Source: Dielma fastidiosa
GTDB lineage: Bacteria; Bacillota_I; Bacilli_A; Erysipelotrichales; Erysipelotrichaceae
Direction: 5' to 3'
Length of the DNA: 64,000 nucleotides
NCBI RefSeq assembly: GCF_000313565.1
Contig: NZ_HE578924.1
Span: forward strand, 46,572-110,571
Position numbers and translations under genes: made by a program. Under the pieces are notes generated by a model. That model made no database searches and was not told the DNA's origin. It saw only the letters and a list, made by a program, of their open reading frames with translations. Numbering within the stretch: position 1 is the first letter of the stretch; each line of letters opens with the position of its first letter. This document shows, one piece after another, positions 1 through 64,000 of the stretch.

Positions 1-1
1 A

Positions 2-691
2 CACGGCGGCAAGCCATGCCTGGTTTTTCCATCTCAGGATGGGCGCTTCTTTGATTATGAAAACAATGGCATGATTGAGGCAGCGAAGGAGTATATCGAT
101 GCGGGTAAGATTCAGTTTTTCTGTGTTGACAGCATCGATAAAGAAACATGGTCTGATGAATATGGCGATGCCAGACACCGCATTGAACTGCATGAACGCT
201 ATTATAACTATATTATTGAAGAATTAGTACCGAGAATTTTTGAAATCAACAAAAATGATCAAGGTTATTATGCTCAAGGTCTGATGACGACCGGCAACAG
301 CATGGGAGCAGCTCATTGCGTCAATTTCTTCCTGCGCCGGCCCGATATCTTCAACATCTGTCTGGCTTTAAGCGGTATTTATGATGCCGGATATTTCTTC
401 AAGGGATACATGGACGAGCTGGTATACCGCAATTCACCGCTTGATTATTTAAAGAATCTGCCTGCGAATCATCCTTATATTGAAAAATACAATCAATCAC
501 GCATCGTATTATGCTGCGGACAGGGTGACTGGGAACATGACATGGTGAAAAGTACCCATCAGATGCAGTATCTGTTTGAGAAAATGGGTGTTCATGCATG
601 GTTTGATTATTGGGGCTATGATGTTGCTCATGATTGGTGCTGGTGGCGCCGTCAGCTTCCTTATTTCTTGAATTTTCTGCTTGATTATTAA
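2..691 (+). CDS. Putative esterase (alpha/beta hydrolase), 5' end cut by window
   Basis: The reading frame is open from base 2, so the start lies outside the window; about 229 residues are visible. The protein has the alpha/beta-hydrolase nucleophile elbow GNSMGA, followed downstream by an acidic loop (GQGDWEHD) and a His in DVAHDW, which would form the Ser-Asp-His triad. This matches the D-family putative esterases (PF00756, acyl-ester hydrolases). No signal peptide can be judged. It ends just before a hairpin terminator shared with the convergent gene. The natural substrate cannot be told from sequence. Confidence 0.8.
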   Translation, partial: HGGKPCLVFPSQDGRFFDYENNGMIEAAKEYIDAGKIQFFCVDSIDKETWSDEYGDARHRIELHERYYNYIIEELVPRIFEINKNDQGYYAQGLMTTGNSMGAAHCVNFFLRRPDIFNICLALSGIYDAGYFFKGYMDELVYRNSPLDYLKNLPANHPYIEKYNQSRIVLCCGQGDWEHDMVKSTHQMQYLFEKMGVHAWFDYWGYDVAHDWCWWRRQLPYFLNFLLDY

Positions 692-693
692 AC

Positions 694-738
694 AAATAGC
701 TGCTTGATAGGATTAATACCTATGAAGCAGCTATTTTT
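694..738. terminator. Bidirectional intrinsic terminator
   Basis: A 12-bp stem (AAATAGCTGCTT pairing with AAGCAGCTATTT) is followed by T residues on the plus strand and preceded by A residues, so it can end transcription of the esterase and of the convergent minus-strand gene. Confidence 0.75.
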
Positions 739-746
739 ATGATGAA

Positions 747-1292
747 TTATTCATTTAATATAAGTGTGCGATCTAAAAATTGAATTATTTTCGAAATTGT
801 TGGATTCTTATTTGTCAATTCCCCATCTACATCGTTTGTGTCAATATAAAGCACATTCACATACACCGATTGATTGACTAAAGATGCACGCACAAGCATT
901 CTCGGATCATTAATCGAAGTATCCTTTTTTAAGTTTATTGTCATCGGCAGTTCATGATAGTTAATGTTTATTGTTTTATCAACACGATTCCAATACTTAT
1001 CATTGAATTTTAATATGTCATAACCCTTTGTACTTTTGCATACTTGCATATAGACCTTATCATTGTTAGGGTAAATGCCAAACATCACGTATGTTTTCTT
1101 AGATGGGAAAAGAATACTGTAATAATGATGGGTTTGATTCAGCTTAAAATCATCAGTTTGCCATTCAACATGAAACTGCTGGGCAATTACTGATGGGCTT
1201 TCTGCCGGCCGCTCATGTCTCACACTGTCATAAAGCAGCAATGCGATGCTGCAGCAAGAAATCGCAACAAATAATTTGAATTTACTCTTCAT
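747..1292 (-). CDS. Small membrane-anchored or secreted protein of unknown function
   Basis: About 181 residues. The frame opens seven codons earlier, but a GGAGGG ribosome-binding site lies inside that extension and points to the ATG at 1292 (MKSKFKLF). Residues 1-25 are a basic then hydrophobic segment (LFVAISCCSIALLLY) that is a signal anchor or signal peptide; the rest is polar and beta-rich with many Lys, Asn and Tyr residues. I recognise no family motif. It stands alone between a terminator and a divergent-looking AT-rich region. Function unknown; it probably faces the outside of the membrane. Confidence 0.65.
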   Translation of the reverse strand: MKSKFKLFVAISCCSIALLLYDSVRHERPAESPSVIAQQFHVEWQTDDFKLNQTHHYYSILFPSKKTYVMFGIYPNNDKVYMQVCKSTKGYDILKFNDKYWNRVDKTININYHELPMTINLKKDTSINDPRMLVRASLVNQSVYVNVLYIDTNDVDGELTNKNPTISKIIQFLDRTLILNE

Positions 1293-1432
1293 AATTTTCT
1301 CCCTCCATCCCATACCTTTTCGCTCATTGCCGAACTATCCGAATACTGAATCTTATAAATTTATTATAATACAGCTTCACACGCTTTGCATTACCTCAAG
1401 AAGATTAAACCCTGTGCTTATCCATATAACCG

Positions 1433-1480
1433 TAGAAAAGCCCCATATTAGACTTATTCTTTGCAACAGTCTAATATGGA
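1433..1480 (-). terminator. Intrinsic terminator of the lipid kinase-MarR operon
   Basis: On the minus strand a perfect 12-bp stem (CCATATTAGACT with AGTCTAATATGG, 13-nt loop) runs into GGCTTTTC, 20 bases after the end of the MarR gene. Confidence 0.75.
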
Positions 1481-1498
1481 GCCTATTAATGCTATTTA

Positions 1499-1954
1499 TC
1501 ATTTATCCGTCTGCAGTGCCTTTAGATTTTTTTCTATTTTAGCACAGGCTGTATATAATGTTGTCAGTTCTTCCAAAGAAACATCTTTAAAAATTGTCAG
1601 CGCAAACTCACGGTCTTTTTCGAGCCATTGCCGGGATGCAATCTGATATTTTCGTGTGGGAATCAGACGCAGTGAGCGTGAATCACTTTTATCCTTCTCA
1701 ATTTTTAGATAGTTCTTTTCCTGAAGCTTAACAGCAATTTGCTTCGCGTTTTGATGTGAGGTACCCAATGCATCAGCCGCTGCCCGTAAGGTCGGCGGTT
1801 TTTCAAACAAATGGGTAACCACCAGCATAAAATACCATTGTTTAAAGGTTAATTCAGTAAAATACGCGTTACCGCAGGCATCCAGCTCATTCGCTATCTG
1901 AAGCAGAGCGGTTAATACCAGAAACCGTGAATTCAATGACTGCGGCTGATTCAT
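1499..1954 (-). CDS. MarR-family transcriptional regulator
   Basis: 151 residues, the usual MarR length. A winged helix-turn-helix lies around residues 50-105: LRAAADALGTSHQNAKQIAVKL is the recognition-helix region (described here in part), and the wing carries the D-x-R-S basic turn (DKSDSRS). The N- and C-terminal helices would dimerise. The start overlaps the end of the upstream lipid kinase gene by four bases (ATGA), so the two are translationally coupled. Ligand and targets are unknown; a regulator encoded downstream of its partner enzyme suggests control of that operon. Confidence 0.82.
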   Translation of the reverse strand: MNQPQSLNSRFLVLTALLQIANELDACGNAYFTELTFKQWYFMLVVTHLFEKPPTLRAAADALGTSHQNAKQIAVKLQEKNYLKIEKDKSDSRSLRLIPTRKYQIASRQWLEKDREFALTIFKDVSLEELTTLYTACAKIEKNLKALQTDK

Positions 1955-2862
1955 ACCAAAGGCTGCTCCTCATTGCGCACAATAAATTCAACGGCTTTTG
2001 GCAGATTTCTGATTACCATCGTTTGATGATTTCCGCCAAATTCACCGTCAAGTGTCCATGGCACTGGTGTTTCACAGGTGATTTTTACCTTTGATAATTT
2101 GCGGTGAACCAGCCAGCTGGAGTTTTCATCCTGAGTCAGCAGGGCGGCGATAATTGTCTGTAAATCAAGCAGATTATTCGGCCGATGGACAAGCAGCAAT
2201 TCAAACAGACCGTCATCCAGCTGCACATCTTTTAAGGACATTGCCTGAAACCCGCCGACGGAAGTAGAATTACTGATTTGACCATAGATAAAATCACCCT
2301 CGATCAATTCATTTTCACATTCCACTTTCAAATGATAGGTGACAATGTTGGTCAGGCTTTTGATGCCTTCAAGGATATAAGCAGCACGGCCAAAGTTATT
2401 TTTAAAATCCTGTGGGGTAGAATAGGAAACCTCTGTAAACGCGCCAAAGGCGGCTACATACATGAAAATCCGATCATTAAAATGACCTACGTCACACAAA
2501 AAGCCCTTTCCATCGATAATTTGCTGGGCAGCCGCCGGCAGATTGTTTTTTGGTATCTGCAATGATGAAGCAAAATCATTGGTTGTGCCTGCCGGCAGAT
2601 AACCAATCGGTATATGGCGTTCATCCTTTACCAAACCGCTGACAACTTCATTTAATGTGCCGTCACCACCGCTGCAGACAAGCAAATCATAATGCAGGGC
2701 CGCATCACTGGCAAGCTGTGTCGCTTCCCCTTTAGCCTGAGTCGTTACGACCGAAACCTGCCACTGATGCTTGACAAAAAGATCAATGACATCGCACAGA
2801 TAACGTTTAATCATGCCCTTACCGGCATGGGGGTTTACAATGATTAAGACTCTTCGATTCAC
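1951..2862 (-). CDS. YegS/DagK-type lipid kinase (diacylglycerol kinase family)
   Basis: 303 residues, the normal size for this family. It has the nucleotide-binding motif PHAGKG (11-16), the hallmark GGDGTLNE (65-72) and GTTNDFA (92-98), followed by the beta-sandwich lipid-binding half with EFGG near the end. Such enzymes phosphorylate diacylglycerol or related lipids with ATP at the membrane, feeding phosphatidic acid back to phospholipid and lipoteichoic acid metabolism. The start codon is GTG, set by an AGGAG seven bases upstream. First gene of a two-gene operon with a MarR regulator. The exact lipid substrate is not decided by sequence. Confidence 0.88.
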   Translation of the reverse strand: MNRRVLIIVNPHAGKGMIKRYLCDVIDLFVKHQWQVSVVTTQAKGEATQLASDAALHYDLLVCSGGDGTLNEVVSGLVKDERHIPIGYLPAGTTNDFASSLQIPKNNLPAAAQQIIDGKGFLCDVGHFNDRIFMYVAAFGAFTEVSYSTPQDFKNNFGRAAYILEGIKSLTNIVTYHLKVECENELIEGDFIYGQISNSTSVGGFQAMSLKDVQLDDGLFELLLVHRPNNLLDLQTIIAALLTQDENSSWLVHRKLSKVKITCETPVPWTLDGEFGGNHQTMVIRNLPKAVEFIVRNEEQPLV

Positions 2863-3080
2863 AATATCCGCTCCTCACTAATAGCATAAAGATATTTTAC
2901 ACCAAAGCTAGAAAATTGCATACTTTTAAACATGTGAAATTATGGGGTAGAATTGGCACACAATCAAAATCTAAATCATATAGCCATCTAACTACAGTAG
3001 TAATTAATTTAATCAAAAATAATCATTAATTTAACTCTAACAACTTATAATATAAATCGAATCAAGATTTGACCCTGCGA

Positions 3081-3929
3081 TTAGAAATCAACTTGATCTG
3101 GATGCTTCCCAGAGGCTCCAAATGGCGGCATTCTATTGATCAATTCCATATCCTCATCGGTTATTACAAAATCAAACACTTGTGAATTTTCAATAATGCG
3201 AGCTGGGGTAATCGATTTAGGAAGCGGAAGCACATTGTTTTGCAGACACCAGCGAATGCATAGCTGAGCTGTCGACTTATTGTACTTTGCAGCAATTTTT
3301 TGCAACATTTCATTTTTAAGTACACGCCCGGTACCAAGCGGACTCCATGCTTCCACCAAAATATTCTTACTTTGACAATAAGCAACCGTTTCTGCCTGCA
3401 TGTGACCTGGGTGAAACTCAATCTGATTAACCATTGGTGCAATCTCTGTTTCCAGTAATGCTTTTAAATGATGCGGCATAAAATTCGATACCCCTATTGC
3501 TTTAATGCGGCCTGCTTTATAAAGTTCAGTCATTGCCCGCCATGTATCCAAATTGATTTGTTCCCAATCAAAATATTTTGATTCAGAAGCCGGCCAATGA
3601 ATAAGATATAAATCCAGATAATCCAATTGAAGATCAGTCAGTGTTTTTTCAAAAGCGGCCAATGTTTTTGTGTAGCCCCTTTCAGTATTCCATAGTTTAC
3701 TTGTAATAAATAATGCTTCTCTATCGATTCCAGACGCTTTGATACCTTGACCAATACTGATTTCATTGCCGTAAACGGCAGCTGTGTCAATATGTCTGTA
3801 ACCCGCATCAATCGCTGTTTTAACAGCTTGAATCGCTGTATCACCATTGGGTGTCTGCCATGTGCCAAATCCAACACATGGAATCGGATAACTATTTTGT
3901 AAAATAAATGAATCAGTAATTTTTTCCAT
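3081..3929 (-). CDS. Aldo/keto reductase (2,5-diketogluconate reductase-like)
   Basis: 282 residues. An NADPH-dependent TIM-barrel oxidoreductase reducing aldehydes and ketones in the cytoplasm. The catalytic tetrad is intact: Asp48 (HIDTA), Tyr53 (AVYGN), Lys78 (ITSKLW) and His111 (LIHWP); the cofactor-binding end has LPKSITPARI. The N-terminal FGTWQTP and length place it in the AKR5-like group. It is the last of four genes (MATE, acetyltransferase, aldo-keto reductase, this), 12 bases behind its neighbour with a GGAGG site. Substrate not assignable; carbonyl detoxification is a reasonable guess from context. Confidence 0.88.
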   Translation of the reverse strand: MEKITDSFILQNSYPIPCVGFGTWQTPNGDTAIQAVKTAIDAGYRHIDTAAVYGNEISIGQGIKASGIDREALFITSKLWNTERGYTKTLAAFEKTLTDLQLDYLDLYLIHWPASESKYFDWEQINLDTWRAMTELYKAGRIKAIGVSNFMPHHLKALLETEIAPMVNQIEFHPGHMQAETVAYCQSKNILVEAWSPLGTGRVLKNEMLQKIAAKYNKSTAQLCIRWCLQNNVLPLPKSITPARIIENSQVFDFVITDEDMELINRMPPFGASGKHPDQVDF

Positions 3930-3941
3930 TTTAATTTCCTC

Positions 3942-5063
3942 CTATTGCTGATCAAATTTAGCGGCTGCTTCCTTCAGAAGTTCAATAATTGACAGATGCT
4001 GAGGACATACGCTCTCACATTGTCCGCACGCAATACAATCTGACGCATGTCCAGAACTGCTTACCAAGCCTCGGTAGAACAACCTCGGCCGATTATCACC
4101 TGGGTACAAGCGAATAGTGTTTAATGCCCTAAATACATCCGGTATTCGAATACTTGATGGACAACCGTCACAGCAATATTGACAAGCCGTACACTGAATC
4201 AGCGGCATATCCTGCATCTTTTTCACTACATTTTCTATAATTTGTTTTTCTTGTTCGTTTAAAGCCTCAAAATTTGTAAAGGTTTTTAAATTATCATTTA
4301 TTTGTTCCTCATTTGACATACCACTTAAAATGGTAACTACCCCATCTAGTGAACCGACAAAGCGCAATGCCCAAGAAGCAATCGACTTATCTGGATGAAC
4401 CTCTTTCATCATATTTTCAAGCTCTGGCTGCAATGATGCAAGCATCCCGCCTTTAACTGGCTCCATCACTATGATTGGAATATGACGGTCATAAAGAATT
4501 TCATAAAGTCTGCCTGAATGAACCAATGGATTATTCCAATCAGCATAGTTGAGCTGAATTTGGACAAACTCTACTTCCGGATGACTGTTTAGCACTTGTA
4601 TTAATAATTCTGGTGTACCATGAAAAGAAAAACCAAAATGCTTAATTTTTCCCTCAGCCTTCTTTTTCATCGCCCATTCAAAGCATCCATATTTAACATA
4701 AGTATTGTAATTGCTGCCGTCTTCCAAACTATGCAGCAAATAAAAATCAAAATAATCAACCCCGGCACGTTTCAGTTGTTCATTAAAAATAATGTCACAA
4801 TCCTCTGGATTTTTCATTGTCCATGCAGGCAGCTTGGTAGCCAGATAAAATGATTCTCGCGGATAACGATCTACCAAAGTCTCCTTAATGGCAGTTTCAG
4901 ACTTGCCGCCATGATACACATAGGCTGTATCAAAATAATTAAAACCAGCCTGCATGTAGGCATCGACCATTTTACTCATTCTCGGTATATCGATCTCACC
5001 GTTATTTACTGGTAATCTCATCAAACCAAACCCTAATTTGGGCATTTTTATTGCTAGACTCAT
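3942..5063 (-). CDS. Aldo/keto reductase with C-terminal 4Fe-4S ferredoxin domain
   Basis: 373 residues. Residues 1-275 form an aldo-keto reductase barrel with Asp45, Tyr50, Lys77 and His111 as the tetrad. The last ~90 residues carry two cysteine clusters, CTACQYCCDGCP and CIACGQCESVCP, which would bind [4Fe-4S] clusters. This two-part family (often annotated as 4Fe-4S aldo/keto reductase) is common in anaerobic Bacillota; the ferredoxin part may let electrons come from ferredoxin rather than only NAD(P)H. Lies 9 bases behind an acetyltransferase gene in the same operon. Substrate unknown. Confidence 0.9.
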   Translation of the reverse strand: MSLAIKMPKLGFGLMRLPVNNGEIDIPRMSKMVDAYMQAGFNYFDTAYVYHGGKSETAIKETLVDRYPRESFYLATKLPAWTMKNPEDCDIIFNEQLKRAGVDYFDFYLLHSLEDGSNYNTYVKYGCFEWAMKKKAEGKIKHFGFSFHGTPELLIQVLNSHPEVEFVQIQLNYADWNNPLVHSGRLYEILYDRHIPIIVMEPVKGGMLASLQPELENMMKEVHPDKSIASWALRFVGSLDGVVTILSGMSNEEQINDNLKTFTNFEALNEQEKQIIENVVKKMQDMPLIQCTACQYCCDGCPSSIRIPDVFRALNTIRLYPGDNRPRLFYRGLVSSSGHASDCIACGQCESVCPQHLSIIELLKEAAAKFDQQ

Positions 5064-5072
5064 TATCTCCTC

Positions 5073-5636
5073 CTAAATATCATTTTCTAACTGCTTAATA
5101 ATTGAAGCTGGAATACCTGCAGCTAGACAATTATCTGGTATATCCTTTGTAACAACAGCACCAGCGGCTATTACGACATTACTGCCTATAGTAACACCCG
5201 GTAAAATTGTAACATTACCGCCGATCCATACATCGCTGCCAATATTGACTGGCTTGGCAATGCCAAGATGACGGCGGCGGCCAAGCGGTGAAAGCGGATG
5301 ATTTACCGTAGTGATCAGTGTGTTTGGCCCTATCATCACATAATCACCAATATTAACGGGAGCAACATCCAAAATGGTCACATTATAATTTGCCAGAAAA
5401 TTCTTTCCCACATGTATATTTCTGCCGCAGTCACAGTTAAATACAGGTAAAACCGTGGCATTTTCCCCGGCAGAACCAAATAAGGTGTTGATAACTGCCG
5501 TCCGTTCTTCATTTTCTTGCATAGGGATTGCGTTCAATGCTTGACACCATTTTAACGCATGCAGCTTTCTGCCATCTATCTTTGCATCCCAAAAATCATA
5601 TTCCATGCCTGCTTCTAATTTTTCAAGTTCTGTCAT
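5073..5636 (-). CDS. Maltose/galactoside O-acetyltransferase family (left-handed beta-helix)
   Basis: 187 residues, typical for this family. The N-terminal ~60 residues are the helical cap seen in maltose acetyltransferases (EKLEAGMEYDFWD region); the rest is a hexapeptide-repeat beta helix (IGDYVMIGPN, IGSDVWIGGN, IGSNVVIAAG) with the active-site His in TTVNHPLSP. It transfers acetyl from acetyl-CoA to a sugar or similar hydroxyl compound. Its start overlaps the end of the upstream MATE gene by 14 bases, so both are made together; pairing of a pump and an acetyltransferase suggests handling of a small toxic or waste compound. Confidence 0.87.
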   Translation of the reverse strand: MTELEKLEAGMEYDFWDAKIDGRKLHALKWCQALNAIPMQENEERTAVINTLFGSAGENATVLPVFNCDCGRNIHVGKNFLANYNVTILDVAPVNIGDYVMIGPNTLITTVNHPLSPLGRRRHLGIAKPVNIGSDVWIGGNVTILPGVTIGSNVVIAAGAVVTKDIPDNCLAAGIPASIIKQLENDI

Positions 5637-6990
5637 TTAATTCCTCCTTTATGTTAAAGGGCTTTTGTATCAAAAACACAATAATTAAGAAAAGCGCACA
5701 AGAAACCCAGATAATCGGTTCAGTCAAACAAACAGACCAATAACCCCATCTAGGAATCAGCCATATTCCTGCAATCAGTTTTACAATTAATTCTAAGGAA
5801 CTTGATATAATGGGTAATAATTTGCGTCCTATTGCCTGTAAACTTGTCCTAAGTGCCAGCAATACTCCCAATGCCGGAAAGCATACAAAATGAAAATTTA
5901 AACTAAGTACTGCATTATCAATTATATAATTATCGGCAGTACCAGTCAGCATTCGTACAGTCGTTGAACCTAGTAATAAAACAATAAAACATGAAAGCAA
6001 GCCCCAGCCTATTTCCATAGCCATCACCTTTTTCAGAGCCTGATGGATACGTCTTGTTTTACCGGCACCCCAATTCTGACTGGTAAAGGTTGAATATGCA
6101 GTGGCAATAGATGCTAACGGCATCATCATAATACCGATAATCTTTCTAGCTGATGTATGAGCCACTATCAGCATTTCACCAAGTCCGTTAATCGCTCGCT
6201 GATAAAGAACTGAACCAATATCCACTACGCACAGCATGAACGCCATCGCAAAGCCAGTTGCTGCCATTTCTTTAAGCAGTGGTATTTCTAAATAAAAATG
6301 TTGTCGGCTGGGAAGTATTTCATGGTATTTACAAAGCACATAAATACCAGATAAAATTGCGCTGAGACTTTCTGCAATTACTGTTGCCAAAGCTGCACCT
6401 TCTACACCCCAGCTAAAACCAATAATGAACAAGCAGTCAAGACTAAGATTAATGGCACAGGATATAATCAAAAAATAAAGCGGTGTTTTGCTATTTCCAA
6501 CTGCTCTCATGATACCTGCCAGCATATTATAAATAATTGTTGCCAGCATACCAGCGATAATGATTGCTATATAAGCATAAGCATCCGAAAATATACTATC
6601 TGGTATATTCATCAATTTCATTAAGGGTGTTAAAAAACATAGTGAAAATGACGTTATCATTAAAGTAATAGCCAAATTCAATATCACCATTGATGCAATT
6701 GATCGTTTTAATTTCTCTTGATTCTTGGCTCCGAATGCACGAGCCACTACGATACCATATCCGCTATTCAAACCTGAAGCAAAATTCATAAGCAATGAAA
6801 ATAAAGAGCTTGTAGCACCAATTGCCGCAATTGCAGCATCGCCGATATTATATCCTGCTATCATTGTATCTGCCACATTATAAATTTGTTGAAAAACATT
6901 GCCAATAAACAACGGAATCGCAAAAACTAAAATCAGTCTAACTGGGCTGCCTACTGTCATATCATTTGTTATTGTATTTCTGTATGTCAA
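5623..6990 (-). CDS. MATE-family multidrug/metabolite efflux transporter
   Basis: 455 residues with about 12 hydrophobic segments in two similar halves, the MATE layout; it begins with the family pattern GSPVRLILVFAIPLFIGNVFQQIYN (given here only in outline) and has the second-half counterpart near residue 230. It exchanges Na+ or H+ for organic cations at the cell membrane. The start codon is TTG, chosen by a strong GGAGGAG site. First gene of the operon running to 3081; upstream lie two operator-like dyads. Closest sub-type is the DinF/NorM-like Bacillota group. Substrate unknown. Confidence 0.9.
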   Translation of the reverse strand: MTYRNTITNDMTVGSPVRLILVFAIPLFIGNVFQQIYNVADTMIAGYNIGDAAIAAIGATSSLFSLLMNFASGLNSGYGIVVARAFGAKNQEKLKRSIASMVILNLAITLMITSFSLCFLTPLMKLMNIPDSIFSDAYAYIAIIIAGMLATIIYNMLAGIMRAVGNSKTPLYFLIISCAINLSLDCLFIIGFSWGVEGAALATVIAESLSAILSGIYVLCKYHEILPSRQHFYLEIPLLKEMAATGFAMAFMLCVVDIGSVLYQRAINGLGEMLIVAHTSARKIIGIMMMPLASIATAYSTFTSQNWGAGKTRRIHQALKKVMAMEIGWGLLSCFIVLLLGSTTVRMLTGTADNYIIDNAVLSLNFHFVCFPALGVLLALRTSLQAIGRKLLPIISSSLELIVKLIAGIWLIPRWGYWSVCLTEPIIWVSCALFLIIVFLIQKPFNIKEELNDRT

Positions 6991-7040
6991 GCTCTCTCCT
7001 CCTAATAATATACAGGGAAACCAATAATTATCCCATCAGT

Positions 7041-7060
7041 CGCCTGCATTATACTAGGCG
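7041..7060 (-). promoter_or_regulatory. -10 box inside a CGCCT-N10-AGGCG dyad upstream of the MATE operon
   Basis: A perfect 5-bp inverted repeat (CGCCT ... AGGCG) flanks a minus-strand TATAAT at 7048-7053, about 50 bases before the TTG start of the MATE gene. A regulator binding this dyad would cover the -10 box. No good -35 is visible, as expected for a controlled promoter. Confidence 0.4.
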
Positions 7061-7156
7061 TTTCATTAGCTAAATCATCAAAACATAGTCATTTTTTATT
7101 GCTTTTTTAAGCAATACAGTTATACATCTTTTCTCCTATAAGATATCTGTACATGA

Positions 7157-7192
7157 ATTATACTTATTAGGACACTGTCACTTTGCAAGTGT
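7157..7192 (-). promoter_or_regulatory. Possible MerR-type promoter with 20-bp spacer
   Basis: On the minus strand TTGCAA (7183-7188) and TATAAT (7157-7162) are 20 bases apart, a spacing typical of MerR-regulated promoters. An ACACT-N11-AGTGT dyad (7172-7192) overlaps the -35 and the spacer. It would give a leader of roughly 160 bases before the MATE start; that leader holds a second promoter-like dyad at 7041-7060. Confidence 0.35.
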
Positions 7193-7256
7193 AAAATAGA
7201 TTTCCCTTTTCATGAAAAAAAGCCATTAACCAATTGAACCCTCATGAACAGCTAGC

Positions 7257-7775
7257 TTATTGTTTAGATAACCATTCATTATAATCATCAAACAAAGGTG
7301 AACCATCTATATATGAAATTTCAGGTATATCAGGCCGAAGTTCCCGCATACGTTCATAAGCTTCCGGAACAATCATTCCAAGCCTACAATGCATCAAAAC
7401 AGGTCTGTCAGTTGGTATATCCATATAAAATGCATCTTCTTCTTCACTGTTCAACTCTTCAATCGGAATATTTATAGCACCTACAAAATGGTTTTTGTTG
7501 TACCATTTTGCAGCTGCTACATCAATAATTACCAAATTTTCTGTTTTTTTCATATAATCTAACGCTTCTTCTGGTGACAAAGCACCAATTGCGTTTTGAC
7601 TTTCTTCTATCATTTGTGATTCCTCCTGCGATTTAAATACTCCAGATGTTGCAGAATTTTCTGAATCATCTGTCTGCAAAGATTCTCGATTCATTGCAGC
7701 TTCAGGATATTTTTCCACATTACAGGCGGACACTATCATCAAAATAATAAATATTATGGATATCGTTCTTTTCAC
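7257..7775 (-). CDS. Rhodanese-like domain lipoprotein
   Basis: 172 residues from a GTG start at 7775, preferred over an in-frame upstream start because AGAGGGG sits seven bases before it and the product then begins MKRTISIIFIILM with a lipobox ending IVSAC. After a Ser/Glu-rich linker, residues ~70-170 form a rhodanese domain with its active-site Cys in the loop HCRLGM. Rhodanese domains carry persulfides or act as phosphatase/redox modules; here it would be lipid-anchored outside the cell. Third gene of the alcohol dehydrogenase operon, so sulfur/redox stress is the likely theme (inference). Confidence 0.82.
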   Translation of the reverse strand: MKRTISIIFIILMIVSACNVEKYPEAAMNRESLQTDDSENSATSGVFKSQEESQMIEESQNAIGALSPEEALDYMKKTENLVIIDVAAAKWYNKNHFVGAINIPIEELNSEEEDAFYMDIPTDRPVLMHCRLGMIVPEAYERMRELRPDIPEISYIDGSPLFDDYNEWLSKQ

Positions 7776-7788
7776 AGTCTTATCCCCT

Positions 7789-8211
7789 CTAATCATTTTC
7801 TTTCAAAGAATTGTTAAGAATTTGATTGATAATTAATACTGCATCTTTTACCTTCATCCCGCACTGAAATGCTTTCGGACATTCGTCATGAAGTATTTCC
7901 CGGCAAGTTATGCCGCCATATTCTTTTCGAAAAATTTTCGCAGCTTGACAGACTTTGTCATAAACTTTTTGCCGTGTTACACCATGGTCAGGCACTCCTT
8001 TACTGGAATAATAGCTAATGATGGCAGTAGCAGCAGTAAGCGCACCACAAACCTCCTGCATACCGCCCATGCCTCCGCCGAAGCCTTCCATAATTCTGCA
8101 TGCTGTTAATTCATCAATTCCCATATCTTGAGCATATGCACAAAATACCGCTTGCGAACAAGTATAGCCTTTTCCATATGCAAGACCGGCCTGTTTCAAT
8201 TTATCATCCAA
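7789..8211 (-). CDS. C_GCAxxG_C_C family redox protein
   Basis: 140 residues. It shows the family's defining pattern: TCSQAV near residue 17, then MEGFGGGMGG, CGALTAA and later CRE and CPKAFQCG, with well-spaced cysteines that probably bind a metal or cluster. Members occur in anaerobes beside oxidoreductases, but the molecular role is not established. Translation probably starts at a TTG (8211) behind AAGGTGA, since no ATG in frame fits. It lies 11 bases after an iron-type alcohol dehydrogenase gene and just ahead of the rhodanese lipoprotein. Confidence 0.85.
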   Translation of the reverse strand: MDDKLKQAGLAYGKGYTCSQAVFCAYAQDMGIDELTACRIMEGFGGGMGGMQEVCGALTAATAIISYYSSKGVPDHGVTRQKVYDKVCQAAKIFRKEYGGITCREILHDECPKAFQCGMKVKDAVLIINQILNNSLKEND

Positions 8212-8222
8212 GAGCTGTCACC

Positions 8223-9386
8223 TTACCGATAAGATTTTAAATAGATTTCTAAATAATCACTATCTGTTAATGGCAACGGATCAGCCGTAATATCACCGCC
8301 AAGCACTTCATGAATTTTCTGCGGATACAATGACAATTCTTCTTTTGTAATACCTGCATCGCTCATTTTAAGATCATCACAGCCAACAGCAGCAATTAAT
8401 GCATCCAATGCCTTAATAAAATCTTTCCCAGAGGAAGGATTCTCAACACCCATAGCCTTTGCCATCTTTATCATTGGTTCTTCAGCAGCTTTTCTTTCAG
8501 CAAAGAAATCATAATATGCATGAGCCGTCATAATCAGACCGGCACCATGAATTAGATTTTCATGAAAGCTTCCCATAACATGTTCAATAGTATGAGCTGA
8601 AGTACAAAGCATATAGTAAGCAGCAAGCGAATTAGCTAGTGCCATATTTTCACGCGCTTCTTTATTACTTCCATCCTTATATGCAATGGGCAGATATTTA
8701 GCAACTAATTCAATTGCCTTGAGCGCAAACATTTCACCCATCGGATGTTCATTTTTATTAATTACACTTTCAGAAGCATGAAAAAATGTATCCATTCCTT
8801 GATAAGCAGTCAGCGCTGGCGGCACACTCATCATCAATTCAGCATCTACAATAGAGAGTGTTGGAAACATAGACGGGAAGAAAATACCTGTTTTTTCCTT
8901 TAATTCATCATCAGAGATAACAGCGGCAATATCTACTTCACTGCCGGTTCCAGCAGAAGTAGTAATACATACGATAGGCAAAGCCTCAAACTCAGCAATC
9001 TTCTTACCGCCATTTTTACTTAAACTGTAATCCCAGATATCCCCTGGATTTACAGCCATTAACGCGATACACTTACTGCAATCCATGACTGAACCGCCGC
9101 CTAAAGCAACTACGAAATCACAGCTGTTATCTTTGACTGCTTGTGCGCCATCCATAACATTTTTGCGGGTTGGATTCGGTCGAATCTGATCAAATAGAAC
9201 ATACTCCACACCAGCAGCCGTTAGTTCCTTCTGCAGCCGTGATAGATAACCGTATTTCTTTACAGATTGTCCATTCGAAGTAACAATTAATGCTTTTTTA
9301 CCCGGCAGCTTTTCTTCATGCAGATGATTCAGCTGTCCAAATCCAAAAAGCACACGAGTTGGCATGTTAAAAGTAAAGTTATTCAT
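8223..9386 (-). CDS. Iron-containing alcohol dehydrogenase (butanol dehydrogenase-like)
   Basis: 387 residues, normal for group III alcohol dehydrogenases. The NAD(P)-binding half has GGGSVMDCSK (about residues 96-105) and TTSAGTGSEV; the metal site is made by DTFFHA and by His residues in HTIEHVMGSFH and IHGAGL. It interconverts aldehydes or ketones and alcohols with NAD(P)H in the cytoplasm. Length and motifs resemble YqhD/BDH enzymes, which act in aldehyde detoxification. First gene of a three-gene operon; the promoter region carries an operator-like dyad next to the ribosome-binding site. Confidence 0.9.
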   Translation of the reverse strand: MNNFTFNMPTRVLFGFGQLNHLHEEKLPGKKALIVTSNGQSVKKYGYLSRLQKELTAAGVEYVLFDQIRPNPTRKNVMDGAQAVKDNSCDFVVALGGGSVMDCSKCIALMAVNPGDIWDYSLSKNGGKKIAEFEALPIVCITTSAGTGSEVDIAAVISDDELKEKTGIFFPSMFPTLSIVDAELMMSVPPALTAYQGMDTFFHASESVINKNEHPMGEMFALKAIELVAKYLPIAYKDGSNKEARENMALANSLAAYYMLCTSAHTIEHVMGSFHENLIHGAGLIMTAHAYYDFFAERKAAEEPMIKMAKAMGVENPSSGKDFIKALDALIAAVGCDDLKMSDAGITKEELSLYPQKIHEVLGGDITADPLPLTDSDYLEIYLKSYR

Positions 9387-9398
9387 AATAATTCCTCC

Positions 9399-9428
9399 TA
9401 AAGTTTATTAACTTTAGTTAAAGTATAA
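9399..9428 (-). promoter_or_regulatory. Operator-like repeats and -10 box of the alcohol dehydrogenase operon
   Basis: A perfect 8-4-8 inverted repeat, CTAAAGTT-AATA-AACTTTAG (9399-9418), runs into the AGGAGG site of the dehydrogenase, and a further TTAACT-TT-AGTTAA palindrome (9409-9422) overlaps it. A minus-strand TATACT lies directly beyond (9423-9428). Bound protein would block the transcription start, so repression is likely. Confidence 0.5.
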
Positions 9429-9519
9429 GATTCTGTGTTCACATATTCAGCGCTAAATCTTAATAAATATGGTGGTAAATTCTCACATTATGTTTCAGCA
9501 CTTAACATGTAGCAGCATC

Positions 9520-9555
9520 AAAAAAATACCGCCTTCCTTTTGCGGACAGCGGTAT
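9520..9555 (-). terminator. Intrinsic terminator after the ECF S-component gene
   Basis: On the minus strand ATACCGC and GCGGTAT form a 7-bp stem with a 16-nt loop followed by six T residues, 74 bases beyond the gene. Confidence 0.75.
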
Positions 9556-9628
9556 GACTCTGATTCATAAAATAACAGCTATGTGTTAAAAACACGATAA
9601 ACTTAGCAGCAACACTATCTTTGTTTTA

Positions 9629-10198
9629 TTAGTTGGCTGACAGTTTAGATGTGTTATTTATTTTTTTCTTAAACGGCAGCACTTTAGTGCGGTCCAGCGC
9701 AACCATAATGGCTGGAACAAGTACGAGCTGCAACAGGATACCAGGAACAGCATTCAAGAGCGCCCCACCAATGAATGCCTGTAAGGTAAACGTATTCCCG
9801 ATAATGCCTAAAAGCACACTCTGCACGATACCCCAAACTACACGGCCGGCAATCATTGCAGTAAACAAACAGCAGTATAAGGCTTTGATACACTGCCAGC
9901 GTGATTTTTCATACAGCAAGCCAGCAACAACAGCATATGTTGACAATTCAAAAGCCATTGATAAAGCGGTTGGATATAAAGGCGGCATACCAAATACCAC
10001 ACTGCGTAAAATCGGCAGTACAAAAGCCATTGATAGACCATATTTCCAGCCACAGATCAATGCACACAAGAATACAGGTAAATGCATAGGCAGCAGCATA
10101 CTGCCTAGCTGTGGAATTTGTCCAGTAAATATAGGCAGCACCATACCAATAGCAAGAAACATTGCAGTTAAAGTCATATTTTTCATATTGTTATTCAT
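9629..10198 (-). CDS. ECF transporter substrate-binding (S) component, substrate unknown
   Basis: 189 residues with about six hydrophobic segments and the S-component opening MTLTAMFLAIGMVLP, then LLPMHLPVFLCALICGW, a pattern shared by vitamin-binding S proteins of energy-coupling factor importers. Alanine-rich helices near the N terminus would contact the shared T protein. The ATPase and T subunits are not in this window, as is usual for group II ECF systems that share a module. No riboswitch is apparent in the 63 bases upstream, so the vitamin cannot be named. Confidence 0.8.
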   Translation of the reverse strand: MNNNMKNMTLTAMFLAIGMVLPIFTGQIPQLGSMLLPMHLPVFLCALICGWKYGLSMAFVLPILRSVVFGMPPLYPTALSMAFELSTYAVVAGLLYEKSRWQCIKALYCCLFTAMIAGRVVWGIVQSVLLGIIGNTFTLQAFIGGALLNAVPGILLQLVLVPAIMVALDRTKVLPFKKKINNTSKLSAN

Positions 10199-10261
10199 AA
10201 TAGTAATCTCCTCGTATCAAATCAAATTAATTCACAGCTAAAATTTGCTGAAAATTATACA

Positions 10262-12793
10262 TTACCTTTTTCGATTATTTAAGTATTTCCCCGTAATACT
10301 TTTTGGATTAGCAGCAACTTCCTCAGGTGTTCCAACCGCAACTATACAACCACCTGCCATGCCTCCTCCTGGTCCCATATCAATAATATAATCAGCATTG
10401 GAAATAATATCTAAATCATGTTCAATGACAAGAACCGTAGCACCAGCTTCTACCAAACGATCAAACACTGACAATAAAACTCGGACATCAAGCGGATGCA
10501 GTCCGATGGTTGGTTCGTCAAAAACAAATACCTTTCCAGACTGCTGCCTGCCCATTTCGGATGCTAGCTTTAATCGTTGAGCTTCACCTCCGGACAAGCT
10601 AGGTGTTGCTTCGCCAAGCGTAAGATAACCGAGTCCTAAATCCTGTAAAATCTGCAGCCGCTGGCTCACTGTTTTAATATCCTCACATGCCGTCAATGCT
10701 TGCTTCACATCCATAGCCATTATTTCTGACAAAGAGTATGCTTTTCCAGCCTTATTTACACGCTTAATCTGTTCTGCTTGCCTTGCATATCTCGACCCTC
10801 TGCACTCTGGGCATGGTATTTCTACATCTGGAAGAAACTGTACATCCAAACTGATACTTCCAGTACCATCACAAATTGGACAGCGAAGCTTACCTGTGTT
10901 ATATGAAAAATCACCAGCCTTGTACTGCAAGGCTTTAGCATCTGATGTTCTTGCGTAAATCTTGCGCAATTCATCATGCACATTGACGTAGGTAGCCACC
11001 GTCGAGCGTACATTGATACCAATTGGTGTCGCGTCAATTAACTTAACTTGCTGTATCTGCTTTGCTGAAATTTCCTTTACATGCTTAGGAAGTCTTTTCC
11101 CTGCAATAACAGCTTCTAAACCAGGCAGCAAGCTTTCCAGTATCAAGGTTGTTTTGCCAGATCCAGACACACCAGTTATGACTGTAAGTCTGCCTTGTGG
11201 AATATCAACCGTTAATGGCTTTACGGTATGGATTGTATCTGTTAATAAATGAATTTTTCCAAAATCAAATATATGATTGAGTGCTGTCCTTTTTCTTATC
11301 CGTATATATTCATTTGAAAGAAATGGTCCAATTTGAGAAGCAGGATTCTTTTTTATCTCTGAAATCTTTCCTTGCGCAATCACCTGACCGCCATCAGCAC
11401 CAGCTTCTGGCCCCATTTCCACAAGCCAATCAGCTTCCGACAAAATTTGTGTATCATGGTCCACTAGCACAATGGAATTCCCATCGGCCAGCAAATCATG
11501 CATAACACCTGAAAGTCCTACAATATTTGAAGGGTGCAGACCAATCGATGGTTCATCAAGTACATATAAAACTCCTGTAGTACGATTGCGAACAGCCCGT
11601 GCTAATTGCATCCGCTGCCGCTCGCCGGTAGAAAGTGTTGCGGCCGCACGGTCAAGGCTAAGATATCCCAAACCCAAATCTATCAGTCGTTTCGCCGCTG
11701 ACTGAAATGATTCGCAGATTGATTCAGCCATCGACTGCATTTCCTTTGGCAATGATAGCGGCACCTCAGCAACCCATAACACTAATTGATCGAGCGTCAT
11801 CTTACAGGCTTCATCCAGGGAAATACCCATCAGCTTAGGCTTTCTTGCCGCTGCTGAAAGCCGAGAACCGCCGCAATCCGGACAGACTCCCTGTTTTAAA
11901 AACTTTTCTACGCGCTTCATGCCCTTTTCATCTTTTACTTTGGCAAGGGCATTCTCCACCGTATAATTAGCATTGAAATAAGTGAAATCCAATTCCCCTG
12001 CTTGATTACTGCCATTCTTAGGTTTATAGAAAATATGTTTTTTTATTGCTGGACCGTGAAAAACTATATCGCGCTCCTTTTCAGTTAATTGGCTAAATGG
12101 GACATCAGTACGAACTCCCATTGCACGGCATACATCAGTCATCAGCGACCACATTAAAGTATTCCAAGGTGCAACCGCCCCCTCATCAATGCTCAAAGAT
12201 TCATCAGGAACAAGGGTTTCTTGATCAACTGTACGCACAATACCTGTGCCGCCGCAGGTACGGCAAGCTCCCTGACTGTTAAAAGATAGTTCTTTAGCCG
12301 AAAGACCAAAAAAACGCTGATTACATTCAGGACAGACTAGCTCCTGCCCAGCCGCAACTGCCAATGATGGCTGCAAATAGTGTCCATTGGGGCAGCAATG
12401 ATTAGCAAGTCGTGAAAACATCAGACGCAGATTATTTAAAAGTTCAGTTCCAGTCCCAAATGTACTGCGAATACCTGGTACACCCGGCCGCTGATGTAAT
12501 GCCAACGCTGCTGGAATATAAAGTACCTCATCTACCTGTGCCTTGGCTGCCTGTGTCATACGGCGGCGAGTATAAGTTGAAAGAGCATCAAGATAGCGTC
12601 TTGAACCTTCCGCATACAAAACACCCAGTGCCAGCGAAGATTTCCCAGAACCTGATACGCCAGCAATACCAACAATCTGATTTAATGGTATATCCACATC
12701 AATATTTTTCAAATTATGCACCCTAGCATTCCGTACTTGAATTTTGTTAGGAATCTTATTTTTAATTAATTCATTTTCCTTTTGTACACCCAT
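10262..12793 (-). CDS. Short UvrA-like ABC ATPase (UvrA2-type paralogue)
   Basis: 843 residues, about 100 shorter than canonical UvrA. Two ABC cassettes are present: Walker A GVSGSGKSS and GVSGSGKTT, signatures LSTGERQR and LSGGEAQR, and Walker B segments YVLDEPS and FVFDEPT. Zinc-finger cysteine pairs are seen (CPEC, CRTC; CPDC; CPIC with CPEC). Paralogues of this size occur next to drug pumps or antibiotic genes and are thought to help with DNA-binding drugs; they do not replace the main excision-repair UvrA. A MATE pump gene lies directly upstream on the same strand, which fits such a role. Confidence 0.88.
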   Translation of the reverse strand: MGVQKENELIKNKIPNKIQVRNARVHNLKNIDVDIPLNQIVGIAGVSGSGKSSLALGVLYAEGSRRYLDALSTYTRRRMTQAAKAQVDEVLYIPAALALHQRPGVPGIRSTFGTGTELLNNLRLMFSRLANHCCPNGHYLQPSLAVAAGQELVCPECNQRFFGLSAKELSFNSQGACRTCGGTGIVRTVDQETLVPDESLSIDEGAVAPWNTLMWSLMTDVCRAMGVRTDVPFSQLTEKERDIVFHGPAIKKHIFYKPKNGSNQAGELDFTYFNANYTVENALAKVKDEKGMKRVEKFLKQGVCPDCGGSRLSAAARKPKLMGISLDEACKMTLDQLVLWVAEVPLSLPKEMQSMAESICESFQSAAKRLIDLGLGYLSLDRAAATLSTGERQRMQLARAVRNRTTGVLYVLDEPSIGLHPSNIVGLSGVMHDLLADGNSIVLVDHDTQILSEADWLVEMGPEAGADGGQVIAQGKISEIKKNPASQIGPFLSNEYIRIRKRTALNHIFDFGKIHLLTDTIHTVKPLTVDIPQGRLTVITGVSGSGKTTLILESLLPGLEAVIAGKRLPKHVKEISAKQIQQVKLIDATPIGINVRSTVATYVNVHDELRKIYARTSDAKALQYKAGDFSYNTGKLRCPICDGTGSISLDVQFLPDVEIPCPECRGSRYARQAEQIKRVNKAGKAYSLSEIMAMDVKQALTACEDIKTVSQRLQILQDLGLGYLTLGEATPSLSGGEAQRLKLASEMGRQQSGKVFVFDEPTIGLHPLDVRVLLSVFDRLVEAGATVLVIEHDLDIISNADYIIDMGPGGGMAGGCIVAVGTPEEVAANPKSITGKYLNNRKR

Positions 12794-12829
12794 TATGCGT
12801 CACCTGCCCAGTTATTTTATTTCTTATTC

Positions 12830-12838
12830 ATTATATCA
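12830..12838 (-). promoter_or_regulatory. Extended -10 promoter of the UvrA-like gene
   Basis: The minus strand reads TGATATAAT (TG-n-TATAAT, -10 at 12830-12835), about 40 bases before the UvrA-like start; the -35 (CTGTCA, 17 bases away) is poor, as is common with extended -10 promoters. Confidence 0.45.
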
Positions 12839-12941
12839 TTTTTAATGCTGATTGACAGAATAGCCAATTCACGCACAGATAAAAGCTTTATTTATATGAT
12901 CAGCAGCGCATTTTATTTCATGTCGCTTCAAATATACCTCG

Positions 12942-14324
12942 CTACTCAATCACCAAAATTGTTTCCTCTCTTGTGATATTTTTCAGCCAGCCATATTTTT
13001 TATAATGTAGAATAGCAGCCGGAACTTTCACTACCTCGTCAAGATTGATGATAAGAAATACAATGACTACGGGCAGTTGAAAATAAAAAGCTGCTAAGAA
13101 TCCTGCCGGAACAGCAAATGCCCACATCGTGACAGTATCACATATCAAACCAAATTTAGAATCACCGCCAGCGGGAAATACACCAGCAATTGTCATCATA
13201 TTTATTGATTTAGCAATCATGTAACAAGCACAAAACAAAAGCATCCATTTTAAATAATCAGTTGCTTGCGGACTTAAGACTGTCACATGTATAATCAATG
13301 GCGAAATGGCAACTAACAGCAAACCCGATATAATACCACTGATTACCGCCATTTTCCAAAGAATGCCGCCGTATTTTTTTGCTTGCTGCAAATTTCCCAT
13401 ACCGAGCTCATTGCCGACAATGATACCGCCACCATTAGCAAGCCCTGTACAAAAGCTTACAATTAAATTCTTTACAATATTGGCAATCGAGTTAGCAGCA
13501 ACTGCGTCATTACCCAAATGACCCATAATAACCGAATACATTGTAAAGCCAACACCCCAAACAAGATAATCACCCAGCATTGGTAAACTGTATCGCCAAT
13601 AATCTTTTACTAATTGCTTATTTGCAGAAAAACACAGTCTTAGATGAAGCCGCGCATGCTTCTTACGCAAGGATTCAGCAAATGCCCATATCAATTCAAT
13701 AAATTTTGATATAGAAGTTGCAAGAGCGGCACCGGCGATACCCATTTCAGGGAAAAGATACAAGCCAAAAATAAGTGCTGCATTAAAGAAAATGTTGATA
13801 ATCACAGAAGTTGATCCAATAACCATACTTTTTACAGCAAAACCGGTATTTTTCAATATGCAGAGATAAATTTGTGATATTCCAGTAAATATATAAGATA
13901 CTGCAACAAGTCGCAGATATACGACACCACCCGCTATTAATTGTGGCTCCTGTGTGAAAATCCGCATCAGCATTTCCGGAGCAAAAAAAGAAATCAGGAA
14001 AAATGCTGAAGAGATTAAAAACGATACTTTTGTAACATAAGCAAATATTTTTTCAATTGAATTCATATCATTTTTACCATAATATTGTGCTGCTAAAATA
14101 CTTGTTCCCATTGTCAAGCCACCCATAAAAAGATTGAATACAAATGTTATCTGACCGGCCAGAGATACTGCTGAAAGTGAATCCTGATTAACAAAGCCAA
14201 GCATCAATGCATCTGATGCACTAACAGCTGCTAACATAAACTGTTGAAATGCAATTGGCAATACGAGGGATAACAGCTTTCGGTAAAAGACAGTGTTTTC
14301 ACTGTTTAATGTTTTAGATTTCAT
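12942..14324 (-). CDS. MATE-family efflux transporter (second copy)
   Basis: About 460 residues from ATG 14324, chosen because AGGAGGT lies just upstream; the frame extends further but without a site. Twelve hydrophobic segments in two halves, with LVLPIAFQQFMLAAVSASDALMLG in outline as the first-helix family pattern and an ELGMGN motif in the second half. It would export organic cations using Na+ or H+. It differs clearly from the 5.6-7.0 kb MATE, so this is not a recent duplication. It is divergent from the SDR-AraC pair, and the shared 138-bp intergenic region may be controlled by that AraC protein (inference). Confidence 0.87.
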   Translation of the reverse strand: MKSKTLNSENTVFYRKLLSLVLPIAFQQFMLAAVSASDALMLGFVNQDSLSAVSLAGQITFVFNLFMGGLTMGTSILAAQYYGKNDMNSIEKIFAYVTKVSFLISSAFFLISFFAPEMLMRIFTQEPQLIAGGVVYLRLVAVSYIFTGISQIYLCILKNTGFAVKSMVIGSTSVIINIFFNAALIFGLYLFPEMGIAGAALATSISKFIELIWAFAESLRKKHARLHLRLCFSANKQLVKDYWRYSLPMLGDYLVWGVGFTMYSVIMGHLGNDAVAANSIANIVKNLIVSFCTGLANGGGIIVGNELGMGNLQQAKKYGGILWKMAVISGIISGLLLVAISPLIIHVTVLSPQATDYLKWMLLFCACYMIAKSINMMTIAGVFPAGGDSKFGLICDTVTMWAFAVPAGFLAAFYFQLPVVIVFLIINLDEVVKVPAAILHYKKYGWLKNITREETILVIE

Positions 14325-14425
14325 AAAACACCTCCTAAACTTAATGATCTGATTATAAATAAAAGCGACTGACAAAGCAGCGCTAAAACTTAACAACATC
14401 ACTGGCTTTTTCTAATATCCATTGC

Positions 14426-14431
14426 TATAAT
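14426..14431 (+). promoter_or_regulatory. -10 box of the SDR-AraC operon
   Basis: A consensus TATAAT lies 32 bases before the SDR start. The region where a -35 belongs (around TGGCTT) is poor, consistent with an activator-dependent promoter. Confidence 0.4.
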
Positions 14432-14462
14432 GAAGTTAAAATAAATGAAGGAGGCAGCGGAT

Positions 14463-15179
14463 ATGTTCCATAATAAAATTGTTGTCATTACCGGCGGTAT
14501 GCAAGGGATTGGCAAATGCATAGCAAAACAATTTCAAAAAGAAGGTGCGGTTGTATGCATTATAGATAAACAGCCCGGCGGTTATTTTACAGGTGATCTT
14601 GCTGATGAAAATACTCTTGTTCGTTTTTCAGAGAAAGTAATCGCTGACTATGGACATATCGATTATTTAATCAATAATGCCCTTCCGTTAATGAAAGGTA
14701 TTGATACATGTACCTATGATGAATTTAATTATGCACTGCGCGTAGGCGTCACTGCACCCTTTTACTTAGCAAAACTATTTTTACCATACTTTGCTCCTAA
14801 TGCATGTATTATCAATATATCCTCTTCCCGTGACCGCATGAGCCAGCCAAACACAGAAAGTTACACAGCAGCTAAGGGTGGTATTTCTGCCCTAACTCAC
14901 GCATTGGCTGTAAGTCTTGCTGGAAAAATTAGAGTAAATTCGATTTCTCCCGGTTGGATTGATACATCATCAGTTCAATATACCGGTCCTGATGCTTTAC
15001 AGCACCCTGTGCATCGAGTTGGTTATCCTCTTGATATAGCAAATATGGTTTTGTTTCTCTGTTCAGATAAAGCGGGTTTTATTACTGGCGAGAATATCTG
15101 CATTGATGGCGGTATGACAAAACAAATGATCTATCATAATGATTTCGGGTGGACATTGGAGAACGAAGAAAATGAGTAA
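14463..15179 (+). CDS. Short-chain dehydrogenase/reductase (SDR)
   Basis: 238 residues from ATG 14463, set by GGAGG nine bases upstream. Classical SDR: cofactor motif TGGMQGIG near residue 10, NN-A (INNALP), catalytic Ser in NISSSRD, and Tyr-x3-Lys as SYTAAKGG; the tail has the usual INIDGGM-like end. The NN-AG motif reads NNAL, a small deviation. It oxidises or reduces a small alcohol or carbonyl with NAD(P). It overlaps the next gene, an AraC regulator, by eight bases (ATGAGTAA), so regulator and enzyme are made together. Confidence 0.88.
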   Translation: MFHNKIVVITGGMQGIGKCIAKQFQKEGAVVCIIDKQPGGYFTGDLADENTLVRFSEKVIADYGHIDYLINNALPLMKGIDTCTYDEFNYALRVGVTAPFYLAKLFLPYFAPNACIINISSSRDRMSQPNTESYTAAKGGISALTHALAVSLAGKIRVNSISPGWIDTSSVQYTGPDALQHPVHRVGYPLDIANMVLFLCSDKAGFITGENICIDGGMTKQMIYHNDFGWTLENEENE

Positions 15180-16131
15180 AAAGGAATTATGCGCTGCGAT
15201 TGAAGCTCTTCAAAATCAATTTTTAACATTGGATTGGACTTATCATGAATCCCCCGTAGGTACTCCATCAGAAAAAATGTATCGTTGGCCCGGCAATCCA
15301 GAAGATAAAATATTGATTTGCGTACATAAAAGTAATGGCATACAGGAATTGTTTCATCGACATGATTTTTTCTATTTTAATTATACCTATATGGGAGAGT
15401 ATGATTCCCTCAGCTACAAATATGATAATCGTATAACGATCAAAGAGGGAGAAATCTATGCCGGTCAGCCCTTTGCCGGCCATGCCCTTTGCGTCCATGA
15501 TAACAAAGAAACAATAATTATTGGTGTATTGATTCAAAAAGAGACTTTCTTTCGATCTTTTTTACCTATGCTGTCCGCTAATTCTCATTTTTTTCATTTC
15601 CTGTTAGATCCTGCTACAAACCAATTTTCTGATGAATACATTCATTTTAAGATTGAGGATGATTGCAATATAAGGACTTTATTAGAAATGATGGTAATTG
15701 AATTCGCAAACCGGCAGGATGATTCACAACAAATACTCAAGCCTTTGGTATTATCATTTCTGATGCAGATTGCACGGCAATATGCATTAGTTAATCAAAA
15801 ATTCATCAGTGAGAGTCTTTCAGATAAAATTATAAATTTTATAGGGGAACATTTCGACACAGTAACACTTAAAGATATCGCCAAGCGTTTCTCTTATCAT
15901 CCAAATTATATTTCAACTTTACTACATCGTGAAATCGGTAAGTCTTTCTCAGAAATTTTACTTGAGCAGCGCATGGAAAGAGCTTCCATTCTTTTGAATG
16001 GGACGAATTTGACAAATGAAGAAATTGCCTTGATGTTGGGATATAGTAACAGCAGTAATTTTTATAAAGCTTTTCGAGAGTTTTATGGTGTATCTCCAAA
16101 AGAGTATGTATTACACCAGAAACAAGTATAA
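15172..16131 (+). CDS. AraC-family transcriptional regulator with N-terminal cupin-like sensor
   Basis: About 319 residues from ATG 15172; an earlier in-frame start exists but overlaps the SDR gene by 40 bases. Residues 1-210 look like a cupin-type ligand-binding domain (HRHDFFYFNYTYMG, then GEIYAGQPFAGH). The C-terminal ~100 residues hold two helix-turn-helix units: LKDIAKRFSYHPNYISTLL and the AraC signature NEEIALMLGYSNSSNFYKAF, ending GVSPKEYV. Likely activates the divergent MATE and/or its own SDR operon; the inducer is unknown. Confidence 0.9.
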   Translation: MSKKELCAAIEALQNQFLTLDWTYHESPVGTPSEKMYRWPGNPEDKILICVHKSNGIQELFHRHDFFYFNYTYMGEYDSLSYKYDNRITIKEGEIYAGQPFAGHALCVHDNKETIIIGVLIQKETFFRSFLPMLSANSHFFHFLLDPATNQFSDEYIHFKIEDDCNIRTLLEMMVIEFANRQDDSQQILKPLVLSFLMQIARQYALVNQKFISESLSDKIINFIGEHFDTVTLKDIAKRFSYHPNYISTLLHREIGKSFSEILLEQRMERASILLNGTNLTNEEIALMLGYSNSSNFYKAFREFYGVSPKEYVLHQKQV

Positions 16132-16232
16132 TCAAAGAAAAACTACCAGTATATTGCACACCAACGCAAGGTTGATTTATTAAGCAATGCTTTTTAAAGG
16201 AATTTGTATAACTTTATCTAAATTCGTACCGG

Positions 16233-16268
16233 AAAATAAAAAATGTCTAAGAACTTTTCTTAGACATT
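16233..16268 (-). terminator. Intrinsic terminator of the tRNA-Ala gene
   Basis: On the minus strand a 12-bp stem (AATGTCTAAGAA with TTCTTAGACATT) with a 3-nt loop runs into TTTTATTTT, 12 bases after the tRNA 3' end. Confidence 0.8.
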
Positions 16269-16279
16269 ACTTTTTAATA

Positions 16280-16355
16280 TGGTGGAGCTTAACGGGATCG
16301 AACCGTTGACCTCCTGCGTGCAAGGCAGGCGCTCTCCCAGCTGAGCTAAAACCCC
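16280..16355 (-). tRNA. tRNA-Ala (anticodon TGC)
   Basis: The minus strand gives a full cloverleaf of 76 nt: acceptor stem starting GGGGTTT and ending AAGCTCC-A, D arm TAGCTCAGCTGGGAGAGC, anticodon loop CTTGCAC with TGC, and T arm GGTTCGATCC. The G3-U70 pair, the identity element for alanine, is present. The 3' CCA is encoded. It stands alone with its own terminator. Confidence 0.95.
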
Positions 16356-16496
16356 ATGTATATTAAATTCGATATTTTTCAATACCGAATGCTCAATAAA
16401 TATATCATCAATAAAAAACATTGTCAATCATTTTTTAAAAAAACTTGCATCAAACCCACAATTCATTAAAACTTTATTATCAAATTAGTCAGTTTT

Positions 16497-16525
16497 TTGA
16501 TTAATTATCAATAATAGTGTAAAAT
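16497..16525 (+). promoter_or_regulatory. Promoter of the TetR gene
   Basis: TTGATT (16497-16502) and TAAAAT (16520-16525) are separated by 17 bases, 28 bases before the TetR start. Confidence 0.5.
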
Positions 16526-16553
16526 ATCATCAGAAGCATTTCAGGAGGTATCT

Positions 16554-17150
16554 ATGGCTGAAAGTAAAGTAGAACGCAATAAGCGGTTAAAAAAAGAAAA
16601 ACTGGAGGAATCCGGTTATGAACTATTTATGAATAACACCTTTGATAAAACCTCAATCGATCAGATCGTAAAAAAGGCCGGTGTCGCAAAAGGCACCTTT
16701 TATCTCTATTTTGAAGATAAGACACAGCTGCTGAACCGCATTATCATGAAAAAAAGCGGCGATATTTTAATGGATGCCCTATCCCACGCAAACTACCTGC
16801 AGCTGGATAACAAACTAGATCAATTCATTGTCATGGTAGACTGTATTCTTGACTATTTCAAACAGAACCAGAACATACTTGAAGTCGTCCGCAATCATTT
16901 ATCATGGGATGATATCCTAACTGATATGAAAAACCATCAGAACTTTTCGATTCAAATCATGATGAAAGAATATATTGAACTAATTATGACAAATAAAAAT
17001 TACACTGAAAAAGAAGCCATTGCTACATTATATGTGATTTTTGAATTGGTATCCAGTGTTGCCTATGCCTCTATCATTGTAAAAAAACCATTTGAACTGC
17101 TTGAAATCAAACCTATGCTCTATGCCAGTATCCGTTCAATGATTAAGTAA
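16554..17150 (+). CDS. TetR/AcrR-family transcriptional regulator
   Basis: 198 residues, typical size. The N-terminal 60 residues hold the TetR helix-turn-helix: TSIDQIVKKAGVAKGTFYLYFEDK (shown in outline) with the diagnostic KGTFYLYF. The C-terminal helical domain binds a ligand and dimerises; it is Ile/Met-rich. AGGAGG lies seven bases before the ATG. The gene stands alone with its own promoter and terminator, so its targets are not obvious; the tRNA gene on one side and a MarR operon on the other are probably unrelated. Confidence 0.9.
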   Translation: MAESKVERNKRLKKEKLEESGYELFMNNTFDKTSIDQIVKKAGVAKGTFYLYFEDKTQLLNRIIMKKSGDILMDALSHANYLQLDNKLDQFIVMVDCILDYFKQNQNILEVVRNHLSWDDILTDMKNHQNFSIQIMMKEYIELIMTNKNYTEKEAIATLYVIFELVSSVAYASIIVKKPFELLEIKPMLYASIRSMIK

Positions 17151-17156
17151 TCGCAG

Positions 17157-17184
17157 CCATCCTATTGATTAGGATGGTTTTTTA
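17157..17184 (+). terminator. Intrinsic terminator after the TetR gene
   Basis: CCATCCTA and TAGGATGG form an 8-bp stem with a 5-nt loop and six T residues follow. Confidence 0.85.
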
Positions 17185-17197
17185 TTGCTGAATATAG

Positions 17198-17238
17198 TTG
17201 ACAAAGTCATGTATTAGATTTATACTTGACCTAGTCAA
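17198..17238 (+). promoter_or_regulatory. Strong promoter with two MarR-type operator dyads
   Basis: TTGACA (17198-17203) and TATACT (17221-17226) with a 17-base spacer form a near-consensus promoter. Two copies of TTGAC-N3-GTCA overlap it: one begins at the -35 (17198-17209) and one starts at the end of the -10 (17226-17238, perfect TTGAC-CTA-GTCAA). They are centred 28 bases apart, under three helical turns. Binding by the MarR protein encoded just downstream would shut the promoter, so autoregulation is very likely. Confidence 0.7.
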
Positions 17239-17255
17239 CTTTAGGAGGTATGTTT

Positions 17256-17696
17256 ATGCAGACATCATTAGCTTATATTACAACGCTGCTGCGCAAGGAC
17301 TTTACTGATTACTGCAATCAAAAGCTTGGTGAACTCGGACTTTCACAGGGTATGCTATTTTTTATCTTATATGTAGGCAAACACCCTGCCTGTTCACCTA
17401 AAGATCTGGCAAAAGCACTGCATATGGACATTGGCCACACTACCCGTTCCATTGTTAAGCTGGAGCAGGCTGATTTGCTGCTGCAGGAAACGAACCCTTT
17501 GGACCGCCGCGCCCATATCCTGACCTTAACCGAAAAAGGTGAACAGGCTTTTAAGCTCAGCCACGAATTATTTTACAGCTGGGACAACGAGGTACTTGCC
17601 GCCTTTTCTGCTGAAGAAAGGGAGCAGCTGATGAAGCTGCTTGAAAAACTGATTCAGAGTGATCAGCATTGTGTCCGCCGGTCTAAATCATACTAA
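17256..17696 (+). CDS. MarR-family transcriptional regulator (BilQ-like by context)
   Basis: 146 residues from the second ATG (17256); the first ATG (17250) is too close to AGGAGG. Winged helix-turn-helix of MarR type: SPKDLAKALHMDIGHTTRSIVKL region, wing NPLDRRAHILTLTEKG with the conserved D-R-R. It is the first gene of an operon with a flavodoxin and a small membrane protein, behind a promoter bearing two dyads it probably binds. A MarR next to a flavodoxin of this kind is the arrangement of bilQ and bilS in gut bilirubin-reducing bacteria; no bilR follows here. Confidence 0.87.
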   Translation: MQTSLAYITTLLRKDFTDYCNQKLGELGLSQGMLFFILYVGKHPACSPKDLAKALHMDIGHTTRSIVKLEQADLLLQETNPLDRRAHILTLTEKGEQAFKLSHELFYSWDNEVLAAFSAEEREQLMKLLEKLIQSDQHCVRRSKSY

Positions 17697-17721
17697 TTGG
17701 TTGATGAAGGAGGTTTGATTT

Positions 17722-18237
17722 ATGAAATTTTCAATTCTATTCAGCAGTCATACCGGCAACACCCGTCAGCTTGCTGAAACATTAAAAAACACCCTGCCTG
17801 ATAGTGAATGTATCTATTATGGTCTGCCGGATCAGCAAGCCTTAGAAGCTGATTTGATCTGCATAGGTTTCTGGACGGATAAAGGCTGCTGTGATGAAGC
17901 GCTGACAGCATTTTTAAAAACCGTGCATCATAAACAGATTTTTCTGTTTGGCACTGCCGGATTTGGCCGCAGCGATGAATATTTCAGCCGTATATTAACG
18001 AATGTTACCAACCTGCTTGAACCAGACAACACCCTCGTTGGTCAGTTCATGTGTCAGGGCAAGATGCCGATAACTGTTAGAAAACGATATGAATCGATGC
18101 TGGATCAGGAACCTGAAAAATTTCAATCCTTAATCGACAATTTCGATCAGGGACAAACCCATCCGGATAACAATGATTTAAACAAATTCAAAGCGATTGC
18201 TGAAGCAATGTGGAAGAAGGTGAACAGCCATGCGTAA
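17722..18237 (+). CDS. Flavodoxin-family protein (BilS-like)
   Basis: 171 residues. The FMN phosphate loop SSHTGNTRQLAE is at residues 8-19, followed by GFWTDKGCCDE and the second FMN loop FGTAGFG. The tail pattern FMCQGKMP ... RYE is characteristic of the flavodoxins now annotated as BilS, an electron carrier associated with bilirubin reductase. It would shuttle electrons in the cytoplasm. It sits 25 bases behind the MarR gene and its last eight bases overlap the next gene. Because bilR is absent nearby, its partner enzyme here is unknown; the BilS name is a resemblance only. Confidence 0.82.
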   Translation: MKFSILFSSHTGNTRQLAETLKNTLPDSECIYYGLPDQQALEADLICIGFWTDKGCCDEALTAFLKTVHHKQIFLFGTAGFGRSDEYFSRILTNVTNLLEPDNTLVGQFMCQGKMPITVRKRYESMLDQEPEKFQSLIDNFDQGQTHPDNNDLNKFKAIAEAMWKKVNSHA

Positions 18238-18559
18238 AGCCGCTAAAATCTGGCTTTGGTGTGCGCTGGCTCTCTCGGCTGCAACCACCCTTCTTAACGC
18301 CTTTTCAGGCCGCATGCTTTCAGTGGTGATTGCCTTGACTGCCTTGGCCGGTCTGTGCATCCTGCTGTTTACCGAAAGAAAAGCCGGCTATCTCTTCATG
18401 TGTGTATGCTATCTGTGTTCATTTATTAATGGTTTAATCAGCGGCTTTACCACTGATACAAATCTAGCAGCTGCCATTATCATGTCATTCATTGGCTCCG
18501 CGTTAATTCCTGTCATTACCTATCTCTTCTTGCGAAAAGACTGGCAGAAGCTTAAATAA
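18230..18559 (+). CDS. Small integral membrane protein
   Basis: 109 residues with four predicted membrane helices (about residues 6-25, 29-46, 50-72 and 78-100) and Lys/Arg at both ends, so both termini probably face the cytoplasm. No family motif is recognised. It starts inside the flavodoxin gene (8-base overlap), so it is translated together with it. AAGAAGGTGAA provides the ribosome-binding site. A role as membrane partner for the flavodoxin is possible but there is no direct evidence. Confidence 0.75.
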   Translation: MRKAAKIWLWCALALSAATTLLNAFSGRMLSVVIALTALAGLCILLFTERKAGYLFMCVCYLCSFINGLISGFTTDTNLAAAIIMSFIGSALIPVITYLFLRKDWQKLK

Positions 18560-18635
18560 TCATCTCGCTTGCCTGTCAGCTTAAGAACGTGTATAGTTTG
18601 GATAGGAGCATTACCATATCATTCATTAAAGCTTT

Positions 18636-18669
18636 AAGTGTGCGATACTCTATATCTGCACACTTTTTT
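18636..18669 (+). terminator. Intrinsic terminator of the MarR-flavodoxin operon
   Basis: AAGTGTGC and GCACACTT form an 8-bp stem with a 14-nt loop followed by a run of T. Confidence 0.75.
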
Positions 18670-18783
18670 GTCTCTAACTCCCATTGACTGCTTTTTAGCT
18701 GCAACCCACATTTTTGTACCTACTTCCTATTTATCCTATAAACTAATAACAATTTTATCATCAAAATCGACAGGAGGTTCCCG

Positions 18784-19395
18784 ATGAAAAACAATCACTA
18801 TCTGAATATGTTAAGAGAAATTAAAAGTGCCGCGTTCGCAACGGTTGATGAAAACGGCTGTCCGCAAAATCGAATCATCGATATCATGCTTGTAGAGAAT
18901 GATGCCCTGATATTCTGTACCGCTAGGGGCAAGGCGTTTTACCGCCAGCTCTGCTTAAATCCGAATACCGCAATCCTAGGCATGACTAAGACATACCAAA
19001 CGATTCGGCTTACCGGCAAAGCAGAACATTTATCCGATCAGAAATATTGGATTGATAAAATTTTTGAAGCGAATCCTGTTATGAATACCGTTTATCCCGG
19101 TCAATCCCGCTACGTGCTTGAGCCTTTCTGTATCCGCAACGGTACGCTTGAATACTTTGACTTAAGTAAAACGCCGATCACCAGAGCATCATCGGCGATT
19201 GGAACTGCTGAGCCATTAACAGAGGGTTTTGAAATCAGCGATGCCTGTATCAGCTGTGGAAAATGTGCAAAAGGCTGTCCCCAGCAATGCATTCAGCAAG
19301 GCAACATTTATGAAATCAAGCAGACACACTGTCTGCATTGTGGATACTGCATGGAAGTATGTCCGATCCATGCGATCAAAAGGAGGATCTTATGA
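18784..19395 (+). CDS. PNPOx-like flavoprotein fused to a 2[4Fe-4S] ferredoxin domain
   Basis: 203 residues. Residues 1-125 form a split-barrel of the pyridoxamine-phosphate-oxidase-like superfamily (FATVDENGCPQNRIID, then LTGKAEHL), which usually binds FMN or F420. Residues 155-200 carry two ferredoxin motifs, CISCGKCAKGCP and CLHCGYCMEVCP. This fusion is seen in anaerobes and suggests electron transfer between a flavin and ferredoxin-like clusters. The stop overlaps the start of the downstream ABC permease gene (ATGA), so it belongs to that operon. Its link to osmolyte or thiol import is unexplained. Confidence 0.85.
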   Translation: MKNNHYLNMLREIKSAAFATVDENGCPQNRIIDIMLVENDALIFCTARGKAFYRQLCLNPNTAILGMTKTYQTIRLTGKAEHLSDQKYWIDKIFEANPVMNTVYPGQSRYVLEPFCIRNGTLEYFDLSKTPITRASSAIGTAEPLTEGFEISDACISCGKCAKGCPQQCIQQGNIYEIKQTHCLHCGYCMEVCPIHAIKRRIL

Positions 19396-20930
19396 TTCAA
19401 GATATACTGACATTACTTACTGAAAGAAGTGCTTTTTTCATTAATCTTTGTATTCAGCATATAACCATATCTATGATTGCCATTTGTATTGCTATCATTA
19501 TCGGCGGCTGCATCGGCATCTTCGTCAGTGAATACAGCAAAACCTCTAAGCCCGTTCTGGGCATCATCAATTTTCTTTATACAATTCCTTCTATATCCAT
19601 GCTCGGCTTTTTAATTCCGCTAAGCGGCATCGGCAATACGACGGCGATCATTGCCCTTACACTTTATGCCTTGCTGCCAATGGTCAGAAATACTTATACC
19701 GGCATCCGCAATGTGGATGAGAATATCATCGAAGCCTCAAGAGGCATGGGCAGCACTGATTTTCAGATTCTTACCAAAATCAAGCTGCCGTTAGCCCTGC
19801 CGGTAATCATGTCCGGTATCCGCAACATGGTAACGATGACAATCGCCTTAGCCGGTATTGCATCCTTTATCGGTGCCGGCGGCTTAGGTGTCGCCATTTA
19901 TCGCGGCATTACGACTAATAACGCGGCAATGACAATTACCGGCAGTCTGCTGATTGCACTTCTTGCCCTGGTTTTTGATGCCGTTTTAGGCTTTATTGAA
20001 AAATCGCTGCAGGTTAAACACATCCGCCGCAATCAGCAAAAAATCACGATCATCAGCGGCAGTATCGCCGGCCTTGCATTCTTGCTTGCGGCCTTCATGT
20101 TCTTCAGTAAACCCGCTGACAATACGCTCCATATCGCAACCAAGCCTATGACGGAGCAATATATTCTCGGCGAAATGCTTGAGATTCTGATTGAAGAAAA
20201 AACTGATTTGAATGTAGAAATTACTCAAGGTGTTGGCGGCGGCACATCAAACATTCAGCCAGCCATGGAAAGCGGTGAGTTTGACCTATATCCTGAATAT
20301 ACCGGTACGGGCTGGAACATGGTTTTAAAACAATCAAAGCTGTATACTGAAGACATGTTTGATCAGCTGCAAAGCGGCTATCAGGATCAATATCAAATGG
20401 AATGGGTTGGCATGTACGGTTTTGCGAACAGCTATGCACTGGCAGTAAGAAAATCCATTGCTGATCAATATCATTTAGAGGATATATCGGACTTGCAGGC
20501 AATTGCCGATCAGCTGATCTTTGGTGCTGAATATGACTTCTTTGAACGTGAGGACGGCTATGACCCATTGTGCGCGGCCTACAATCTGCATTTTAAAAGC
20601 ACCGTTGATCTTGACATCGGTTTAAAATATCAGGCAATCAATGAAGGTAAAATTGATGTTATGCCGATTTTTACCACGGATGGTCAATACAGCATTGCTG
20701 ATATTACCGTGCTGAATGATAATTTTAATTTCTATCCTTCCTATCAATGCGGCAACGTAATCCGCTCTGAGGTGCTGCAGCAGCATCCTGAACTCAATGA
20801 AATCTTTAAACAGCTGGAACAAATTTTAACCGACAAGGAAATGGCTGAGATGAATTATGAGGTTGAAACCATGGGGGCTGAGCCAAGGGATATTGCCATG
20901 AAATTTCTGCGGCAGAAAGGTTTAATATAG
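19392..20930 (+). CDS. ABC importer permease fused to substrate-binding protein (OpuC/EgtU type)
   Basis: 512 residues from ATG 19392, behind AGGAGG. Residues 1-205 are the permease with about five or six membrane helices and the EAA loop (EASRGMGSTDFQILTKIKLPLALP in outline). A further helix (~215-238) anchors the C-terminal binding domain (OpuAC fold) outside the membrane: KPMTEQYILGEM, GGGTSNIQPAM, DLYPEYTGTGW. Fusions like this serve for glycine betaine/choline/carnitine uptake, but the same architecture defines the ergothioneine importer EgtU, so substrate is open. ATPase follows 11 bases on. Confidence 0.88.
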   Translation: MIQDILTLLTERSAFFINLCIQHITISMIAICIAIIIGGCIGIFVSEYSKTSKPVLGIINFLYTIPSISMLGFLIPLSGIGNTTAIIALTLYALLPMVRNTYTGIRNVDENIIEASRGMGSTDFQILTKIKLPLALPVIMSGIRNMVTMTIALAGIASFIGAGGLGVAIYRGITTNNAAMTITGSLLIALLALVFDAVLGFIEKSLQVKHIRRNQQKITIISGSIAGLAFLLAAFMFFSKPADNTLHIATKPMTEQYILGEMLEILIEEKTDLNVEITQGVGGGTSNIQPAMESGEFDLYPEYTGTGWNMVLKQSKLYTEDMFDQLQSGYQDQYQMEWVGMYGFANSYALAVRKSIADQYHLEDISDLQAIADQLIFGAEYDFFEREDGYDPLCAAYNLHFKSTVDLDIGLKYQAINEGKIDVMPIFTTDGQYSIADITVLNDNFNFYPSYQCGNVIRSEVLQQHPELNEIFKQLEQILTDKEMAEMNYEVETMGAEPRDIAMKFLRQKGLI

Positions 20931-20941
20931 GAGGTGTGACT

Positions 20942-21685
20942 ATGACAGCAATTCTGCAATTTAAAAATATAGAGAAAAAATATAACGATAAAGCAATCAT
21001 TAAAGATTTTAATTTAGAAATTGAACAAGGCGAATTTTTATGCATGATCGGCTCCTCAGGCAGCGGCAAGACAACACTGCTGAAAATGATCAACGGTCTG
21101 ATTCTGCCCGATCACGGCAGCGTCTTGGTGAATGGCAAAAATATTCAGGAGGAGGATTTAATTACCCTGCGCCGCAGTATCGGCTACTGCATTCAAGGCA
21201 GCGTGCTTTTCCCGCATATGAATGTAGAAGAAAATATATCCTATGTGCCTAACCTTTGGAACAAGCGGGATAAACAGAAAACCAAAGCTGCAGTCGCAAA
21301 GTGGATGAAAATTGTTGGGCTTTCTGATGAACTGCGTACCCGTTACCCTTCTGAATTATCCGGCGGTCAGCAGCAGCGAGTTGGCATTGCCCGTGCTTTG
21401 GCAGCTTCACCGAATATCCTGCTGATGGATGAACCCTTTGGTGCTGTCGATGAAATTACCCGCAAACAGCTGCAAAAGGAAATCAAGGACATTCATCAAA
21501 AAACAGGAATCACGATTATTTTCGTCACCCATGACATCAATGAAGCCTTAACACTTGGCACCAAAATCTTAGTGCTTGATCAAGGTCAAATCCAGCAATT
21601 CGCTCCACCGAAGACCATTGTTGAGCAGCCGGCCAATGAATATGTAGAGCGGCTCTTAAACGGCAAAACCATTCCCATAAAATAA
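20942..21685 (+). CDS. ABC importer ATP-binding protein (OpuCA/EgtV type)
   Basis: 247 residues from ATG 20942; a GTG six bases earlier overlaps the AGGAGG site. Walker A GSSGSGKTT at 37-45, Q-loop CIQGSVLFP, signature LSGGQQQR, Walker B ILLMDEPFGAVD, and switch His in VTHD. It lacks the C-terminal CBS pair found in many osmoprotectant ATPases (it ends at about residue 247), which makes osmotic gating by CBS domains unlikely and is compatible with an EgtV-type protein. Last gene of the operon; a terminator follows at once. Confidence 0.9.
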   Translation: MTAILQFKNIEKKYNDKAIIKDFNLEIEQGEFLCMIGSSGSGKTTLLKMINGLILPDHGSVLVNGKNIQEEDLITLRRSIGYCIQGSVLFPHMNVEENISYVPNLWNKRDKQKTKAAVAKWMKIVGLSDELRTRYPSELSGGQQQRVGIARALAASPNILLMDEPFGAVDEITRKQLQKEIKDIHQKTGITIIFVTHDINEALTLGTKILVLDQGQIQQFAPPKTIVEQPANEYVERLLNGKTIPIK

Positions 21686-21689
21686 TAAC

Positions 21690-21719
21690 AGCGATAGTCA
21701 TGACGGCTATCGCTTTTCT
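21690..21719 (+). terminator. Intrinsic terminator of the ABC importer operon
   Basis: AGCGATAG and CTATCGCT form an 8-bp stem with a 9-nt loop, followed by TTTTCT. It abuts the stop of the convergent gene. Confidence 0.8.
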
Positions 21720-21721
21720 AT

Positions 21722-22240
21722 CTATAACAAATCTACATCAATTACCTCATGCGTGGGCGGCGCCAGCTTGGCAGCAAGCTTATCATAATCAGCTTTCGCA
21801 ACACCGCTGATTTGACCCTCACAGGTAAACCATAAATACTCGCCGTCACAATCAAGAAAATACAGAAGCTGCTTCCCATTCTTTGACAGCAGCCGGCGCT
21901 TGATTTGAATCACTGCCCGATCATCTAAATGCGCATCTGCGATGCGGATCATTTCTTTAAACTGCTCAGCGTCATGTACCAGCCTCTGAATACAGCGGTC
22001 GTCATGCAGAACCTCTGCTTCCTTCATGAATAAAATCAAATGCTGCTTCTTATCCACATAAACACATGGATAAAGAAAATGAATGGGCGTGTTGCATCGG
22101 CAGCGAAGCGTAAAAAACTCATCATTTAAAATCTGACGCTTGAGATCAGATTCAATATTCGGATTGACAATCGTTTCCGCAACTTTCAGATTCACATGAA
22201 AACAATGCGGACACTTTAATTGTAATAAAACCTGTTTCAT
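21722..22240 (-). CDS. CpXC-domain protein
   Basis: 172 residues from ATG 22240, with GGTGATA just upstream; the longer frame has no site. The N terminus has CPHCFHVNLKVAETIVNPN (in outline) and then TLRCRC, the paired C-P-x-C and C-x-C motifs of the CpXC family, thought to bind zinc. The rest is a mixed alpha/beta region with the CpXC-typical HFLYPCVYVD. The family's function is not known. It stands alone, with the first copy of the tandem structured repeat immediately upstream. Confidence 0.8.
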   Translation of the reverse strand: MKQVLLQLKCPHCFHVNLKVAETIVNPNIESDLKRQILNDEFFTLRCRCNTPIHFLYPCVYVDKKQHLILFMKEAEVLHDDRCIQRLVHDAEQFKEMIRIADAHLDDRAVIQIKRRLLSKNGKQLLYFLDCDGEYLWFTCEGQISGVAKADYDKLAAKLAPPTHEVIDVDLL

Positions 22241-22265
22241 CGTATCACCATGCACATTATAAAAC

Positions 22266-22443
22266 AAAAGAAGCGTCAGGGGAAACGCTTCTTTTGCTAA
22301 TTATTATTTATAAGGGGATAGAATATGAATGAAACTAGATTAGGGATTGTCTATTTTCATTAGGCAAGTTCTTTTCCTTGCCTGATAATACTATACCCTA
22401 AGTCTATCAATAAAATACATGAGAACTATGTTTTTTTATGTGA
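22266..22443. repeat. Tandem structured element, copy 1 (178 bp)
   Basis: Nearly identical to 22465-22639 (about 95% by eye, with 2- and 1-base indels). It opens with a hairpin AAGAAGCGT ... ACGCTTCTT, which reads as a terminator on the minus strand. On the plus strand a long-range stem GGGGATAG (22314-22321) with CTATACCC (22391-22398) encloses two hairpins: ATGAAA/TTTCAT extended by TAGA/TCTA (22329-22360) and AGGCAAG/CTTGCCT (22362-22383). Within it lies a micro-ORF, ATG 22325 to TAG 22363 (MNETRLGIVYFH), seven bases after GGGG. It ends near ACAT-N7-ATGTTTTTTT, a weak terminator. Not a family I recognise. Confidence 0.75.
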
Positions 22444-22464
22444 TATGAAAAAAATCCGCAAAGT

Positions 22465-22639
22465 AAAAGAAGCGTCAGGGGAAACGCTTCTTCTACTAAA
22501 TTATTTATAAGGGGATAGAATATGAATGAAACTAGATTAGGGATTGTCTATTTTCATCGGCAAGTTCTTTTCCTTGCCTGATAATACTATACCCCAAGTC
22601 TATCAATAAAATACATGAAAACTATGTTTTTTTATGTGA
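22465..22639. repeat. Tandem structured element, copy 2 (175 bp)
   Basis: Second copy, offset 199 bases from the first, separated by a 21-base spacer. All pairing parts are kept: GGGGATAG (22511-22518) with CTATACCCC (22587-22595). A G-U pair of copy 1 becomes G-C here, which preserves the closing stem. The micro-ORF (22522-22581) shares its first 12 residues with copy 1 but reads on to 19 residues ending VLFLA because the TAG is replaced by CGG. On the minus strand its AAGAAGCGT hairpin could end the DUF4097 operon. Confidence 0.75.
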
Positions 22640-22644
22640 ATCAA

Positions 22645-23691
22645 TTATTTCGTGAATGCCAGTTTGGCGTTGCTGTAGTCAAGCATCAAATCAAGCTCAT
22701 ATTTTGCACCCTCTCTATACTGAGAACTTATATTGGCATCACCATGAGTTACCACAGCATTGGTTGAATATTCATCCTCAGCACCCTTTAATGTACCTTC
22801 TACATCACCATGGCGCAGATCCACATAAATTGACTGAACATCATTATCCTGCAGCTGCAGATTGACATAGTTGCCATCTACGCAAAGACCCGCCATGGAT
22901 GAGGTTTTGATTTTGACATCTTCATGAGCCATAATGATATTGACCTGTTCGGCAAACTTACTATCCGCGATCGTTAAGGAGCTGTAATTAAAATCATTTC
23001 TCATTAAATCAGCTTCTACATTTGACATCTCAACACTGCCATGGCTGCTGCTAATCCTTAAGTCTTCACTAATCTTTAGCGTATCATATTCACTTTCCAT
23101 ATACCCATCCTCTATACTCAATGATTCGCATTGGAAGTTTTCAAGAACTGATTTGCCATGTGCGAATTGCAGACTAACACTCTCAGCATCAATTGACGTC
23201 AGCCAACAATCACCATATTTATAATCTACCGTAAACATACTTAATGATTGTAAATCCTTAATTTGTGCATCACCATGACTGCCATTAACCGCAAGCACGC
23301 CTTGAAAAGCTTTCGGCACCTGTATCGTAACAACCGTATCCTCGCGATCTGTAATGGTAAACCAATTCATCAGCTTCAGCACTGATTTCTTTTCAAGATC
23401 AATTCGATTACTTGTAACATTTAAATTATATTGTAAGGATTCACTTTCCGGATAAGTAATAACAAAATCATCCGTCGGCGAAGTTTCAATCACTAAATCG
23501 CTGTATGATACAGAAACCGTCAATTTTCTGATTTCATCCAACGGTATGGTTTTCGTCCGATAAACAACCTCTTCATCAATGACGGTACTCAGCTTGTATA
23601 CATCAAAATCCACTGATGCAAAACCACCCAGAATCAGCAGCAGCCCTGCTGAAATCAGCATTAAACTGATTTGCTTTATCATTTTAATCAT
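22645..23691 (-). CDS. DUF4097 family beta-helix-like surface protein
   Basis: 348 residues from ATG 23691, whose ATGA overlaps the stop of the upstream gene. Residues 5-25 form a hydrophobic signal anchor (ISLMLISAGLLLILGGF). The rest is a series of short beta-strand repeats with recurring Gly-Asp-Val/His-Gly-Asp turns (SHGDAQI, RHGDVEG, THGDANI), the DUF4097 pattern of a putative adhesin-like beta solenoid. In many Bacillota it follows PadR and DUF1700 genes, exactly as here, in envelope-stress type operons. Molecular role unknown. Confidence 0.85.
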   Translation of the reverse strand: MIKMIKQISLMLISAGLLLILGGFASVDFDVYKLSTVIDEEVVYRTKTIPLDEIRKLTVSVSYSDLVIETSPTDDFVITYPESESLQYNLNVTSNRIDLEKKSVLKLMNWFTITDREDTVVTIQVPKAFQGVLAVNGSHGDAQIKDLQSLSMFTVDYKYGDCWLTSIDAESVSLQFAHGKSVLENFQCESLSIEDGYMESEYDTLKISEDLRISSSHGSVEMSNVEADLMRNDFNYSSLTIADSKFAEQVNIIMAHEDVKIKTSSMAGLCVDGNYVNLQLQDNDVQSIYVDLRHGDVEGTLKGAEDEYSTNAVVTHGDANISSQYREGAKYELDLMLDYSNAKLAFTK

Positions 23692-24269
23692 GCTTTCACC
23701 GCCTTCTGCCATTGGCTCAAACACCAGCCAGGCATGCTTTTACAACAATTCACAAAGGTTGGCGTCCATGCTTTAAAGCCAAACCAGCACCATGGGGCCA
23801 ACCCGATGCTGAGCAGCACTGTCCCAGTCAAAACAACAAAAGATGGGAAATTGACACTATATACACTTGGCATTAAGAAGATTCCGCAGACCGCCATAAT
23901 CAAAAAGCAAAGGCCAAAAACAAGCAGGATCACCAGCAATAAGCCCCATACCAACAAGAGAATCAAAAGTATAACAGGAATCATCAGCCAGATTGGTGAT
24001 GTTAAGACGATCAGAAACCATTTCACAGCACAAGGTATGATATTTGTACGTTTATCTTTCTCAATTGGCTCCTCTTTAATTTCATCATACAGATTCAGCG
24101 ACAATTCATCCAAGCCATCCAGACTCGCCACTGCATCCTCCTCACTCATTCCCTCTTCGATACGATCCTCTAACGCTTCATTATAAAAGTTAATGAGACG
24201 ATGTCTTTCCGATAAGGGAAGCAGTTTGATCCGCTGCTCAAGCAGCTGCATAAATTCCTGCTTATTCAT
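23688..24269 (-). CDS. DUF1700/HAAS-domain membrane protein
   Basis: 193 residues from ATG 24269, eight bases after AGGAGG. The N-terminal 70 residues are the HAAS helical domain (MNKQEFMQLLEQRI, then LINFYNEALEDRIEEGMSEEDAVASL), which is thought to interact with the PadR partner. Residues ~90-180 contain three to four membrane helices. It overlaps the PadR stop by eight bases and the DUF4097 start by four, giving a tightly coupled operon. Probably an anti-repressor or membrane sensor for PadR, by analogy with related systems. Confidence 0.85.
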   Translation of the reverse strand: MNKQEFMQLLEQRIKLLPLSERHRLINFYNEALEDRIEEGMSEEDAVASLDGLDELSLNLYDEIKEEPIEKDKRTNIIPCAVKWFLIVLTSPIWLMIPVILLILLLVWGLLLVILLVFGLCFLIMAVCGIFLMPSVYSVNFPSFVVLTGTVLLSIGLAPWCWFGFKAWTPTFVNCCKSMPGWCLSQWQKAVKA

Positions 24270-24579
24270 TTTCATTTCCTCCTTTGATGTACTCATAAAT
24301 ATTCATAATCTGATCCCAGTCTTCAAGAAATTCATCGATGCGCTCTCTTCCCTTTACGGTCAGATGATAATACTTTCTTAATCTGCCATTATGTTCCATA
24401 GTATAAACCTTCAGACATTCACTGCTCTCAAGCCGTCTTAGAATCGGATACAAAGTCGATTCAGAAATGGCAACACAGACAGATAAATCTTTAATGATTT
24501 GATACCCATAGGAATCATTCTTCTTCAAAGAGGCAAGTACACAAATCTCAATCAAGCCTTTTTTTAATTGTATGTCCAT
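24262..24579 (-). CDS. PadR-family transcriptional regulator
   Basis: 105 residues, the short PadR form. It starts MDIQLKKGLIEICVLASL and has the PadR signature DSYGYQIIKDLS followed by ISESTLYPILRRLE and a wing with GRLRKYYHLT. These are dimeric winged-helix repressors. AAGGAGG lies seven bases upstream. First gene of the PadR-DUF1700-DUF4097 operon; a TATGCAA-N11-TTGCATA palindrome lies over its promoter and is the likely binding site, so the operon probably represses itself. Confidence 0.92.
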   Translation of the reverse strand: MDIQLKKGLIEICVLASLKKNDSYGYQIIKDLSVCVAISESTLYPILRRLESSECLKVYTMEHNGRLRKYYHLTVKGRERIDEFLEDWDQIMNIYEYIKGGNENE

Positions 24580-24592
24580 CTAAATACCTCCT

Positions 24593-24631
24593 TATGCAAC
24601 ATATTATACATTGCATAGTATATAGTGTCAA
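24593..24631 (-). promoter_or_regulatory. Consensus promoter with PadR-type operator
   Basis: On the minus strand TTGACA (24626-24631) and TATAAT (24603-24608) are exactly 17 bases apart, a perfect consensus. TATGCAA-N11-TTGCATA (24593-24617) is centred on the -10, so a bound PadR dimer would block RNA polymerase. Confidence 0.75.
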
Positions 24632-24632
24632 T

Positions 24633-24663
24633 CAAAAAAAAGATAAGGATCAGACATCCTTAT
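24633..24663 (-). terminator. Intrinsic terminator of the diguanylate cyclase gene
   Basis: On the minus strand ATAAGGAT and ATCCTTAT form an 8-bp stem with a 5-nt loop followed by eight T residues. The stem overlaps the last codons of the gene, and its end lies next to the PadR promoter. Confidence 0.85.
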
Positions 24664-25825
24664 CACTGTTGCTTATTTTATGCTTTTTCTTATATTCATA
24701 CATTGATGAATCAGCCCGCTTAATTGTATCTAAAATATTCTTATCCACAGTCGTGTCATAAACGGCATAACCGATTGAAATACTGAAAAGATATGCCTGT
24801 TTTTCATTTTCCTCTTTGACTTTATGAACCATTATATGAACCATATCCTTTAGATAATCCGGCGTATAGTTTTTAAGAATTACGATAAATTCATCACCGC
24901 CCATGCGATAAACAGCACTGTCATCAGGAATACAGCTTCTGATAATATCGCAGCAGCGTTTAATATACTGATCGCCGGCAGAGTGACCGTAGTTGTCATT
25001 TACCTGCTTCAATCCATCAAGATCTAACATCAGTACCGAGAATGGGTATTCACCGGCAAACTCAAAATTACTTAAATCTACCTCCAGGGCATTGCGGTTC
25101 TTTAAACCCGTTAAAAAGTCGGTGTTTGCCAAATCCTGATAAGTAGGATTGGAGATTCGCTTAAATAGCTTTATCGCAATAAATGCCGCAACAAAACAAG
25201 CAGCCAAAATTACCAAGGGAGTTACGATCCGCATTGTACGGAAGGTAGCATACTGGCGGTTAGCATCAAATTCAATGCCTAAAACACCCGCAATCTCATC
25301 ATCCTCAACAATTGGAAAATACGAGATAAATACATTTCCCCATGTCGTATGATTGATTTCATTAGGTAAAACCGTCTCGCCATTCAGCGCCCGCTGCAGA
25401 TCAGGGATACACTCAGGTTCGATCAAATCACCGATATAACGGAAATCATCATTGTCACTTGGCAAGCCATCAACTAAATATATAAAATCACCGTCTGCTG
25501 TTTTCTTCGCCGTATATAGATAACGCACACTGGTTACTTTGCGGATATCTTCCATTTTATCCTTAGCAATCTGATAGAGCTCACTTTGATCATCCTCACG
25601 CACATTTAATTCAGTGAACATTTCACGGATCATCTCATCTTCCAGTGTATCTCTGATCGTAGACGCCCGGCTTTGAAGCTCGTCAATCATATTATTATAA
25701 GAAAGCCGATAATTAATAAAAAAGATCAGAGAACAGGAAACGATCACAATGGCCGCAGTTAAAACCGAAACCTGCCAATCAACCCGGCTTTTACGTTTTT
25801 TTATTTTGCTGTGCTCTGTATCCAT
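24650..25825 (-). CDS. Membrane diguanylate cyclase (GGDEF) with extracytoplasmic sensor
   Basis: 391 residues. A membrane helix at about 20-43, an extracytoplasmic sensor of ~150 residues (Cache-like, with GVLGIEFDANR near its end), a second helix at ~200-220, then a GGDEF domain (~235-385). The active site RMGGDEF is intact, with LDLDGLKQVNDNYGH for nucleotide and metal binding and SIGYAVYD downstream. No RxxD inhibitory site is seen five residues before GGDEF. It makes cyclic di-GMP from two GTP in response to an outside signal. Monocistronic. Confidence 0.9.
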   Translation of the reverse strand: MDTEHSKIKKRKSRVDWQVSVLTAAIVIVSCSLIFFINYRLSYNNMIDELQSRASTIRDTLEDEMIREMFTELNVREDDQSELYQIAKDKMEDIRKVTSVRYLYTAKKTADGDFIYLVDGLPSDNDDFRYIGDLIEPECIPDLQRALNGETVLPNEINHTTWGNVFISYFPIVEDDEIAGVLGIEFDANRQYATFRTMRIVTPLVILAACFVAAFIAIKLFKRISNPTYQDLANTDFLTGLKNRNALEVDLSNFEFAGEYPFSVLMLDLDGLKQVNDNYGHSAGDQYIKRCCDIIRSCIPDDSAVYRMGGDEFIVILKNYTPDYLKDMVHIMVHKVKEENEKQAYLFSISIGYAVYDTTVDKNILDTIKRADSSMYEYKKKHKISNSDKDV

Positions 25826-25997
25826 ATGATGTGCCCCTTTAAGACTATATATATTATTTTAACAGATATAAGAAATTAAGAAATATAGAAATTGCTTTTC
25901 CAAATTAAATTTACAATTTTATTATAATTTCACAGATGTATAAAAGATGTAAACTATGAAAGAGCATGAATATTTATTGTAAATTTTCATTTTCATA

Positions 25998-26026
25998 TTG
26001 ACAAACTCTTTCATCAGGAGTATTCT
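25998..26026 (+). promoter_or_regulatory. Promoter of the T-box/trpXYZ operon
   Basis: TTGACA (25998-26003) and TATTCT (26021-26026) are 17 bases apart, just upstream of the T-box leader. Confidence 0.65.
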
Positions 26027-26032
26027 ATATAC

Positions 26033-26308
26033 AAACCTAAGACAGGGAGATAAAACCTGATACGCGCTGATAGAGAGTTAGGCATTGGTGGAAGCCTGAC
26101 AGAAATGCGGTCTTGTAAATGGACCTTGGAGGGACAGGTGAAAGGATGAAAGTCCAAGTATCTGAGTACGGAAGTTCCCGTTATCGAACAGAAATGTGTT
26201 TGCATTTTGAAGAGTGGATGTTATACATCAATTAAGGTGGTACCGCAGGAGCGATTTCAACGCACTTGTCCTTATGAAAGAGATTCTTTCAGGACGGGTG
26301 CTTTTTTT
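26033..26308 (+). ncRNA. T-box riboswitch (best specifier UGG, tryptophan)
   Basis: The T-box sequence AAGGTGGTACCGC lies at 26234-26246, followed by a strong terminator: GCACTTGTCCT pairs with AGGACGGGTGC (26262-26301) and seven T residues follow. Upstream is a ~90-nt Stem I region with an AGAGAG segment and a GGTGGAAGCC tip. On the 3' side of Stem I, in GTAAATGGACC, TGG (26120-26122) followed by A is the best specifier; an overlapping ATG (Met) cannot be fully excluded. Uncharged tRNA would favour the antiterminator and switch on the importer behind it. Confidence 0.88.
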
Positions 26309-26372
26309 ATTAGTTCCCTTCTCAATACAAACATAAGTAGCGATTCATTTCATGAAAGAGAGGAAATTGAAA

Positions 26373-27374
26373 ATGAGAAAAATATCGACTTACTTATTGG
26401 CAGGCTTAATGACCTGTATGCTGGCAGGCTGTGCTAATGAAACAGCGCCAACTGAAAACCCGTCAACTGCGGATCATGTTTATAAGATTGGTTTAGCACA
26501 GATCATTGAACATACGTCTTTGAATACGATTCGTGAAAGTATGCTTGCAGAGCTTGCGGTCTTAGGCTATAAGGACGGCGAGAATATTCAGGTAGATGCC
26601 AAGAATGCTCAGGGTGAACAATCAACACTTAATTCAATCATGCAGACTTTTGCCGGTGATAATAAGGATCTAATCGTAGCGATTGCTACACCAACCGCGG
26701 CGGCGGCTGCCCCGTATGCCGAAAATATTCCGGTGATCTTCTCAGCTGTATCTGACCCGGTAGGTGCCGGTTTAATCACTGATCCAAATAAGCCGGATAA
26801 GAATATTACCGGTACCAGTGATGAGATTCAGGTTGCTCAGATTCTTGACTTAGCACGGACCATCGATCCTGAATTAAAAACCTTAGGCTATATCTATAAT
26901 GCCGGTGAAGCGAATTCCGTATCCAATCTTGATAAAGTAAAAGCATATTGTGAAGAAAATGATCTGACATTGGTTGAAGCTACGATTTCCGCAGCCGCTG
27001 AAATTCAGCAGACAGCACAAGTGCTTGCCAGTAAGGTAGACGCTATCTTTGCCCCTAATGACAATACGATTGCCAGCAGCATTGACGCTTTGAATATGGC
27101 AGCTCAGCAAGTACAATGTCCGGTATATGTCGGCGCTGACAGCATGGTTCAGGACGGCGGCTTTGCAAGTATCGGTATCAATTATGAAGATTTAGGCAAA
27201 GAAACAGCAAGAATGATTGCCAAGGTAATTGAAGGCAGTGATATTTCAGAGATTCCGGTAAAAGTATTTGATACGAATCTTTACACATATTTCAATCAGA
27301 CAACCGCTGATGCTTTAGGTATTACAATTCCTGACGCATTAAAGAACAGCGATACGACAGTAATTTTTGAATAA
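26373..27374 (+). CDS. trpX: Tryptophan-type ABC importer, substrate-binding lipoprotein TrpX
   Basis: 333 residues from ATG 26373 (AGAGGAAA upstream). The signal sequence ends in the lipobox LAGC with Cys20 as lipid anchor. The body is an ABC_sub_bind (PF04392) two-lobed binding protein: AQIIEHTSLNTIRE, then VIFSAVSDPVGAGL and FAPNDNTIASS. Members are predicted importers of aromatic amino acids. The T-box leader with a probable UGG specifier supports tryptophan. Followed 23 bases later by the permease gene. Induced when charged tRNA is short. Confidence 0.85.
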   Translation: MRKISTYLLAGLMTCMLAGCANETAPTENPSTADHVYKIGLAQIIEHTSLNTIRESMLAELAVLGYKDGENIQVDAKNAQGEQSTLNSIMQTFAGDNKDLIVAIATPTAAAAAPYAENIPVIFSAVSDPVGAGLITDPNKPDKNITGTSDEIQVAQILDLARTIDPELKTLGYIYNAGEANSVSNLDKVKAYCEENDLTLVEATISAAAEIQQTAQVLASKVDAIFAPNDNTIASSIDALNMAAQQVQCPVYVGADSMVQDGGFASIGINYEDLGKETARMIAKVIEGSDISEIPVKVFDTNLYTYFNQTTADALGITIPDALKNSDTTVIFE

Positions 27375-27397
27375 ACGATAACAACAGGAGTGAGAAC

Positions 27398-28294
27398 ATG
27401 AATCTATTTATCATTCAAGGCGGTTTTGAACTGGGGTGTATCTTTACGATCCTATCCCTCGGTTTATTCATCTCCTTTAAAATTTTGAATATCCCCGATC
27501 TGACAGTCGATGGCTCCTTTACCCTTGGAGCGGCCGTTTCTGCCATGCTGACGCTGGCCGGCCATCCCTTTTTAGGCTTGGCTGCGGCGCTTGGCTGCGG
27601 TGGTTTGGCAGGTGCTGTAACCGGTATCCTGCAGACTAAATTAAAAGTTCAATACATTTTATCCGGCATTTTAACAATGACCGGTCTGTATTCCATTAAT
27701 CTGCGGATCATGGATAAGCGGCCAACGATTTCACTGTTTGGCTTTGATTCAATTTTCACTCCATTTAATCAGCTATTTGGCAGTGCTTATGCGAAAACGA
27801 TTGTGCTCTTTCTGCTGGTCGTATTAATCATCGTCTTCATGCTGCTGTTTCTCAAAACGCAAAGCGGTCTTGCTTTGCGGGCTACCGGCGATAATGAAGT
27901 CATGGTTCGCGCGTCTTCAATCAATACTGACCGAATGAAAATTCTTGGTTTAGCTTTAGCGAATGCCCTTGTTGCCTTATCCGGCGCCGTCTTTGCTCAG
28001 CACCAGAGCTTTGCGGATCTATCAAGCGGCATCGGCATGATGGTAATCGGACTAGCCTCAATTATTATCGGCGAAAGTCTGATTAACCGCAAACCTCTGC
28101 TTGTGCGTCTGATCAGCGTTGCTGCCGGGGCAATTATTTATCGTTATATTTTAACGATTGCCCTGCAGTTCGGCATTGAGGCCAGTGATTTAAAACTGCT
28201 CTCTGCCATTCTCGTTACGGCTGCTATTTCAATCCCTTCTATCCAGTCAGCCATCGCTTTCAGACGCCGCAAAGGAGGCCGCAATCATGCTTGA
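27398..28294 (+). CDS. trpY: Tryptophan-type ABC importer, permease TrpY
   Basis: 298 residues with eight or nine hydrophobic segments. The motif ILNIPDLTVDGSFTLGAAVSAM (in outline) near residues 28-50 is diagnostic for the permease of this family (COG4120), as is LALRATGDNEVMVRASSIN in the cytoplasmic loop, which docks the ATPase. AGGAG lies ahead of the ATG. The gene overlaps the start of the ATPase gene by eight bases. It forms the membrane channel of the importer. Confidence 0.87.
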   Translation: MNLFIIQGGFELGCIFTILSLGLFISFKILNIPDLTVDGSFTLGAAVSAMLTLAGHPFLGLAAALGCGGLAGAVTGILQTKLKVQYILSGILTMTGLYSINLRIMDKRPTISLFGFDSIFTPFNQLFGSAYAKTIVLFLLVVLIIVFMLLFLKTQSGLALRATGDNEVMVRASSINTDRMKILGLALANALVALSGAVFAQHQSFADLSSGIGMMVIGLASIIIGESLINRKPLLVRLISVAAGAIIYRYILTIALQFGIEASDLKLLSAILVTAAISIPSIQSAIAFRRRKGGRNHA

Positions 28295-29081
28295 TTTAAA
28301 AGATATCAGTATTACCTTTAATGCCCATACCGTTAATGAACGCAAGGCTTTATCCCATCTGAATCTGCATCTTGATGATGGTGATTTTGTGACCGTCATC
28401 GGCAGCAACGGCGCTGGTAAATCGACGCTTCTGAACGTGATTGCCGGTACGTATGAGCCAGATGAGGGAAGCATCTTTATCGATGGTCAGGATATGACCT
28501 TCACCAAAGAACATAAGCGGGCCAATGTGATCGGTCATCTCTTTCAGGACCCTATGAAAGGAACGGCACCCAATATGACGATTGAGGAAAACCTCGGTCT
28601 TGCCTACTGCCGCGCCAGCGGACATGGACCGCTGTCATTGGGTATCCGAAAGAAAGAAAGAGAATTCTTCTATGAAACATTAAAGGCATTAAACCTCGGA
28701 TTAGAAGATCGGATGAAAACAGAAGTCGGCTTACTCTCCGGCGGTCAGCGTCAGGCATTAACCTTGCTGATGGCAACGATTGTCACGCCAAAGCTGCTGC
28801 TGCTTGATGAACATACAGCGGCCCTTGATCCGAAAACCAGTGAAAAAGTAATGACGATTACCAATGATATTATTGCTGAACATCACATTACGACGTTGAT
28901 GATTACCCATAATATCTCCAATGCCCTTGAATATGGCAATAAAACACTGGTCATGAATGACGGACAGATTGCTTTCATCTTAGAGGGTGAAGAAAGAAAA
29001 AATATGACGGTGGAAAAATTAATCAGCTTATACAGCAGTAAGACTGAAAATGAATTTTCTGACCGCATGATTCTTGAATAA
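28287..29081 (+). CDS. trpZ: Tryptophan-type ABC importer, ATPase TrpZ
   Basis: 264 residues. Walker A GSNGAGKST at 39-47, signature LLSGGQRQAL, Walker B LLLLDEHTAALD (His replaces the usual Pro after the catalytic Glu, common in this family), and switch His in MITHN. AGGAGG lies in the end of the permease gene. It powers TrpXY-type uptake. Closed by a terminator. If the T-box senses another amino acid the substrate would change accordingly. Confidence 0.88.
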   Translation: MLDLKDISITFNAHTVNERKALSHLNLHLDDGDFVTVIGSNGAGKSTLLNVIAGTYEPDEGSIFIDGQDMTFTKEHKRANVIGHLFQDPMKGTAPNMTIEENLGLAYCRASGHGPLSLGIRKKEREFFYETLKALNLGLEDRMKTEVGLLSGGQRQALTLLMATIVTPKLLLLDEHTAALDPKTSEKVMTITNDIIAEHHITTLMITHNISNALEYGNKTLVMNDGQIAFILEGEERKNMTVEKLISLYSSKTENEFSDRMILE

Positions 29082-29084
29082 ACA

Positions 29085-29112
29085 GGCACTTGAAAAAGTG
29101 TCTTATTTTTTG
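29085..29112 (+). terminator. Intrinsic terminator of the trpXYZ operon
   Basis: GGCACTT and AAGTGTC form a 7-bp stem followed by TTATTTTTT. Confidence 0.75.
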
Positions 29113-29151
29113 TTCTGTGTTAAAATATCAAATGAAAGCTGAGGGATACTG

Positions 29152-30057
29152 ATGAAAATTGAACGGCTGATGGCAATAATTATAATCTTGCTGCAAAACA
29201 AGAAAGTCACAGCAGCTATGCTGGCACAGAAATTTAATGTATCGAAACGCACGATATACCGCGATCTTAACGATCTAACCTTGGCAGGCATTCCTATCAT
29301 AAGTAACACCGGCAGCAATGGCGGCATCATGATGGATGAAAATTATAAGCTTGATAAAACACTGTTTACCAAAAAAGAACTGCAGGCGATATTTACCGGC
29401 CTTTTAAGTTTGGACAGCATTGCTGCCGATAATCGCTATCAACAGATCATGGATAAATTTTTATCTGATAAACATGGCATCTATGCCGATCAGCACATTT
29501 TGATTGACTTGTCTTCCCATTACAAAAACACCTTGGCTCCCAAGATTGAACTGATCCGCAAAGCGATTGAGACAAGCTGTGTAATCGGTTTTGATTACTG
29601 CGGTTCAAAGGGTGAGCATCAAGTGCAGCTCAATCCCTATTTAATCGTATTTCAATGGTCGAGCTGGTATGTGTTGGGCTATGAAGCAGCCGCTGAACAA
29701 TTCAAGCTGTTTAAATTAAATCGCCTGTGGAATCTAAAGCAGAGTGAAAAACCCTTTGAGCTAATGGATATCCCTCAGGAAAAGCTGGCCTTTAACACTT
29801 ATTTTACCGATACGATTCATGCCGTCATCCATTTTAATAAGAATGTTAAATATCGGGTGATTGAAGAGTATGGCATCGATTCCTGCACCGAACTGAATGA
29901 TCATTTGCTGCGTTTTGAATTTGATTTTACCAATAAAGAATATCTGCTTGAATGGGTGCTGAGCTTTCATGATCAGGCTGAATTGATTGAACCGGCAGAA
30001 TATCGCCAGGAATTAAAAGCACGGGCACTGGCATTATATAATAAATATTTTGAATAG
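29152..30057 (+). CDS. HTH/WYL-domain transcriptional regulator (YafY type)
   Basis: 301 residues. An N-terminal HTH of the DeoR-like HTH_11 class (RLMAIIIILLQNKKVTAAMLAQKF, shown in outline, then SKRTIYRDLNDL) is followed by a WYL domain around residues 135-225 (VQLNPYLIVFQWSSWYVLGY) and a C-terminal extension. WYL regulators bind nucleic acid or small ligands. The gene stands alone between two terminators; an oxidoreductase lies further on but with its own promoter. Targets unknown. Confidence 0.87.
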   Translation: MKIERLMAIIIILLQNKKVTAAMLAQKFNVSKRTIYRDLNDLTLAGIPIISNTGSNGGIMMDENYKLDKTLFTKKELQAIFTGLLSLDSIAADNRYQQIMDKFLSDKHGIYADQHILIDLSSHYKNTLAPKIELIRKAIETSCVIGFDYCGSKGEHQVQLNPYLIVFQWSSWYVLGYEAAAEQFKLFKLNRLWNLKQSEKPFELMDIPQEKLAFNTYFTDTIHAVIHFNKNVKYRVIEEYGIDSCTELNDHLLRFEFDFTNKEYLLEWVLSFHDQAELIEPAEYRQELKARALALYNKYFE

Positions 30058-30113
30058 TGACATACAGCTGTCATCATGCCTATGTTACACTCTATCCTAT
30101 AAAGGAGAGTGGA

Positions 30114-30392
30114 ATGATGATTGAATCAAGATGCGGCTTGTTATGCAGCGAGTGTGAGTTTAGAAATTCGATGAATTGTCAGGGATGTACAAACATTAAG
30201 AAACCGTTTTGGGGTGAGGCATGTCCGGTAAAAACGTGCTGTGAGGATAAGGCATTGGCTCATTGTGGGTTATGTCATGATTTTCCCTGCGCCCTACTTC
30301 AGCAATTTGCCTATGATACAGATCAGGGTGATAACGGCAAACGGATTACCCAATGCCGATGCTGGTGTCAGCTGACAGCCATCCATGATTAA
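30114..30392 (+). CDS. DUF3795 cysteine-rich protein
   Basis: 92 residues from ATG 30114, seven bases after AGGAG; the longer frame starting at 30057 lacks a site and overlaps the previous stop. It has 13 cysteines in pairs and triples (CGLLCSEC, CQGC, CPVKTCC, CGLCHDFPC, CRCWC), the DUF3795 pattern of a small zinc- or cluster-binding protein. FPCALLQQFAYD is typical of the family. Function unknown. Has its own terminator. Confidence 0.8.
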   Translation: MMIESRCGLLCSECEFRNSMNCQGCTNIKKPFWGEACPVKTCCEDKALAHCGLCHDFPCALLQQFAYDTDQGDNGKRITQCRCWCQLTAIHD

Positions 30393-30393
30393 G

Positions 30394-30416
30394 AAAACCG
30401 GTGTCCGGTTTTTTTT
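30394..30416 (+). terminator. Intrinsic terminator after the DUF3795 gene
   Basis: AAAACCGG and CCGGTTTT form an 8-bp stem with a 3-nt loop, followed by T residues. Confidence 0.8.
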
Positions 30417-30486
30417 ATATTCTTATGCAAAAGAGATGACGTTAAGCAAAGAATCGGCTATACTAATAAGGAAAAGAGGGTGCAGC

Positions 30487-31359
30487 ATGAACGAATTATA
30501 CGATATTGCGATCATTGGCAGCGGGGTAGCCGGTCTTCAGGCCGCCATCAATGCAACGATCCGGAAAAAGAACATCATTGTATTTGGCAATAAAAATTTA
30601 TCAACCAAGTTAGTCAAAGCCCACCGCATTGATAATTATCTTGGTTTTTATGGTAAGAGCGGCAGTGAAATTGCCCAAGCGTTTCAAGAACATATTCAGG
30701 CAATGAATATTGAAATTACTGAAGAAAAGATTACCGCCGTTTATCCAAATGGCGACAGTTTTATGCTGGCTGGTGCCGGTAATATGTATGAAGCCCGCAA
30801 GGTCATACTGGCCAGCGGCGTGGAACTGACACGTTCCATTGAAAATGAAGCTGATTTCTTAGGCATGGGTGTTTCCTACTGTGCTACCTGTGACGCGCCG
30901 CTTTATAAGGGCCGCTCTGTAGTGGTTGTCGGTTATAGTGAAGAAAGTATCCATGAAGCAAATTACATTGCGGAAATCGCGGAGCATGTTGATTTTGTAC
31001 CGGTTAATGTTAAGACTGATGATTTGAAAAGTTCAATCAATGTAGTCAAGGATGTGCCTTTGCGCATTGAAGGTGAGCAGTCAGCAACCCGTCTCGTATT
31101 AAAAAATCAGACATTGAATACCGATGGTATCTTTGTACTCAGAGACAGTGTTGAGCCTTCTCAGCTCGTTAACGGACTTGAAATTGAAGACGGCCACATC
31201 AAAGTAAACCGTCAGATGGAAACTAATTTCCATGGTTTATTTGCGGCTGGCGACTGCACAGGCAAGCCTTATCAGTATATGAAAGCAGCCGGTGAAGGTC
31301 ATGTCGCAGGCTTAAGCGCCGTCGATCAGATTGACAAAGAAAATGCAGGTATTCAATAA
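30487..31359 (+). CDS. Thioredoxin-reductase-like FAD/NAD(P) oxidoreductase
   Basis: 290 residues from ATG 30487; GAGGGTG is the site. FAD motif GSGVAGLQAA near residue 11, the redox pair CATC followed by DAPLY (TrxR-type active site), and GDCTGKPYQYMKAAGEG near the end. In the NADPH-binding fold the usual GxGxxxxE reads VGYSEESIHE, lacking the second Gly, so cofactor use may differ from true thioredoxin reductase; the protein is also ~20 residues short. No thioredoxin gene is adjacent. Best called a TrxR-like disulfide reductase. Confidence 0.83.
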   Translation: MNELYDIAIIGSGVAGLQAAINATIRKKNIIVFGNKNLSTKLVKAHRIDNYLGFYGKSGSEIAQAFQEHIQAMNIEITEEKITAVYPNGDSFMLAGAGNMYEARKVILASGVELTRSIENEADFLGMGVSYCATCDAPLYKGRSVVVVGYSEESIHEANYIAEIAEHVDFVPVNVKTDDLKSSINVVKDVPLRIEGEQSATRLVLKNQTLNTDGIFVLRDSVEPSQLVNGLEIEDGHIKVNRQMETNFHGLFAAGDCTGKPYQYMKAAGEGHVAGLSAVDQIDKENAGIQ

Positions 31360-31378
31360 TCCGGTTCAGCCGGATTTT
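31358..31378 (+). terminator. Intrinsic terminator after the TrxR-like gene
   Basis: AATCCGG and CCGGATT form a 7-bp stem with a 5-nt loop, followed by TTCT; the T-run is short. Confidence 0.6.
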
Positions 31379-31407
31379 CTCTTGATTAATAAAAAAGCAG
31401 GTGTGTT

Positions 31408-33111
31408 ATGATAAAATTCAATCCTCAAGATTATAAACAGCTGGCAGCGCTGTTTAAGCAATACAACAATCATGATTTTAATTCCAATATCTGTTCATGG
31501 ATCATGTGGGATCATGTTTATGAGCTGTATATGGAAATGCACGAAAACTATACATTATTGCTGATTCATATGCATGACACATGGGAATGGCTGACCCCTT
31601 TATGTGATGAACGATACCGCCATGAAGCGATGGATGCCATGCAGCGTTATAGTAATGAGCATCACTTCCCTTTTGTTCTCTGTGAAGTATTAGATGATTT
31701 CAAACGCTGGTGTCAGCAAGCACACTATCCATTTGTCTATCAGCGGGAAAGAGAAAGAGATGATTATGTCTATGATATTGCCCAGCATCGTGATTTATCT
31801 GGTAAAAAGATGCAGAAAAGACGCAATCATTACAATGCCTTTATAAAGGAAAATGGCAGTGATTATAGCTTTGAACCTTTAGCTCCCTCACAATTTGATG
31901 AATTATACGTTTTCTTAGATACATGGAAAAATAACCACAGTCATATTCAGGATATTGAAAATGAATTGATCGGTATCCGACGCATGCTTGCGAATTTTGA
32001 TCAGCTGCCATTATTAGGCGGAATATTGAGAATTCATGGTCAGATTGAAGGCTTCATTCTCGCATCGCCGATTGATGATGAGCTGATTCAGATCCATGTG
32101 GAAAAGGTGAATCATGAATACCGCGGGTTAAGTGTCGCTATTTTAAAATGCTTCCTGGAATCCCTGCCTGCTGCCTATACCAAAATGGATAGGGAGGATG
32201 ATTTAGGCTTGCCGGAGCTTAGAAAAGCTAAGCTTGATATGCATCCGATTTATCGGATTAAGCGTTTCAGAATCTTACCCGGCAAGGCAGAGATCGTACC
32301 CGCCAATGATAATCTGCTGCCACAGATTAAAAATCTTTGGCTGAACAGCTTCCCTGATGAGAACCCATTAACCACTGCCTTTTATTTTGATAAGCTCTAT
32401 GACCCTAAACAAACACAGTGTCTGCTTCATGATGATCAGCTTGTCTGTATGCTGCATCTGCGGGATATGGAACTGATGATGGATGGTAAAGTGACAGCGG
32501 CTAAATTAATTTTAGGAATTGCCACCGATCCTGAATATCAGGAATGCGGATATATGCGCCAGCTGCTTACTCATGTGCTTGATAAGAATACTCAGATACC
32601 TTTATTGATTCAAGCCTATGATTGGGAGCTGTATAAGCCTTTCGGGTTTGAAACGAGTTATAAACGGCGCAAAACCATCCTTCGCAAAGCGGCCTATGAG
32701 GGATTGGAGAAGCATTGTGACTGCTGTGAAGACGCCGCGGCCTTGCTTAGCTTGTATAATGAATATGTACAGGACAAGAATGGTTACCGCATCCGTGATC
32801 TGAGCTATTATCAAGATTATCTGATTCCCTATGCGAAATGCAGCGGACGAATCTTAATTCACCGCTCACAAGATGAAATTGACGGTTACTTGGTATATGA
32901 TGAAAATGAAGATCAGCTGATTGTCAATGAATTAATCTGCCGTTCACAGAAAACAGCCAATGCGATGATGTGCTGTATCTGTGACAGTGATAAAGAAATC
33001 ATTGTTTATCATGTCGATGATGAAATTGTCGGTGATACGATTGAAGAGCCTTCAATGATGAGTCTGCATCTGCCGATTCATGAGAATAATTTTATATCTG
33101 AAAGTTTATAA
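31408..33111 (+). CDS. Fusion of DUF2156 (MprF-like acyltransferase) and GNAT acetyltransferase
   Basis: 567 residues in two parts. Residues 1-285 match the DUF2156/phosphatidylglycerol-lysyltransferase fold, itself built on a GNAT core (KKMQKRRNHYNAFIKENG, then GGILRIHGQIEGFILASP). Residues ~295-420 are a second GNAT of the Eis-like type with the acetyl-CoA segment LGIATDPEYQECGYMRQLL, and the rest resembles the Eis C-terminal part. No membrane helices, so it is cytoplasmic. Known stand-alone relatives modify lipids, tRNA-linked amino acids or aminoglycosides; the fused substrate is unknown. Confidence 0.8.
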   Translation: MIKFNPQDYKQLAALFKQYNNHDFNSNICSWIMWDHVYELYMEMHENYTLLLIHMHDTWEWLTPLCDERYRHEAMDAMQRYSNEHHFPFVLCEVLDDFKRWCQQAHYPFVYQRERERDDYVYDIAQHRDLSGKKMQKRRNHYNAFIKENGSDYSFEPLAPSQFDELYVFLDTWKNNHSHIQDIENELIGIRRMLANFDQLPLLGGILRIHGQIEGFILASPIDDELIQIHVEKVNHEYRGLSVAILKCFLESLPAAYTKMDREDDLGLPELRKAKLDMHPIYRIKRFRILPGKAEIVPANDNLLPQIKNLWLNSFPDENPLTTAFYFDKLYDPKQTQCLLHDDQLVCMLHLRDMELMMDGKVTAAKLILGIATDPEYQECGYMRQLLTHVLDKNTQIPLLIQAYDWELYKPFGFETSYKRRKTILRKAAYEGLEKHCDCCEDAAALLSLYNEYVQDKNGYRIRDLSYYQDYLIPYAKCSGRILIHRSQDEIDGYLVYDENEDQLIVNELICRSQKTANAMMCCICDSDKEIIVYHVDDEIVGDTIEEPSMMSLHLPIHENNFISESL

Positions 33112-33113
33112 AG

Positions 33114-33140
33114 AAAGATGGCGCGGCGCGCCATCTTTTA
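33114..33140. terminator. Bidirectional intrinsic terminator
   Basis: An 11-bp perfect stem (AAAGATGGCGC with GCGCCATCTTT, 3-nt loop) with T residues on both strands serves both convergent genes and overlaps the stop codon of the M20 peptidase. Confidence 0.85.
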
Positions 33141-34529
33141 TTTACATGTCTGCTGAATCAAATGAATTAATGAACGAATACCCTGCGCATAGGCTCGGAT
33201 ACTGATTCGCTCATTCGTACCGTGAACGCCCTTTGATACAATTTCCGCTTCTTCAATAAAAGGACCGTAACGCAGAACGGTATCACAGATGCACTCATAA
33301 TTACGAGCGTCGGTACTGCCGGTAACCAGATTAGGAATAAAGCTCACACCGCCAAAGAAGGTCTGCAATGTTTCTGTCAGTTTTTGATAACCATAACTGT
33401 CATAACGGGAAATGGCAGATGCATCATTAGCCTGGATATAGCTGCATTTAATTTCATCACCAACCAATTTGGAACAAGCTTCAAGCAGCGTATCAATGCT
33501 GTCATGGCAGGCCAGACGGAAGTTGATGACAGCCCACATATTCTGCGGCATAACATTGCCTGCCTGCGCCCCCTCACAGATCATCGTCGGTGCTATTGTT
33601 GTTGATACTTGATTGTATAATTCTTCACTGTTTAAATAATAATCTAATATTGCATTTTCATGAGCCTCAATGCTGCTGACATATGTCTTCATCGGTTCCT
33701 GATTAATTTTAGGAGCCAATGTTCTCAATGCCGCTTTGTTTAATTCGCTTAACCGCGCAGGCAGCGGATGCTCTGCAATGGCTGTGATTGCCTTCGCAAG
33801 ATGACCTAAGGATGTCCCATGCACCGGATTGGAAGAATGACCGCCAACACTCTTCGCTTCAAGTAAAAGATCCGCATAGCCCTTTTCACTTAGGCAGATG
33901 GAAGAAACCAGTGAGCCTTTTGCGCCATAGACATCTCCATCAATGATTTCACCGCCGCCTTCATCCAATACAAATTCAAGCTGAACGCCCTGCTTTTTCA
34001 AATAAGCAGCCATTCTCGCGGAGCCGGTGTTGCACGTTTCCTCATCCTCGCCAAAAGCACAATAAATAGTACGCTTTAAATTCATCGCATGGGTCAGGCA
34101 ATATTCCACCGCTTCCAAGATGGCAAATACCATATTTTTGATATCTAAAGCTCCCCGGCCCCAGATCATACCATCGGCAATCGCTCCGGAATAAGGCCCA
34201 TAGGTCCAATCTTTTTCAGTACCCTTAACAACTGGTACAACGTCAAGATGTGACATCAGCAGGATTGGCTTTAACGTTTGATCACTGCCTGTCAGCTTAA
34301 TCAGCATACTGTTGCCATGCATGCTTACCTCACCATGATGCATCACTTGCGGAAAAGATGTGCGGATAACATCATGCAGACGTTTAAACTGAGCATCATC
34401 AACCTTGCTGACATCAACATAAGAGGTTGTTCTGCATTGGATTGCCTGACTCAACCGGCGGCATGCCTGATGGATATCTAAATCTGGATACATCATTTCA
34501 TTTTGATATGTTTCATAAACAGTTTTCAT
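33138..34529 (-). CDS. M20-family metallopeptidase (carboxypeptidase S/PM20D1-like)
   Basis: 463 residues. Zinc-binding and catalytic motifs of M20: SHLDVVPV (His and Asp), GRGALDIKN (bridging Asp), GEDEET (general-base Glu), DEGGG, and a dimerisation domain starting SEKGYADLLL with GGHSSNP. No signal peptide, so it works in the cytoplasm and releases amino acids from small peptides or N-acyl amino acids. Last of four genes behind a lysine riboswitch, nine bases after the ABC ATPase gene, so a lysine-containing substrate is likely (inference). Confidence 0.87.
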   Translation of the reverse strand: MKTVYETYQNEMMYPDLDIHQACRRLSQAIQCRTTSYVDVSKVDDAQFKRLHDVIRTSFPQVMHHGEVSMHGNSMLIKLTGSDQTLKPILLMSHLDVVPVVKGTEKDWTYGPYSGAIADGMIWGRGALDIKNMVFAILEAVEYCLTHAMNLKRTIYCAFGEDEETCNTGSARMAAYLKKQGVQLEFVLDEGGGEIIDGDVYGAKGSLVSSICLSEKGYADLLLEAKSVGGHSSNPVHGTSLGHLAKAITAIAEHPLPARLSELNKAALRTLAPKINQEPMKTYVSSIEAHENAILDYYLNSEELYNQVSTTIAPTMICEGAQAGNVMPQNMWAVINFRLACHDSIDTLLEACSKLVGDEIKCSYIQANDASAISRYDSYGYQKLTETLQTFFGGVSFIPNLVTGSTDARNYECICDTVLRYGPFIEEAEIVSKGVHGTNERISIRAYAQGIRSLIHLIQQTCK

Positions 34530-34538
34530 ATTTTTCTC

Positions 34539-35270
34539 CTATAAATAGCGGCTTAAAAATTCTCTTGTCCGCGGCATTTGCGGCTGGGTGAAGATTTGTT
34601 CAGGCGATGCTTCCTCTAAGATTACTCCCTGATCCATAAACACCACCCGGTCACTCACTTCTCTGGCAAACTGCATTTCATGGGTAACAACAACCATTGT
34701 CATGCCCTCATTAGCCAGCCGCTGCATAACATCCAGCACTTCCTTGACAATTTCCGGATCAAGGGCACTTGTCGGTTCATCAAACAGCATAATTTCCGGA
34801 TTCATACACAAGGCTCTGGCAATGGCGACACGCTGCTTCTGACCGCCGGATAAGGTTCGTGAATCTGCATAAATAAATTCCTTTAAACCAACAGCTGTTA
34901 AATGCCGGATGGCGATTGCTTCAGCTTCTGCTTGCTTCATTTTCTTTACCGCCGTCATTGCCAACGTACAGTTATCCAATACATTTTTATTATTAAATAA
35001 ATTGAAGCCCTGAAAAACCATGCCGATGTTTTCCCGCAATACGTTAATATCGGTACTCAGATCCGTCAGGTCTTGGTCTTTGAAATAAATATGACCGGCA
35101 TCTGGTTCTTCAAGCAGGTTAATACATCTCAACAGCGTACTTTTACCGCTGCCGCTGGCTCCGATAATACAGACTACCTCACCCTTTTTCACATTCAAAT
35201 TAATATTCTTTAATACACGCAGCTGATCAAAAGACTTCTCAAGATTTTCAATACGGATAATTTCTTCCAT
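34539..35270 (-). CDS. Amino-acid ABC importer ATPase (lysine type by riboswitch)
   Basis: 243 residues of the polar amino-acid family (GlnQ/HisP type). Walker [10 protein letters not shown] at 37-45, signature LSGGQKQR, Walker [13 protein letters not shown], switch His in VVTHEM, ending in TREFLSRYL typical of the family. AGGAGGCAC lies before the ATG. It overlaps no gene but is only 9 bases from each neighbour. The lysine riboswitch ahead of the operon makes lysine the best substrate guess. Confidence 0.9.
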
Positions 35271-35279
35271 AAGTGCCTC

Positions 35280-36395
35280 CTAATTACTGCTTGGAATACC
35301 GCGTGATGCCGGCATATCTAAACGGCGGGCCGCATAATTAAGCAGTCGGGTAATGCTATAGGTCAGCAGCAAATAAATCAGTGCTGTAACCAAATAAACT
35401 TCCAAGCCTTTATAATAAGTACCTGAAATTGTACTATTCGCAAACATCAGTTCAAAAAAACCAATGGTGGTAAGTACCGAAGTATCTTTAATATTAATGA
35501 TAAATTCATTGCCGATTGCCGGTATACTGTTTTTAACCGCCTGTGGAAATAAAACCTTCATCATCGCCTGCCACTGAGTCATACCCAAGGAGCGGGCCGC
35601 TTCCTTCTGCCCCTTATCCAAGGATTCCACACCGCCGCGCAGTACCTCAGTCAGATAAGCCGCTGAATTTAATGAAACGGTAATTGCCGAAGCCAAAAAG
35701 AAAGACCAAATTTTATTAACCTCGGAGATGGGTGCGTTTGGCATTGCCATACGGGCTAATGTAAAACCAATAGCATTGATAATCAAGACCTGAACCATCA
35801 TCGGTGTACCGCGGATAATCGTCGTATAGGTTTTCGCAAAGCTTTGACCTATCAGTTTTAAAATCTGTATGCTGTCAGCATCACGGCGATCAGGAACCTG
35901 TATCCGCAGAAAGGAAAGCAGGATTGCCAATAGAAAGCCGCATAAAGTTCCAATCAGCGATACCTGCAGCGTACCGCTGATGCCTCTAAGGTAAGTCGCC
36001 CTTGATTGATAGGCCATATAAATCATCGATGGCACAAAGCCTTCCGGATTGCTTTCAGCATGGATCGACTGAATAAAGAGCTGAATGAATCGGGCAATAC
36101 CGCAGTCAAGCAGTACGATACCAAAGAAAACAAGGGTAAAGATAAAATATCGATGCAGCCATTTCTGTAACGCTTTTTTCTTATGCGCATAGGCTGAAAA
36201 AGGAATATAAGCAAATGCGGCTGCCAAAAGCAAATACCACAAAATCATCGGAATCCGGTTATAGATTGATAGTGTAAAACTCCCCTTACTTATTAATAGC
36301 AGCCATGCATCCAGCAAAGCAAACAGCCAGCCCAGAAACCAGGCATGCTGGGGATAAGCACGCAGCGTGGCAGCGTCATGTATTTTCAGTTGCAT
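35280..36395 (-). CDS. Amino-acid ABC importer permease with long N-terminal extension
   Basis: 371 residues from ATG 36395 (TAGGG upstream); TTG 36401 is an alternative. About 150 residues longer than ordinary HisM/GlnP permeases: the extra N-terminal part has three or four membrane helices (LLISKGSFTLSIYNRIPM region). The classical permease core (~155-365) follows with the loop EAARSLGMTQWQAMMKVLFPQA (in outline). It forms the channel of the importer. The extension is common in Erysipelotrichia and Lactobacillales versions. Four bases separate it from the binding-protein gene. Confidence 0.87.
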   Translation of the reverse strand: MQLKIHDAATLRAYPQHAWFLGWLFALLDAWLLLISKGSFTLSIYNRIPMILWYLLLAAAFAYIPFSAYAHKKKALQKWLHRYFIFTLVFFGIVLLDCGIARFIQLFIQSIHAESNPEGFVPSMIYMAYQSRATYLRGISGTLQVSLIGTLCGFLLAILLSFLRIQVPDRRDADSIQILKLIGQSFAKTYTTIIRGTPMMVQVLIINAIGFTLARMAMPNAPISEVNKIWSFFLASAITVSLNSAAYLTEVLRGGVESLDKGQKEAARSLGMTQWQAMMKVLFPQAVKNSIPAIGNEFIINIKDTSVLTTIGFFELMFANSTISGTYYKGLEVYLVTALIYLLLTYSITRLLNYAARRLDMPASRGIPSSN

Positions 36396-36404
36396 AAGCA
36401 AACC

Positions 36405-37250
36405 CTACTGCGGCATTTTGGCTTGTGCCTGCGTCAGCATTTCCTGACGTGTTTCCGTTGGTATTTCAGCCAGCGCGGCATTTACCTGATCCAGCAAAGC
36501 CGTGTCTTCTTTGCGTAATCCAATGCAGGCCCCGTTAAAGCCTAACTCAAAACCCTGTCCATCAGGAAAAGAAATCGTTACTAAATTAGGATAGACGTTC
36601 GTATAAGCAACCGCTGATTCAGTATCTAAAACAATACCGTCAGCCGCTCCCTGATTCAGACGGGCAATCATATTTGCCACATCAGTGACCGGCGGCAGAT
36701 GATCGACACCCTCGATTTGATCGATTACTTCATCATATTTAGTATTTTTCTGACCTAAAAGACTGGCACCGGCAAAATCACTGAGTGAATCAGCTTCCGC
36801 GTAGGATGAATTTTCATCAACCACAATCATATACTCAGTTTTACGAACTGAATAGAAATCAGAGAAATTCACTGATTGACGGCGATCCTCGGTATCTGCC
36901 ATACCTGCAATGACCATGTCGATCTGACCGCTTTTTAATGAATCAATCAAACCGTCCCAGCTCAGCTTAACAATTACGATTTCCGCATCCAATGCCTCCC
37001 CAATCTGTTTTGCCATCTGCACATCATAACCCTCCGCATAAAAGCCTGACACATTTTCAATCGGCAGATTTGTATCACTGGCCTGATCCTCCTGCCAATT
37101 ATTCGGCGCATAGGCACATTCCATTCCTACCCGCAATACATTTTGATTATCCATGTCATTAGCCGGTGCATCATTACTGCCGCAGGCGGCAAGCGTACAC
37201 AGCATCATGGACAACAAACCAAATCCAATAAAACTTCTAAAATATTTCAT
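36405..37250 (-). CDS. Amino-acid ABC importer binding lipoprotein (lysine type by riboswitch)
   Basis: 281 residues from ATG 37250, seven bases after AGGAGG. The signal sequence ends with lipobox LAAC (Cys23). Family 3 solute-binding fold: VGMECAYAPNNWQE at the N lobe, GYDVQMAKQIGEAL, and DMVIAGMADTEDRRQSVNFSDFY in outline, ending FNGACIGLRKED. It captures an amino acid outside the membrane and hands it to the permease. First gene after a lysine riboswitch with a terminator, so expression should fall when lysine is plentiful. Confidence 0.88.
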   Translation of the reverse strand: MKYFRSFIGFGLLSMMLCTLAACGSNDAPANDMDNQNVLRVGMECAYAPNNWQEDQASDTNLPIENVSGFYAEGYDVQMAKQIGEALDAEIVIVKLSWDGLIDSLKSGQIDMVIAGMADTEDRRQSVNFSDFYSVRKTEYMIVVDENSSYAEADSLSDFAGASLLGQKNTKYDEVIDQIEGVDHLPPVTDVANMIARLNQGAADGIVLDTESAVAYTNVYPNLVTISFPDGQGFELGFNGACIGLRKEDTALLDQVNAALAEIPTETRQEMLTQAQAKMPQ

Positions 37251-37272
37251 ATTCTGATCCTCCTGTATAAAA

Positions 37273-37297
37273 TAAAAAACGTCTTTGGTAAAAGACG
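37273..37297 (-). terminator. Riboswitch-controlled terminator
   Basis: On the minus strand CGTCTTT and AAAGACG form a 7-bp stem with a 4-nt loop followed by six T residues, between the aptamer and the binding-protein start. Confidence 0.8.
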
Positions 37298-37317
37298 CTT
37301 CACAATAGTTTCTATCG

Positions 37318-37485
37318 TAAAACAAAGCGCCTCTACAATAAATGTAGGAATCCTATGAGTATTTCCCATAGTCTCACACAAGCATAATGCCTTATCCTCA
37401 TGTTCGGCGATGGCTGCCTTTCCATTTGATCACAGGATGCCTCCTCACAAATGTACTCTTCTACATCGCTACCTCTTGTTTTTTA
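37318..37485 (-). ncRNA. Lysine riboswitch (L box) aptamer
   Basis: The minus strand shows the L-box core in order: AGAGGTAGCG, GAAGAGTAC, TGTGAGGAGGC, GGAAAGGCAGCC followed by CGCCGAA, then the GGGAAATACTC arm and GTAGAGGCGC at the 3' side. The ends AAAACAAG and CTTTGTTTT pair as the closing P1 stem. A terminator hairpin follows. Lysine binding would favour termination. Confidence 0.88.
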
Positions 37486-37496
37486 TTTATGAAACA

Positions 37497-37525
37497 AGTT
37501 TACTTCATTATGAAATATTTGTAAA
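37497..37525 (-). promoter_or_regulatory. Promoter of the lysine-riboswitch operon
   Basis: On the minus strand TTTACA (37520-37525) and TAAACT (37497-37502) are 17 bases apart, placing the start a few bases before the aptamer. Confidence 0.55.
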
Positions 37526-37589
37526 TAGTTTTCTGAAAATATTTATATCATTTTCTATGTAAGCGATAATCATTTTCAATCAATGAATC

Positions 37590-37841
37590 CTATAACCTTA
37601 TTTCGACATATGTTCCATCCGCCGCTTCTACCTCAAGCAGTGTCAAAGATCCATGTGTTCTTTTGATATCATGAATCAGTCGGCCAAAAGCCTGCATTTG
37701 ATGCGAACTGATTACCGGTACAGCGACTTGTTCTTGATTAACCCTGCGCAGCACATAAGATGTGCAAAAGGGATTCAGCAGCAGCCAATTAGGAACCGGG
37801 ACGGTTAACGCCAGCTTCTTTGTGCGTACTTTAATCAGCAT
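37590..37841 (-). CDS. Small protein resembling the C-terminal domain of the upstream XRE regulator
   Basis: 83 residues. Its pattern VPVPNWLL...V...I...L(L)EVEAADGTYVEIRL parallels the C-terminal part of the preceding XRE protein (MNLPMSLV...LMEVDSAEGDHVEIYVE), so the two seem to share a SHOCT-like/YvlB-N type domain. No membrane helix. Its start lies two bases after the XRE stop and the genes are surely co-translated. It could form a mixed complex with the regulator and modulate it; that is inference. Confidence 0.7.
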   Translation of the reverse strand: MLIKVRTKKLALTVPVPNWLLLNPFCTSYVLRRVNQEQVAVPVISSHQMQAFGRLIHDIKRTHGSLTLLEVEAADGTYVEIRL

Positions 37842-37843
37842 AA

Positions 37844-38341
37844 TTATTCCACATAGATTTCCACATGATCGCCTTCTGCACTGTCAACTTCCATTAAGCG
37901 GCCGATCATACCATTTTCAACTAACTGAATGATTGCGGAAAGATCAATATTTTCAAAACCATGGGTACCATTGCCGGAAACCTTGGAAATATCCAAGCCA
38001 ATCTCAGCCGCCGCCTTCACTAAAGACATCGGCAGATTCATTCTGACCCGATCTCCCTTAACACTGTCAACGGTCATCCTGAGAAACATCTGATTGATAT
38101 CCTTGCGCTCACCGGCCGGCAGCAGCACTGGCTGAATCTTTTCCTCAGGCAGAACCAATTCATCAAGGGTAACGTGGAAAAATTTCGCCAGTTCAATTAA
38201 CAGCGGCAGATCCGGAATTGATAAATCATTCTCCCACTTTGACACCGCCTGTCCTGAAACATTCAGTTTTTCAGCTAATTCATCCTGTGTCATGCCTTTC
38301 ATTTTACGATATTCACTTATTTTAGTTCCTAATGTTTTCAT
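37844..38341 (-). CDS. XRE-family regulator with C-terminal SHOCT-like domain
   Basis: 165 residues. Residues 5-60 form a helix-turn-helix (ISEYRKMKGMTQDELAEKL, VSGQAVSKWENDLSIPDL), the common Cro/CI type. Residues ~85-165 form a separate alpha/beta domain with two copies of a short VDS-x-x-GD-x-V motif (TVDSVKGDRVRM and EVDSAEGDHVEI). No ligand motif recognised. Forms an operon with the small paralogue behind it. A hairpin in the leader (38352-38378) precedes the start. Confidence 0.85.
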   Translation of the reverse strand: MKTLGTKISEYRKMKGMTQDELAEKLNVSGQAVSKWENDLSIPDLPLLIELAKFFHVTLDELVLPEEKIQPVLLPAGERKDINQMFLRMTVDSVKGDRVRMNLPMSLVKAAAEIGLDISKVSGNGTHGFENIDLSAIIQLVENGMIGRLMEVDSAEGDHVEIYVE

Positions 38342-38794
38342 TACAATACCTTGGGGCTGAAATGCTCTTCACCCCATCCTTTCTTACACGTTTATTATAA
38401 ATGCCGAGCCGTCAGGAATGAACAGACGCATGGTTGAATAAAACAACGCTTCGTTGGATTTCTCCCAACGGCTGGTTGATTTTATGAAAAATCCCGTATT
38501 TTACGCTTAGTATTAGAAGTATAGCCATTTTATGTATAAGAAAGGGTTGGTGATTGGTCTGAAGAATCATAAGGAATCAGCGGACCAATGCTTAGATCAT
38601 CAGTATAACAAAAGGAAGAGTGAAAACCACATATCCGCAAGCAGGCACGTGTACTTTCATCAAAACAGAAATGCTTTGCATTATAGAAATCGCTTAATTG
38701 TTTTTTACCCATAGCCGCCTGCTTTCCTAAATGAAGACTCTCACTTATAGCGTCATAAAACAAAACTCTTCCAAGTCAGAAGAGCCTCATTATT
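38342..38794. other. Intergenic stretch without a clear gene
   Basis: About 450 bases. Near 38352-38378 a TGGGG-TGAA / TTCA-G-CCCCA hairpin lies in the leader of the XRE gene and a minus-strand TATAAT at about 38393-38400 could be its -10. A terminator at 38757-38786 belongs to the isochorismatase gene. A 77-codon open frame at 38530-38763 (minus) has Cys and His but no family resemblance, and its apparent ribosome-binding site is the terminator stem, so I do not call it a gene. Confidence 0.5.
38757..38786 (-). terminator. Intrinsic terminator of the isochorismatase-map operon
   Basis: On the minus strand CTCTTC and GAAGAG form a 6-bp stem with a 7-nt loop followed by TTTTGTTTT. Confidence 0.7.
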
Positions 38795-39316
38795 TTAAAT
38801 TAATTCAATGCCTGACTGTTCCATCAGCTTCAGTGCCATACTGTGATACCCCTCAGCCTTATGATGCTGCGCGTCATAAGTGGCAACCCCCGCTTTGACA
38901 ACCTTTACCTTATGATTGCTGTCAATCTGATTCAGATAGGTTTTTAAAGATAACGCGAACTGCAGCACACAGATATCGGTACAGCAGCCGCACAGCACAA
39001 ATTCATCATAGCCATCATAGAGATGCGGATCAATCGCGTGAAAAGCATTCGTTGAATTCTTTAGAATTTCCTTTTTCACATAAGGACGCAGTTCATCAAT
39101 GACCTCTGATTCACTGGTTCCTTTAACACAATGAGAAGGAAAGCTTTTAAACTCAATAGCATCACGGTCATGCGCATCACGGATGAAATAACAGTCACCG
39201 TCAAATTCACGAACAAGATTTTCAATGCATGGTACGATGCTCATAATTTTTATATCATGCATCGCGCCCTCTTTCACAAAGCCATTAACCATATCAATAA
39301 CAAACAGTGCTTTCAT
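38795..39316 (-). CDS. Isochorismatase-family cysteine hydrolase (nicotinamidase-like)
   Basis: 173 residues. Asp8 in FVIDMVNGF, a Lys in the middle of the chain, and the nucleophile Cys in LCGCCTDICV form the Asp-Lys-Cys triad of this superfamily. DAHDRD may hold metal ligands as in nicotinamidases. It likely hydrolyses an amide such as nicotinamide; the short length and CTDICV motif fit. Next to methionine aminopeptidase (15 bases apart, same strand), so probably co-transcribed, without an obvious functional link. Confidence 0.85.
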   Translation of the reverse strand: MKALFVIDMVNGFVKEGAMHDIKIMSIVPCIENLVREFDGDCYFIRDAHDRDAIEFKSFPSHCVKGTSESEVIDELRPYVKKEILKNSTNAFHAIDPHLYDGYDEFVLCGCCTDICVLQFALSLKTYLNQIDSNHKVKVVKAGVATYDAQHHKAEGYHSMALKLMEQSGIELI

Positions 39317-39331
39317 GTTTTTTACCCCGCT

Positions 39332-40201
39332 TTATTTAGTCAGAATCTCATAGCCTTTTTCAGTAATCAGCACCATGTTTTCCCACTGTGCTGACAGTTT
39401 GTGATCCTGAGTATAGATCGTCCAGCCATTCTCCTTATCCACATAGACTTCATGAGTTCCCTCATTAATCATAGGTTCAATCGTAAAAATCATGCCCGGC
39501 GCTAAAATCATGCCTGTACCCGGCGTTCCTACATGCGGCACAAAGGGATCCTCATGGAATGCCTTGCCGACACCATGTCCGCCTAACATTCTTACCACGC
39601 TGTACCCATTCTTTTCAGCAACCTGCTGGACTGCCGCCGACATATCACCAAGGTATCCCCATGGTTTAATCGCTGCTAACCCCGCTTCAACCGCTTCCTG
39701 AGTCACCCGGACAAGCTTCTCAGCTTCGGCAGATACCTTCCCGATCATAAACATCCTTGAAGCATCGGAAAAATACCCCTTATAGATTGTCGATACGTCT
39801 ACATTAACAATATCGCCTTCTTTAAGAATCCGCTTTTCATCAGGGATTCCATGACATACTTCATCATTGATTGATGTGCAGACACTCTTTGGAAATCCTT
39901 CATAATTCAAAGGCGCCGGAATCGCGTGATGAGCTGTCGTATAATCATAGACGATTTTATCTATCTCAGCGGTACTCATTCCTGGGCCGATTTTTTCAGC
40001 CACCGCATCTAAGACACCTGTATTGATCTTAGCACTTTCCTTGATTGCCCGAATTTCTTTTTCATTCTTTATTAACTCATGGGATGGGCACAGACAGCCA
40101 TTTAAACGCAGATCAACAATCTTCTGATCAAATTCAAAATGACAATGTTTATATTTTTTGCCGCTTCCGCACCAGCATTCACCATTTCTTGTATATCGCA
40201 T
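39332..40201 (-). CDS. map: Methionine aminopeptidase, type I, with N-terminal SEC-C zinc segment
   Basis: 289 residues. Residues 1-30 have the SEC-C motif CWCGSGKKYKHCH, a small zinc site also found at the end of SecA. Residues ~45-289 are the pita-bread peptidase with metal ligands Asp (VNVDVS), Asp (FSDASR), His (GGHGVGKAFHEDP), Glu (FTIEPMIN) and Glu near WENMVLITE. It removes the first Met from new proteins. The zinc segment probably helps ribosome binding. RBS AGGTGAGGTGA. Its start is divergent from the AAA ATPase gene. Confidence 0.93.
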   Translation of the reverse strand: MRYTRNGECWCGSGKKYKHCHFEFDQKIVDLRLNGCLCPSHELIKNEKEIRAIKESAKINTGVLDAVAEKIGPGMSTAEIDKIVYDYTTAHHAIPAPLNYEGFPKSVCTSINDEVCHGIPDEKRILKEGDIVNVDVSTIYKGYFSDASRMFMIGKVSAEAEKLVRVTQEAVEAGLAAIKPWGYLGDMSAAVQQVAEKNGYSVVRMLGGHGVGKAFHEDPFVPHVGTPGTGMILAPGMIFTIEPMINEGTHEVYVDKENGWTIYTQDHKLSAQWENMVLITEKGYEILTK

Positions 40202-40273
40202 AGATTCACCTCACCTTATCTATTATACATCAATTCTAAAAAAAAGCGTGTATAATGTTCTTGAGGTGATACT

Positions 40274-40996
40274 ATGTTTCTGCGTGAAGTATCGATTAAA
40301 GATAAGACAATCAATAACTCATATGTCTATGATATTCCAATGATTCAAGCCTTTAACAGCTTGTCTTTTAATAAACCGGTTACTTTTCTTTGCGGAGAAA
40401 ATGGTACCGGCAAATCAACTTTGCTGGAAGCGATTGCCATTGCTTATGGTTTCAATCCAGAGGGTGGCAGCCGCAACCTGATGTTTTCAACCTGTGATAC
40501 ACATTCCCCGTTAGCGGATAACCTGCGGATGGTAAAAGGCTTTGAACAGGCTAAAGACGGCTTCTTTCTGCGGGCAGAAAGCTTCTATAATGTTGCGACC
40601 AGCATTGATGAGAATGAACGTGAACGATCAGGTTTGTTAAGAAGCTATGGAGGCAAAAGCCTGCACGCGCAGTCACACGGTGAAAGCTTCTTTGCCCTTA
40701 TGTGCAATCGTTTCTATGGTCATGGTCTTTACATCCTTGATGAACCGGAAGCCGCGCTCTCGCCAAACCGTCAATTATCGATGCTGACCTTAATGCATGA
40801 TCTGATTAAAGAAGGTTCACAGTTTATCATAGCTACTCATTCGCCAATACTGATGGCTTATCCAGAGGCTGATATTTATGTCTGCAGTGATGAAGGCCTG
40901 ACGCTGACAGCCTATCAGGATACCGATAATTATCAGGTAACCAAGAGCTTCCTGCAAGACCCAAAACGTTATCTGCGATTTCTGTTAGAAGATTAA
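40274..40996 (+). CDS. AAA/ABC-type ATPase (COG3910 family)
   Basis: 240 residues. Walker A GENGTGKST (about 43-51), signature-like SHGESFFAL, Walker B LYILDEPEAALSP and the D-loop/H-switch ATHSPILMAY. These single-domain proteins resemble the ATPase heads of RecF/SMC/OLD proteins but lack a coiled coil or nuclease. Role unknown; possibly DNA or RNA repair or defence-linked. The gene stands alone with AGGTGA seven bases upstream and a terminator behind. Confidence 0.88.
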   Translation: MFLREVSIKDKTINNSYVYDIPMIQAFNSLSFNKPVTFLCGENGTGKSTLLEAIAIAYGFNPEGGSRNLMFSTCDTHSPLADNLRMVKGFEQAKDGFFLRAESFYNVATSIDENERERSGLLRSYGGKSLHAQSHGESFFALMCNRFYGHGLYILDEPEAALSPNRQLSMLTLMHDLIKEGSQFIIATHSPILMAYPEADIYVCSDEGLTLTAYQDTDNYQVTKSFLQDPKRYLRFLLED

Positions 40997-41035
40997 ATAA
41001 AGATAAGTCTTATATTTTCATAGATTGCAATATTA

Positions 41036-41087
41036 AAGGGAGTATTAATCGCATTTATTAAAATGAAATTAACACTCCCTTATTTTT
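41036..41087. terminator. Bidirectional intrinsic terminator
   Basis: AAGGGAGT (41036-41043) pairs with ACTCCCTT (41074-41081) and inner ATTAAT/ATTAAC extend it; T residues follow on the plus strand and the stem overlaps the stop of the convergent gene. Confidence 0.65.
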
Positions 41088-42144
41088 ATGCGCCTAGTTC
41101 ATGAGCTGCTTTGCAGAAAGCCTCACGGTCTTTTTTATACATATTAGCCCGTTCCTGACTGTAACCAATAAACATACGCGGATAATGTTCAATAAAGGCT
41201 GCCAATACATCTTGAGCCTGCTTTTCCTTCATCCCCAGTGCAATCTGCTTGCCATTCTCCTGACAGATCATCAGCGAATAGCTTTTACCGGTTGGGATAC
41301 CATTCGTGCGGTGCTGGGTTGTCTGCTGATATGCCCATACAACCGAAGATGCAGGCAGCAGCCAAGTCTTTGCACCTACCTGAAACATCATAAAATTACG
41401 ATCCATGCGAATGCCGCTTACCTGATCAGCCATTTGGTAAAAGTCCTCAACCTTAGCAAGCGCTGAATCCGCATCTAACTGTGCCGCGCAATATTGAGTA
41501 ATTGATTTCTGATAACTGCCGCTCATCACACGAATTAAAAAGAACAATCCAAGCGCTGTTAAAAGCAAACCGCCGCCGGTATACATCCATACCTCAGTCT
41601 GACTCTTATCACCGACTTGACCTTCTTCAAGTACCAAAGGAAGCATCAGCTTCTGGGTTTCCAGTGTCATTTCATCATAACCGACAACCTCATGATAATA
41701 CTTTTTAGACTGACTGCTCATCGCTTTAACCGTACCATGAATGGTGAACGGTTCACCATTAAATTCATTTTCATTGATAATATAATCATTTGTAGCTCTC
41801 AGCAAGGCATCAGCTTGATCTACAAACTTAGCCGGTACTTCAATCCCCATGTATTCAGCCTGACCAACCGGAATGATATACTCCTTTGCCGTTACTTTAC
41901 TTTTACCGCTGCTTCTTCTTTCCGTATAAGCGTATGAATCCATGATAAAGGTAATCTCAGCACTTACATATTTTCCCTCTAATTCATTCACCGGCACACG
42001 GTTAATATCCGTACCGCCTGATAAGACAGTAATTGCGCTGGGAGCACCGATTCCCAACAGCACCAGTCCCACTACAAAACAAATCAAAAGCATCGGCAGC
42101 ACTTTTTTCAGGCTGACTTTTTTTAACTCCTTAAGCATATTCAT
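41086..42144 (-). CDS. Two-helix membrane protein of unknown function (DUF6709-like)
   Basis: 352 residues. A membrane helix at about 15-37 and another at ~187-207 enclose an outer domain of ~150 residues with many charged residues; the last ~145 residues are cytoplasmic (RMDRNFMMFQVGAKTWLLPASSVVWAYQQ region). It resembles proteins listed as DUF6709, whose function is unknown. It is a single gene with AAAGGGGA as the site. No motif suggests enzyme activity. Confidence 0.7.
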   Translation of the reverse strand: MNMLKELKKVSLKKVLPMLLICFVVGLVLLGIGAPSAITVLSGGTDINRVPVNELEGKYVSAEITFIMDSYAYTERRSSGKSKVTAKEYIIPVGQAEYMGIEVPAKFVDQADALLRATNDYIINENEFNGEPFTIHGTVKAMSSQSKKYYHEVVGYDEMTLETQKLMLPLVLEEGQVGDKSQTEVWMYTGGGLLLTALGLFFLIRVMSGSYQKSITQYCAAQLDADSALAKVEDFYQMADQVSGIRMDRNFMMFQVGAKTWLLPASSVVWAYQQTTQHRTNGIPTGKSYSLMICQENGKQIALGMKEKQAQDVLAAFIEHYPRMFIGYSQERANMYKKDREAFCKAAHELGA

Positions 42145-42255
42145 TGTAATATCCCCTTTACTATTCCTTTATATGTTCATTATTCTAACATATATGACTA
42201 ATATCGACAATTCTAAATCATAAATCGGAATTAAAAGTACAAACAAATCCACGCC

Positions 42256-42288
42256 AAACAAAAAGATTTGCCATCACTGACAAATCTT
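42256..42288 (-). terminator. Intrinsic terminator after the DegV gene
   Basis: On the minus strand AAGATTTG and CAAATCTT form an 8-bp stem with a 10-nt loop followed by TTTGTTTGG. Confidence 0.7.
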
Positions 42289-42294
42289 CACTGA

Positions 42295-43149
42295 TTATTC
42301 TGAAAAAGCGACAATTCCAAAGCAGCCAGGACCGCCATGAGTTGAAACAACACCGCCGGTTTCCATCCACTTGATTGATTTAAAACCATAATCAACCGCT
42401 GCCTTTTCAGCCTTTTCTTTTACTGCCGGATCAATTCCTTCTGACCACAGCAGAATGATCTCCTCTTTGCTGAGATTATATTGCTCGGCATATTTCGCCA
42501 CAATTCTAGGTGCTATGAACAGCATCGATCCGCGCTTCTTCTGGGTGCTGACCAGCTTTCCTTCAATAATCTCAATCATCGGTTTTAAGTTAAGCACCTT
42601 AGCGCCAAGATAAGCCGCATTGCTGACTCTGCCGCCGGCCTTAAGATAAACTAAGGTATCCGGGAAGAAGCACATATGAATTTTCTTTTTTAAACGTTCT
42701 ACTTCTGCCAGCACTTCTGTTAAAGAAGCCTCTGGATGATCATTCAGATATTCAGCGGTACGCATCACGATCATTCCCTGTCCTACGGAAACATTCTCGG
42801 TATCAACGCTTGTGATATAAGGACGATTTTCACCGGCAATCAGCGCATTCTGAAACGAACATGTCGTTACTGCTGAATAAGCTAGATGCAGGATGTGCTT
42901 CTCTGGATACCGTTCATGAAGCTCATCAAAGACCTTTTCAAAATCCATTGGATTGCATGCGCTTGTTTTTGGAAGCTCCCCGGTTGTTTCGTAATGGTCA
43001 AAGATCTTTTGAATTGGAAATGAGCCATCATCCAAAGTAGTTTCACCAAAGGATACATGCATCGGCACAATGACAATCCCATACTTTTCAGCTAGTTCCC
43101 TAGTAATATCGGAGCCTGATTCGGCGACTAATATATATTTACTTTCCAT
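42295..43149 (-). CDS. DegV-family fatty-acid-binding protein (FakB-like)
   Basis: 284 residues from ATG 43149, set by AAAGGAGGAAG. Two-domain DegV fold: VAESGSDITRELAEKYGI at the start, PKTSACNPMDFEKVF, and FFPDTLVYLKAGGRVSNAAYLGAKVLNLKPM in outline, ending HGGPGCFG. FakB-type DegV proteins present exogenous fatty acids to the kinase FakA for phosphorylation; no fakA is in this window, as is usual. The fatty acid preference cannot be read from the sequence. Confidence 0.88.
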   Translation of the reverse strand: MESKYILVAESGSDITRELAEKYGIVIVPMHVSFGETTLDDGSFPIQKIFDHYETTGELPKTSACNPMDFEKVFDELHERYPEKHILHLAYSAVTTCSFQNALIAGENRPYITSVDTENVSVGQGMIVMRTAEYLNDHPEASLTEVLAEVERLKKKIHMCFFPDTLVYLKAGGRVSNAAYLGAKVLNLKPMIEIIEGKLVSTQKKRGSMLFIAPRIVAKYAEQYNLSKEEIILLWSEGIDPAVKEKAEKAAVDYGFKSIKWMETGGVVSTHGGPGCFGIVAFSE

Positions 43150-43307
43150 CTTCTTCCTCCTTTTTATACCTAAATATACCATTAATCGGCTGTCTAGTTC
43201 AAGTAATTCTATCTGATGCGCTGCTTTTTTTCATATCTGCTCTGACAGGATCAGCAAATATGAGATAAACGCTTCCACACTACATATCCATTTTATGCGC
43301 TGAAAAA

Positions 43308-43334
43308 GAAAAAAACCCTCATCAAAAAGAGGGT
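43308..43334 (-). terminator. Intrinsic terminator after the wall-binding protein gene
   Basis: On the minus strand ACCCTC and GAGGGT form a 6-bp stem followed by seven T residues. Confidence 0.75.
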
Positions 43335-43343
43335 CAAATTCAA

Positions 43344-44159
43344 TTATTCAGCTGTAGAATGATAAACACCATCAGCATCAATAGCACAGCCGTCGACTTC
43401 CGTATTTACAGCCATTTTGCCGTCAATACCGACATAATACCAGCGGCCGCCGGTAGACGCGATCCAAGTTTCAATTACTTTAATACCGTCACGATAATAA
43501 TACCAGCTGTCGTTTTCAAGATGCCAGCCTTGTTTCTTTTCAGGCAGCTTCATCGCTTTTACCATCACAGCCTGACCTGGCATTGACAGCATTTCAACTT
43601 CATACCAAACAATGAACTCATCATTCTGATGAATATCATCAAGACCTAGAATATTCTTTGTTTTATAAGCAAATAATTCCGTGTCTTCCTTCATAAAAGT
43701 AGCAATCAATGTCTGATCCGCACTCAGCACTCTGACAAATTCATCCTCTGTCTCAATAATCTCGCCAGCCTTGATATAACGAGGCACACGATAATCTTTG
43801 TCTACATTCACAAACACAACAGACGCATTAGTGATCGGCGGCAGACTCTTAGTCATGATTGGTGATACATAAGCCGCAATCCGATCCAGACGTTTTAAGC
43901 TGGTTAATTCTACCGGATCACCGGTAAGAGCATCAATTATCACTGTATCTTCACCAATGTTTAAGATGCAGTCATTGCCTGCCTCAGTGCTGTTAATGAT
44001 TTGAATCCGGTTAGTACCCACTGCTTCAACCTTTCCCCATACAAAAACCTTTGTTTCAGGAGTTGGCAATTCATCCGCATTCTCTGCCTGTACTGGCATA
44101 GCTGTAAGCATAAAACTAAAGGCTAAAACTAAACTAAAGAATTTTTTAATTATTTTCAT
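43344..44159 (-). CDS. Secreted protein with C-terminal cell-wall/choline-binding-like repeats
   Basis: 271 residues from ATG 44159 (ATG 44165 and TTG 44168 also lie in frame). Signal peptide ends near AVQAENAD (MPVQA cut). Residues ~30-205 form an unknown beta-rich region. The last ~65 residues have two aromatic-glycine repeats, NDSWYYYRDG and GGRWYYVGIDGKM, of the choline/glucan-binding repeat type that attach proteins to the wall. The role of the N-terminal part is unknown. Confidence 0.75.
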   Translation of the reverse strand: MKIIKKFFSLVLAFSFMLTAMPVQAENADELPTPETKVFVWGKVEAVGTNRIQIINSTEAGNDCILNIGEDTVIIDALTGDPVELTSLKRLDRIAAYVSPIMTKSLPPITNASVVFVNVDKDYRVPRYIKAGEIIETEDEFVRVLSADQTLIATFMKEDTELFAYKTKNILGLDDIHQNDEFIVWYEVEMLSMPGQAVMVKAMKLPEKKQGWHLENDSWYYYRDGIKVIETWIASTGGRWYYVGIDGKMAVNTEVDGCAIDADGVYHSTAE

Positions 44160-44254
44160 AACCATCAATCCTCTCTTCCTGGTCTTATTATGACAGATAC
44201 TGGAAGATTTATCTATATATCATGAATAAGATGCTTGATTTGAAAGATAACTTA

Positions 44255-44285
44255 CAAAAAAACAACTGAGTTTTACCTCAGCTGT
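44255..44285 (-). terminator. Intrinsic terminator after the FMN-binding lipoprotein gene
   Basis: On the minus strand ACAGCTGAG and CTCAGTTGT form a 9-bp stem (one G-U pair) followed by seven T residues. Confidence 0.8.
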
Positions 44286-44298
44286 CTTGTTGCATAAA

Positions 44299-44661
44299 CT
44301 ATTTAGCTTGTTCGATTGCAGCTTTTGCAGCTTTGATGAATGCTTCAGAAGTTACAGTTGAACCTGAAACTGCATCAACTTCAGCTGAACCAGCTTCCTT
44401 CATAGCTTCAGCTAATTTAGCAGCGGCATCTTTACCTAAGCCATCTGTTTCTTCATCAGCAGTATAAGTAACATCTGTGATCTTACCGTCACCGTCAACA
44501 GTTACATTAACTGTTACGTCGCCGCCGAAACCTTTTTCAGTAGCAGAGAAAGTTCCGCCCTTACTGCCTTCAGCATCGCCGCCGTTACCATTACTTGAAC
44601 AGCCGAATAAAGCAACACTTAACATTAATACTGCAATTACACTTTTATTTAACTTTTTCAT
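44299..44661 (-). CDS. FMN-binding-domain lipoprotein
   Basis: 120 residues. Signal sequence with lipobox LFGC (Cys21), a Gly/Ser-rich linker, then an FMN_bind domain: KGFGGDVTVNVTVDGDGKITDV, then DEETDGLGKDAA and DAVSGSTVTSEAF. The SGSTVTS segment is the flavinylation site region where Thr would link FMN covalently through an ApbE-type transferase. Such lipoproteins carry electrons outside the membrane in flavin-based extracellular transfer. No apbE or Rnf genes are in the window. Confidence 0.9.
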   Translation of the reverse strand: MKKLNKSVIAVLMLSVALFGCSSNGNGGDAEGSKGGTFSATEKGFGGDVTVNVTVDGDGKITDVTYTADEETDGLGKDAAAKLAEAMKEAGSAEVDAVSGSTVTSEAFIKAAKAAIEQAK

Positions 44662-44742
44662 TTTTCTTTACCTCTTTTGACCCTTGCGTCAAGTCAATTA
44701 TAAACAATTCATGACTTATTGTAAAGTTTGTTCAGATAAAAT

Positions 44743-45954
44743 TCAATTTAACTTTTGGATCTTAGCGCGAATTGCTAAAAGATTTTGATTAAATATTAAC
44801 TTATCAGAAGAATAACCGATATAATCTTTACCAAATAAATCATAGATACTGCCGCTGATTTGGAATTCAGGCAAATGTCCAAGCATCTGCTCACCGTCGG
44901 TTAACAGGGCGTACTGTACCGGTGTCGCGAAATTGCCGGCCGGTGATGTATCACCGCCGCTGGCTGCCACGATGATAATACCTAATCGGCCGTCAAGCAG
45001 TTCTTTAACGGTCTTGCCATTTGGACGCAGATCAAGATTCGGACAGCCAAGCGTTGGCACATCATCATAATTGCCGTCTGCCGCACCGCTGCATTCATAG
45101 CTAAACTGCTGCGCACATTGTTTATCTGTATAACAGCGAACGATCCTGCCTTGATCAATTATTGGCAGATCCTTTTCCTGAACCGTTCCCTCCGCATCAA
45201 AAAATGGTGCCATCAACTGACTGTCTGCCGATGTCTGAATTAATGAGAATTCAGGGTTAAATACTTGTTCACCCATTTTATCTTTAAACAAGGAAGTCTG
45301 ATAGCCCATGGCCTTGCCGCTTAAATCCGTGATGATTTTCTGTGCCGGTAAGCCCCAGTTTGTTAAGATAACAGCATCTTCCGGCAAGTCCACAGCGGTG
45401 CGCATACCAGTCAGCATCGCTTTGGTTTCTTTCCTTAATAACGCCATATCCCAGCTGCGGCTTGCGAATTCAATCGCTGATTCAAAGATATCCGCGGAAT
45501 CAACATGCTTAAGCAGGATGCTTGCCGCCAGATATTGGTCTCTGTTGATCAGCTGAGTGCCGCTTTCATTTGTTAATTCGATAGTTATGACTGTCCAATT
45601 TACCTTATTGGAGAAGATAAATTCCGGATAAAGCTGACGGCATTCGCTTAAATAAGCCTCAAGATCCTGAATCATCTGTTTTGGATTTATTTTCTCACTC
45701 GTTAAATCACGTATCTTTTTGATTCCCTTGGTTGGTTCAAAAGGATAAGGAATCTTCAGCTTCAGGTTCTCTCTGGCCTGACGAAAACCCTCTTCATCAC
45801 TGCCTTCACCCAATATGCCGCTGACTCCCAGAAAATTATTTTCATAGATGCGATAGCCGGTTTTCTCTATATTTTTACAGCGTACAGATTCCAGCTGGCT
45901 CGCTACGATATTAAATGAATATTCCTCCGTTTTAATCTTATATTTTTCTTTCAT
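44743..45954 (-). CDS. tldE: TldE/PmbA-type metallopeptidase partner
   Basis: 403 residues of the TldD/PmbA family. The middle section has the family pattern ILTNWGLPAQKIITDLSG, then GVAASGGDTSPAGNFATPVQ in outline, and ends with GYSSDKLIF. It lacks the HExxxH metal site, as expected of the TldE subunit, which pairs with TldD in one proteolytic chamber that degrades unfolded peptides and, in other species, matures peptide antibiotics. It lies 42 bases behind TldD in the same operon. Confidence 0.88.
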   Translation of the reverse strand: MKEKYKIKTEEYSFNIVASQLESVRCKNIEKTGYRIYENNFLGVSGILGEGSDEEGFRQARENLKLKIPYPFEPTKGIKKIRDLTSEKINPKQMIQDLEAYLSECRQLYPEFIFSNKVNWTVITIELTNESGTQLINRDQYLAASILLKHVDSADIFESAIEFASRSWDMALLRKETKAMLTGMRTAVDLPEDAVILTNWGLPAQKIITDLSGKAMGYQTSLFKDKMGEQVFNPEFSLIQTSADSQLMAPFFDAEGTVQEKDLPIIDQGRIVRCYTDKQCAQQFSYECSGAADGNYDDVPTLGCPNLDLRPNGKTVKELLDGRLGIIIVAASGGDTSPAGNFATPVQYALLTDGEQMLGHLPEFQISGSIYDLFGKDYIGYSSDKLIFNQNLLAIRAKIQKLN

Positions 45955-45996
45955 AGTTCTGTATGATCATCAATTCCTGATAATCCTGGCTCCTTT

Positions 45997-47331
45997 CTAT
46001 TGAACATTAATTCCACTGACCCGCATATAAGGCCCGCCAAAGGCTACTGGCAGCGGCCATTGTTCCATCTTGCCGCAGCCGCCTAAAGCAAAGGAAAGCG
46101 CCTCAAAATGAGTTGAGAGTGCTTCGATATGATAGAGTGTTTCCATCACATTGCCGGTTATGACTGAAACCTGAACCGGCTCAGCAATCTTACCGTCACG
46201 AATCATATAAGCCCTCCGCGGGGCAATGGTAAAGGTTGACATGCCTGAACCATGATTAATGCATTCAATATAAACACCTTCCTTGATAGGTGCAAATACT
46301 TCCTCAATCGTTTCTTTACCCGGTTTAATATAGGTGCCGGTCATACGGACAAGCGGTTCAAACTGAAAATTCATCGCCCGAGCGTTGCCGCTGACCTCCT
46401 CATTTAAGGCCGCTGCCGTTGCGGCACTGTGCAGACGTCCGCTCAGAATTCCATGAGTGATAATCTGTGTTGATTTAGCCTTCGTTCCTTCATCATCATA
46501 AGGCACATATCCGTTGCCGAACCAATCACCGCGGTCTTCAATCGACAATTCGGAACAGCCTACCTGACGGCCAAGCTCCCATTCCTTAAGCATCGTTTCA
46601 TCGCCCACCATAAAATCAGATTCACTCTTATGGCCAAAGCTTTCATGAGCAAACACACCCGTAACACTCGGTGCCATAACCACTGTATACATGCCCGGCT
46701 TAACCGGAACAGCATGCTTGATATATTCAATATCCTTTGCGATTTCACGCTTATACTCATCATCATGATTCAATAATTGATCAAAGGTTTGTCCCATGAC
46801 ATCATAAGAGCCGCCATGACTTTGACCATTTGCTTCTATCACATAACGCAGACACATCGCGTATGACTGGGTGTCGAAATGAAGCTCACTGCCTTTGCTC
46901 GAATAGAAGTCCTTAACAATGCGACGATCCTGATAAATGGACTGCCACATTTTAATTTCATCAGCATCGATCAGTGAAGCACAATGCTTAACCAAAGCCA
47001 TTTTTTCATCATTCGCTGTATTTAAGAAAGCCTCGCCGTCAAAAACCATCAGCGTATCCTTATTTACTTCCAGCTTCTTTACGATTGGCGTATCCATCAC
47101 CTGTTCATTAGGTTCTGCCATCAAAGCCAGCTCATCAATGGCCTCCTGAAGCTTTTCAACCTCACTGCTCGCTTTATAATACCAGCGCCGGCCATCATAA
47201 ATACGAATCAACGCTCCTTTTTCACGCTTGCTTTTATTCGCTTTAAGCTGATCATTTTCAATCACGATATTCGTAGTCATAACGGTTTCAATACGCACAT
47301 CAGTATACAAATTCTTCGGATAATTAAACAT
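45997..47331 (-). CDS. tldD: TldD-type metallopeptidase
   Basis: 444 residues. The zinc site HESFGH (HExxxH) lies in VTGVFAHESFGHKSE, with the later EAL/GGCGK segment near the C terminus; IYDGRRWYYKAS and GMSTFTIAPRRAYMIRDGKI (in outline) are family blocks. It is the catalytic subunit with TldE. The start overlaps the preceding GNAT gene by eight bases. Substrate peptides are unknown; no precursor-like small gene is seen nearby. Confidence 0.9.
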   Translation of the reverse strand: MFNYPKNLYTDVRIETVMTTNIVIENDQLKANKSKREKGALIRIYDGRRWYYKASSEVEKLQEAIDELALMAEPNEQVMDTPIVKKLEVNKDTLMVFDGEAFLNTANDEKMALVKHCASLIDADEIKMWQSIYQDRRIVKDFYSSKGSELHFDTQSYAMCLRYVIEANGQSHGGSYDVMGQTFDQLLNHDDEYKREIAKDIEYIKHAVPVKPGMYTVVMAPSVTGVFAHESFGHKSESDFMVGDETMLKEWELGRQVGCSELSIEDRGDWFGNGYVPYDDEGTKAKSTQIITHGILSGRLHSAATAAALNEEVSGNARAMNFQFEPLVRMTGTYIKPGKETIEEVFAPIKEGVYIECINHGSGMSTFTIAPRRAYMIRDGKIAEPVQVSVITGNVMETLYHIEALSTHFEALSFALGGCGKMEQWPLPVAFGGPYMRVSGINVQ

Positions 47332-47881
47332 TAAATTGTTCCTCCCATTCTTCTTTTAATACCGCCAGCATGAGATGATCTTCCCATTGATGATTGATAT
47401 TAACATTTTTTCGGTTAGTGCCTTCAACCATGAAGCCATTTTTCTTAAGCACATGAACCGAACCTGCATTGCGTTCCATGGCGCCTGCTTCTATACGGTG
47501 CAGCTTCAGCTTTTCAAAGCCAAATTTCAGCACCAGCGAAACAGCGGCACTCATGATTCCACATCCATTATAACGCTCATCCAGATAATAGCCAAGCATC
47601 CCTGAACACAGCGGGCCATAAACAATATCCGTAATGCTGATACAGCCATTCAGTTCACCGTCAATGAAGATACCAAACATATAAGCACTGCCCTGCTCTG
47701 CTTTAACACTTAAATCAGCAAGCATTTTCACATGCTGCTGCAGCGTATAGTATTCACTTTCCGGTGTCGCTAATGTCTTTTCAAAAAAAGCACGGTTGTG
47801 CATATCCAACGCCAGCAGCTCTGCCGCATCCTTTTCATCCAGCAGCCGCAATTGAAAGCGGCGATCCGTTTCAATTTCCAT
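47324..47881 (-). CDS. GNAT acetyltransferase (RimJ/RimL type)
   Basis: 185 residues. The acetyl-CoA binding segment reads GYYLDERYNGCGIMSAAVSLVLKFGF, followed by LHRIEAGAMERNAGSVHVLKKNGF (both in outline), the RimJ/L hallmarks. These enzymes acetylate N termini of ribosomal proteins or small amines. First gene of the GNAT-TldD-TldE operon. AGGAGG lies four bases before the ATG and a perfect 22-base palindrome sits directly upstream. Confidence 0.88.
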   Translation of the reverse strand: MEIETDRRFQLRLLDEKDAAELLALDMHNRAFFEKTLATPESEYYTLQQHVKMLADLSVKAEQGSAYMFGIFIDGELNGCISITDIVYGPLCSGMLGYYLDERYNGCGIMSAAVSLVLKFGFEKLKLHRIEAGAMERNAGSVHVLKKNGFMVEGTNRKNVNINHQWEDHLMLAVLKEEWEEQFNV

Positions 47882-47891
47882 ATTTCCTCCT

Positions 47892-47944
47892 ATATTAGAT
47901 ATTTATCTAATATTTATTATATATCTATGTTATAACTTATGCAA
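47892..47944 (-). promoter_or_regulatory. Promoter and palindrome of the GNAT-TldD-TldE operon
   Basis: On the minus strand TTGCAT (47939-47944) and TATAAT (47916-47921) are 17 bases apart. Between the predicted start and the ribosome-binding site lies the palindrome ATATTAGATA-AA-TATCTAATAT (47892-47913), a likely repressor site. Confidence 0.6.
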
Positions 47945-47960
47945 GCAAACCTTGCATGCT

Positions 47961-47994
47961 TAAAGAAAAGTCAGTGAAATCTTGATTCACTGAC
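47961..47994 (-). terminator. Intrinsic terminator of the ABC exporter gene
   Basis: On the minus strand GTCAGTGAA and TTCACTGAC form a 9-bp stem with a 7-nt loop followed by TTTTCTTT. Confidence 0.85.
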
Positions 47995-47996
47995 AC

Positions 47997-49583
47997 TTAT
48001 AAATAATAGCATTGGGTTAATAAAGGAATGATTTCATCAGATAAATGATGACTGACTAAAATCACGGTTAATTCTGGATCTGACAATAAACGCTTTTCAA
48101 TTTCAATTGAATTTTTTTGATCTAAAGCTGAGGTTGCTTCATCCATAACGATAATCTTTTTATGCTGAATCAAAGCCCTGGCAATAGCAATTCTTTGCTT
48201 TTGACCGCCGGAAATCGTCTTAGCGCTTTCCCCAATCATTGTTTCAAGACCCGCATCCAATCCCTGAATAAATGCTGAAAGGTTACAGCGTTCTAATACT
48301 TCCTTCAGCAATGTTTCTGATACATCTTCAAATAAAGTAATATTATCTTTTATTGAAGCCTGAAACAAATAGGGTGATTGTTCAATATAAGCTATATTTT
48401 TTAATAAATCTTCTGCATCCCAATCACAAATATCTTCATGGTCAACAAACACATGACCCTTTTCACAAGGCAGAATTTTTAATAGGATTTTCAAAATAGT
48501 TGTTTTCCCGCAGCCGCTCTCACCCAAAACAGCATATTTATTGCCAATTTTAAATTCAGCAGAGAAATCCTTAAATACTGTTTTTTCTCCATAAGTAAAC
48601 GCTAAATGCTGAATAACGATTCCTTCCTGTATCCGCTTCTGAATATCTGTTTTAATTAATACTTCTCTTTGCTTATCCGCATGTTTTAAAAGTGACTTAG
48701 AAGCACGGAATTTTAATGTAGAGGATACAACGGTAATTGCCGAGCTATAAAACATACCCGTTAGATTCCCCTGTGAAAGCAGCACACCCGCCGAAACATA
48801 TTTCATACCAATCAAAACAGCTGTCACAAATGTTGAACCCAGCTGACAGAGTATTCCCATATAATCAACAAGATAAGAAATTAAGGCCTGAAAATATGAA
48901 TAGCGGCATTTAAAGTTTAATAGCTTATCAACATAACACATAACCCGTTTCTTAAAGATATGCTTCTTTTGATATAACTCATAAACCGGATAGCCTGCCA
49001 GCTGATCTTTAATCTGATCGGTAAATTCCGCATTCTCTTTTGATAAAGCAAGATTATATTTTTCATTTTGCTTATCAAATAACTTAGGTGCAAAATATAG
49101 GACGAGGAATGCAATGATGGTATAAAAAGCTAAATAGATATGAATATTAGCAAGGGCTGTAAAGGAAAAAATCAAAAGCGTAAGATTATCAACAATTGCA
49201 TAAAATGAATCAAACACATTCGCTGTAATTTGATTCATATCATTGGTAAATATCGAAATGTAATCACCTGTTTTCTTAGCATCAAATTCACTCAGCTGCA
49301 TATTAAAAAAAGTATATACAAGTTCTTCATAAATATCCCGCTGCATCTTTTCATAGGCTCTAGCCTTGCTTTTTGTTTTCAGATATCCGCAGCAATTGCA
49401 TAGGGCCCAAAGCAGCAGCATAATCCCCACTTGAATTAAAGCATTGATAAAATCACCAAGTATTAATGTATCTAATACCTTAGCTAATATTAATGAAGAA
49501 ACAACCATCAGCATTGATGCCAAAGCTCCCAAAATCAACACCTGTATATTCAAAGCCCAATGTTTCAAAACCAGCTTTTTCAT
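47997..49583 (-). CDS. ABC exporter half-transporter (membrane domain fused to ATPase)
   Basis: 528 residues. Residues 1-290 hold six membrane helices of the type-IV exporter fold; residues 320-520 the ATPase with Walker A GESGCGKTT, Q-loop YIEQSPYLF, signature KTISGGQKQR, Walker B IVMDEATSALD and switch His in VSHHLSD. No C39 peptidase domain, so it is not a classical bacteriocin exporter. It works as a homodimer, since no second half is adjacent. AT-richer than neighbours. Substrate unknown; lipid, peptide or drug are possible. Confidence 0.87.
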   Translation of the reverse strand: MKKLVLKHWALNIQVLILGALASMLMVVSSLILAKVLDTLILGDFINALIQVGIMLLLWALCNCCGYLKTKSKARAYEKMQRDIYEELVYTFFNMQLSEFDAKKTGDYISIFTNDMNQITANVFDSFYAIVDNLTLLIFSFTALANIHIYLAFYTIIAFLVLYFAPKLFDKQNEKYNLALSKENAEFTDQIKDQLAGYPVYELYQKKHIFKKRVMCYVDKLLNFKCRYSYFQALISYLVDYMGILCQLGSTFVTAVLIGMKYVSAGVLLSQGNLTGMFYSSAITVVSSTLKFRASKSLLKHADKQREVLIKTDIQKRIQEGIVIQHLAFTYGEKTVFKDFSAEFKIGNKYAVLGESGCGKTTILKILLKILPCEKGHVFVDHEDICDWDAEDLLKNIAYIEQSPYLFQASIKDNITLFEDVSETLLKEVLERCNLSAFIQGLDAGLETMIGESAKTISGGQKQRIAIARALIQHKKIIVMDEATSALDQKNSIEIEKRLLSDPELTVILVSHHLSDEIIPLLTQCYYL

Positions 49584-49804
49584 TCAATCTTCCCCCTTTT
49601 TATTCATCCATTATATCCTGCAAAATCTTTCATTACAATGAATTACTTATAAATCATCACAGCTTGTTCATTTTATTTTGTCTGATTCCTATATTTTATG
49701 CAAGCGGTTTATTTCTTTCGGATTGTTGTCCTATAAAGCATTGATTTATGATACTATATTAGTATAGGACGCAAGTAGTAATTACTTGTAGAATGGGAGC
49801 AATC

Positions 49805-51433
49805 ATGAAAAACAATCTTTATATTACAGGGCATAAAAATCCTGATACGGACTCCATATGCTCATCTATCGCATACGCTGATTTAAAACGTCAGCTGGGT
49901 ATTGACGCAATCGCTTCAAGGAATGGCGATATCAATGCTGAAACAGCCTTTGTATTAAAAAAATTCAATGTTCCGCAGCCAATCTATATGAATACCGCAA
50001 CCTGTTCACTGCGCGATATTGAAATTGATGAGGTTATCCTGGTCAAGCCTTCTTATACGATTAAACAGGCATGGAACAGCATCGCAGGCACAAAAAATAA
50101 AAGCTTGTTTGTAGTTGATGAAGAAGAAAAACTGATGGGTGTTGTAACCATGTCGAATCTATCCAATGTGCTGATGAAGGAATGTGTGGATATCCGCAAG
50201 CTGATGGCTGAGACAAGTGTTCAAAACATTGTGGATACCCTTGAAGGAACCTTGGTAAATGATTCTGAGAATTATAAAAGCAATGGTCAGGTGCATATCC
50301 TTGTCAACAGTGAATATCTGAATACCGATATTGATTTCAGAACGTCAACCGTTGTATTAGGCAATGACATTGATTTGCAGCGCCGAGTGATTGAAGGCGG
50401 TGCGACATGTCTTGTTTTAGTTGAAGACAATGTGGTTCTGCCGGAGATTGCGCAGCTTGCGAAAGAGAATGACTGTGCGCTGATTCAAACGTCATTAAGC
50501 ACGATTTATGTAGCTAGATTGATTTATCAATCCTCACCGATTCATTTGATTATGACGAAGAATCCTGTCTCATTTAAAATCAGCGATATGGTAGACGAAG
50601 TCAGCAAGCGAATGTCAAAGAGCCGTTATCGTTCTTATCCGATCCTTGATGATGACCGTCATGTTCTGGGGGCAGTTTCACGTTTCCATTTATTTAATTA
50701 TCGTAAAAAGCAAATCGTATTGGTTGACCATAACGAAATGTCACAAAGCCTTGAAAACATTCATGACGCAGACATTGTGGAAATTATCGATCATCACCGC
50801 ATCGGTGATATTGAAACTTTAAATCCGATTAATTTCCGTAATCAAACATTAGGTAGTACATCGACCATCATAGCGATGATCTATAAAGAAAAAAATATCG
50901 TACCAACAAGAACTATGGCAGCCTTAATGTGCTGCGCTATCATTTCAGATACGATGAATTTCAACTCACCGACCACCACCGATGTGGATCGTCAGATTGG
51001 GGAAGAATTAGCGAGAATCGCCCGTCTTGATCTCGATGATCTGTCGAGGGAAATGTTTGAAGCAGTCGCAACCTTAAAGGGTAAAACCTTCTCTGAAATC
51101 TTATATAATGATTTTAAGGAATACAACATGGACGGACACAAGGTGGCAATCGGTCAGATTAACATCGTAGACAGCTTAGAGCTTGAGGTACTGCGCCGTG
51201 AGTTTGAGTCTTATATGGGCAAAATCAACAGCATTAATAACTACGATATTCTGCTGATGGTATTTACCAATGTCGATGGCAGCGGCAGTTACTTTGTATC
51301 CTTAGGTAAATTAGCTTGGGTCGTTAAAGAGGCTTTCCGGCAATATTATGGTGATCATGATTTTGTGAAATCCATTATTTCAAGAAAGAAACAAATCGTA
51401 CCGCATCTTCAGGATGAGTTAAAGGTAATATAG
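49805..51433 (+). CDS. Family II Mn-dependent inorganic pyrophosphatase with CBS and DRTGG domains
   Basis: 542 residues from ATG 49805 (GGGAGC upstream). DHH motifs are split around an insert: ITGHKNPDTDSICSSIAY near the start and DHNEMSQS, IDHHRIGD and DDLSREMF beyond it. The insert (~65-305) has CBS, DRTGG and CBS modules. CBS-containing family II pyrophosphatases are inhibited by AMP/ADP and activated by ATP or diadenosine nucleotides. It hydrolyses pyrophosphate in the cytoplasm. Strong promoter-like bases (TTGATT, TATAGG) precede it. Single gene. Confidence 0.93.
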   Translation: MKNNLYITGHKNPDTDSICSSIAYADLKRQLGIDAIASRNGDINAETAFVLKKFNVPQPIYMNTATCSLRDIEIDEVILVKPSYTIKQAWNSIAGTKNKSLFVVDEEEKLMGVVTMSNLSNVLMKECVDIRKLMAETSVQNIVDTLEGTLVNDSENYKSNGQVHILVNSEYLNTDIDFRTSTVVLGNDIDLQRRVIEGGATCLVLVEDNVVLPEIAQLAKENDCALIQTSLSTIYVARLIYQSSPIHLIMTKNPVSFKISDMVDEVSKRMSKSRYRSYPILDDDRHVLGAVSRFHLFNYRKKQIVLVDHNEMSQSLENIHDADIVEIIDHHRIGDIETLNPINFRNQTLGSTSTIIAMIYKEKNIVPTRTMAALMCCAIISDTMNFNSPTTTDVDRQIGEELARIARLDLDDLSREMFEAVATLKGKTFSEILYNDFKEYNMDGHKVAIGQINIVDSLELEVLRREFESYMGKINSINNYDILLMVFTNVDGSGSYFVSLGKLAWVVKEAFRQYYGDHDFVKSIISRKKQIVPHLQDELKVI

Positions 51434-51439
51434 AAACAA

Positions 51440-51463
51440 AGGAAGTCCGCAGCGGACTTCCTA
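51440..51463. terminator. Bidirectional intrinsic terminator
   Basis: AGGAAGTCCGC and GCGGACTTCCT form an 11-bp perfect stem with a single-base loop on paper; short T tracts follow on both strands (ATTTAATT on plus, TTTGTTT on minus). Confidence 0.75.
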
Positions 51464-51468
51464 TTTAA

Positions 51469-52137
51469 TTAACATTTTAAATCACAAACTGCTGACTGTA
51501 CCTTTTTGATATATTCAGCATAAATATCATAAAGCTCCTGATGCTCTTCTTCACTCATTCCCGCATAAGGATCACTTTGTGAATCAACCGTGCTTTCATG
51601 CATGCCGATCACTTCACCATCTTTAATAAAGAACACAGTTGGGAAATAGAGACGCTTAATTGTCTCATCATTTAAGCCATCATAAACAGGCAGTGAATCA
51701 TACAGCTTATCGTAGATTTTCTGATATTCAGGATCTTTAGCTTTTTCCTCATTCACGCTGCCATCTTCATTTAAGCTTAATGTATCACGATATGGCTGTG
51801 CGTTAAAATAATAGATTTTTTCTACATTCAGCGCTTTCGCAGCTTCTAAAAGTACCGGTACGGCATTACGGCACCATGGACATTCCGGAAAGCCAAAATA
51901 AACAATACCGCTGTCATCTAATACTTCCATTAATTCATCAATGGTTACATAGACGATAGGGTTATCAGCATCGATTGACATAGAAAGATATTCCTTGTCA
52001 TTATCATTTTTCTGATTGTTTAATGCTTCATATTCTTCTTTGAACTTTGCACCGTCTCCACTTGCTTCAGGTTCTTTAGCTGTTGTACAGCCAGCCAGCA
52101 AGGTAAGGGCAAGAAATCCAGAAAGTAATTTTTTCAT
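51469..52137 (-). CDS. Thioredoxin-fold lipoprotein with CPWC motif
   Basis: 222 residues. Lipobox LAGC (Cys17) and signal sequence; a linker rich in Glu/Lys/Asn; then a thioredoxin-like domain with Cys86-Pro-Trp-Cys89 in GFPECPWC, similar to thioredoxin. Later PTVFFIKDGEVIGMHEST shows the cis-proline Thr-Pro region (FPTVFF). It is lipid-anchored outside the membrane and likely reduces or exchanges disulfides in secreted proteins. Single gene. Confidence 0.87.
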   Translation of the reverse strand: MKKLLSGFLALTLLAGCTTAKEPEASGDGAKFKEEYEALNNQKNDNDKEYLSMSIDADNPIVYVTIDELMEVLDDSGIVYFGFPECPWCRNAVPVLLEAAKALNVEKIYYFNAQPYRDTLSLNEDGSVNEEKAKDPEYQKIYDKLYDSLPVYDGLNDETIKRLYFPTVFFIKDGEVIGMHESTVDSQSDPYAGMSEEEHQELYDIYAEYIKKVQSAVCDLKC

Positions 52138-52310
52138 TTCGTCACCTCGCGCACATTATAACATGCTTTTTTTATTTCGTAAAATTCTTAGACAAGAAAT
52201 TTATGGCAAATTGTTCCCATGCATCCTCAATATTTAAAATCAAAGGCAGTTATAATTTGACAACGATAAGTTATAGTCCTAAAATTCATATATACACAGG
52301 GAGCAAACTT

Positions 52311-52769
52311 ATGATTAAACAAATTCTAAATAATGAGGATAAACAAATGATAGCACGCATGATTCTTGAAGCACTGCCTGAATGGTTCGGTATTCCTGAA
52401 GCCACTGAGGAATATATCATGGAGAGTGCTGAACAATTGTTTTTTGCTGCTTTCATCGATGGCAAAGCGGCAGGTTTTCTATGTCTAAAGGAAACCGGCA
52501 GGGATACGGTTGAACTGGCAGTGATGGGTATCTTAAAAGATTATCACCATCAAGGTATTGGCCGTGCCTTATTTACCGCCGCAAAGGAAACCGCGCTCAA
52601 GAAGGGTTATTCGTTCATGCAGGTAAAAACGGTGAAACTGGGCTGTTACAAGATTTATGATGACACGAATCGCTTTTATTTAAGCCTTGGCTTTAAAGAA
52701 TTTGAAGTATTGCCAACACTGTGGGATAAGCATAATCCATGTCAAATTTATGTAATGGCACTAAAATAA
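52311..52769 (+). CDS. GNAT-family N-acetyltransferase
   Basis: 152 residues from ATG 52311 (GGGAGC at the right distance); the longer frame back to 52203 has no site. Acetyl-CoA motif AVMGILKDYHHQGIGRALFTAA (in outline, with Q-x-x-G-x-G/A) and FYLSLGFKEFEVLP near the end. N-terminal LPEWFGIPEATEEYI is typical of a Bacillota sub-group. Substrate not known. Lies next to the McrBC locus, convergent with McrC. Confidence 0.87.
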   Translation: MIKQILNNEDKQMIARMILEALPEWFGIPEATEEYIMESAEQLFFAAFIDGKAAGFLCLKETGRDTVELAVMGILKDYHHQGIGRALFTAAKETALKKGYSFMQVKTVKLGCYKIYDDTNRFYLSLGFKEFEVLPTLWDKHNPCQIYVMALK

Positions 52770-52821
52770 AAGTTCAACTTAAAATCTGAAAAACGAGTAG
52801 ATAAAATAAACCTATATATAT

Positions 52822-52852
52822 AAAAAGCTTCAAATTATCTTTGAAACCTTTA
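52822..52852. terminator. Possible weak bidirectional terminator
   Basis: AAGCTTCAAA and TTTGAAACCTT form an imperfect AT-rich stem with a 5-nt loop; TTTTTATA follows on the minus strand, downstream of mcrC. Confidence 0.35.
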
Positions 52853-52888
52853 CTTATATATCATCAGCTTTAGAACATCTTATGTTGA

Positions 52889-53911
52889 TCAATTCCCCAT
52901 GAAGTTATCTGCTATTTCATTTAAATGAAAAGCAATTTCAGAAAACGCACAATTCAAGTTCAAAGTTTTTACGCTAATGTTATTGCCACTCATCATGTAA
53001 GTATTATCTGGCAATATTTTTTCGTCAGTCTGAGCATACAAAAGCATGCCTGATACTTCTCCTCCACACACTGCTTTGTTTTTAACATAAGTAAAAATCT
53101 GATAGAGATTATTTGAATGAAGCGTGTAAACACCATACTGTTGTTGCATTATATGTCCATAATATTTAGCATCAATAATGAGTGTTTTATTGCCATAATT
53201 CAACATAATATCAGACTGCATAATTGGCAACATGGCACTCATGCCATCATCTAAAGCCCACCCTATTTGTGATGCAGTTGTTTTGATTTGAGGATAATGT
53301 CTTCGATAATATTCAAGTATAAATTTTTCATATAATCGACACATTCTTTGTTCATCTAAAAATTGCATCAATTTCATAGAGCCGTCAGCTGTTGTCTGCA
53401 ATAACCCTTTAATAATAAGGTAACAAACAAACATCAGCATTTGATAGCTACAATTATTTCGATTATATTGAAACCTCCAATTAATACTATAAACATCAAT
53501 TGTTTTAACATCTTTAAAATAAAAAAGTAAATTCCGCAATTCCTTTTTCCTTGCTTTGGTTATATCATATCGTAGAAGCAGTTCCATTGTTGCTTTCAGC
53601 ACACGATTCATATATGAATCTACTGAAAAATCATCATAAGTACATACAAGCTGTTGCTTTATAATTGTTTGCTGCTTAATAGACTCAGCTATATTCATTT
53701 TACCACGCAGACTACTTAGAGGTGTTGTTTTTTCAATATATATCTGACCAAGTCCACGTTTTATTTGAATTGATACGCCTTTAACAATAATTGCAGATAA
53801 TAGTTCCGCAGTATTTTCAAATTCTTCAGTTGCAAAACTTGCATATCCCTTTTCCTGTAAAATTTGAAATGCATATGCAAGCATATGGTAAATATTTTGA
53901 ACACAAATCAT
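52889..53911 (-). CDS. mcrC: McrC-type nuclease subunit of a McrBC restriction system
   Basis: 340 residues. McrC family: an N-terminal part that contacts the McrB ring (LRGKMNIAESIKQQ with the McrC-typical TPLSSLRGK) and a C-terminal PD-(D/E)xK nuclease with QSDIMLNYGNKTLIIDAKYYG (in outline; Asp and DAK are catalytic). It cuts modified DNA when the McrB ring translocates. The start overlaps the end of mcrB by four bases (ATGA). Intact, but depends on mcrB, which is interrupted here. Confidence 0.88.
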   Translation of the reverse strand: MICVQNIYHMLAYAFQILQEKGYASFATEEFENTAELLSAIIVKGVSIQIKRGLGQIYIEKTTPLSSLRGKMNIAESIKQQTIIKQQLVCTYDDFSVDSYMNRVLKATMELLLRYDITKARKKELRNLLFYFKDVKTIDVYSINWRFQYNRNNCSYQMLMFVCYLIIKGLLQTTADGSMKLMQFLDEQRMCRLYEKFILEYYRRHYPQIKTTASQIGWALDDGMSAMLPIMQSDIMLNYGNKTLIIDAKYYGHIMQQQYGVYTLHSNNLYQIFTYVKNKAVCGGEVSGMLLYAQTDEKILPDNTYMMSGNNISVKTLNLNCAFSEIAFHLNEIADNFMGN

Positions 53912-56081
53912 CGAATTGCCTCATGCATAACATACTCCCAATCACTAACTTTGCTTGGCTCATCAAACCAATATTCATTCAAGAGTGGAATAATTTCATA
54001 TGTAATTACAGCATTCAGCCACATATCATCAATCTCTTTTTCTGTACAAAAATAGCTATGACCAATGCGGAACCCTTTGCCTAGCGATTCATCATTTTCA
54101 ATAGACATATTTAATTTTTCAATAATCGCAATAAGACTGTCAAATTTTTTATTGTTTTTTTCCTGTCGGTACTGGAGAAAACCATCAGTTTGAAATGCTG
54201 GAGAAAGCTCAAAAAAAGCAAACCGCCGTCTCAGAGCATAATCTAACATTGCAAGACTTCTGTCTGCAGTATTCATCATACCAATAATATAAATGTTCTT
54301 TGGCACAGAAAATTGTTCATCAGAATAAAGAAGCTGTAAAGTCGCTCCTCGCTTATCGCTCTCAATAAGCATAAAGAGTTCACCAAAAATCTTGCTTATA
54401 TTACCTCTGTTAATTTCATCGATAATAAAATAATAATCGTTTTCAGGATCTTTCTCTGCTTTCTTGCAAAAGTTGTAAAAAGGCCCTTTCCTTAGTTCAA
54501 AACCCGTAGATGCAGGTCTAAATCCCATAATAAAATCTTCATAGCTATAGCTTTGATGAAATTGTACCATCATCACTCTATTCGGATCTTTAACACCCAT
54601 CATTGAATAAGCAAGTCGCTTAGCAGCATAAGTTTTTCCAACACCTGGCGCTCCCTGCAGAATAATATTTTTTTATTAATGAGAAGATTGGTAAGAATAT
54701 CGTAATTAGCCTTGTTCATATAAACTTCACTAAGAAAATTTTCTGTAGTATAAATCGGGCATTCAATATCAATTTCTTCAATAGCTTCATCATCAAACAA
54801 TTCTGAAATTGCTTTGACATAGTCAGTATATGGAGTAATATCGGTTAATACTTTAGTTATTGCATTACCAGGATGTTCCCACTCCCCCTTATGAGTCCAT
54901 ATTACCTTTCGAATATTGGGATATTCGGAACAGAGATCTGGCGCATAAGTATAATCTGAGGTAACTACCCCTCTGCCAATTATAGTTTTTTTACCTTTCT
55001 TCGCAAAAATAACATCTCCTGGTTTAATGTCATGAATAAATTGCCAAGTTTCCAATGAAGCACTTTTGAAACTGGTTGCTTCCACTGTGGGATCTGGATT
55101 CTCCAAAAAATATTTTTGCATAGCTTTCTGCATTTCAGTTCTTGAAGCATACAAATTTAAATCACCGATATATCCTCTTGCAATTCCAATGATTCCCTGT
55201 TCATAAAATTCATCCCATTTCTCAGCTCCATAACCAGGTGTAAATACCCAATAGTGAATCGTATGAACGTCTTTATCTCCGATTGCTTCTCCAGCATTAG
55301 GCCGAGTATTTTCAAGAATTGTTATCCGCTTTTCTTCGTTAACTTGTTCAGAAACAATCCACGCATAATAGGATAGTTCTGGAAAATTCTGATAACGATA
55401 ATTACCTTTTTCAAGAGCAGTATGGCTTTTACTTATAATGTTTAGATATTCTTCACCATTGGGAACCTTTTCTAAAGCACCAATACTTTTAATATAATTT
55501 TCAGGCATATTTTCCGGATTACATATATACCAGCGATTACGAGAATCTAAATTAATGAATTCATATGGACGTATCCAATACAGTGCCATTGTTAAATTCC
55601 ATTTAACACCTTTCTGCTTTAATGCCGCATCATAAGCAAGTATAAATGCCTTTTTGCTACTTTCAGAATGTGTGTCTGCATATTCTAACGCAGAAATAAA
55701 AACTCGCCATAAATTCTCGATATCATCTTCTTGACGATCTCCAATGAAATAATAAAAGGTTGCCGCCATATTATTTAAGACAGGAATGCCATCAAAAGCG
55801 TCCGGAATAGGTACATCTATTGAAAATTCCTGCGCGAAACCATGTAAAATTGATATTCTATTCGCATCAGTTATACCTTTGTTAAAAAGCCCAAATATTG
55901 TAAATGGGTCAATATCAATGATATTATTATTTGCTTCTAATTTGGGTAAACGTATATTGATAGAAGCATAAATAGTTTTGATCTTTTCTATCAAGATTTT
56001 TCTATCATCTTTGTATGGCACGAGTTTATCAGCCAATTTCATGTAAAAATCCACCCAACCAAGATACGTTTTCGTTTCCAT
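53908..56081 (-). pseudogene. mcrB: McrB-type AAA+ GTPase with EVE-like domain, broken by a one-base frameshift
   Basis: Two frames cover one protein. The first (56081 to 54600) has 493 codons: an N-terminal helical region (~1-250) and an EVE/PUA-like module (~285-420: VFTPGYGAEKWDEFYEQGI, then ETWQFIHDIKPGDVIFAKKG, in outline) of the kind that reads modified cytosine. The true reading continues after a T7 run (54668-54674; A7 in mRNA) in another frame: LQGAPGVGKTYAAKRLAYSMMG, with Walker A. The second frame (54603 to 53908) has Walker B FIIDEINRGN and MMNTADRS sensor. Adding one A joins them. Phase variation, mutation or sequencing error are the options. Confidence 0.85.
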
Positions 56082-56214
56082 ATTATACCCTCTCTAGTTA
56101 TTAATTACTTGTTCGTAAATAGCTATTTAGCTAGCCTAAAATAAATCACATTGATATGCACTTTATCCCTTACCATTCCAACTGCACATGCTCATTCACA
56201 TACAATCAACTTTA

Positions 56215-57543
56215 TTAAAAGCTGTTTACCCGCAGACCTTTGGGAAATTTATTCTTTAGAATGCGGCCGTCACCTTTCGCAAAGCCAATGCCTACCCCTT
56301 GATAGAGGATTGCCGTATAGCCTTTCAGCTCAGCGTTTATTACATCACCATGCAGATAAGTCTTGATTTCATCCGGCTTTAATTCATAGCTTTGTTTAAA
56401 ATAAGGCTGATTGACACTGGCCAGATAGAAGGCATGATGCGGTTCAAAACGATTCTTGATGATTTCTCCGCATTCAATTCCCTGCCTTAAGATACGAATC
56501 TTATCCAGCTTAATAAAAGGTGCAGCGCGGCCATACACCTTGCCTTGCTGTTCATAAAAATGCAAAGGCGCACAGCCTTGTTTATTCATAAAATCCTGTA
56601 CGGCTTCATTCAGCTTTAATGCTTTTATTTCTTTAATCGGCGAAAGTTCCTGTTCACCGTGCTTGACCATTTTCGCAATGAAATGACCTTCACCCTGATC
56701 CATTGGGAAAATTCTTCTGACATAGGCTTCATTAATACCATACCCGCTTAACCCAGCCCGGCCAAATTTTACATTACAGTCAACAAGCTCCATATCCTTA
56801 TGGGCTGCCAAGAATTTTTGAATCACTAATTCATTTTCTTCAGGCGCGTAGGTACATGTCGAATATACAAGTACACCCTCCTGTTTCAATGCCTGATAAG
56901 CACTGTCAAGAATATGCAGCTGACGGCTTTGACATGCCTTTACATGTTCAATCGACCAATCCTCTAAAGCTTTGGCATTCTTTTTAAACATGCCCTCACC
57001 GCTGCATGGCGCATCAACTAAAACCTTATCAAACCAGCCCTTAACCTGTTCACATAAAGCTGCCGGTGAAGCATTGCTTACCATCATTTCACTGACCCCG
57101 CAGCGTTCCATATTGGATAATAAAATATTAGCACGGCTGTTTTCTATTTCATTACTCAGTAAAAAACCGGTATTATTCAGCCTTGCAGCAATTTGCGTAC
57201 TCTTGCCACCCGGTGCAGCGCATAAATCAAGCACCCAATCATTTTCCTGCGGATCAAGGACACTGACAGCACTGGCTGCCGAAGGCTCCTGAAGATAAAT
57301 CATGCCGCTTAAATGAGATGGATGGTTGCCTACCCCGCTGACAGCCGCATCAAGATAGAAAGAATCTTTAGCAAAGGGTGTTGGTTTCAGCGCATATAAA
57401 TCCAGCTTCTGAAATTCATCGATGCCGATTTTTAATGTATTGATACGCAGTCCCCGATACGGCGGCTGCTGTAAAGTTTCCAGATACAGCGCGTACTCAT
57501 CGTTCAGCATTTCCTTCATCCGGTCTAAAAAATCCTGTTTCAT
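56215..57543 (-). CDS. rsmF: 16S rRNA m5C methyltransferase, RsmF/NOL1-NOP2-Sun family
   Basis: 442 residues. SAM-binding fold DLCAAPGGKSTQIA, and the two catalytic cysteines PCSGEGMFKKN and YSTCTYAPEENE typical of m5C RNA methyltransferases. After residue ~290 come the RsmF-type linker and PUA-like RNA-binding domains (LHGDVINAELKG). It likely methylates a cytosine in 16S rRNA; RsmF or its Bacillota relative is the best match. Last gene of the G3E-G3E-MATE-RsmF operon, one base after the MATE stop. Confidence 0.9.
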   Translation of the reverse strand: MKQDFLDRMKEMLNDEYALYLETLQQPPYRGLRINTLKIGIDEFQKLDLYALKPTPFAKDSFYLDAAVSGVGNHPSHLSGMIYLQEPSAASAVSVLDPQENDWVLDLCAAPGGKSTQIAARLNNTGFLLSNEIENSRANILLSNMERCGVSEMMVSNASPAALCEQVKGWFDKVLVDAPCSGEGMFKKNAKALEDWSIEHVKACQSRQLHILDSAYQALKQEGVLVYSTCTYAPEENELVIQKFLAAHKDMELVDCNVKFGRAGLSGYGINEAYVRRIFPMDQGEGHFIAKMVKHGEQELSPIKEIKALKLNEAVQDFMNKQGCAPLHFYEQQGKVYGRAAPFIKLDKIRILRQGIECGEIIKNRFEPHHAFYLASVNQPYFKQSYELKPDEIKTYLHGDVINAELKGYTAILYQGVGIGFAKGDGRILKNKFPKGLRVNSF

Positions 57544-57544
57544 C

Positions 57545-58882
57545 CTAAACCTCCTGCAGCCAATGTCCTTTTTTATAATAGATAAAAATAATCAGCGCGC
57601 TTGAAAACCAAGTTACGACATAACCAGAAAATACCACATAAATATCTTGATATACCGGCATTAACGTTATGATCCAAGTCATCCGCATGATACACCAAGT
57701 CGCAATCATGATCACCATCGGCACCATGGTCTTACCGGCACCGCGCAAAGTACCGCTTAACGCATGAGAAACAGCCAGGAAGATATATCCCGGCGCAACA
57801 GAGCGCAGCATATACGTGCCATAATAAATGACATCCTCCTCATTGGAGAATACTCTTAAGAAATTTGGCGCAAATAAGAGCAGAATGCCAGAAATAACAA
57901 CCGCTGTACCGCAGCACATCAAAAGCCCGATCTTCGCGCCTTTATTGACTCGTTCATATTCATTAGCCCCCATATTCTGACCAATAAACGTTGTCATCGC
58001 CATGGAGAAGCTCATGATCGGCAGAATCGCAAAGCCGTCGATCTTCGTATACGAGCCGCAGCCTGCCATAGCCGATGGGCCGAAACTGTTGATATTGCTT
58101 TGGACAATAACATTAGAAAAAGAGATTACCGCGTTTTGTAAACCGCTTGGCAGACCAATTTTAATAATCTGCTTCAGACTGCTTGAATCAAAACGAATCT
58201 CTCTAAACACCAACCGATACGCCTCATCAGTCCTCGAAAGTACAATTAAGATCAGTATACCGCTTAATGCCTGTGAAATCGTAGTAGCCCAGGCAACCCC
58301 CGCAACACCCATCTGCAAAGCAATAACAAAAACCAAGTCTAAAATAATATTCGTTAATGCACTGGCAATCAAAAAATAGAGCGGTGTTTTAGAATCACCG
58401 ATGGCTCTCAAAATTCCGCTGCCGATATTATAGATAACAACACCTAAAATACCTGCGAAATAAATTCTCAGATATAATTTTGAGCCATCCATGACCTCTG
58501 GCGGTGTACCTACCCATGTTAAGATCAGCGGTGTTAATAAAATTCCGACAACCATTAAGATCAGACCGCCGACAATCGCTAAAGCAATTGAAGTATGCAC
58601 AGCCTTATGCAAACGATCCTTATCCTGAGCGCCGAATGACTGTGAAATAATAACACTGGCACCTACGGATAAGCCCATAAAAAAGCTGACCAGCAGATTA
58701 ATAATCGGATTGCTGGAACCTACTGCCGCCAATGCGTTGCTGCCAATCGTCTGCCCTACCACGATGGAGTCAACGGTATTATATAATTGCTGGAACAAAT
58801 TGCCCAGCAGCAAAGGGAGCGAAAACCATAGTATCTGTTTCCAGATAACGCCCTTTGTCATCAATCCCTTTTCATTTTCCAT
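57545..58882 (-). CDS. MATE-family efflux transporter (third copy)
   Basis: 445 residues. MATE layout with VIWKQILWFSLPLLLGNLFQQLYNTVDSIVVG in outline at the start and twelve hydrophobic segments. AGGGAATATG is the site. It is related to, but not identical with, the first copy near 6 kb (both have the NVFQQIYN/NLFQQLYN opening). It lies between two G3E GTPase genes and the rRNA methyltransferase gene, all within 12 bases of each other, so it is part of one operon. Substrate unknown. Confidence 0.88.
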   Translation of the reverse strand: MENEKGLMTKGVIWKQILWFSLPLLLGNLFQQLYNTVDSIVVGQTIGSNALAAVGSSNPIINLLVSFFMGLSVGASVIISQSFGAQDKDRLHKAVHTSIALAIVGGLILMVVGILLTPLILTWVGTPPEVMDGSKLYLRIYFAGILGVVIYNIGSGILRAIGDSKTPLYFLIASALTNIILDLVFVIALQMGVAGVAWATTISQALSGILILIVLSRTDEAYRLVFREIRFDSSSLKQIIKIGLPSGLQNAVISFSNVIVQSNINSFGPSAMAGCGSYTKIDGFAILPIMSFSMAMTTFIGQNMGANEYERVNKGAKIGLLMCCGTAVVISGILLLFAPNFLRVFSNEEDVIYYGTYMLRSVAPGYIFLAVSHALSGTLRGAGKTMVPMVIMIATWCIMRMTWIITLMPVYQDIYVVFSGYVVTWFSSALIIFIYYKKGHWLQEV

Positions 58883-58893
58883 ATTCCCTCCAC

Positions 58894-59835
58894 TTATGAG
58901 AAACTAACTATTTCATCTTTCATCGGGCGGCAGCGTTCATAGCTCTCTTCAATCAAGAACGGTACATTAGCACCATATTCCTCATCAAAGATTACTTCAA
59001 TTTTCGCGCTCAGCGTTAGCCAGTCACCGTCAACCATCTGTTCAGCATGATCACTCTTTACCATCAAGCCAATCAGCTGCATATCCTCAGCACAGCAAAC
59101 CATAGCTAAACGGCCAATGACATAAATATCCTCATCATCCTCAGGCCGGCGCATTACCTTACCCTTAAAGCGTATGGTTTTCCCTTTATACTTGCCTGGA
59201 TTCTCTAAAGCATCCATATACCACAAACCATAATCATCATCCTCTAAATCAATAAAATCAGCCTTTACATCAAAAGGCAATTCATCATCCTTCAGATCAT
59301 TGATTGAGCCGTCACTCATTTCATAGATCAGCTGGGCTGACTTATTGATGGCCTTGATATTACTGCGCAGAAATGACTTTTTCATTTCCGGCTCACAGCG
59401 GTTAAAAATCACAACCTCACTGGCAAAGATCTGATCATACATCAAAGAGCGCATATTGCTCATATAAGAAGTAAACGTCTGCGCGTCAATGGTAGTCAGA
59501 ATTTGTACCAACAACCAATCCAGCGGCATATCCATTTCTAAGAATTGATTGACAGACCACATACCGTTGAATTCAATCATAACCCGGTCCGGTTCATAAC
59601 GGCGGTCAAATTCTACTAACAAATCGGAACATAAGTCCTGCTCATTCTCCACGGTGACTAAGGTAGTACGTGTTTGTTTAAGCATTCGCTCTTCATATTC
59701 CTCAATCCCTTCCTCACAGCGAATCAACAAGGTTTTTTCACCATCGTTAAAGCCTTCATCCAGCAAGGTATTGCTGATCAGCGTAGTTTTGCCGCTTTCT
59801 AAAAAGCCAGTAAATAGATAAACAGGTACTGCCAT
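58894..59835 (-). CDS. G3E GTPase (CobW-type) with C-terminal DUF1980/TIGR03943-like domain
   Basis: 313 residues. GFLESGKTT P-loop at 9-17, but the CxCC metal motif of CobW proteins is missing (no GCICC segment). The last ~100 residues (KGKTIRFKGKVMRRPEDDEDIYVIGRLAMVCCAED in outline) resemble the OB-like domain of the YcgQ/TIGR03943 proteins, which work with YcgR permeases in metal handling. It is probably a partner to the canonical CobW protein in front of it (2-base gap). No permease pair is seen. Confidence 0.8.
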   Translation of the reverse strand: MAVPVYLFTGFLESGKTTLISNTLLDEGFNDGEKTLLIRCEEGIEEYEERMLKQTRTTLVTVENEQDLCSDLLVEFDRRYEPDRVMIEFNGMWSVNQFLEMDMPLDWLLVQILTTIDAQTFTSYMSNMRSLMYDQIFASEVVIFNRCEPEMKKSFLRSNIKAINKSAQLIYEMSDGSINDLKDDELPFDVKADFIDLEDDDYGLWYMDALENPGKYKGKTIRFKGKVMRRPEDDEDIYVIGRLAMVCCAEDMQLIGLMVKSDHAEQMVDGDWLTLSAKIEVIFDEEYGANVPFLIEESYERCRPMKDEIVSFS

Positions 59836-59837
59836 GC

Positions 59838-60911
59838 TTATACCAGCCTAAAGAGCTGCTTAACCGCCTCTTTATCAATATGTGTACCAATAACACACAG
59901 CTTGCCGATAACATCCTTACTGCCCTTGCGGATTTCTGCCTCATGAGGAACTAAGTCAAAATAATACCAATCCTCTTCACCGGCAACCATTCCCTTAGCC
60001 CGTAAGATATTTTCATTTTCACATAACTCATCAAGAATTGCTTTAAGCTCTGCTTCCGTATATACATGAGCTGTTTCAATACCCCAGCTTTCAAATACAT
60101 CATCCGCGTGATGGTGTCCATGTTCGTGATGATCATGGTGATCATGACCGCAGCTGCATTCATGGTCGTGATGATGTTCCTCATGTTCATGATGATGCTC
60201 ATGCTCTTCATGATGATGCTCATGGTGATGATCTTCACATTCATGCTCATGATCATGAATATGTCCGCATTGCGGACAAGCTGTTTCCGCGATTAATTCT
60301 TTAAGCATTTGATTGCCGTTTTCCATGACATTAAGAATCTGGGCACCGCTCAATTCATCCCACGGTGTGCTGACTAATGATGCTTCACTGTTTTCTTCCT
60401 GAATCAGCTTGATCACCTCATCTAATTTTTCATGACTCAGCTTCTGAGCACGGCTGATCAAAATTGTTTTCGCATAATGCAGCTGATCATTATAAAACTC
60501 ACCAAAATTCTTTTTATACATTTTAACCTTAGTTCCGTCTACTACCGTAACTACACCGTTAATTACTAAACGTTCATCCTTTACATTTTCCACAGCCCGC
60601 AAAACATCTGACAGCTTGCCGACACCCGATGGCTCAATTAAAATCCGGTCAGGCTCAAACTGTTCCAGAACCTTCTTTAAAGCTTCTTCAAAATCACCTA
60701 CTAAGGAGCAGCAGATACATCCCGAATTCATTTCAGTGATTTCCACACCTGCTTCCTTTAAAAAACCGCCATCAATGCCGATTTCACCAAACTCGTTTTC
60801 AATCAGCACACATTTTTCACCTTGCATCGCTTCTTTTAAAAGCTTGCGGATCACCGTTGTCTTACCGGCACCGAGAAATCCAGAAAATAAATCAACTTTA
60901 GTCATTTTCAT
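59838..60911 (-). CDS. G3E GTPase (CobW/ZNG1-like metallochaperone) with His-rich stretch
   Basis: 357 residues. P-loop GFLGAGKTT at 11-19, the metal motif GCICC at 64-68, and a His-rich stretch between residues ~215 and 275 (runs of EHHHEH, DHDHH and CGH type) that would bind several zinc or other divalent ions. Such proteins hand metal to client enzymes, mostly in zinc shortage. It has the C-terminal CobW_C domain (ILRAKGMVAGEEDWYYFDLVP). First gene of a four-gene operon. Confidence 0.9.
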   Translation of the reverse strand: MKMTKVDLFSGFLGAGKTTVIRKLLKEAMQGEKCVLIENEFGEIGIDGGFLKEAGVEITEMNSGCICCSLVGDFEEALKKVLEQFEPDRILIEPSGVGKLSDVLRAVENVKDERLVINGVVTVVDGTKVKMYKKNFGEFYNDQLHYAKTILISRAQKLSHEKLDEVIKLIQEENSEASLVSTPWDELSGAQILNVMENGNQMLKELIAETACPQCGHIHDHEHECEDHHHEHHHEEHEHHHEHEEHHHDHECSCGHDHHDHHEHGHHHADDVFESWGIETAHVYTEAELKAILDELCENENILRAKGMVAGEEDWYYFDLVPHEAEIRKGSKDVIGKLCVIGTHIDKEAVKQLFRLV

Positions 60912-60934
60912 CCTTCTTTCTACTCAATGAAATT

Positions 60935-60964
60935 AGTATAACACTGAACGATTGACTCATGCAA
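60935..60964 (-). promoter_or_regulatory. Promoter of the G3E GTPase operon
   Basis: On the minus strand TTGCAT (60959-60964) and TATACT (60935-60940) are 18 bases apart, 24 bases before the CobW-type start. No Zur-like palindrome is evident. Confidence 0.5.
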
Positions 60965-60969
60965 ATGCT

Positions 60970-61833
60970 TCAATCGAAGGTTTGGGCATCAGCCGCAAAT
61001 TTTTGAACCTTTTTCAAATAGCTCATGCAGTTTATGGCTTCAGCTTCATTATAATTAAAGCATAAAGCATCGCTCACTTCTTTTGCGACAGCATCACCAA
61101 GCTCACACATCTTAAATATAGCTGCCCAGACAGCTGTTTTTTCAGGCCGCGCATAAGTATCTAAGAAACGCTGATAAATATCGTCAGGCAGATATTTTTT
61201 CATATATTTACCCGCTTTGCCTGCGCTGATTGAAAAATCATAATCAATGCCGATTTCCCAAATCAACAATCGTTTCAGCATAGGCCGAATATTAAAATCA
61301 AGCATATCCATGACATATGGCATTTCATCGCGCCACAGCCCTTTTGCGGCATTATCGAAGCACCACCAGAATTCATTGCAAGTACATAAAAATTCTTCTT
61401 CAGTGGGTTTTTGAATCCAGTACATTTCATCACTTAACTGTTCTGTCTGAGGGAAGTATCCATCCTTATCAACCAATACACGATATAAATCCATTCGATT
61501 TTGAACACTTGCTATCAGTGAGACATGAAGATCCAGCCTGCTGCCGTCAGCAAACTGGATCAGCCAGCCATAGCTTTGATCTACATCGGATGGGTAATAA
61601 ACATTTTCTTCCGGAAGCTGCATAAACAATCGTTCGCCAAAGCGGTCGATCCATGTTTTATCTTCACGAAACGATTTTGTTTCATTTACTATATAGACCA
61701 CATCATAATCCTGAAACATATCGGCAGGTACCTTGGGATTCACCCTAGACCCTTCCAGATATGCGGCGCGTATCCGCGGATCTTCAATAGCGGTTTGCGT
61801 GATAAGCGTCAGCATGTCCTGTTCATTGCGCAT
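60970..61833 (-). CDS. ANT(6)-family nucleotidyltransferase (AadK/AadE-like)
   Basis: 287 residues, the length of aminoglycoside 6-adenylyltransferases. The nucleotidyl motif GSRVNPKVPADMFQDYDVV (GSR...DxD) is at ~28-46, and DLHVSL supplies the third Asp. WWCFDNAAKGLWRDEMPYVMDML in outline is the C-terminal helical part typical of ANT(6). Chromosomal copies such as AadK in Bacillus give low-level streptomycin resistance or act on unknown substrates. There are no mobile-element signs, so it looks intrinsic. Confidence 0.85.
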   Translation of the reverse strand: MRNEQDMLTLITQTAIEDPRIRAAYLEGSRVNPKVPADMFQDYDVVYIVNETKSFREDKTWIDRFGERLFMQLPEENVYYPSDVDQSYGWLIQFADGSRLDLHVSLIASVQNRMDLYRVLVDKDGYFPQTEQLSDEMYWIQKPTEEEFLCTCNEFWWCFDNAAKGLWRDEMPYVMDMLDFNIRPMLKRLLIWEIGIDYDFSISAGKAGKYMKKYLPDDIYQRFLDTYARPEKTAVWAAIFKMCELGDAVAKEVSDALCFNYNEAEAINCMSYLKKVQKFAADAQTFD

Positions 61834-61887
61834 AAAACCCCTTCTTTCCTAAGTAATTATTATATTAAACCTTCCGCCCCATTTATA

Positions 61888-61915
61888 TGAAAAGAAGCAT
61901 TCCTAAGAATACTTC
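61888..61915 (-). terminator. Intrinsic terminator after the 320-residue lipoprotein gene
   Basis: On the minus strand GAAGTATTC and GAATGCTTC form a 9-bp stem (one G-U pair) with a 4-nt loop followed by TTTTC. Confidence 0.7.
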
Positions 61916-61923
61916 CTTCATCA

Positions 61924-62886
61924 TTATTCACTCTTATTTGCTTGGGATAAACCATAATTGGTTTCACAATCCATCGCGCTGTCATAGAAATCTTTAACCG
62001 TTGTTCTAAGACTTAAATAACCGCCGCTGGCCGTGATACGATTACTGATAATATTCAAATCAGCCAGCCGTTTACTGCTTGCTGTTTCAAAATCAACACC
62101 TAGTTTCATGGTGATGCCCTCATCATCACGCGTTGCCTGCACATTAACGCCCGGGAACTGGAAAGGTGCTAAATAAGCCTGAAGTTCATCATCGCTCATA
62201 TCAATTAATTGAGCAGTTTCAACCATGCCTAATATTTCATCCCCTTTAGCAAATATTTCAAAGGCATCATATTTATTTGAGCAGGTTGTCATTGTACTAT
62301 AAATATAGTAATAAAAGCCGCCATTCAGCAAATCAAAGAATTCACGGTTGGTATTCGTATCCATAACATTCTCACCGTCGCGGTTGCCGACATAAACCGT
62401 CATTTCCTTTTCGACAGGTTCAGCAGTCTCTATTGCCTTCAGCATCCATGCCGGCATATTTTTAAAACTGTCATCGTTATTTGCTACCTCAGAAGCAATT
62501 GCTTCACTCATCGCAGTTAAGATATTGCCGGAAATGTCTTTCGTTTGAATTTTAACACTGACTTCGCCCCAACGTTCTTTTCCCTCTACTGCCTTGGCTG
62601 TAAACGTGAAATCTTTTGTCAGTTCATGAACCCGTTTAAAAACTTCTTCCATGCCATTGCCGTTGCCCTCCGTCAATACACTAAAGAATGTATGCAGCTT
62701 ATTATCATCAGAAATGAATGGCTTGATTGCTTCATAATCGCCATTTTGATAAGCCTGAAGAAAAGTATTCACTACTTCTTCATCGGATAATTCTTCTTTT
62801 TGGGGAACCAATGCACAGCCGCTGATGCTCAGACATAAAAACAGTGTCATCATCATGATAACAATTCTTTTCATTTTAATGATCAT
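61924..62886 (-). CDS. Lipoprotein of unknown function
   Basis: 320 residues from ATG 62886 (AAGGAGAAG upstream). Signal sequence with lipobox SISGC (Cys24). Residues 35-130 resemble the DUF-type NTF2-like fold of stress lipoproteins (DEEVVNTFLQAYQNGDYEAIKPFI region with helices and strands), the rest is of unknown fold and has few cysteines. No known motif. Single gene with its own terminator; it would be anchored on the outer face of the membrane. Confidence 0.75.
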   Translation of the reverse strand: MIIKMKRIVIMMMTLFLCLSISGCALVPQKEELSDEEVVNTFLQAYQNGDYEAIKPFISDDNKLHTFFSVLTEGNGNGMEEVFKRVHELTKDFTFTAKAVEGKERWGEVSVKIQTKDISGNILTAMSEAIASEVANNDDSFKNMPAWMLKAIETAEPVEKEMTVYVGNRDGENVMDTNTNREFFDLLNGGFYYYIYSTMTTCSNKYDAFEIFAKGDEILGMVETAQLIDMSDDELQAYLAPFQFPGVNVQATRDDEGITMKLGVDFETASSKRLADLNIISNRITASGGYLSLRTTVKDFYDSAMDCETNYGLSQANKSE

Positions 62887-63007
62887 ATACTTCTCCTTTT
62901 CACAAGATAAAGCGTAATATGCTTCATCAATCCCTTTGACAATATTATAGCATGCTAATTTATATTGTATAGTCTGACAAAGGCCATTATAAAGTCGAAA
63001 TTAGACA

Positions 63008-63033
63008 TAAAAACAGCTGTCAGGGCAGCTGTT
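63008..63033 (-). terminator. Intrinsic terminator after the PduL-type gene
   Basis: On the minus strand AACAGCTG and CAGCTGTT form an 8-bp stem with a 6-nt loop followed by TTTATG. Confidence 0.7.
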
Positions 63034-63038
63034 GATAA

Positions 63039-63614
63039 CTATTCTAAAATTAAACCTGTTGTATCACCATTTATATTAGCAGCATTACCTTCATCGGTAT
63101 CTAAATGAACAGCCGGCCGATATTTCTCACTTACCCGCACAACAACATCACCAAACACTAAAGAACGCTCCTCACTTGTAAGCTTTACATTAACAATTTC
63201 ACCATCTGACTTATTTAATTTCTTTGCCGTTTCAGGATCTAAATGCACATGCCTTTTTGCTACCATTAATCCTTGTTCTAAAGTAACACTGCCGCATGGC
63301 CCCTCAATAATGATAGATTCTGTACCTTCAATATCCCCTGATAATCTGATTGGAGCATCAGCACCTAATGTTCTTGCATCTGTTTTTGAAACTTCAACCT
63401 GATTTAGATTACGGCAAGGCCCTAATATACTGACATTCATAATATTCTTCTTTTTGCCGATCAAGTTAACTTTCTTATCACTTACAAATTGACCCGGCTG
63501 AGACAATGCCTTTTTAAATCCTAATACCGCATCATCACCAAATAATATTCTAAACGTCTCTTCAGTTACATGCACATGTCTCGCGGATATTTCCACTAAA
63601 ATTTCATTATCCAT
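63039..63614 (-). CDS. PduL-type phosphate acyltransferase (phosphotransacylase)
   Basis: 191 residues from ATG 63614 (GAGGTAAAAAC upstream). Two similar halves with zinc-ligand motifs ARHVHV (about residue 9) and KRHVHL (about 125), the PduL hallmark, and LGPCRNLNQVEV between. It converts acyl-CoA and phosphate to acyl phosphate and CoA. No N-terminal microcompartment targeting extension and no shell genes nearby, so this is a free form, probably serving acetate or propionate metabolism. Confidence 0.9.
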   Translation of the reverse strand: MDNEILVEISARHVHVTEETFRILFGDDAVLGFKKALSQPGQFVSDKKVNLIGKKKNIMNVSILGPCRNLNQVEVSKTDARTLGADAPIRLSGDIEGTESIIIEGPCGSVTLEQGLMVAKRHVHLDPETAKKLNKSDGEIVNVKLTSEERSLVFGDVVVRVSEKYRPAVHLDTDEGNAANINGDTTGLILE

Positions 63615-63639
63615 GTTTTTACCTCGTTTCTTTATAAAA

Positions 63640-64000
63640 AGTATAACACACAAATGTTTATATCAAATTAGATTTTATATGCTATTTTAAGTGTTGTTAA
63701 TTTTATCTTCATAATTTAAAGTTGTATTTTCTATTCTATTTTTTATGTTTTTTTCAATCAATGATTTATAGATCAAAATTTACTTTTTTTAACTATATTA
63801 CTGAAAATAAGTTCACCACTTAGTGAGATTTTTAATACCCTAATTTATAAATTTCTTTTTAGCTTTCTACAATAATATGGTTTTGTATAAGAAGAATTAA
63901 GACATAATTTGATAACTACTTCATGTTTATTCCTCTTTTGGTAAACATATTTGTGCAGTGAATATGTTGTTTTCGATATGATTATCATATAACCCTTCAT
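63640..64000. other. AT-rich intergenic end of the window
   Basis: About 350 bases, very AT-rich. On the minus strand an extended -10 (TGTTATACT; TATACT at 63640-63645) for the PduL-type gene is visible, with TTGATA 15 bases further as a poor -35. Beyond it I see no open frame of size, no RNA gene and no clear repeat. Confidence 0.5.

Follow-up and report, generated by a model that had tools for sequence, protein, structure and literature searches.

Two putative tandem small RNA genes of Dielma fastidiosa belong to a csRNA/LhrC-like family in Erysipelotrichaceae

Introduction

The csRNAs of Streptococcus are Cia-dependent small RNAs (sRNAs) that act against ribosome-binding sites, and their promoters carry the CiaR repeat NTTAAG-N5-TTTAAG 10 bp before the -10 box (PMC3091779). 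In Listeria, LhrC1-5, Rli22 and Rli33-1 are LisRK-controlled sRNAs that block ribosome-binding sites (PMC4132741, PMC8079631). Erysipelotrichaceae are a common family of bacteria in the gut. Our literature searches for sRNAs of this family or of C. innocuum returned nothing relevant, and no regulatory sRNA described from the family came to light. We analyzed a 64,000-nucleotide stretch of the Dielma fastidiosa genome (contig NZ_HE578924.1, positions 46,572 to 110,571; hereafter the window). Two tandem units in the window are, in our reading, very probably minus-strand genes for trans-acting sRNAs of about 120 nt, driven by an activator and using (U)CCC motifs to block ribosome-binding sites, and members of a family that extends across Erysipelotrichaceae.

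Results

Organization of the tandem units

A preliminary description of the locus had reported two near-identical copies between a CpXC and a DUF4097 gene, and both points were confirmed. The duplicate units, at 22261-22443 and 22460-22639, are about 98% identical and offset by 196-199 bp, with identity blocks of 81 nt (98%), 58 nt (100%) and 40 nt (90%). Both flanking genes, CpXC (PF14353) and DUF4097 (PF13349), lie on the minus strand. On that strand each unit, too, is laid out as a gene, with a regulator box TCACATAA.., a -10 box, an RNA of about 120 nt and a terminator hairpin. The RNA comprises hairpin A, hairpin B and an unpaired CAU...UCUAUCCCCUUAU stretch (hereafter the linear stretch), followed by the terminator hairpin. 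In the window copies, unpaired (U)CCC runs occur in the loops of hairpin B and of the terminator and also in the linear stretch. The features are listed below.

22624..22639, minus strand: regulator box of copy 2, TCACATAAAAAAACAT, upstream of the gene; a direct repeat with a 10-bp period at about -60 to -45, from a fixed-spacing promoter pattern search of the D. fastidiosa genome and the family-wide box at -60
22586..22591, minus strand: -10 box of copy 2, TATAGT, from the promoter pattern search and the family-wide promoter comparison
22459..22579, minus strand: sRNA of copy 2, putative start near 22579 and putative end near 22459, from the covariance model match given below and the terminator
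22559..22578, minus strand: hairpin A of copy 2, GGCAAG-GAAAAGAA-CTTGCC, from the fold and covariation in helix 1
22525..22558, minus strand: hairpin B of copy 2, loop CAAUCCCUAA, from the fold and covariation in helices 2-6
22501..22524, minus strand: unpaired anti-Shine-Dalgarno/anti-AUG stretch of copy 2, CAUAUUCUAUCCCCUUAUAAAUAA, from conservation and a CCCC unpaired probability of at least 0.98
22462..22497, minus strand: terminator hairpin of copy 2, loop UCCCCU, from sequence comparison, hairpin scan and fold
22428..22443, minus strand: regulator box of copy 1, TCACATAAAAAAACAT, from the promoter pattern search and the family-wide box
22390..22395, minus strand: -10 box of copy 1, TATAGT, from the promoter pattern search and the family-wide promoter comparison
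22260..22383, minus strand: sRNA of copy 1, putative start near 22383 and putative end near 22260, from the covariance model match given below and the terminator
22362..22383, minus strand: hairpin A of copy 1, from covariation and the fold
22328..22361, minus strand: hairpin B of copy 1, loop CAAUCCCUAA, from covariation and the fold
22304..22327, minus strand: unpaired anti-Shine-Dalgarno/anti-AUG stretch of copy 1, CAUAUUCUAUCCCCUUAUAAAUAA, from conservation and the fold
22265..22296, minus strand: terminator hairpin of copy 1, loop UCCCCU; here the plus strand resembles a terminator as well

The covariance model R1, built from the minus-strand core with promoter and terminator left out, matched copy 2 at 22501-22579 (79.1 bits, E 1.2e-16) and copy 1 at 22304-22383 (88.9 bits, E 5.5e-19), the E-values coming from a short calibration. 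Upstream of the sRNA pair, a minus-strand gene group at 22645-24579 of the window encodes, judged by sequence, a DUF4097 protein, a HAAS-like membrane protein and a PadR-like regulator. Gene groups of this type are often tied to envelope stress.

Strand and covariation

The preliminary description had drawn a three-way junction on the plus strand. That strand does fold well (MFE -32.2 and -31.4 kcal/mol, z about -2.6 against shuffled sequence), slightly better than the minus strand of the two window copies (z -2.1 and -2.3), and the two hairpins can form on both. Because both strands fold better than shuffles, folding of the two copies alone does not decide the strand. Free-fold comparison of both strands, in which the antisense was slightly better with more G-U pairs, was likewise uninformative, and a test of internal mismatches was therefore used in its place. 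Single mismatches inside helices, read on the minus strand, were G-U 27 times and A-C 4 times, an excess that agrees with the prediction for a minus-strand RNA.

Since MAFFT alignments of the copies gave no consensus fold, a structural alignment registered by hand was used. The covariation score over 119 distinct copies was 0.692, in comparison with 0.171 for shuffled sequence and 0.04-0.07 for slid partners; two-sided changes were found at 22 of 22 pairs and 83% of cells were paired. The absolute scores lean towards the model, because the alignment was fitted to it, and many of the copies are related and non-independent.

The check for compensatory changes proposed earlier succeeded for the core stems of the minus strand and failed for the plus-strand closing stem GGGGATAG/CTATACCC(C), whose pairing over 121 relatives did not exceed that obtained after shuffling the upstream sequence. 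On the plus strand the partners of this stem are the complement of the anti-Shine-Dalgarno stretch and -10 promoter DNA, and the paired region takes in the conserved minus-strand promoter. The G-U to G-C change, cited earlier as preserving the stem, is a single difference between two tandem copies and is uninformative by itself. The micro-ORFs MNETRLGIVYFH (12 residues) and MNETRLGIVYFHRQVLFLA (19 residues) do exist in the window; they are not conserved, the start codon being absent in 49 of 121 relatives and ORF length varying between 1 and 50 codons. No conserved peptide was found, which leaves the proposed peptide-encoding RNA unsupported. In the earlier reading, "GGGG + ATG" marked a ribosome-binding site followed by a micro-ORF; it is complementary to the minus-strand anti-Shine-Dalgarno/anti-AUG stretch. 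For all its slightly better fold, a plus-strand structured RNA with a three-way junction closed by this stem, with or without a peptide, is extremely unlikely. On the comparative evidence, the functional strand of both units is the minus strand; of the options offered in the preliminary description, the small-RNA gene pair was the right one, on the opposite strand.

Promoter, regulator and terminator

The promoters were examined in the 90 bases upstream of the core, which R1 does not see. The regulator box was present in 114 of 120 copies, where shuffling predicts 4.9 and no shuffle exceeded 12, and the -10 box in 102 of 120, against 38 expected from shuffles. The conserved box is TCACATAATTTNACAT, of the form TCACAT-N4-TNACAT, about 32 bp before the -10 box, and in most copies it starts 57-61 nt before the RNA. 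The fixed-spacing pattern of box and -10 had eight matches in the D. fastidiosa genome and none in the reversed control; the box pattern occurred in 89 of 273 family genomes, the reversed control in 0. Among box sites without an R1 match, several precede divergent versions of the sRNA, and others precede protein genes or nothing evident. At the other end of the gene, a T-tailed hairpin follows directly after the core in 119 of 121 copies. In one relative (L031:1300-1510) the terminator hairpin was lost, as if sequence had been inserted after the first terminator arm.

A DNA-binding activator probably turns on both sRNA promoters. It would bind the direct repeat TCACATAATTTNACAT(AATT..ACATAATT), which lies between about 60 and 30 bp ahead of the start, with one promoter per gene, from which each sRNA would be transcribed. 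Since the box is a direct repeat, the activator is most likely a response regulator of the OmpR/PhoB type. Phosphate (Pho/pst) control was considered because of the TTNACA-type repeats. It was rejected, the pstS-like loci being without the box: near pstS-like genes of 20 genomes the best box score was 5.9, in comparison with a median of 28.9 at sRNA promoters.

Some box sites lie before protein genes. The box with its -10 spacing precedes a gene for a protein with a zinc-ribbon domain and a membrane segment (L039:1440-1560; G000:C5:65499-65553), a candidate member of the regulon. A box and -10 with three mismatches, at 2862-2947 of the window, lies before a diacylglycerol/lipid kinase-like gene starting MNRRVLIIVNPHAGKG, another possible member. 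In two genera (L135 and L136, at about 1500) the box stands directly before TATAAT and a gene for a similar membrane protein of about 185 aa without a Pfam match, possibly a conserved protein target of the regulator.

Comparison with described sRNA families

The Rfam scan agreed with the preliminary description in that no Rfam 15 family reached its gathering score in the element. The best match, on the minus strand, was csRNA (RF02379; 34.4 bits, E 0.008); scores of 34.4 bits in the window and 38.3 bits in relative L007 did not reach the csRNA gathering score of 57. Like csRNAs, the Erysipelotrichaceae sRNAs are multicopy, have a direct-repeat regulator site and, between their stem-loops, an unpaired region with anti-Shine-Dalgarno and anti-AUG (CAU) sequence that the terminator follows directly. 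This succession of an unpaired anti-Shine-Dalgarno/anti-AUG region and a terminator, by which csRNAs are recognized, was found in the Erysipelotrichaceae sRNA. The promoters differ, however: in place of the CiaR repeat, the Erysipelotrichaceae ones have TCACAT-N4-TNACAT, some 32 bp ahead of the -10 box.

LhrC sRNAs are also multicopy and partly clustered, are 105-121 nt long, are built of a hairpin, a single-stranded stretch and a terminator, and have a response-regulator-dependent promoter element at about -55 to -75 (PMC4132741, PMC8079631), a position similar to that of our box. The three-site layout of LhrC is common to the window copies, although a CCC run downstream was found in only 43 of 121 relatives. 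In contrast to LhrC, the Erysipelotrichaceae sRNA has an extra 5' hairpin A, and the Rfam LhrC model had no match in the window by cmscan up to E 10. RsaE/RoxS (RF01820), also a C-rich anti-Shine-Dalgarno sRNA of Firmicutes, gave a weak cmscan match of 22.1 bits (gathering score, 79). To our knowledge, RsaE/RoxS has a different promoter and forms no such tandem family.

Given the predicted csRNA/LhrC-like action, the sub-threshold csRNA score, the non-CiaR promoter and the lack of an LhrC match, we classify these sRNAs as a new family of the csRNA/LhrC-like kind, without assigning them to either. After csRNA and LhrC, they are the third apparent case in which Firmicutes use C-rich anti-ribosome-site sRNAs that are multicopy and tandem and carry a regulator site of their own. 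Should the regulators turn out to be unrelated, this would bear on convergent evolution.

Distribution

R1 matched 102 of 273 family genomes in 29 of 60 genera of Erysipelotrichaceae, with 1-5 copies per genome, often in tandem; under the strict filters, over half of the genomes had no R1 match. Carriers include a Traorella metagenome-assembled genome. Outside the family there was one marginal match in the order (G313), which was without box and hairpin A, and two in the class sample (G559, G634). A DNA search of the D. fastidiosa genome and its relatives, suggested in the preliminary description, yielded further copies in both: 31 of the 273 Erysipelotrichaceae genomes were matched at the DNA level, and in D. 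fastidiosa itself copies were found at C1:420828-421035 and C1:421791-421866. These fall in a second cluster of the same genome (L005:6800-9910; G000:C1:418800-421990), which has R1 matches at 8875-8955 and 9841-9902. It also contains two or three copies that are more divergent; one of them, at about 9204-9320, combines hairpin A with a CCCC loop and a terminator of its own.

Across the copies the minus-strand order was fixed: the TCACATAATTT.ACAT box, the -10 box, hairpin A, hairpin B, UUCUAUCCCCUUAUAAAUAA and the terminator. Judged by these comparisons, the sRNA family is spread over Erysipelotrichaceae, was previously unlisted and is scarcely present outside. A mobile or repeat element of the REP/MITE type, duplicated by chance, would also give several copies per genome, and the preliminary description had listed it as an option. 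It finds no support in a copy number of only 1-5, the fixed promoter and terminator anatomy and the strong covariation; the plasmids searched gave no match, and the one exact seed match in viral contigs was an ordinary ribosome-binding site. We regard a mobile element as scarcely credible. With the promoter box, the covariance model and comparative data from at least 29 genera at hand, the regulator and targets of the sRNA family can be sought directly.

Gene context

The neighbours of the sRNA genes comprised 185 proteins in 112 clusters. The next gene was on the same strand in 53 of 94 relatives and on the opposite strand in 41. Such varied neighbours without fixed orientation fit a free-standing, trans-acting RNA. 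A cis-acting element, either a leader or an attenuator of the gene downstream (CpXC in the window), with the terminator as a regulated attenuator, would be consistent with the 53 same-strand genes, with CpXC lying downstream on the same strand in the window and with CpXC-like neighbours in five loci. However, in the other four CpXC loci the gene is on the upstream side, the opposite-strand genes and the many clusters do not suit a leader, and each tandem copy has its own promoter and terminator, so that this arrangement is very unlikely. About 16 loci have a XerC/D-like recombinase gene on the upstream side of the sRNA; with this gene and the adjoining CpXC-like genes recurring, some synteny persists between genera.

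Predicted targets and mode of action

In both window RNAs, the UCCC/CCCC runs were unpaired with a probability of at least 0.98 at all three sites. A C-rich run in the hairpin B region was found in 109 of 121 copies (45 in shuffles), and CCCC in the linear stretch, the most conserved block of the family, in 115 of 121. Reasoning from the csRNA and LhrC work, the sRNAs most likely act by pairing with ribosome-binding sites and repressing translation. In the predicted fold, a hairpin at the 5' end of the RNA is followed by a second one, and an unpaired stretch separates the latter from the terminator. The (U)CCC motifs of the RNA, presented in the loop of hairpin B, in the linear stretch and, for the window copies, in the terminator loop as well, would pair with the Shine-Dalgarno and start-codon regions of target mRNAs; ribosome binding would be blocked and translation of the targets repressed, as with csRNAs and LhrC.

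Short loop motifs repeated in several copies would also fit a titrating RNA, one that binds, or acts as a sponge for, a CsrA-like protein or an RNA chaperone instead of pairing with mRNA. The conserved motif, however, is C-rich and complementary to Shine-Dalgarno/AUG sequence rather than GGA, and the GGA in hairpin A is not conserved. Conservation of the linear stretch extends beyond the C-run, as expected of a sequence directed against initiation regions, and we consider a sponge very improbable in comparison with pairing to mRNA.

Pairing of the linear stretch was calculated for 61 window genes, with starts picked by Shine-Dalgarno strength. The mean energy was -11.7 kcal/mol for start regions and -6.0 kcal/mol for coding regions; for the reversed linear stretch on the same 61 genes it was -8.9 and -5.3 kcal/mol. 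Because the reversed control also prefers start regions, part, though not all, of the start-region signal is due to composition. In the D. fastidiosa genome the exact complement TAAGGGGATAGAA occurred only at sRNA genes, and its one-mismatch sites included no convincing start regions; a conserved single target recognized through the exact seed complement was rejected, none being found in that genome. An unlikely reading is that the multicopy RNA is the main output of a family-wide, activator-dependent regulon and, having as many as three anti-Shine-Dalgarno faces with complementarity to initiation regions in general, serves as a broad brake on translation, triggered by stress, instead of controlling a few targets. 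A lysine riboswitch was noted at 37250-37485 of the window on the minus strand, and the gene after it had the strongest predicted start-region pairing with the linear stretch among the window genes (-22.6 kcal/mol).
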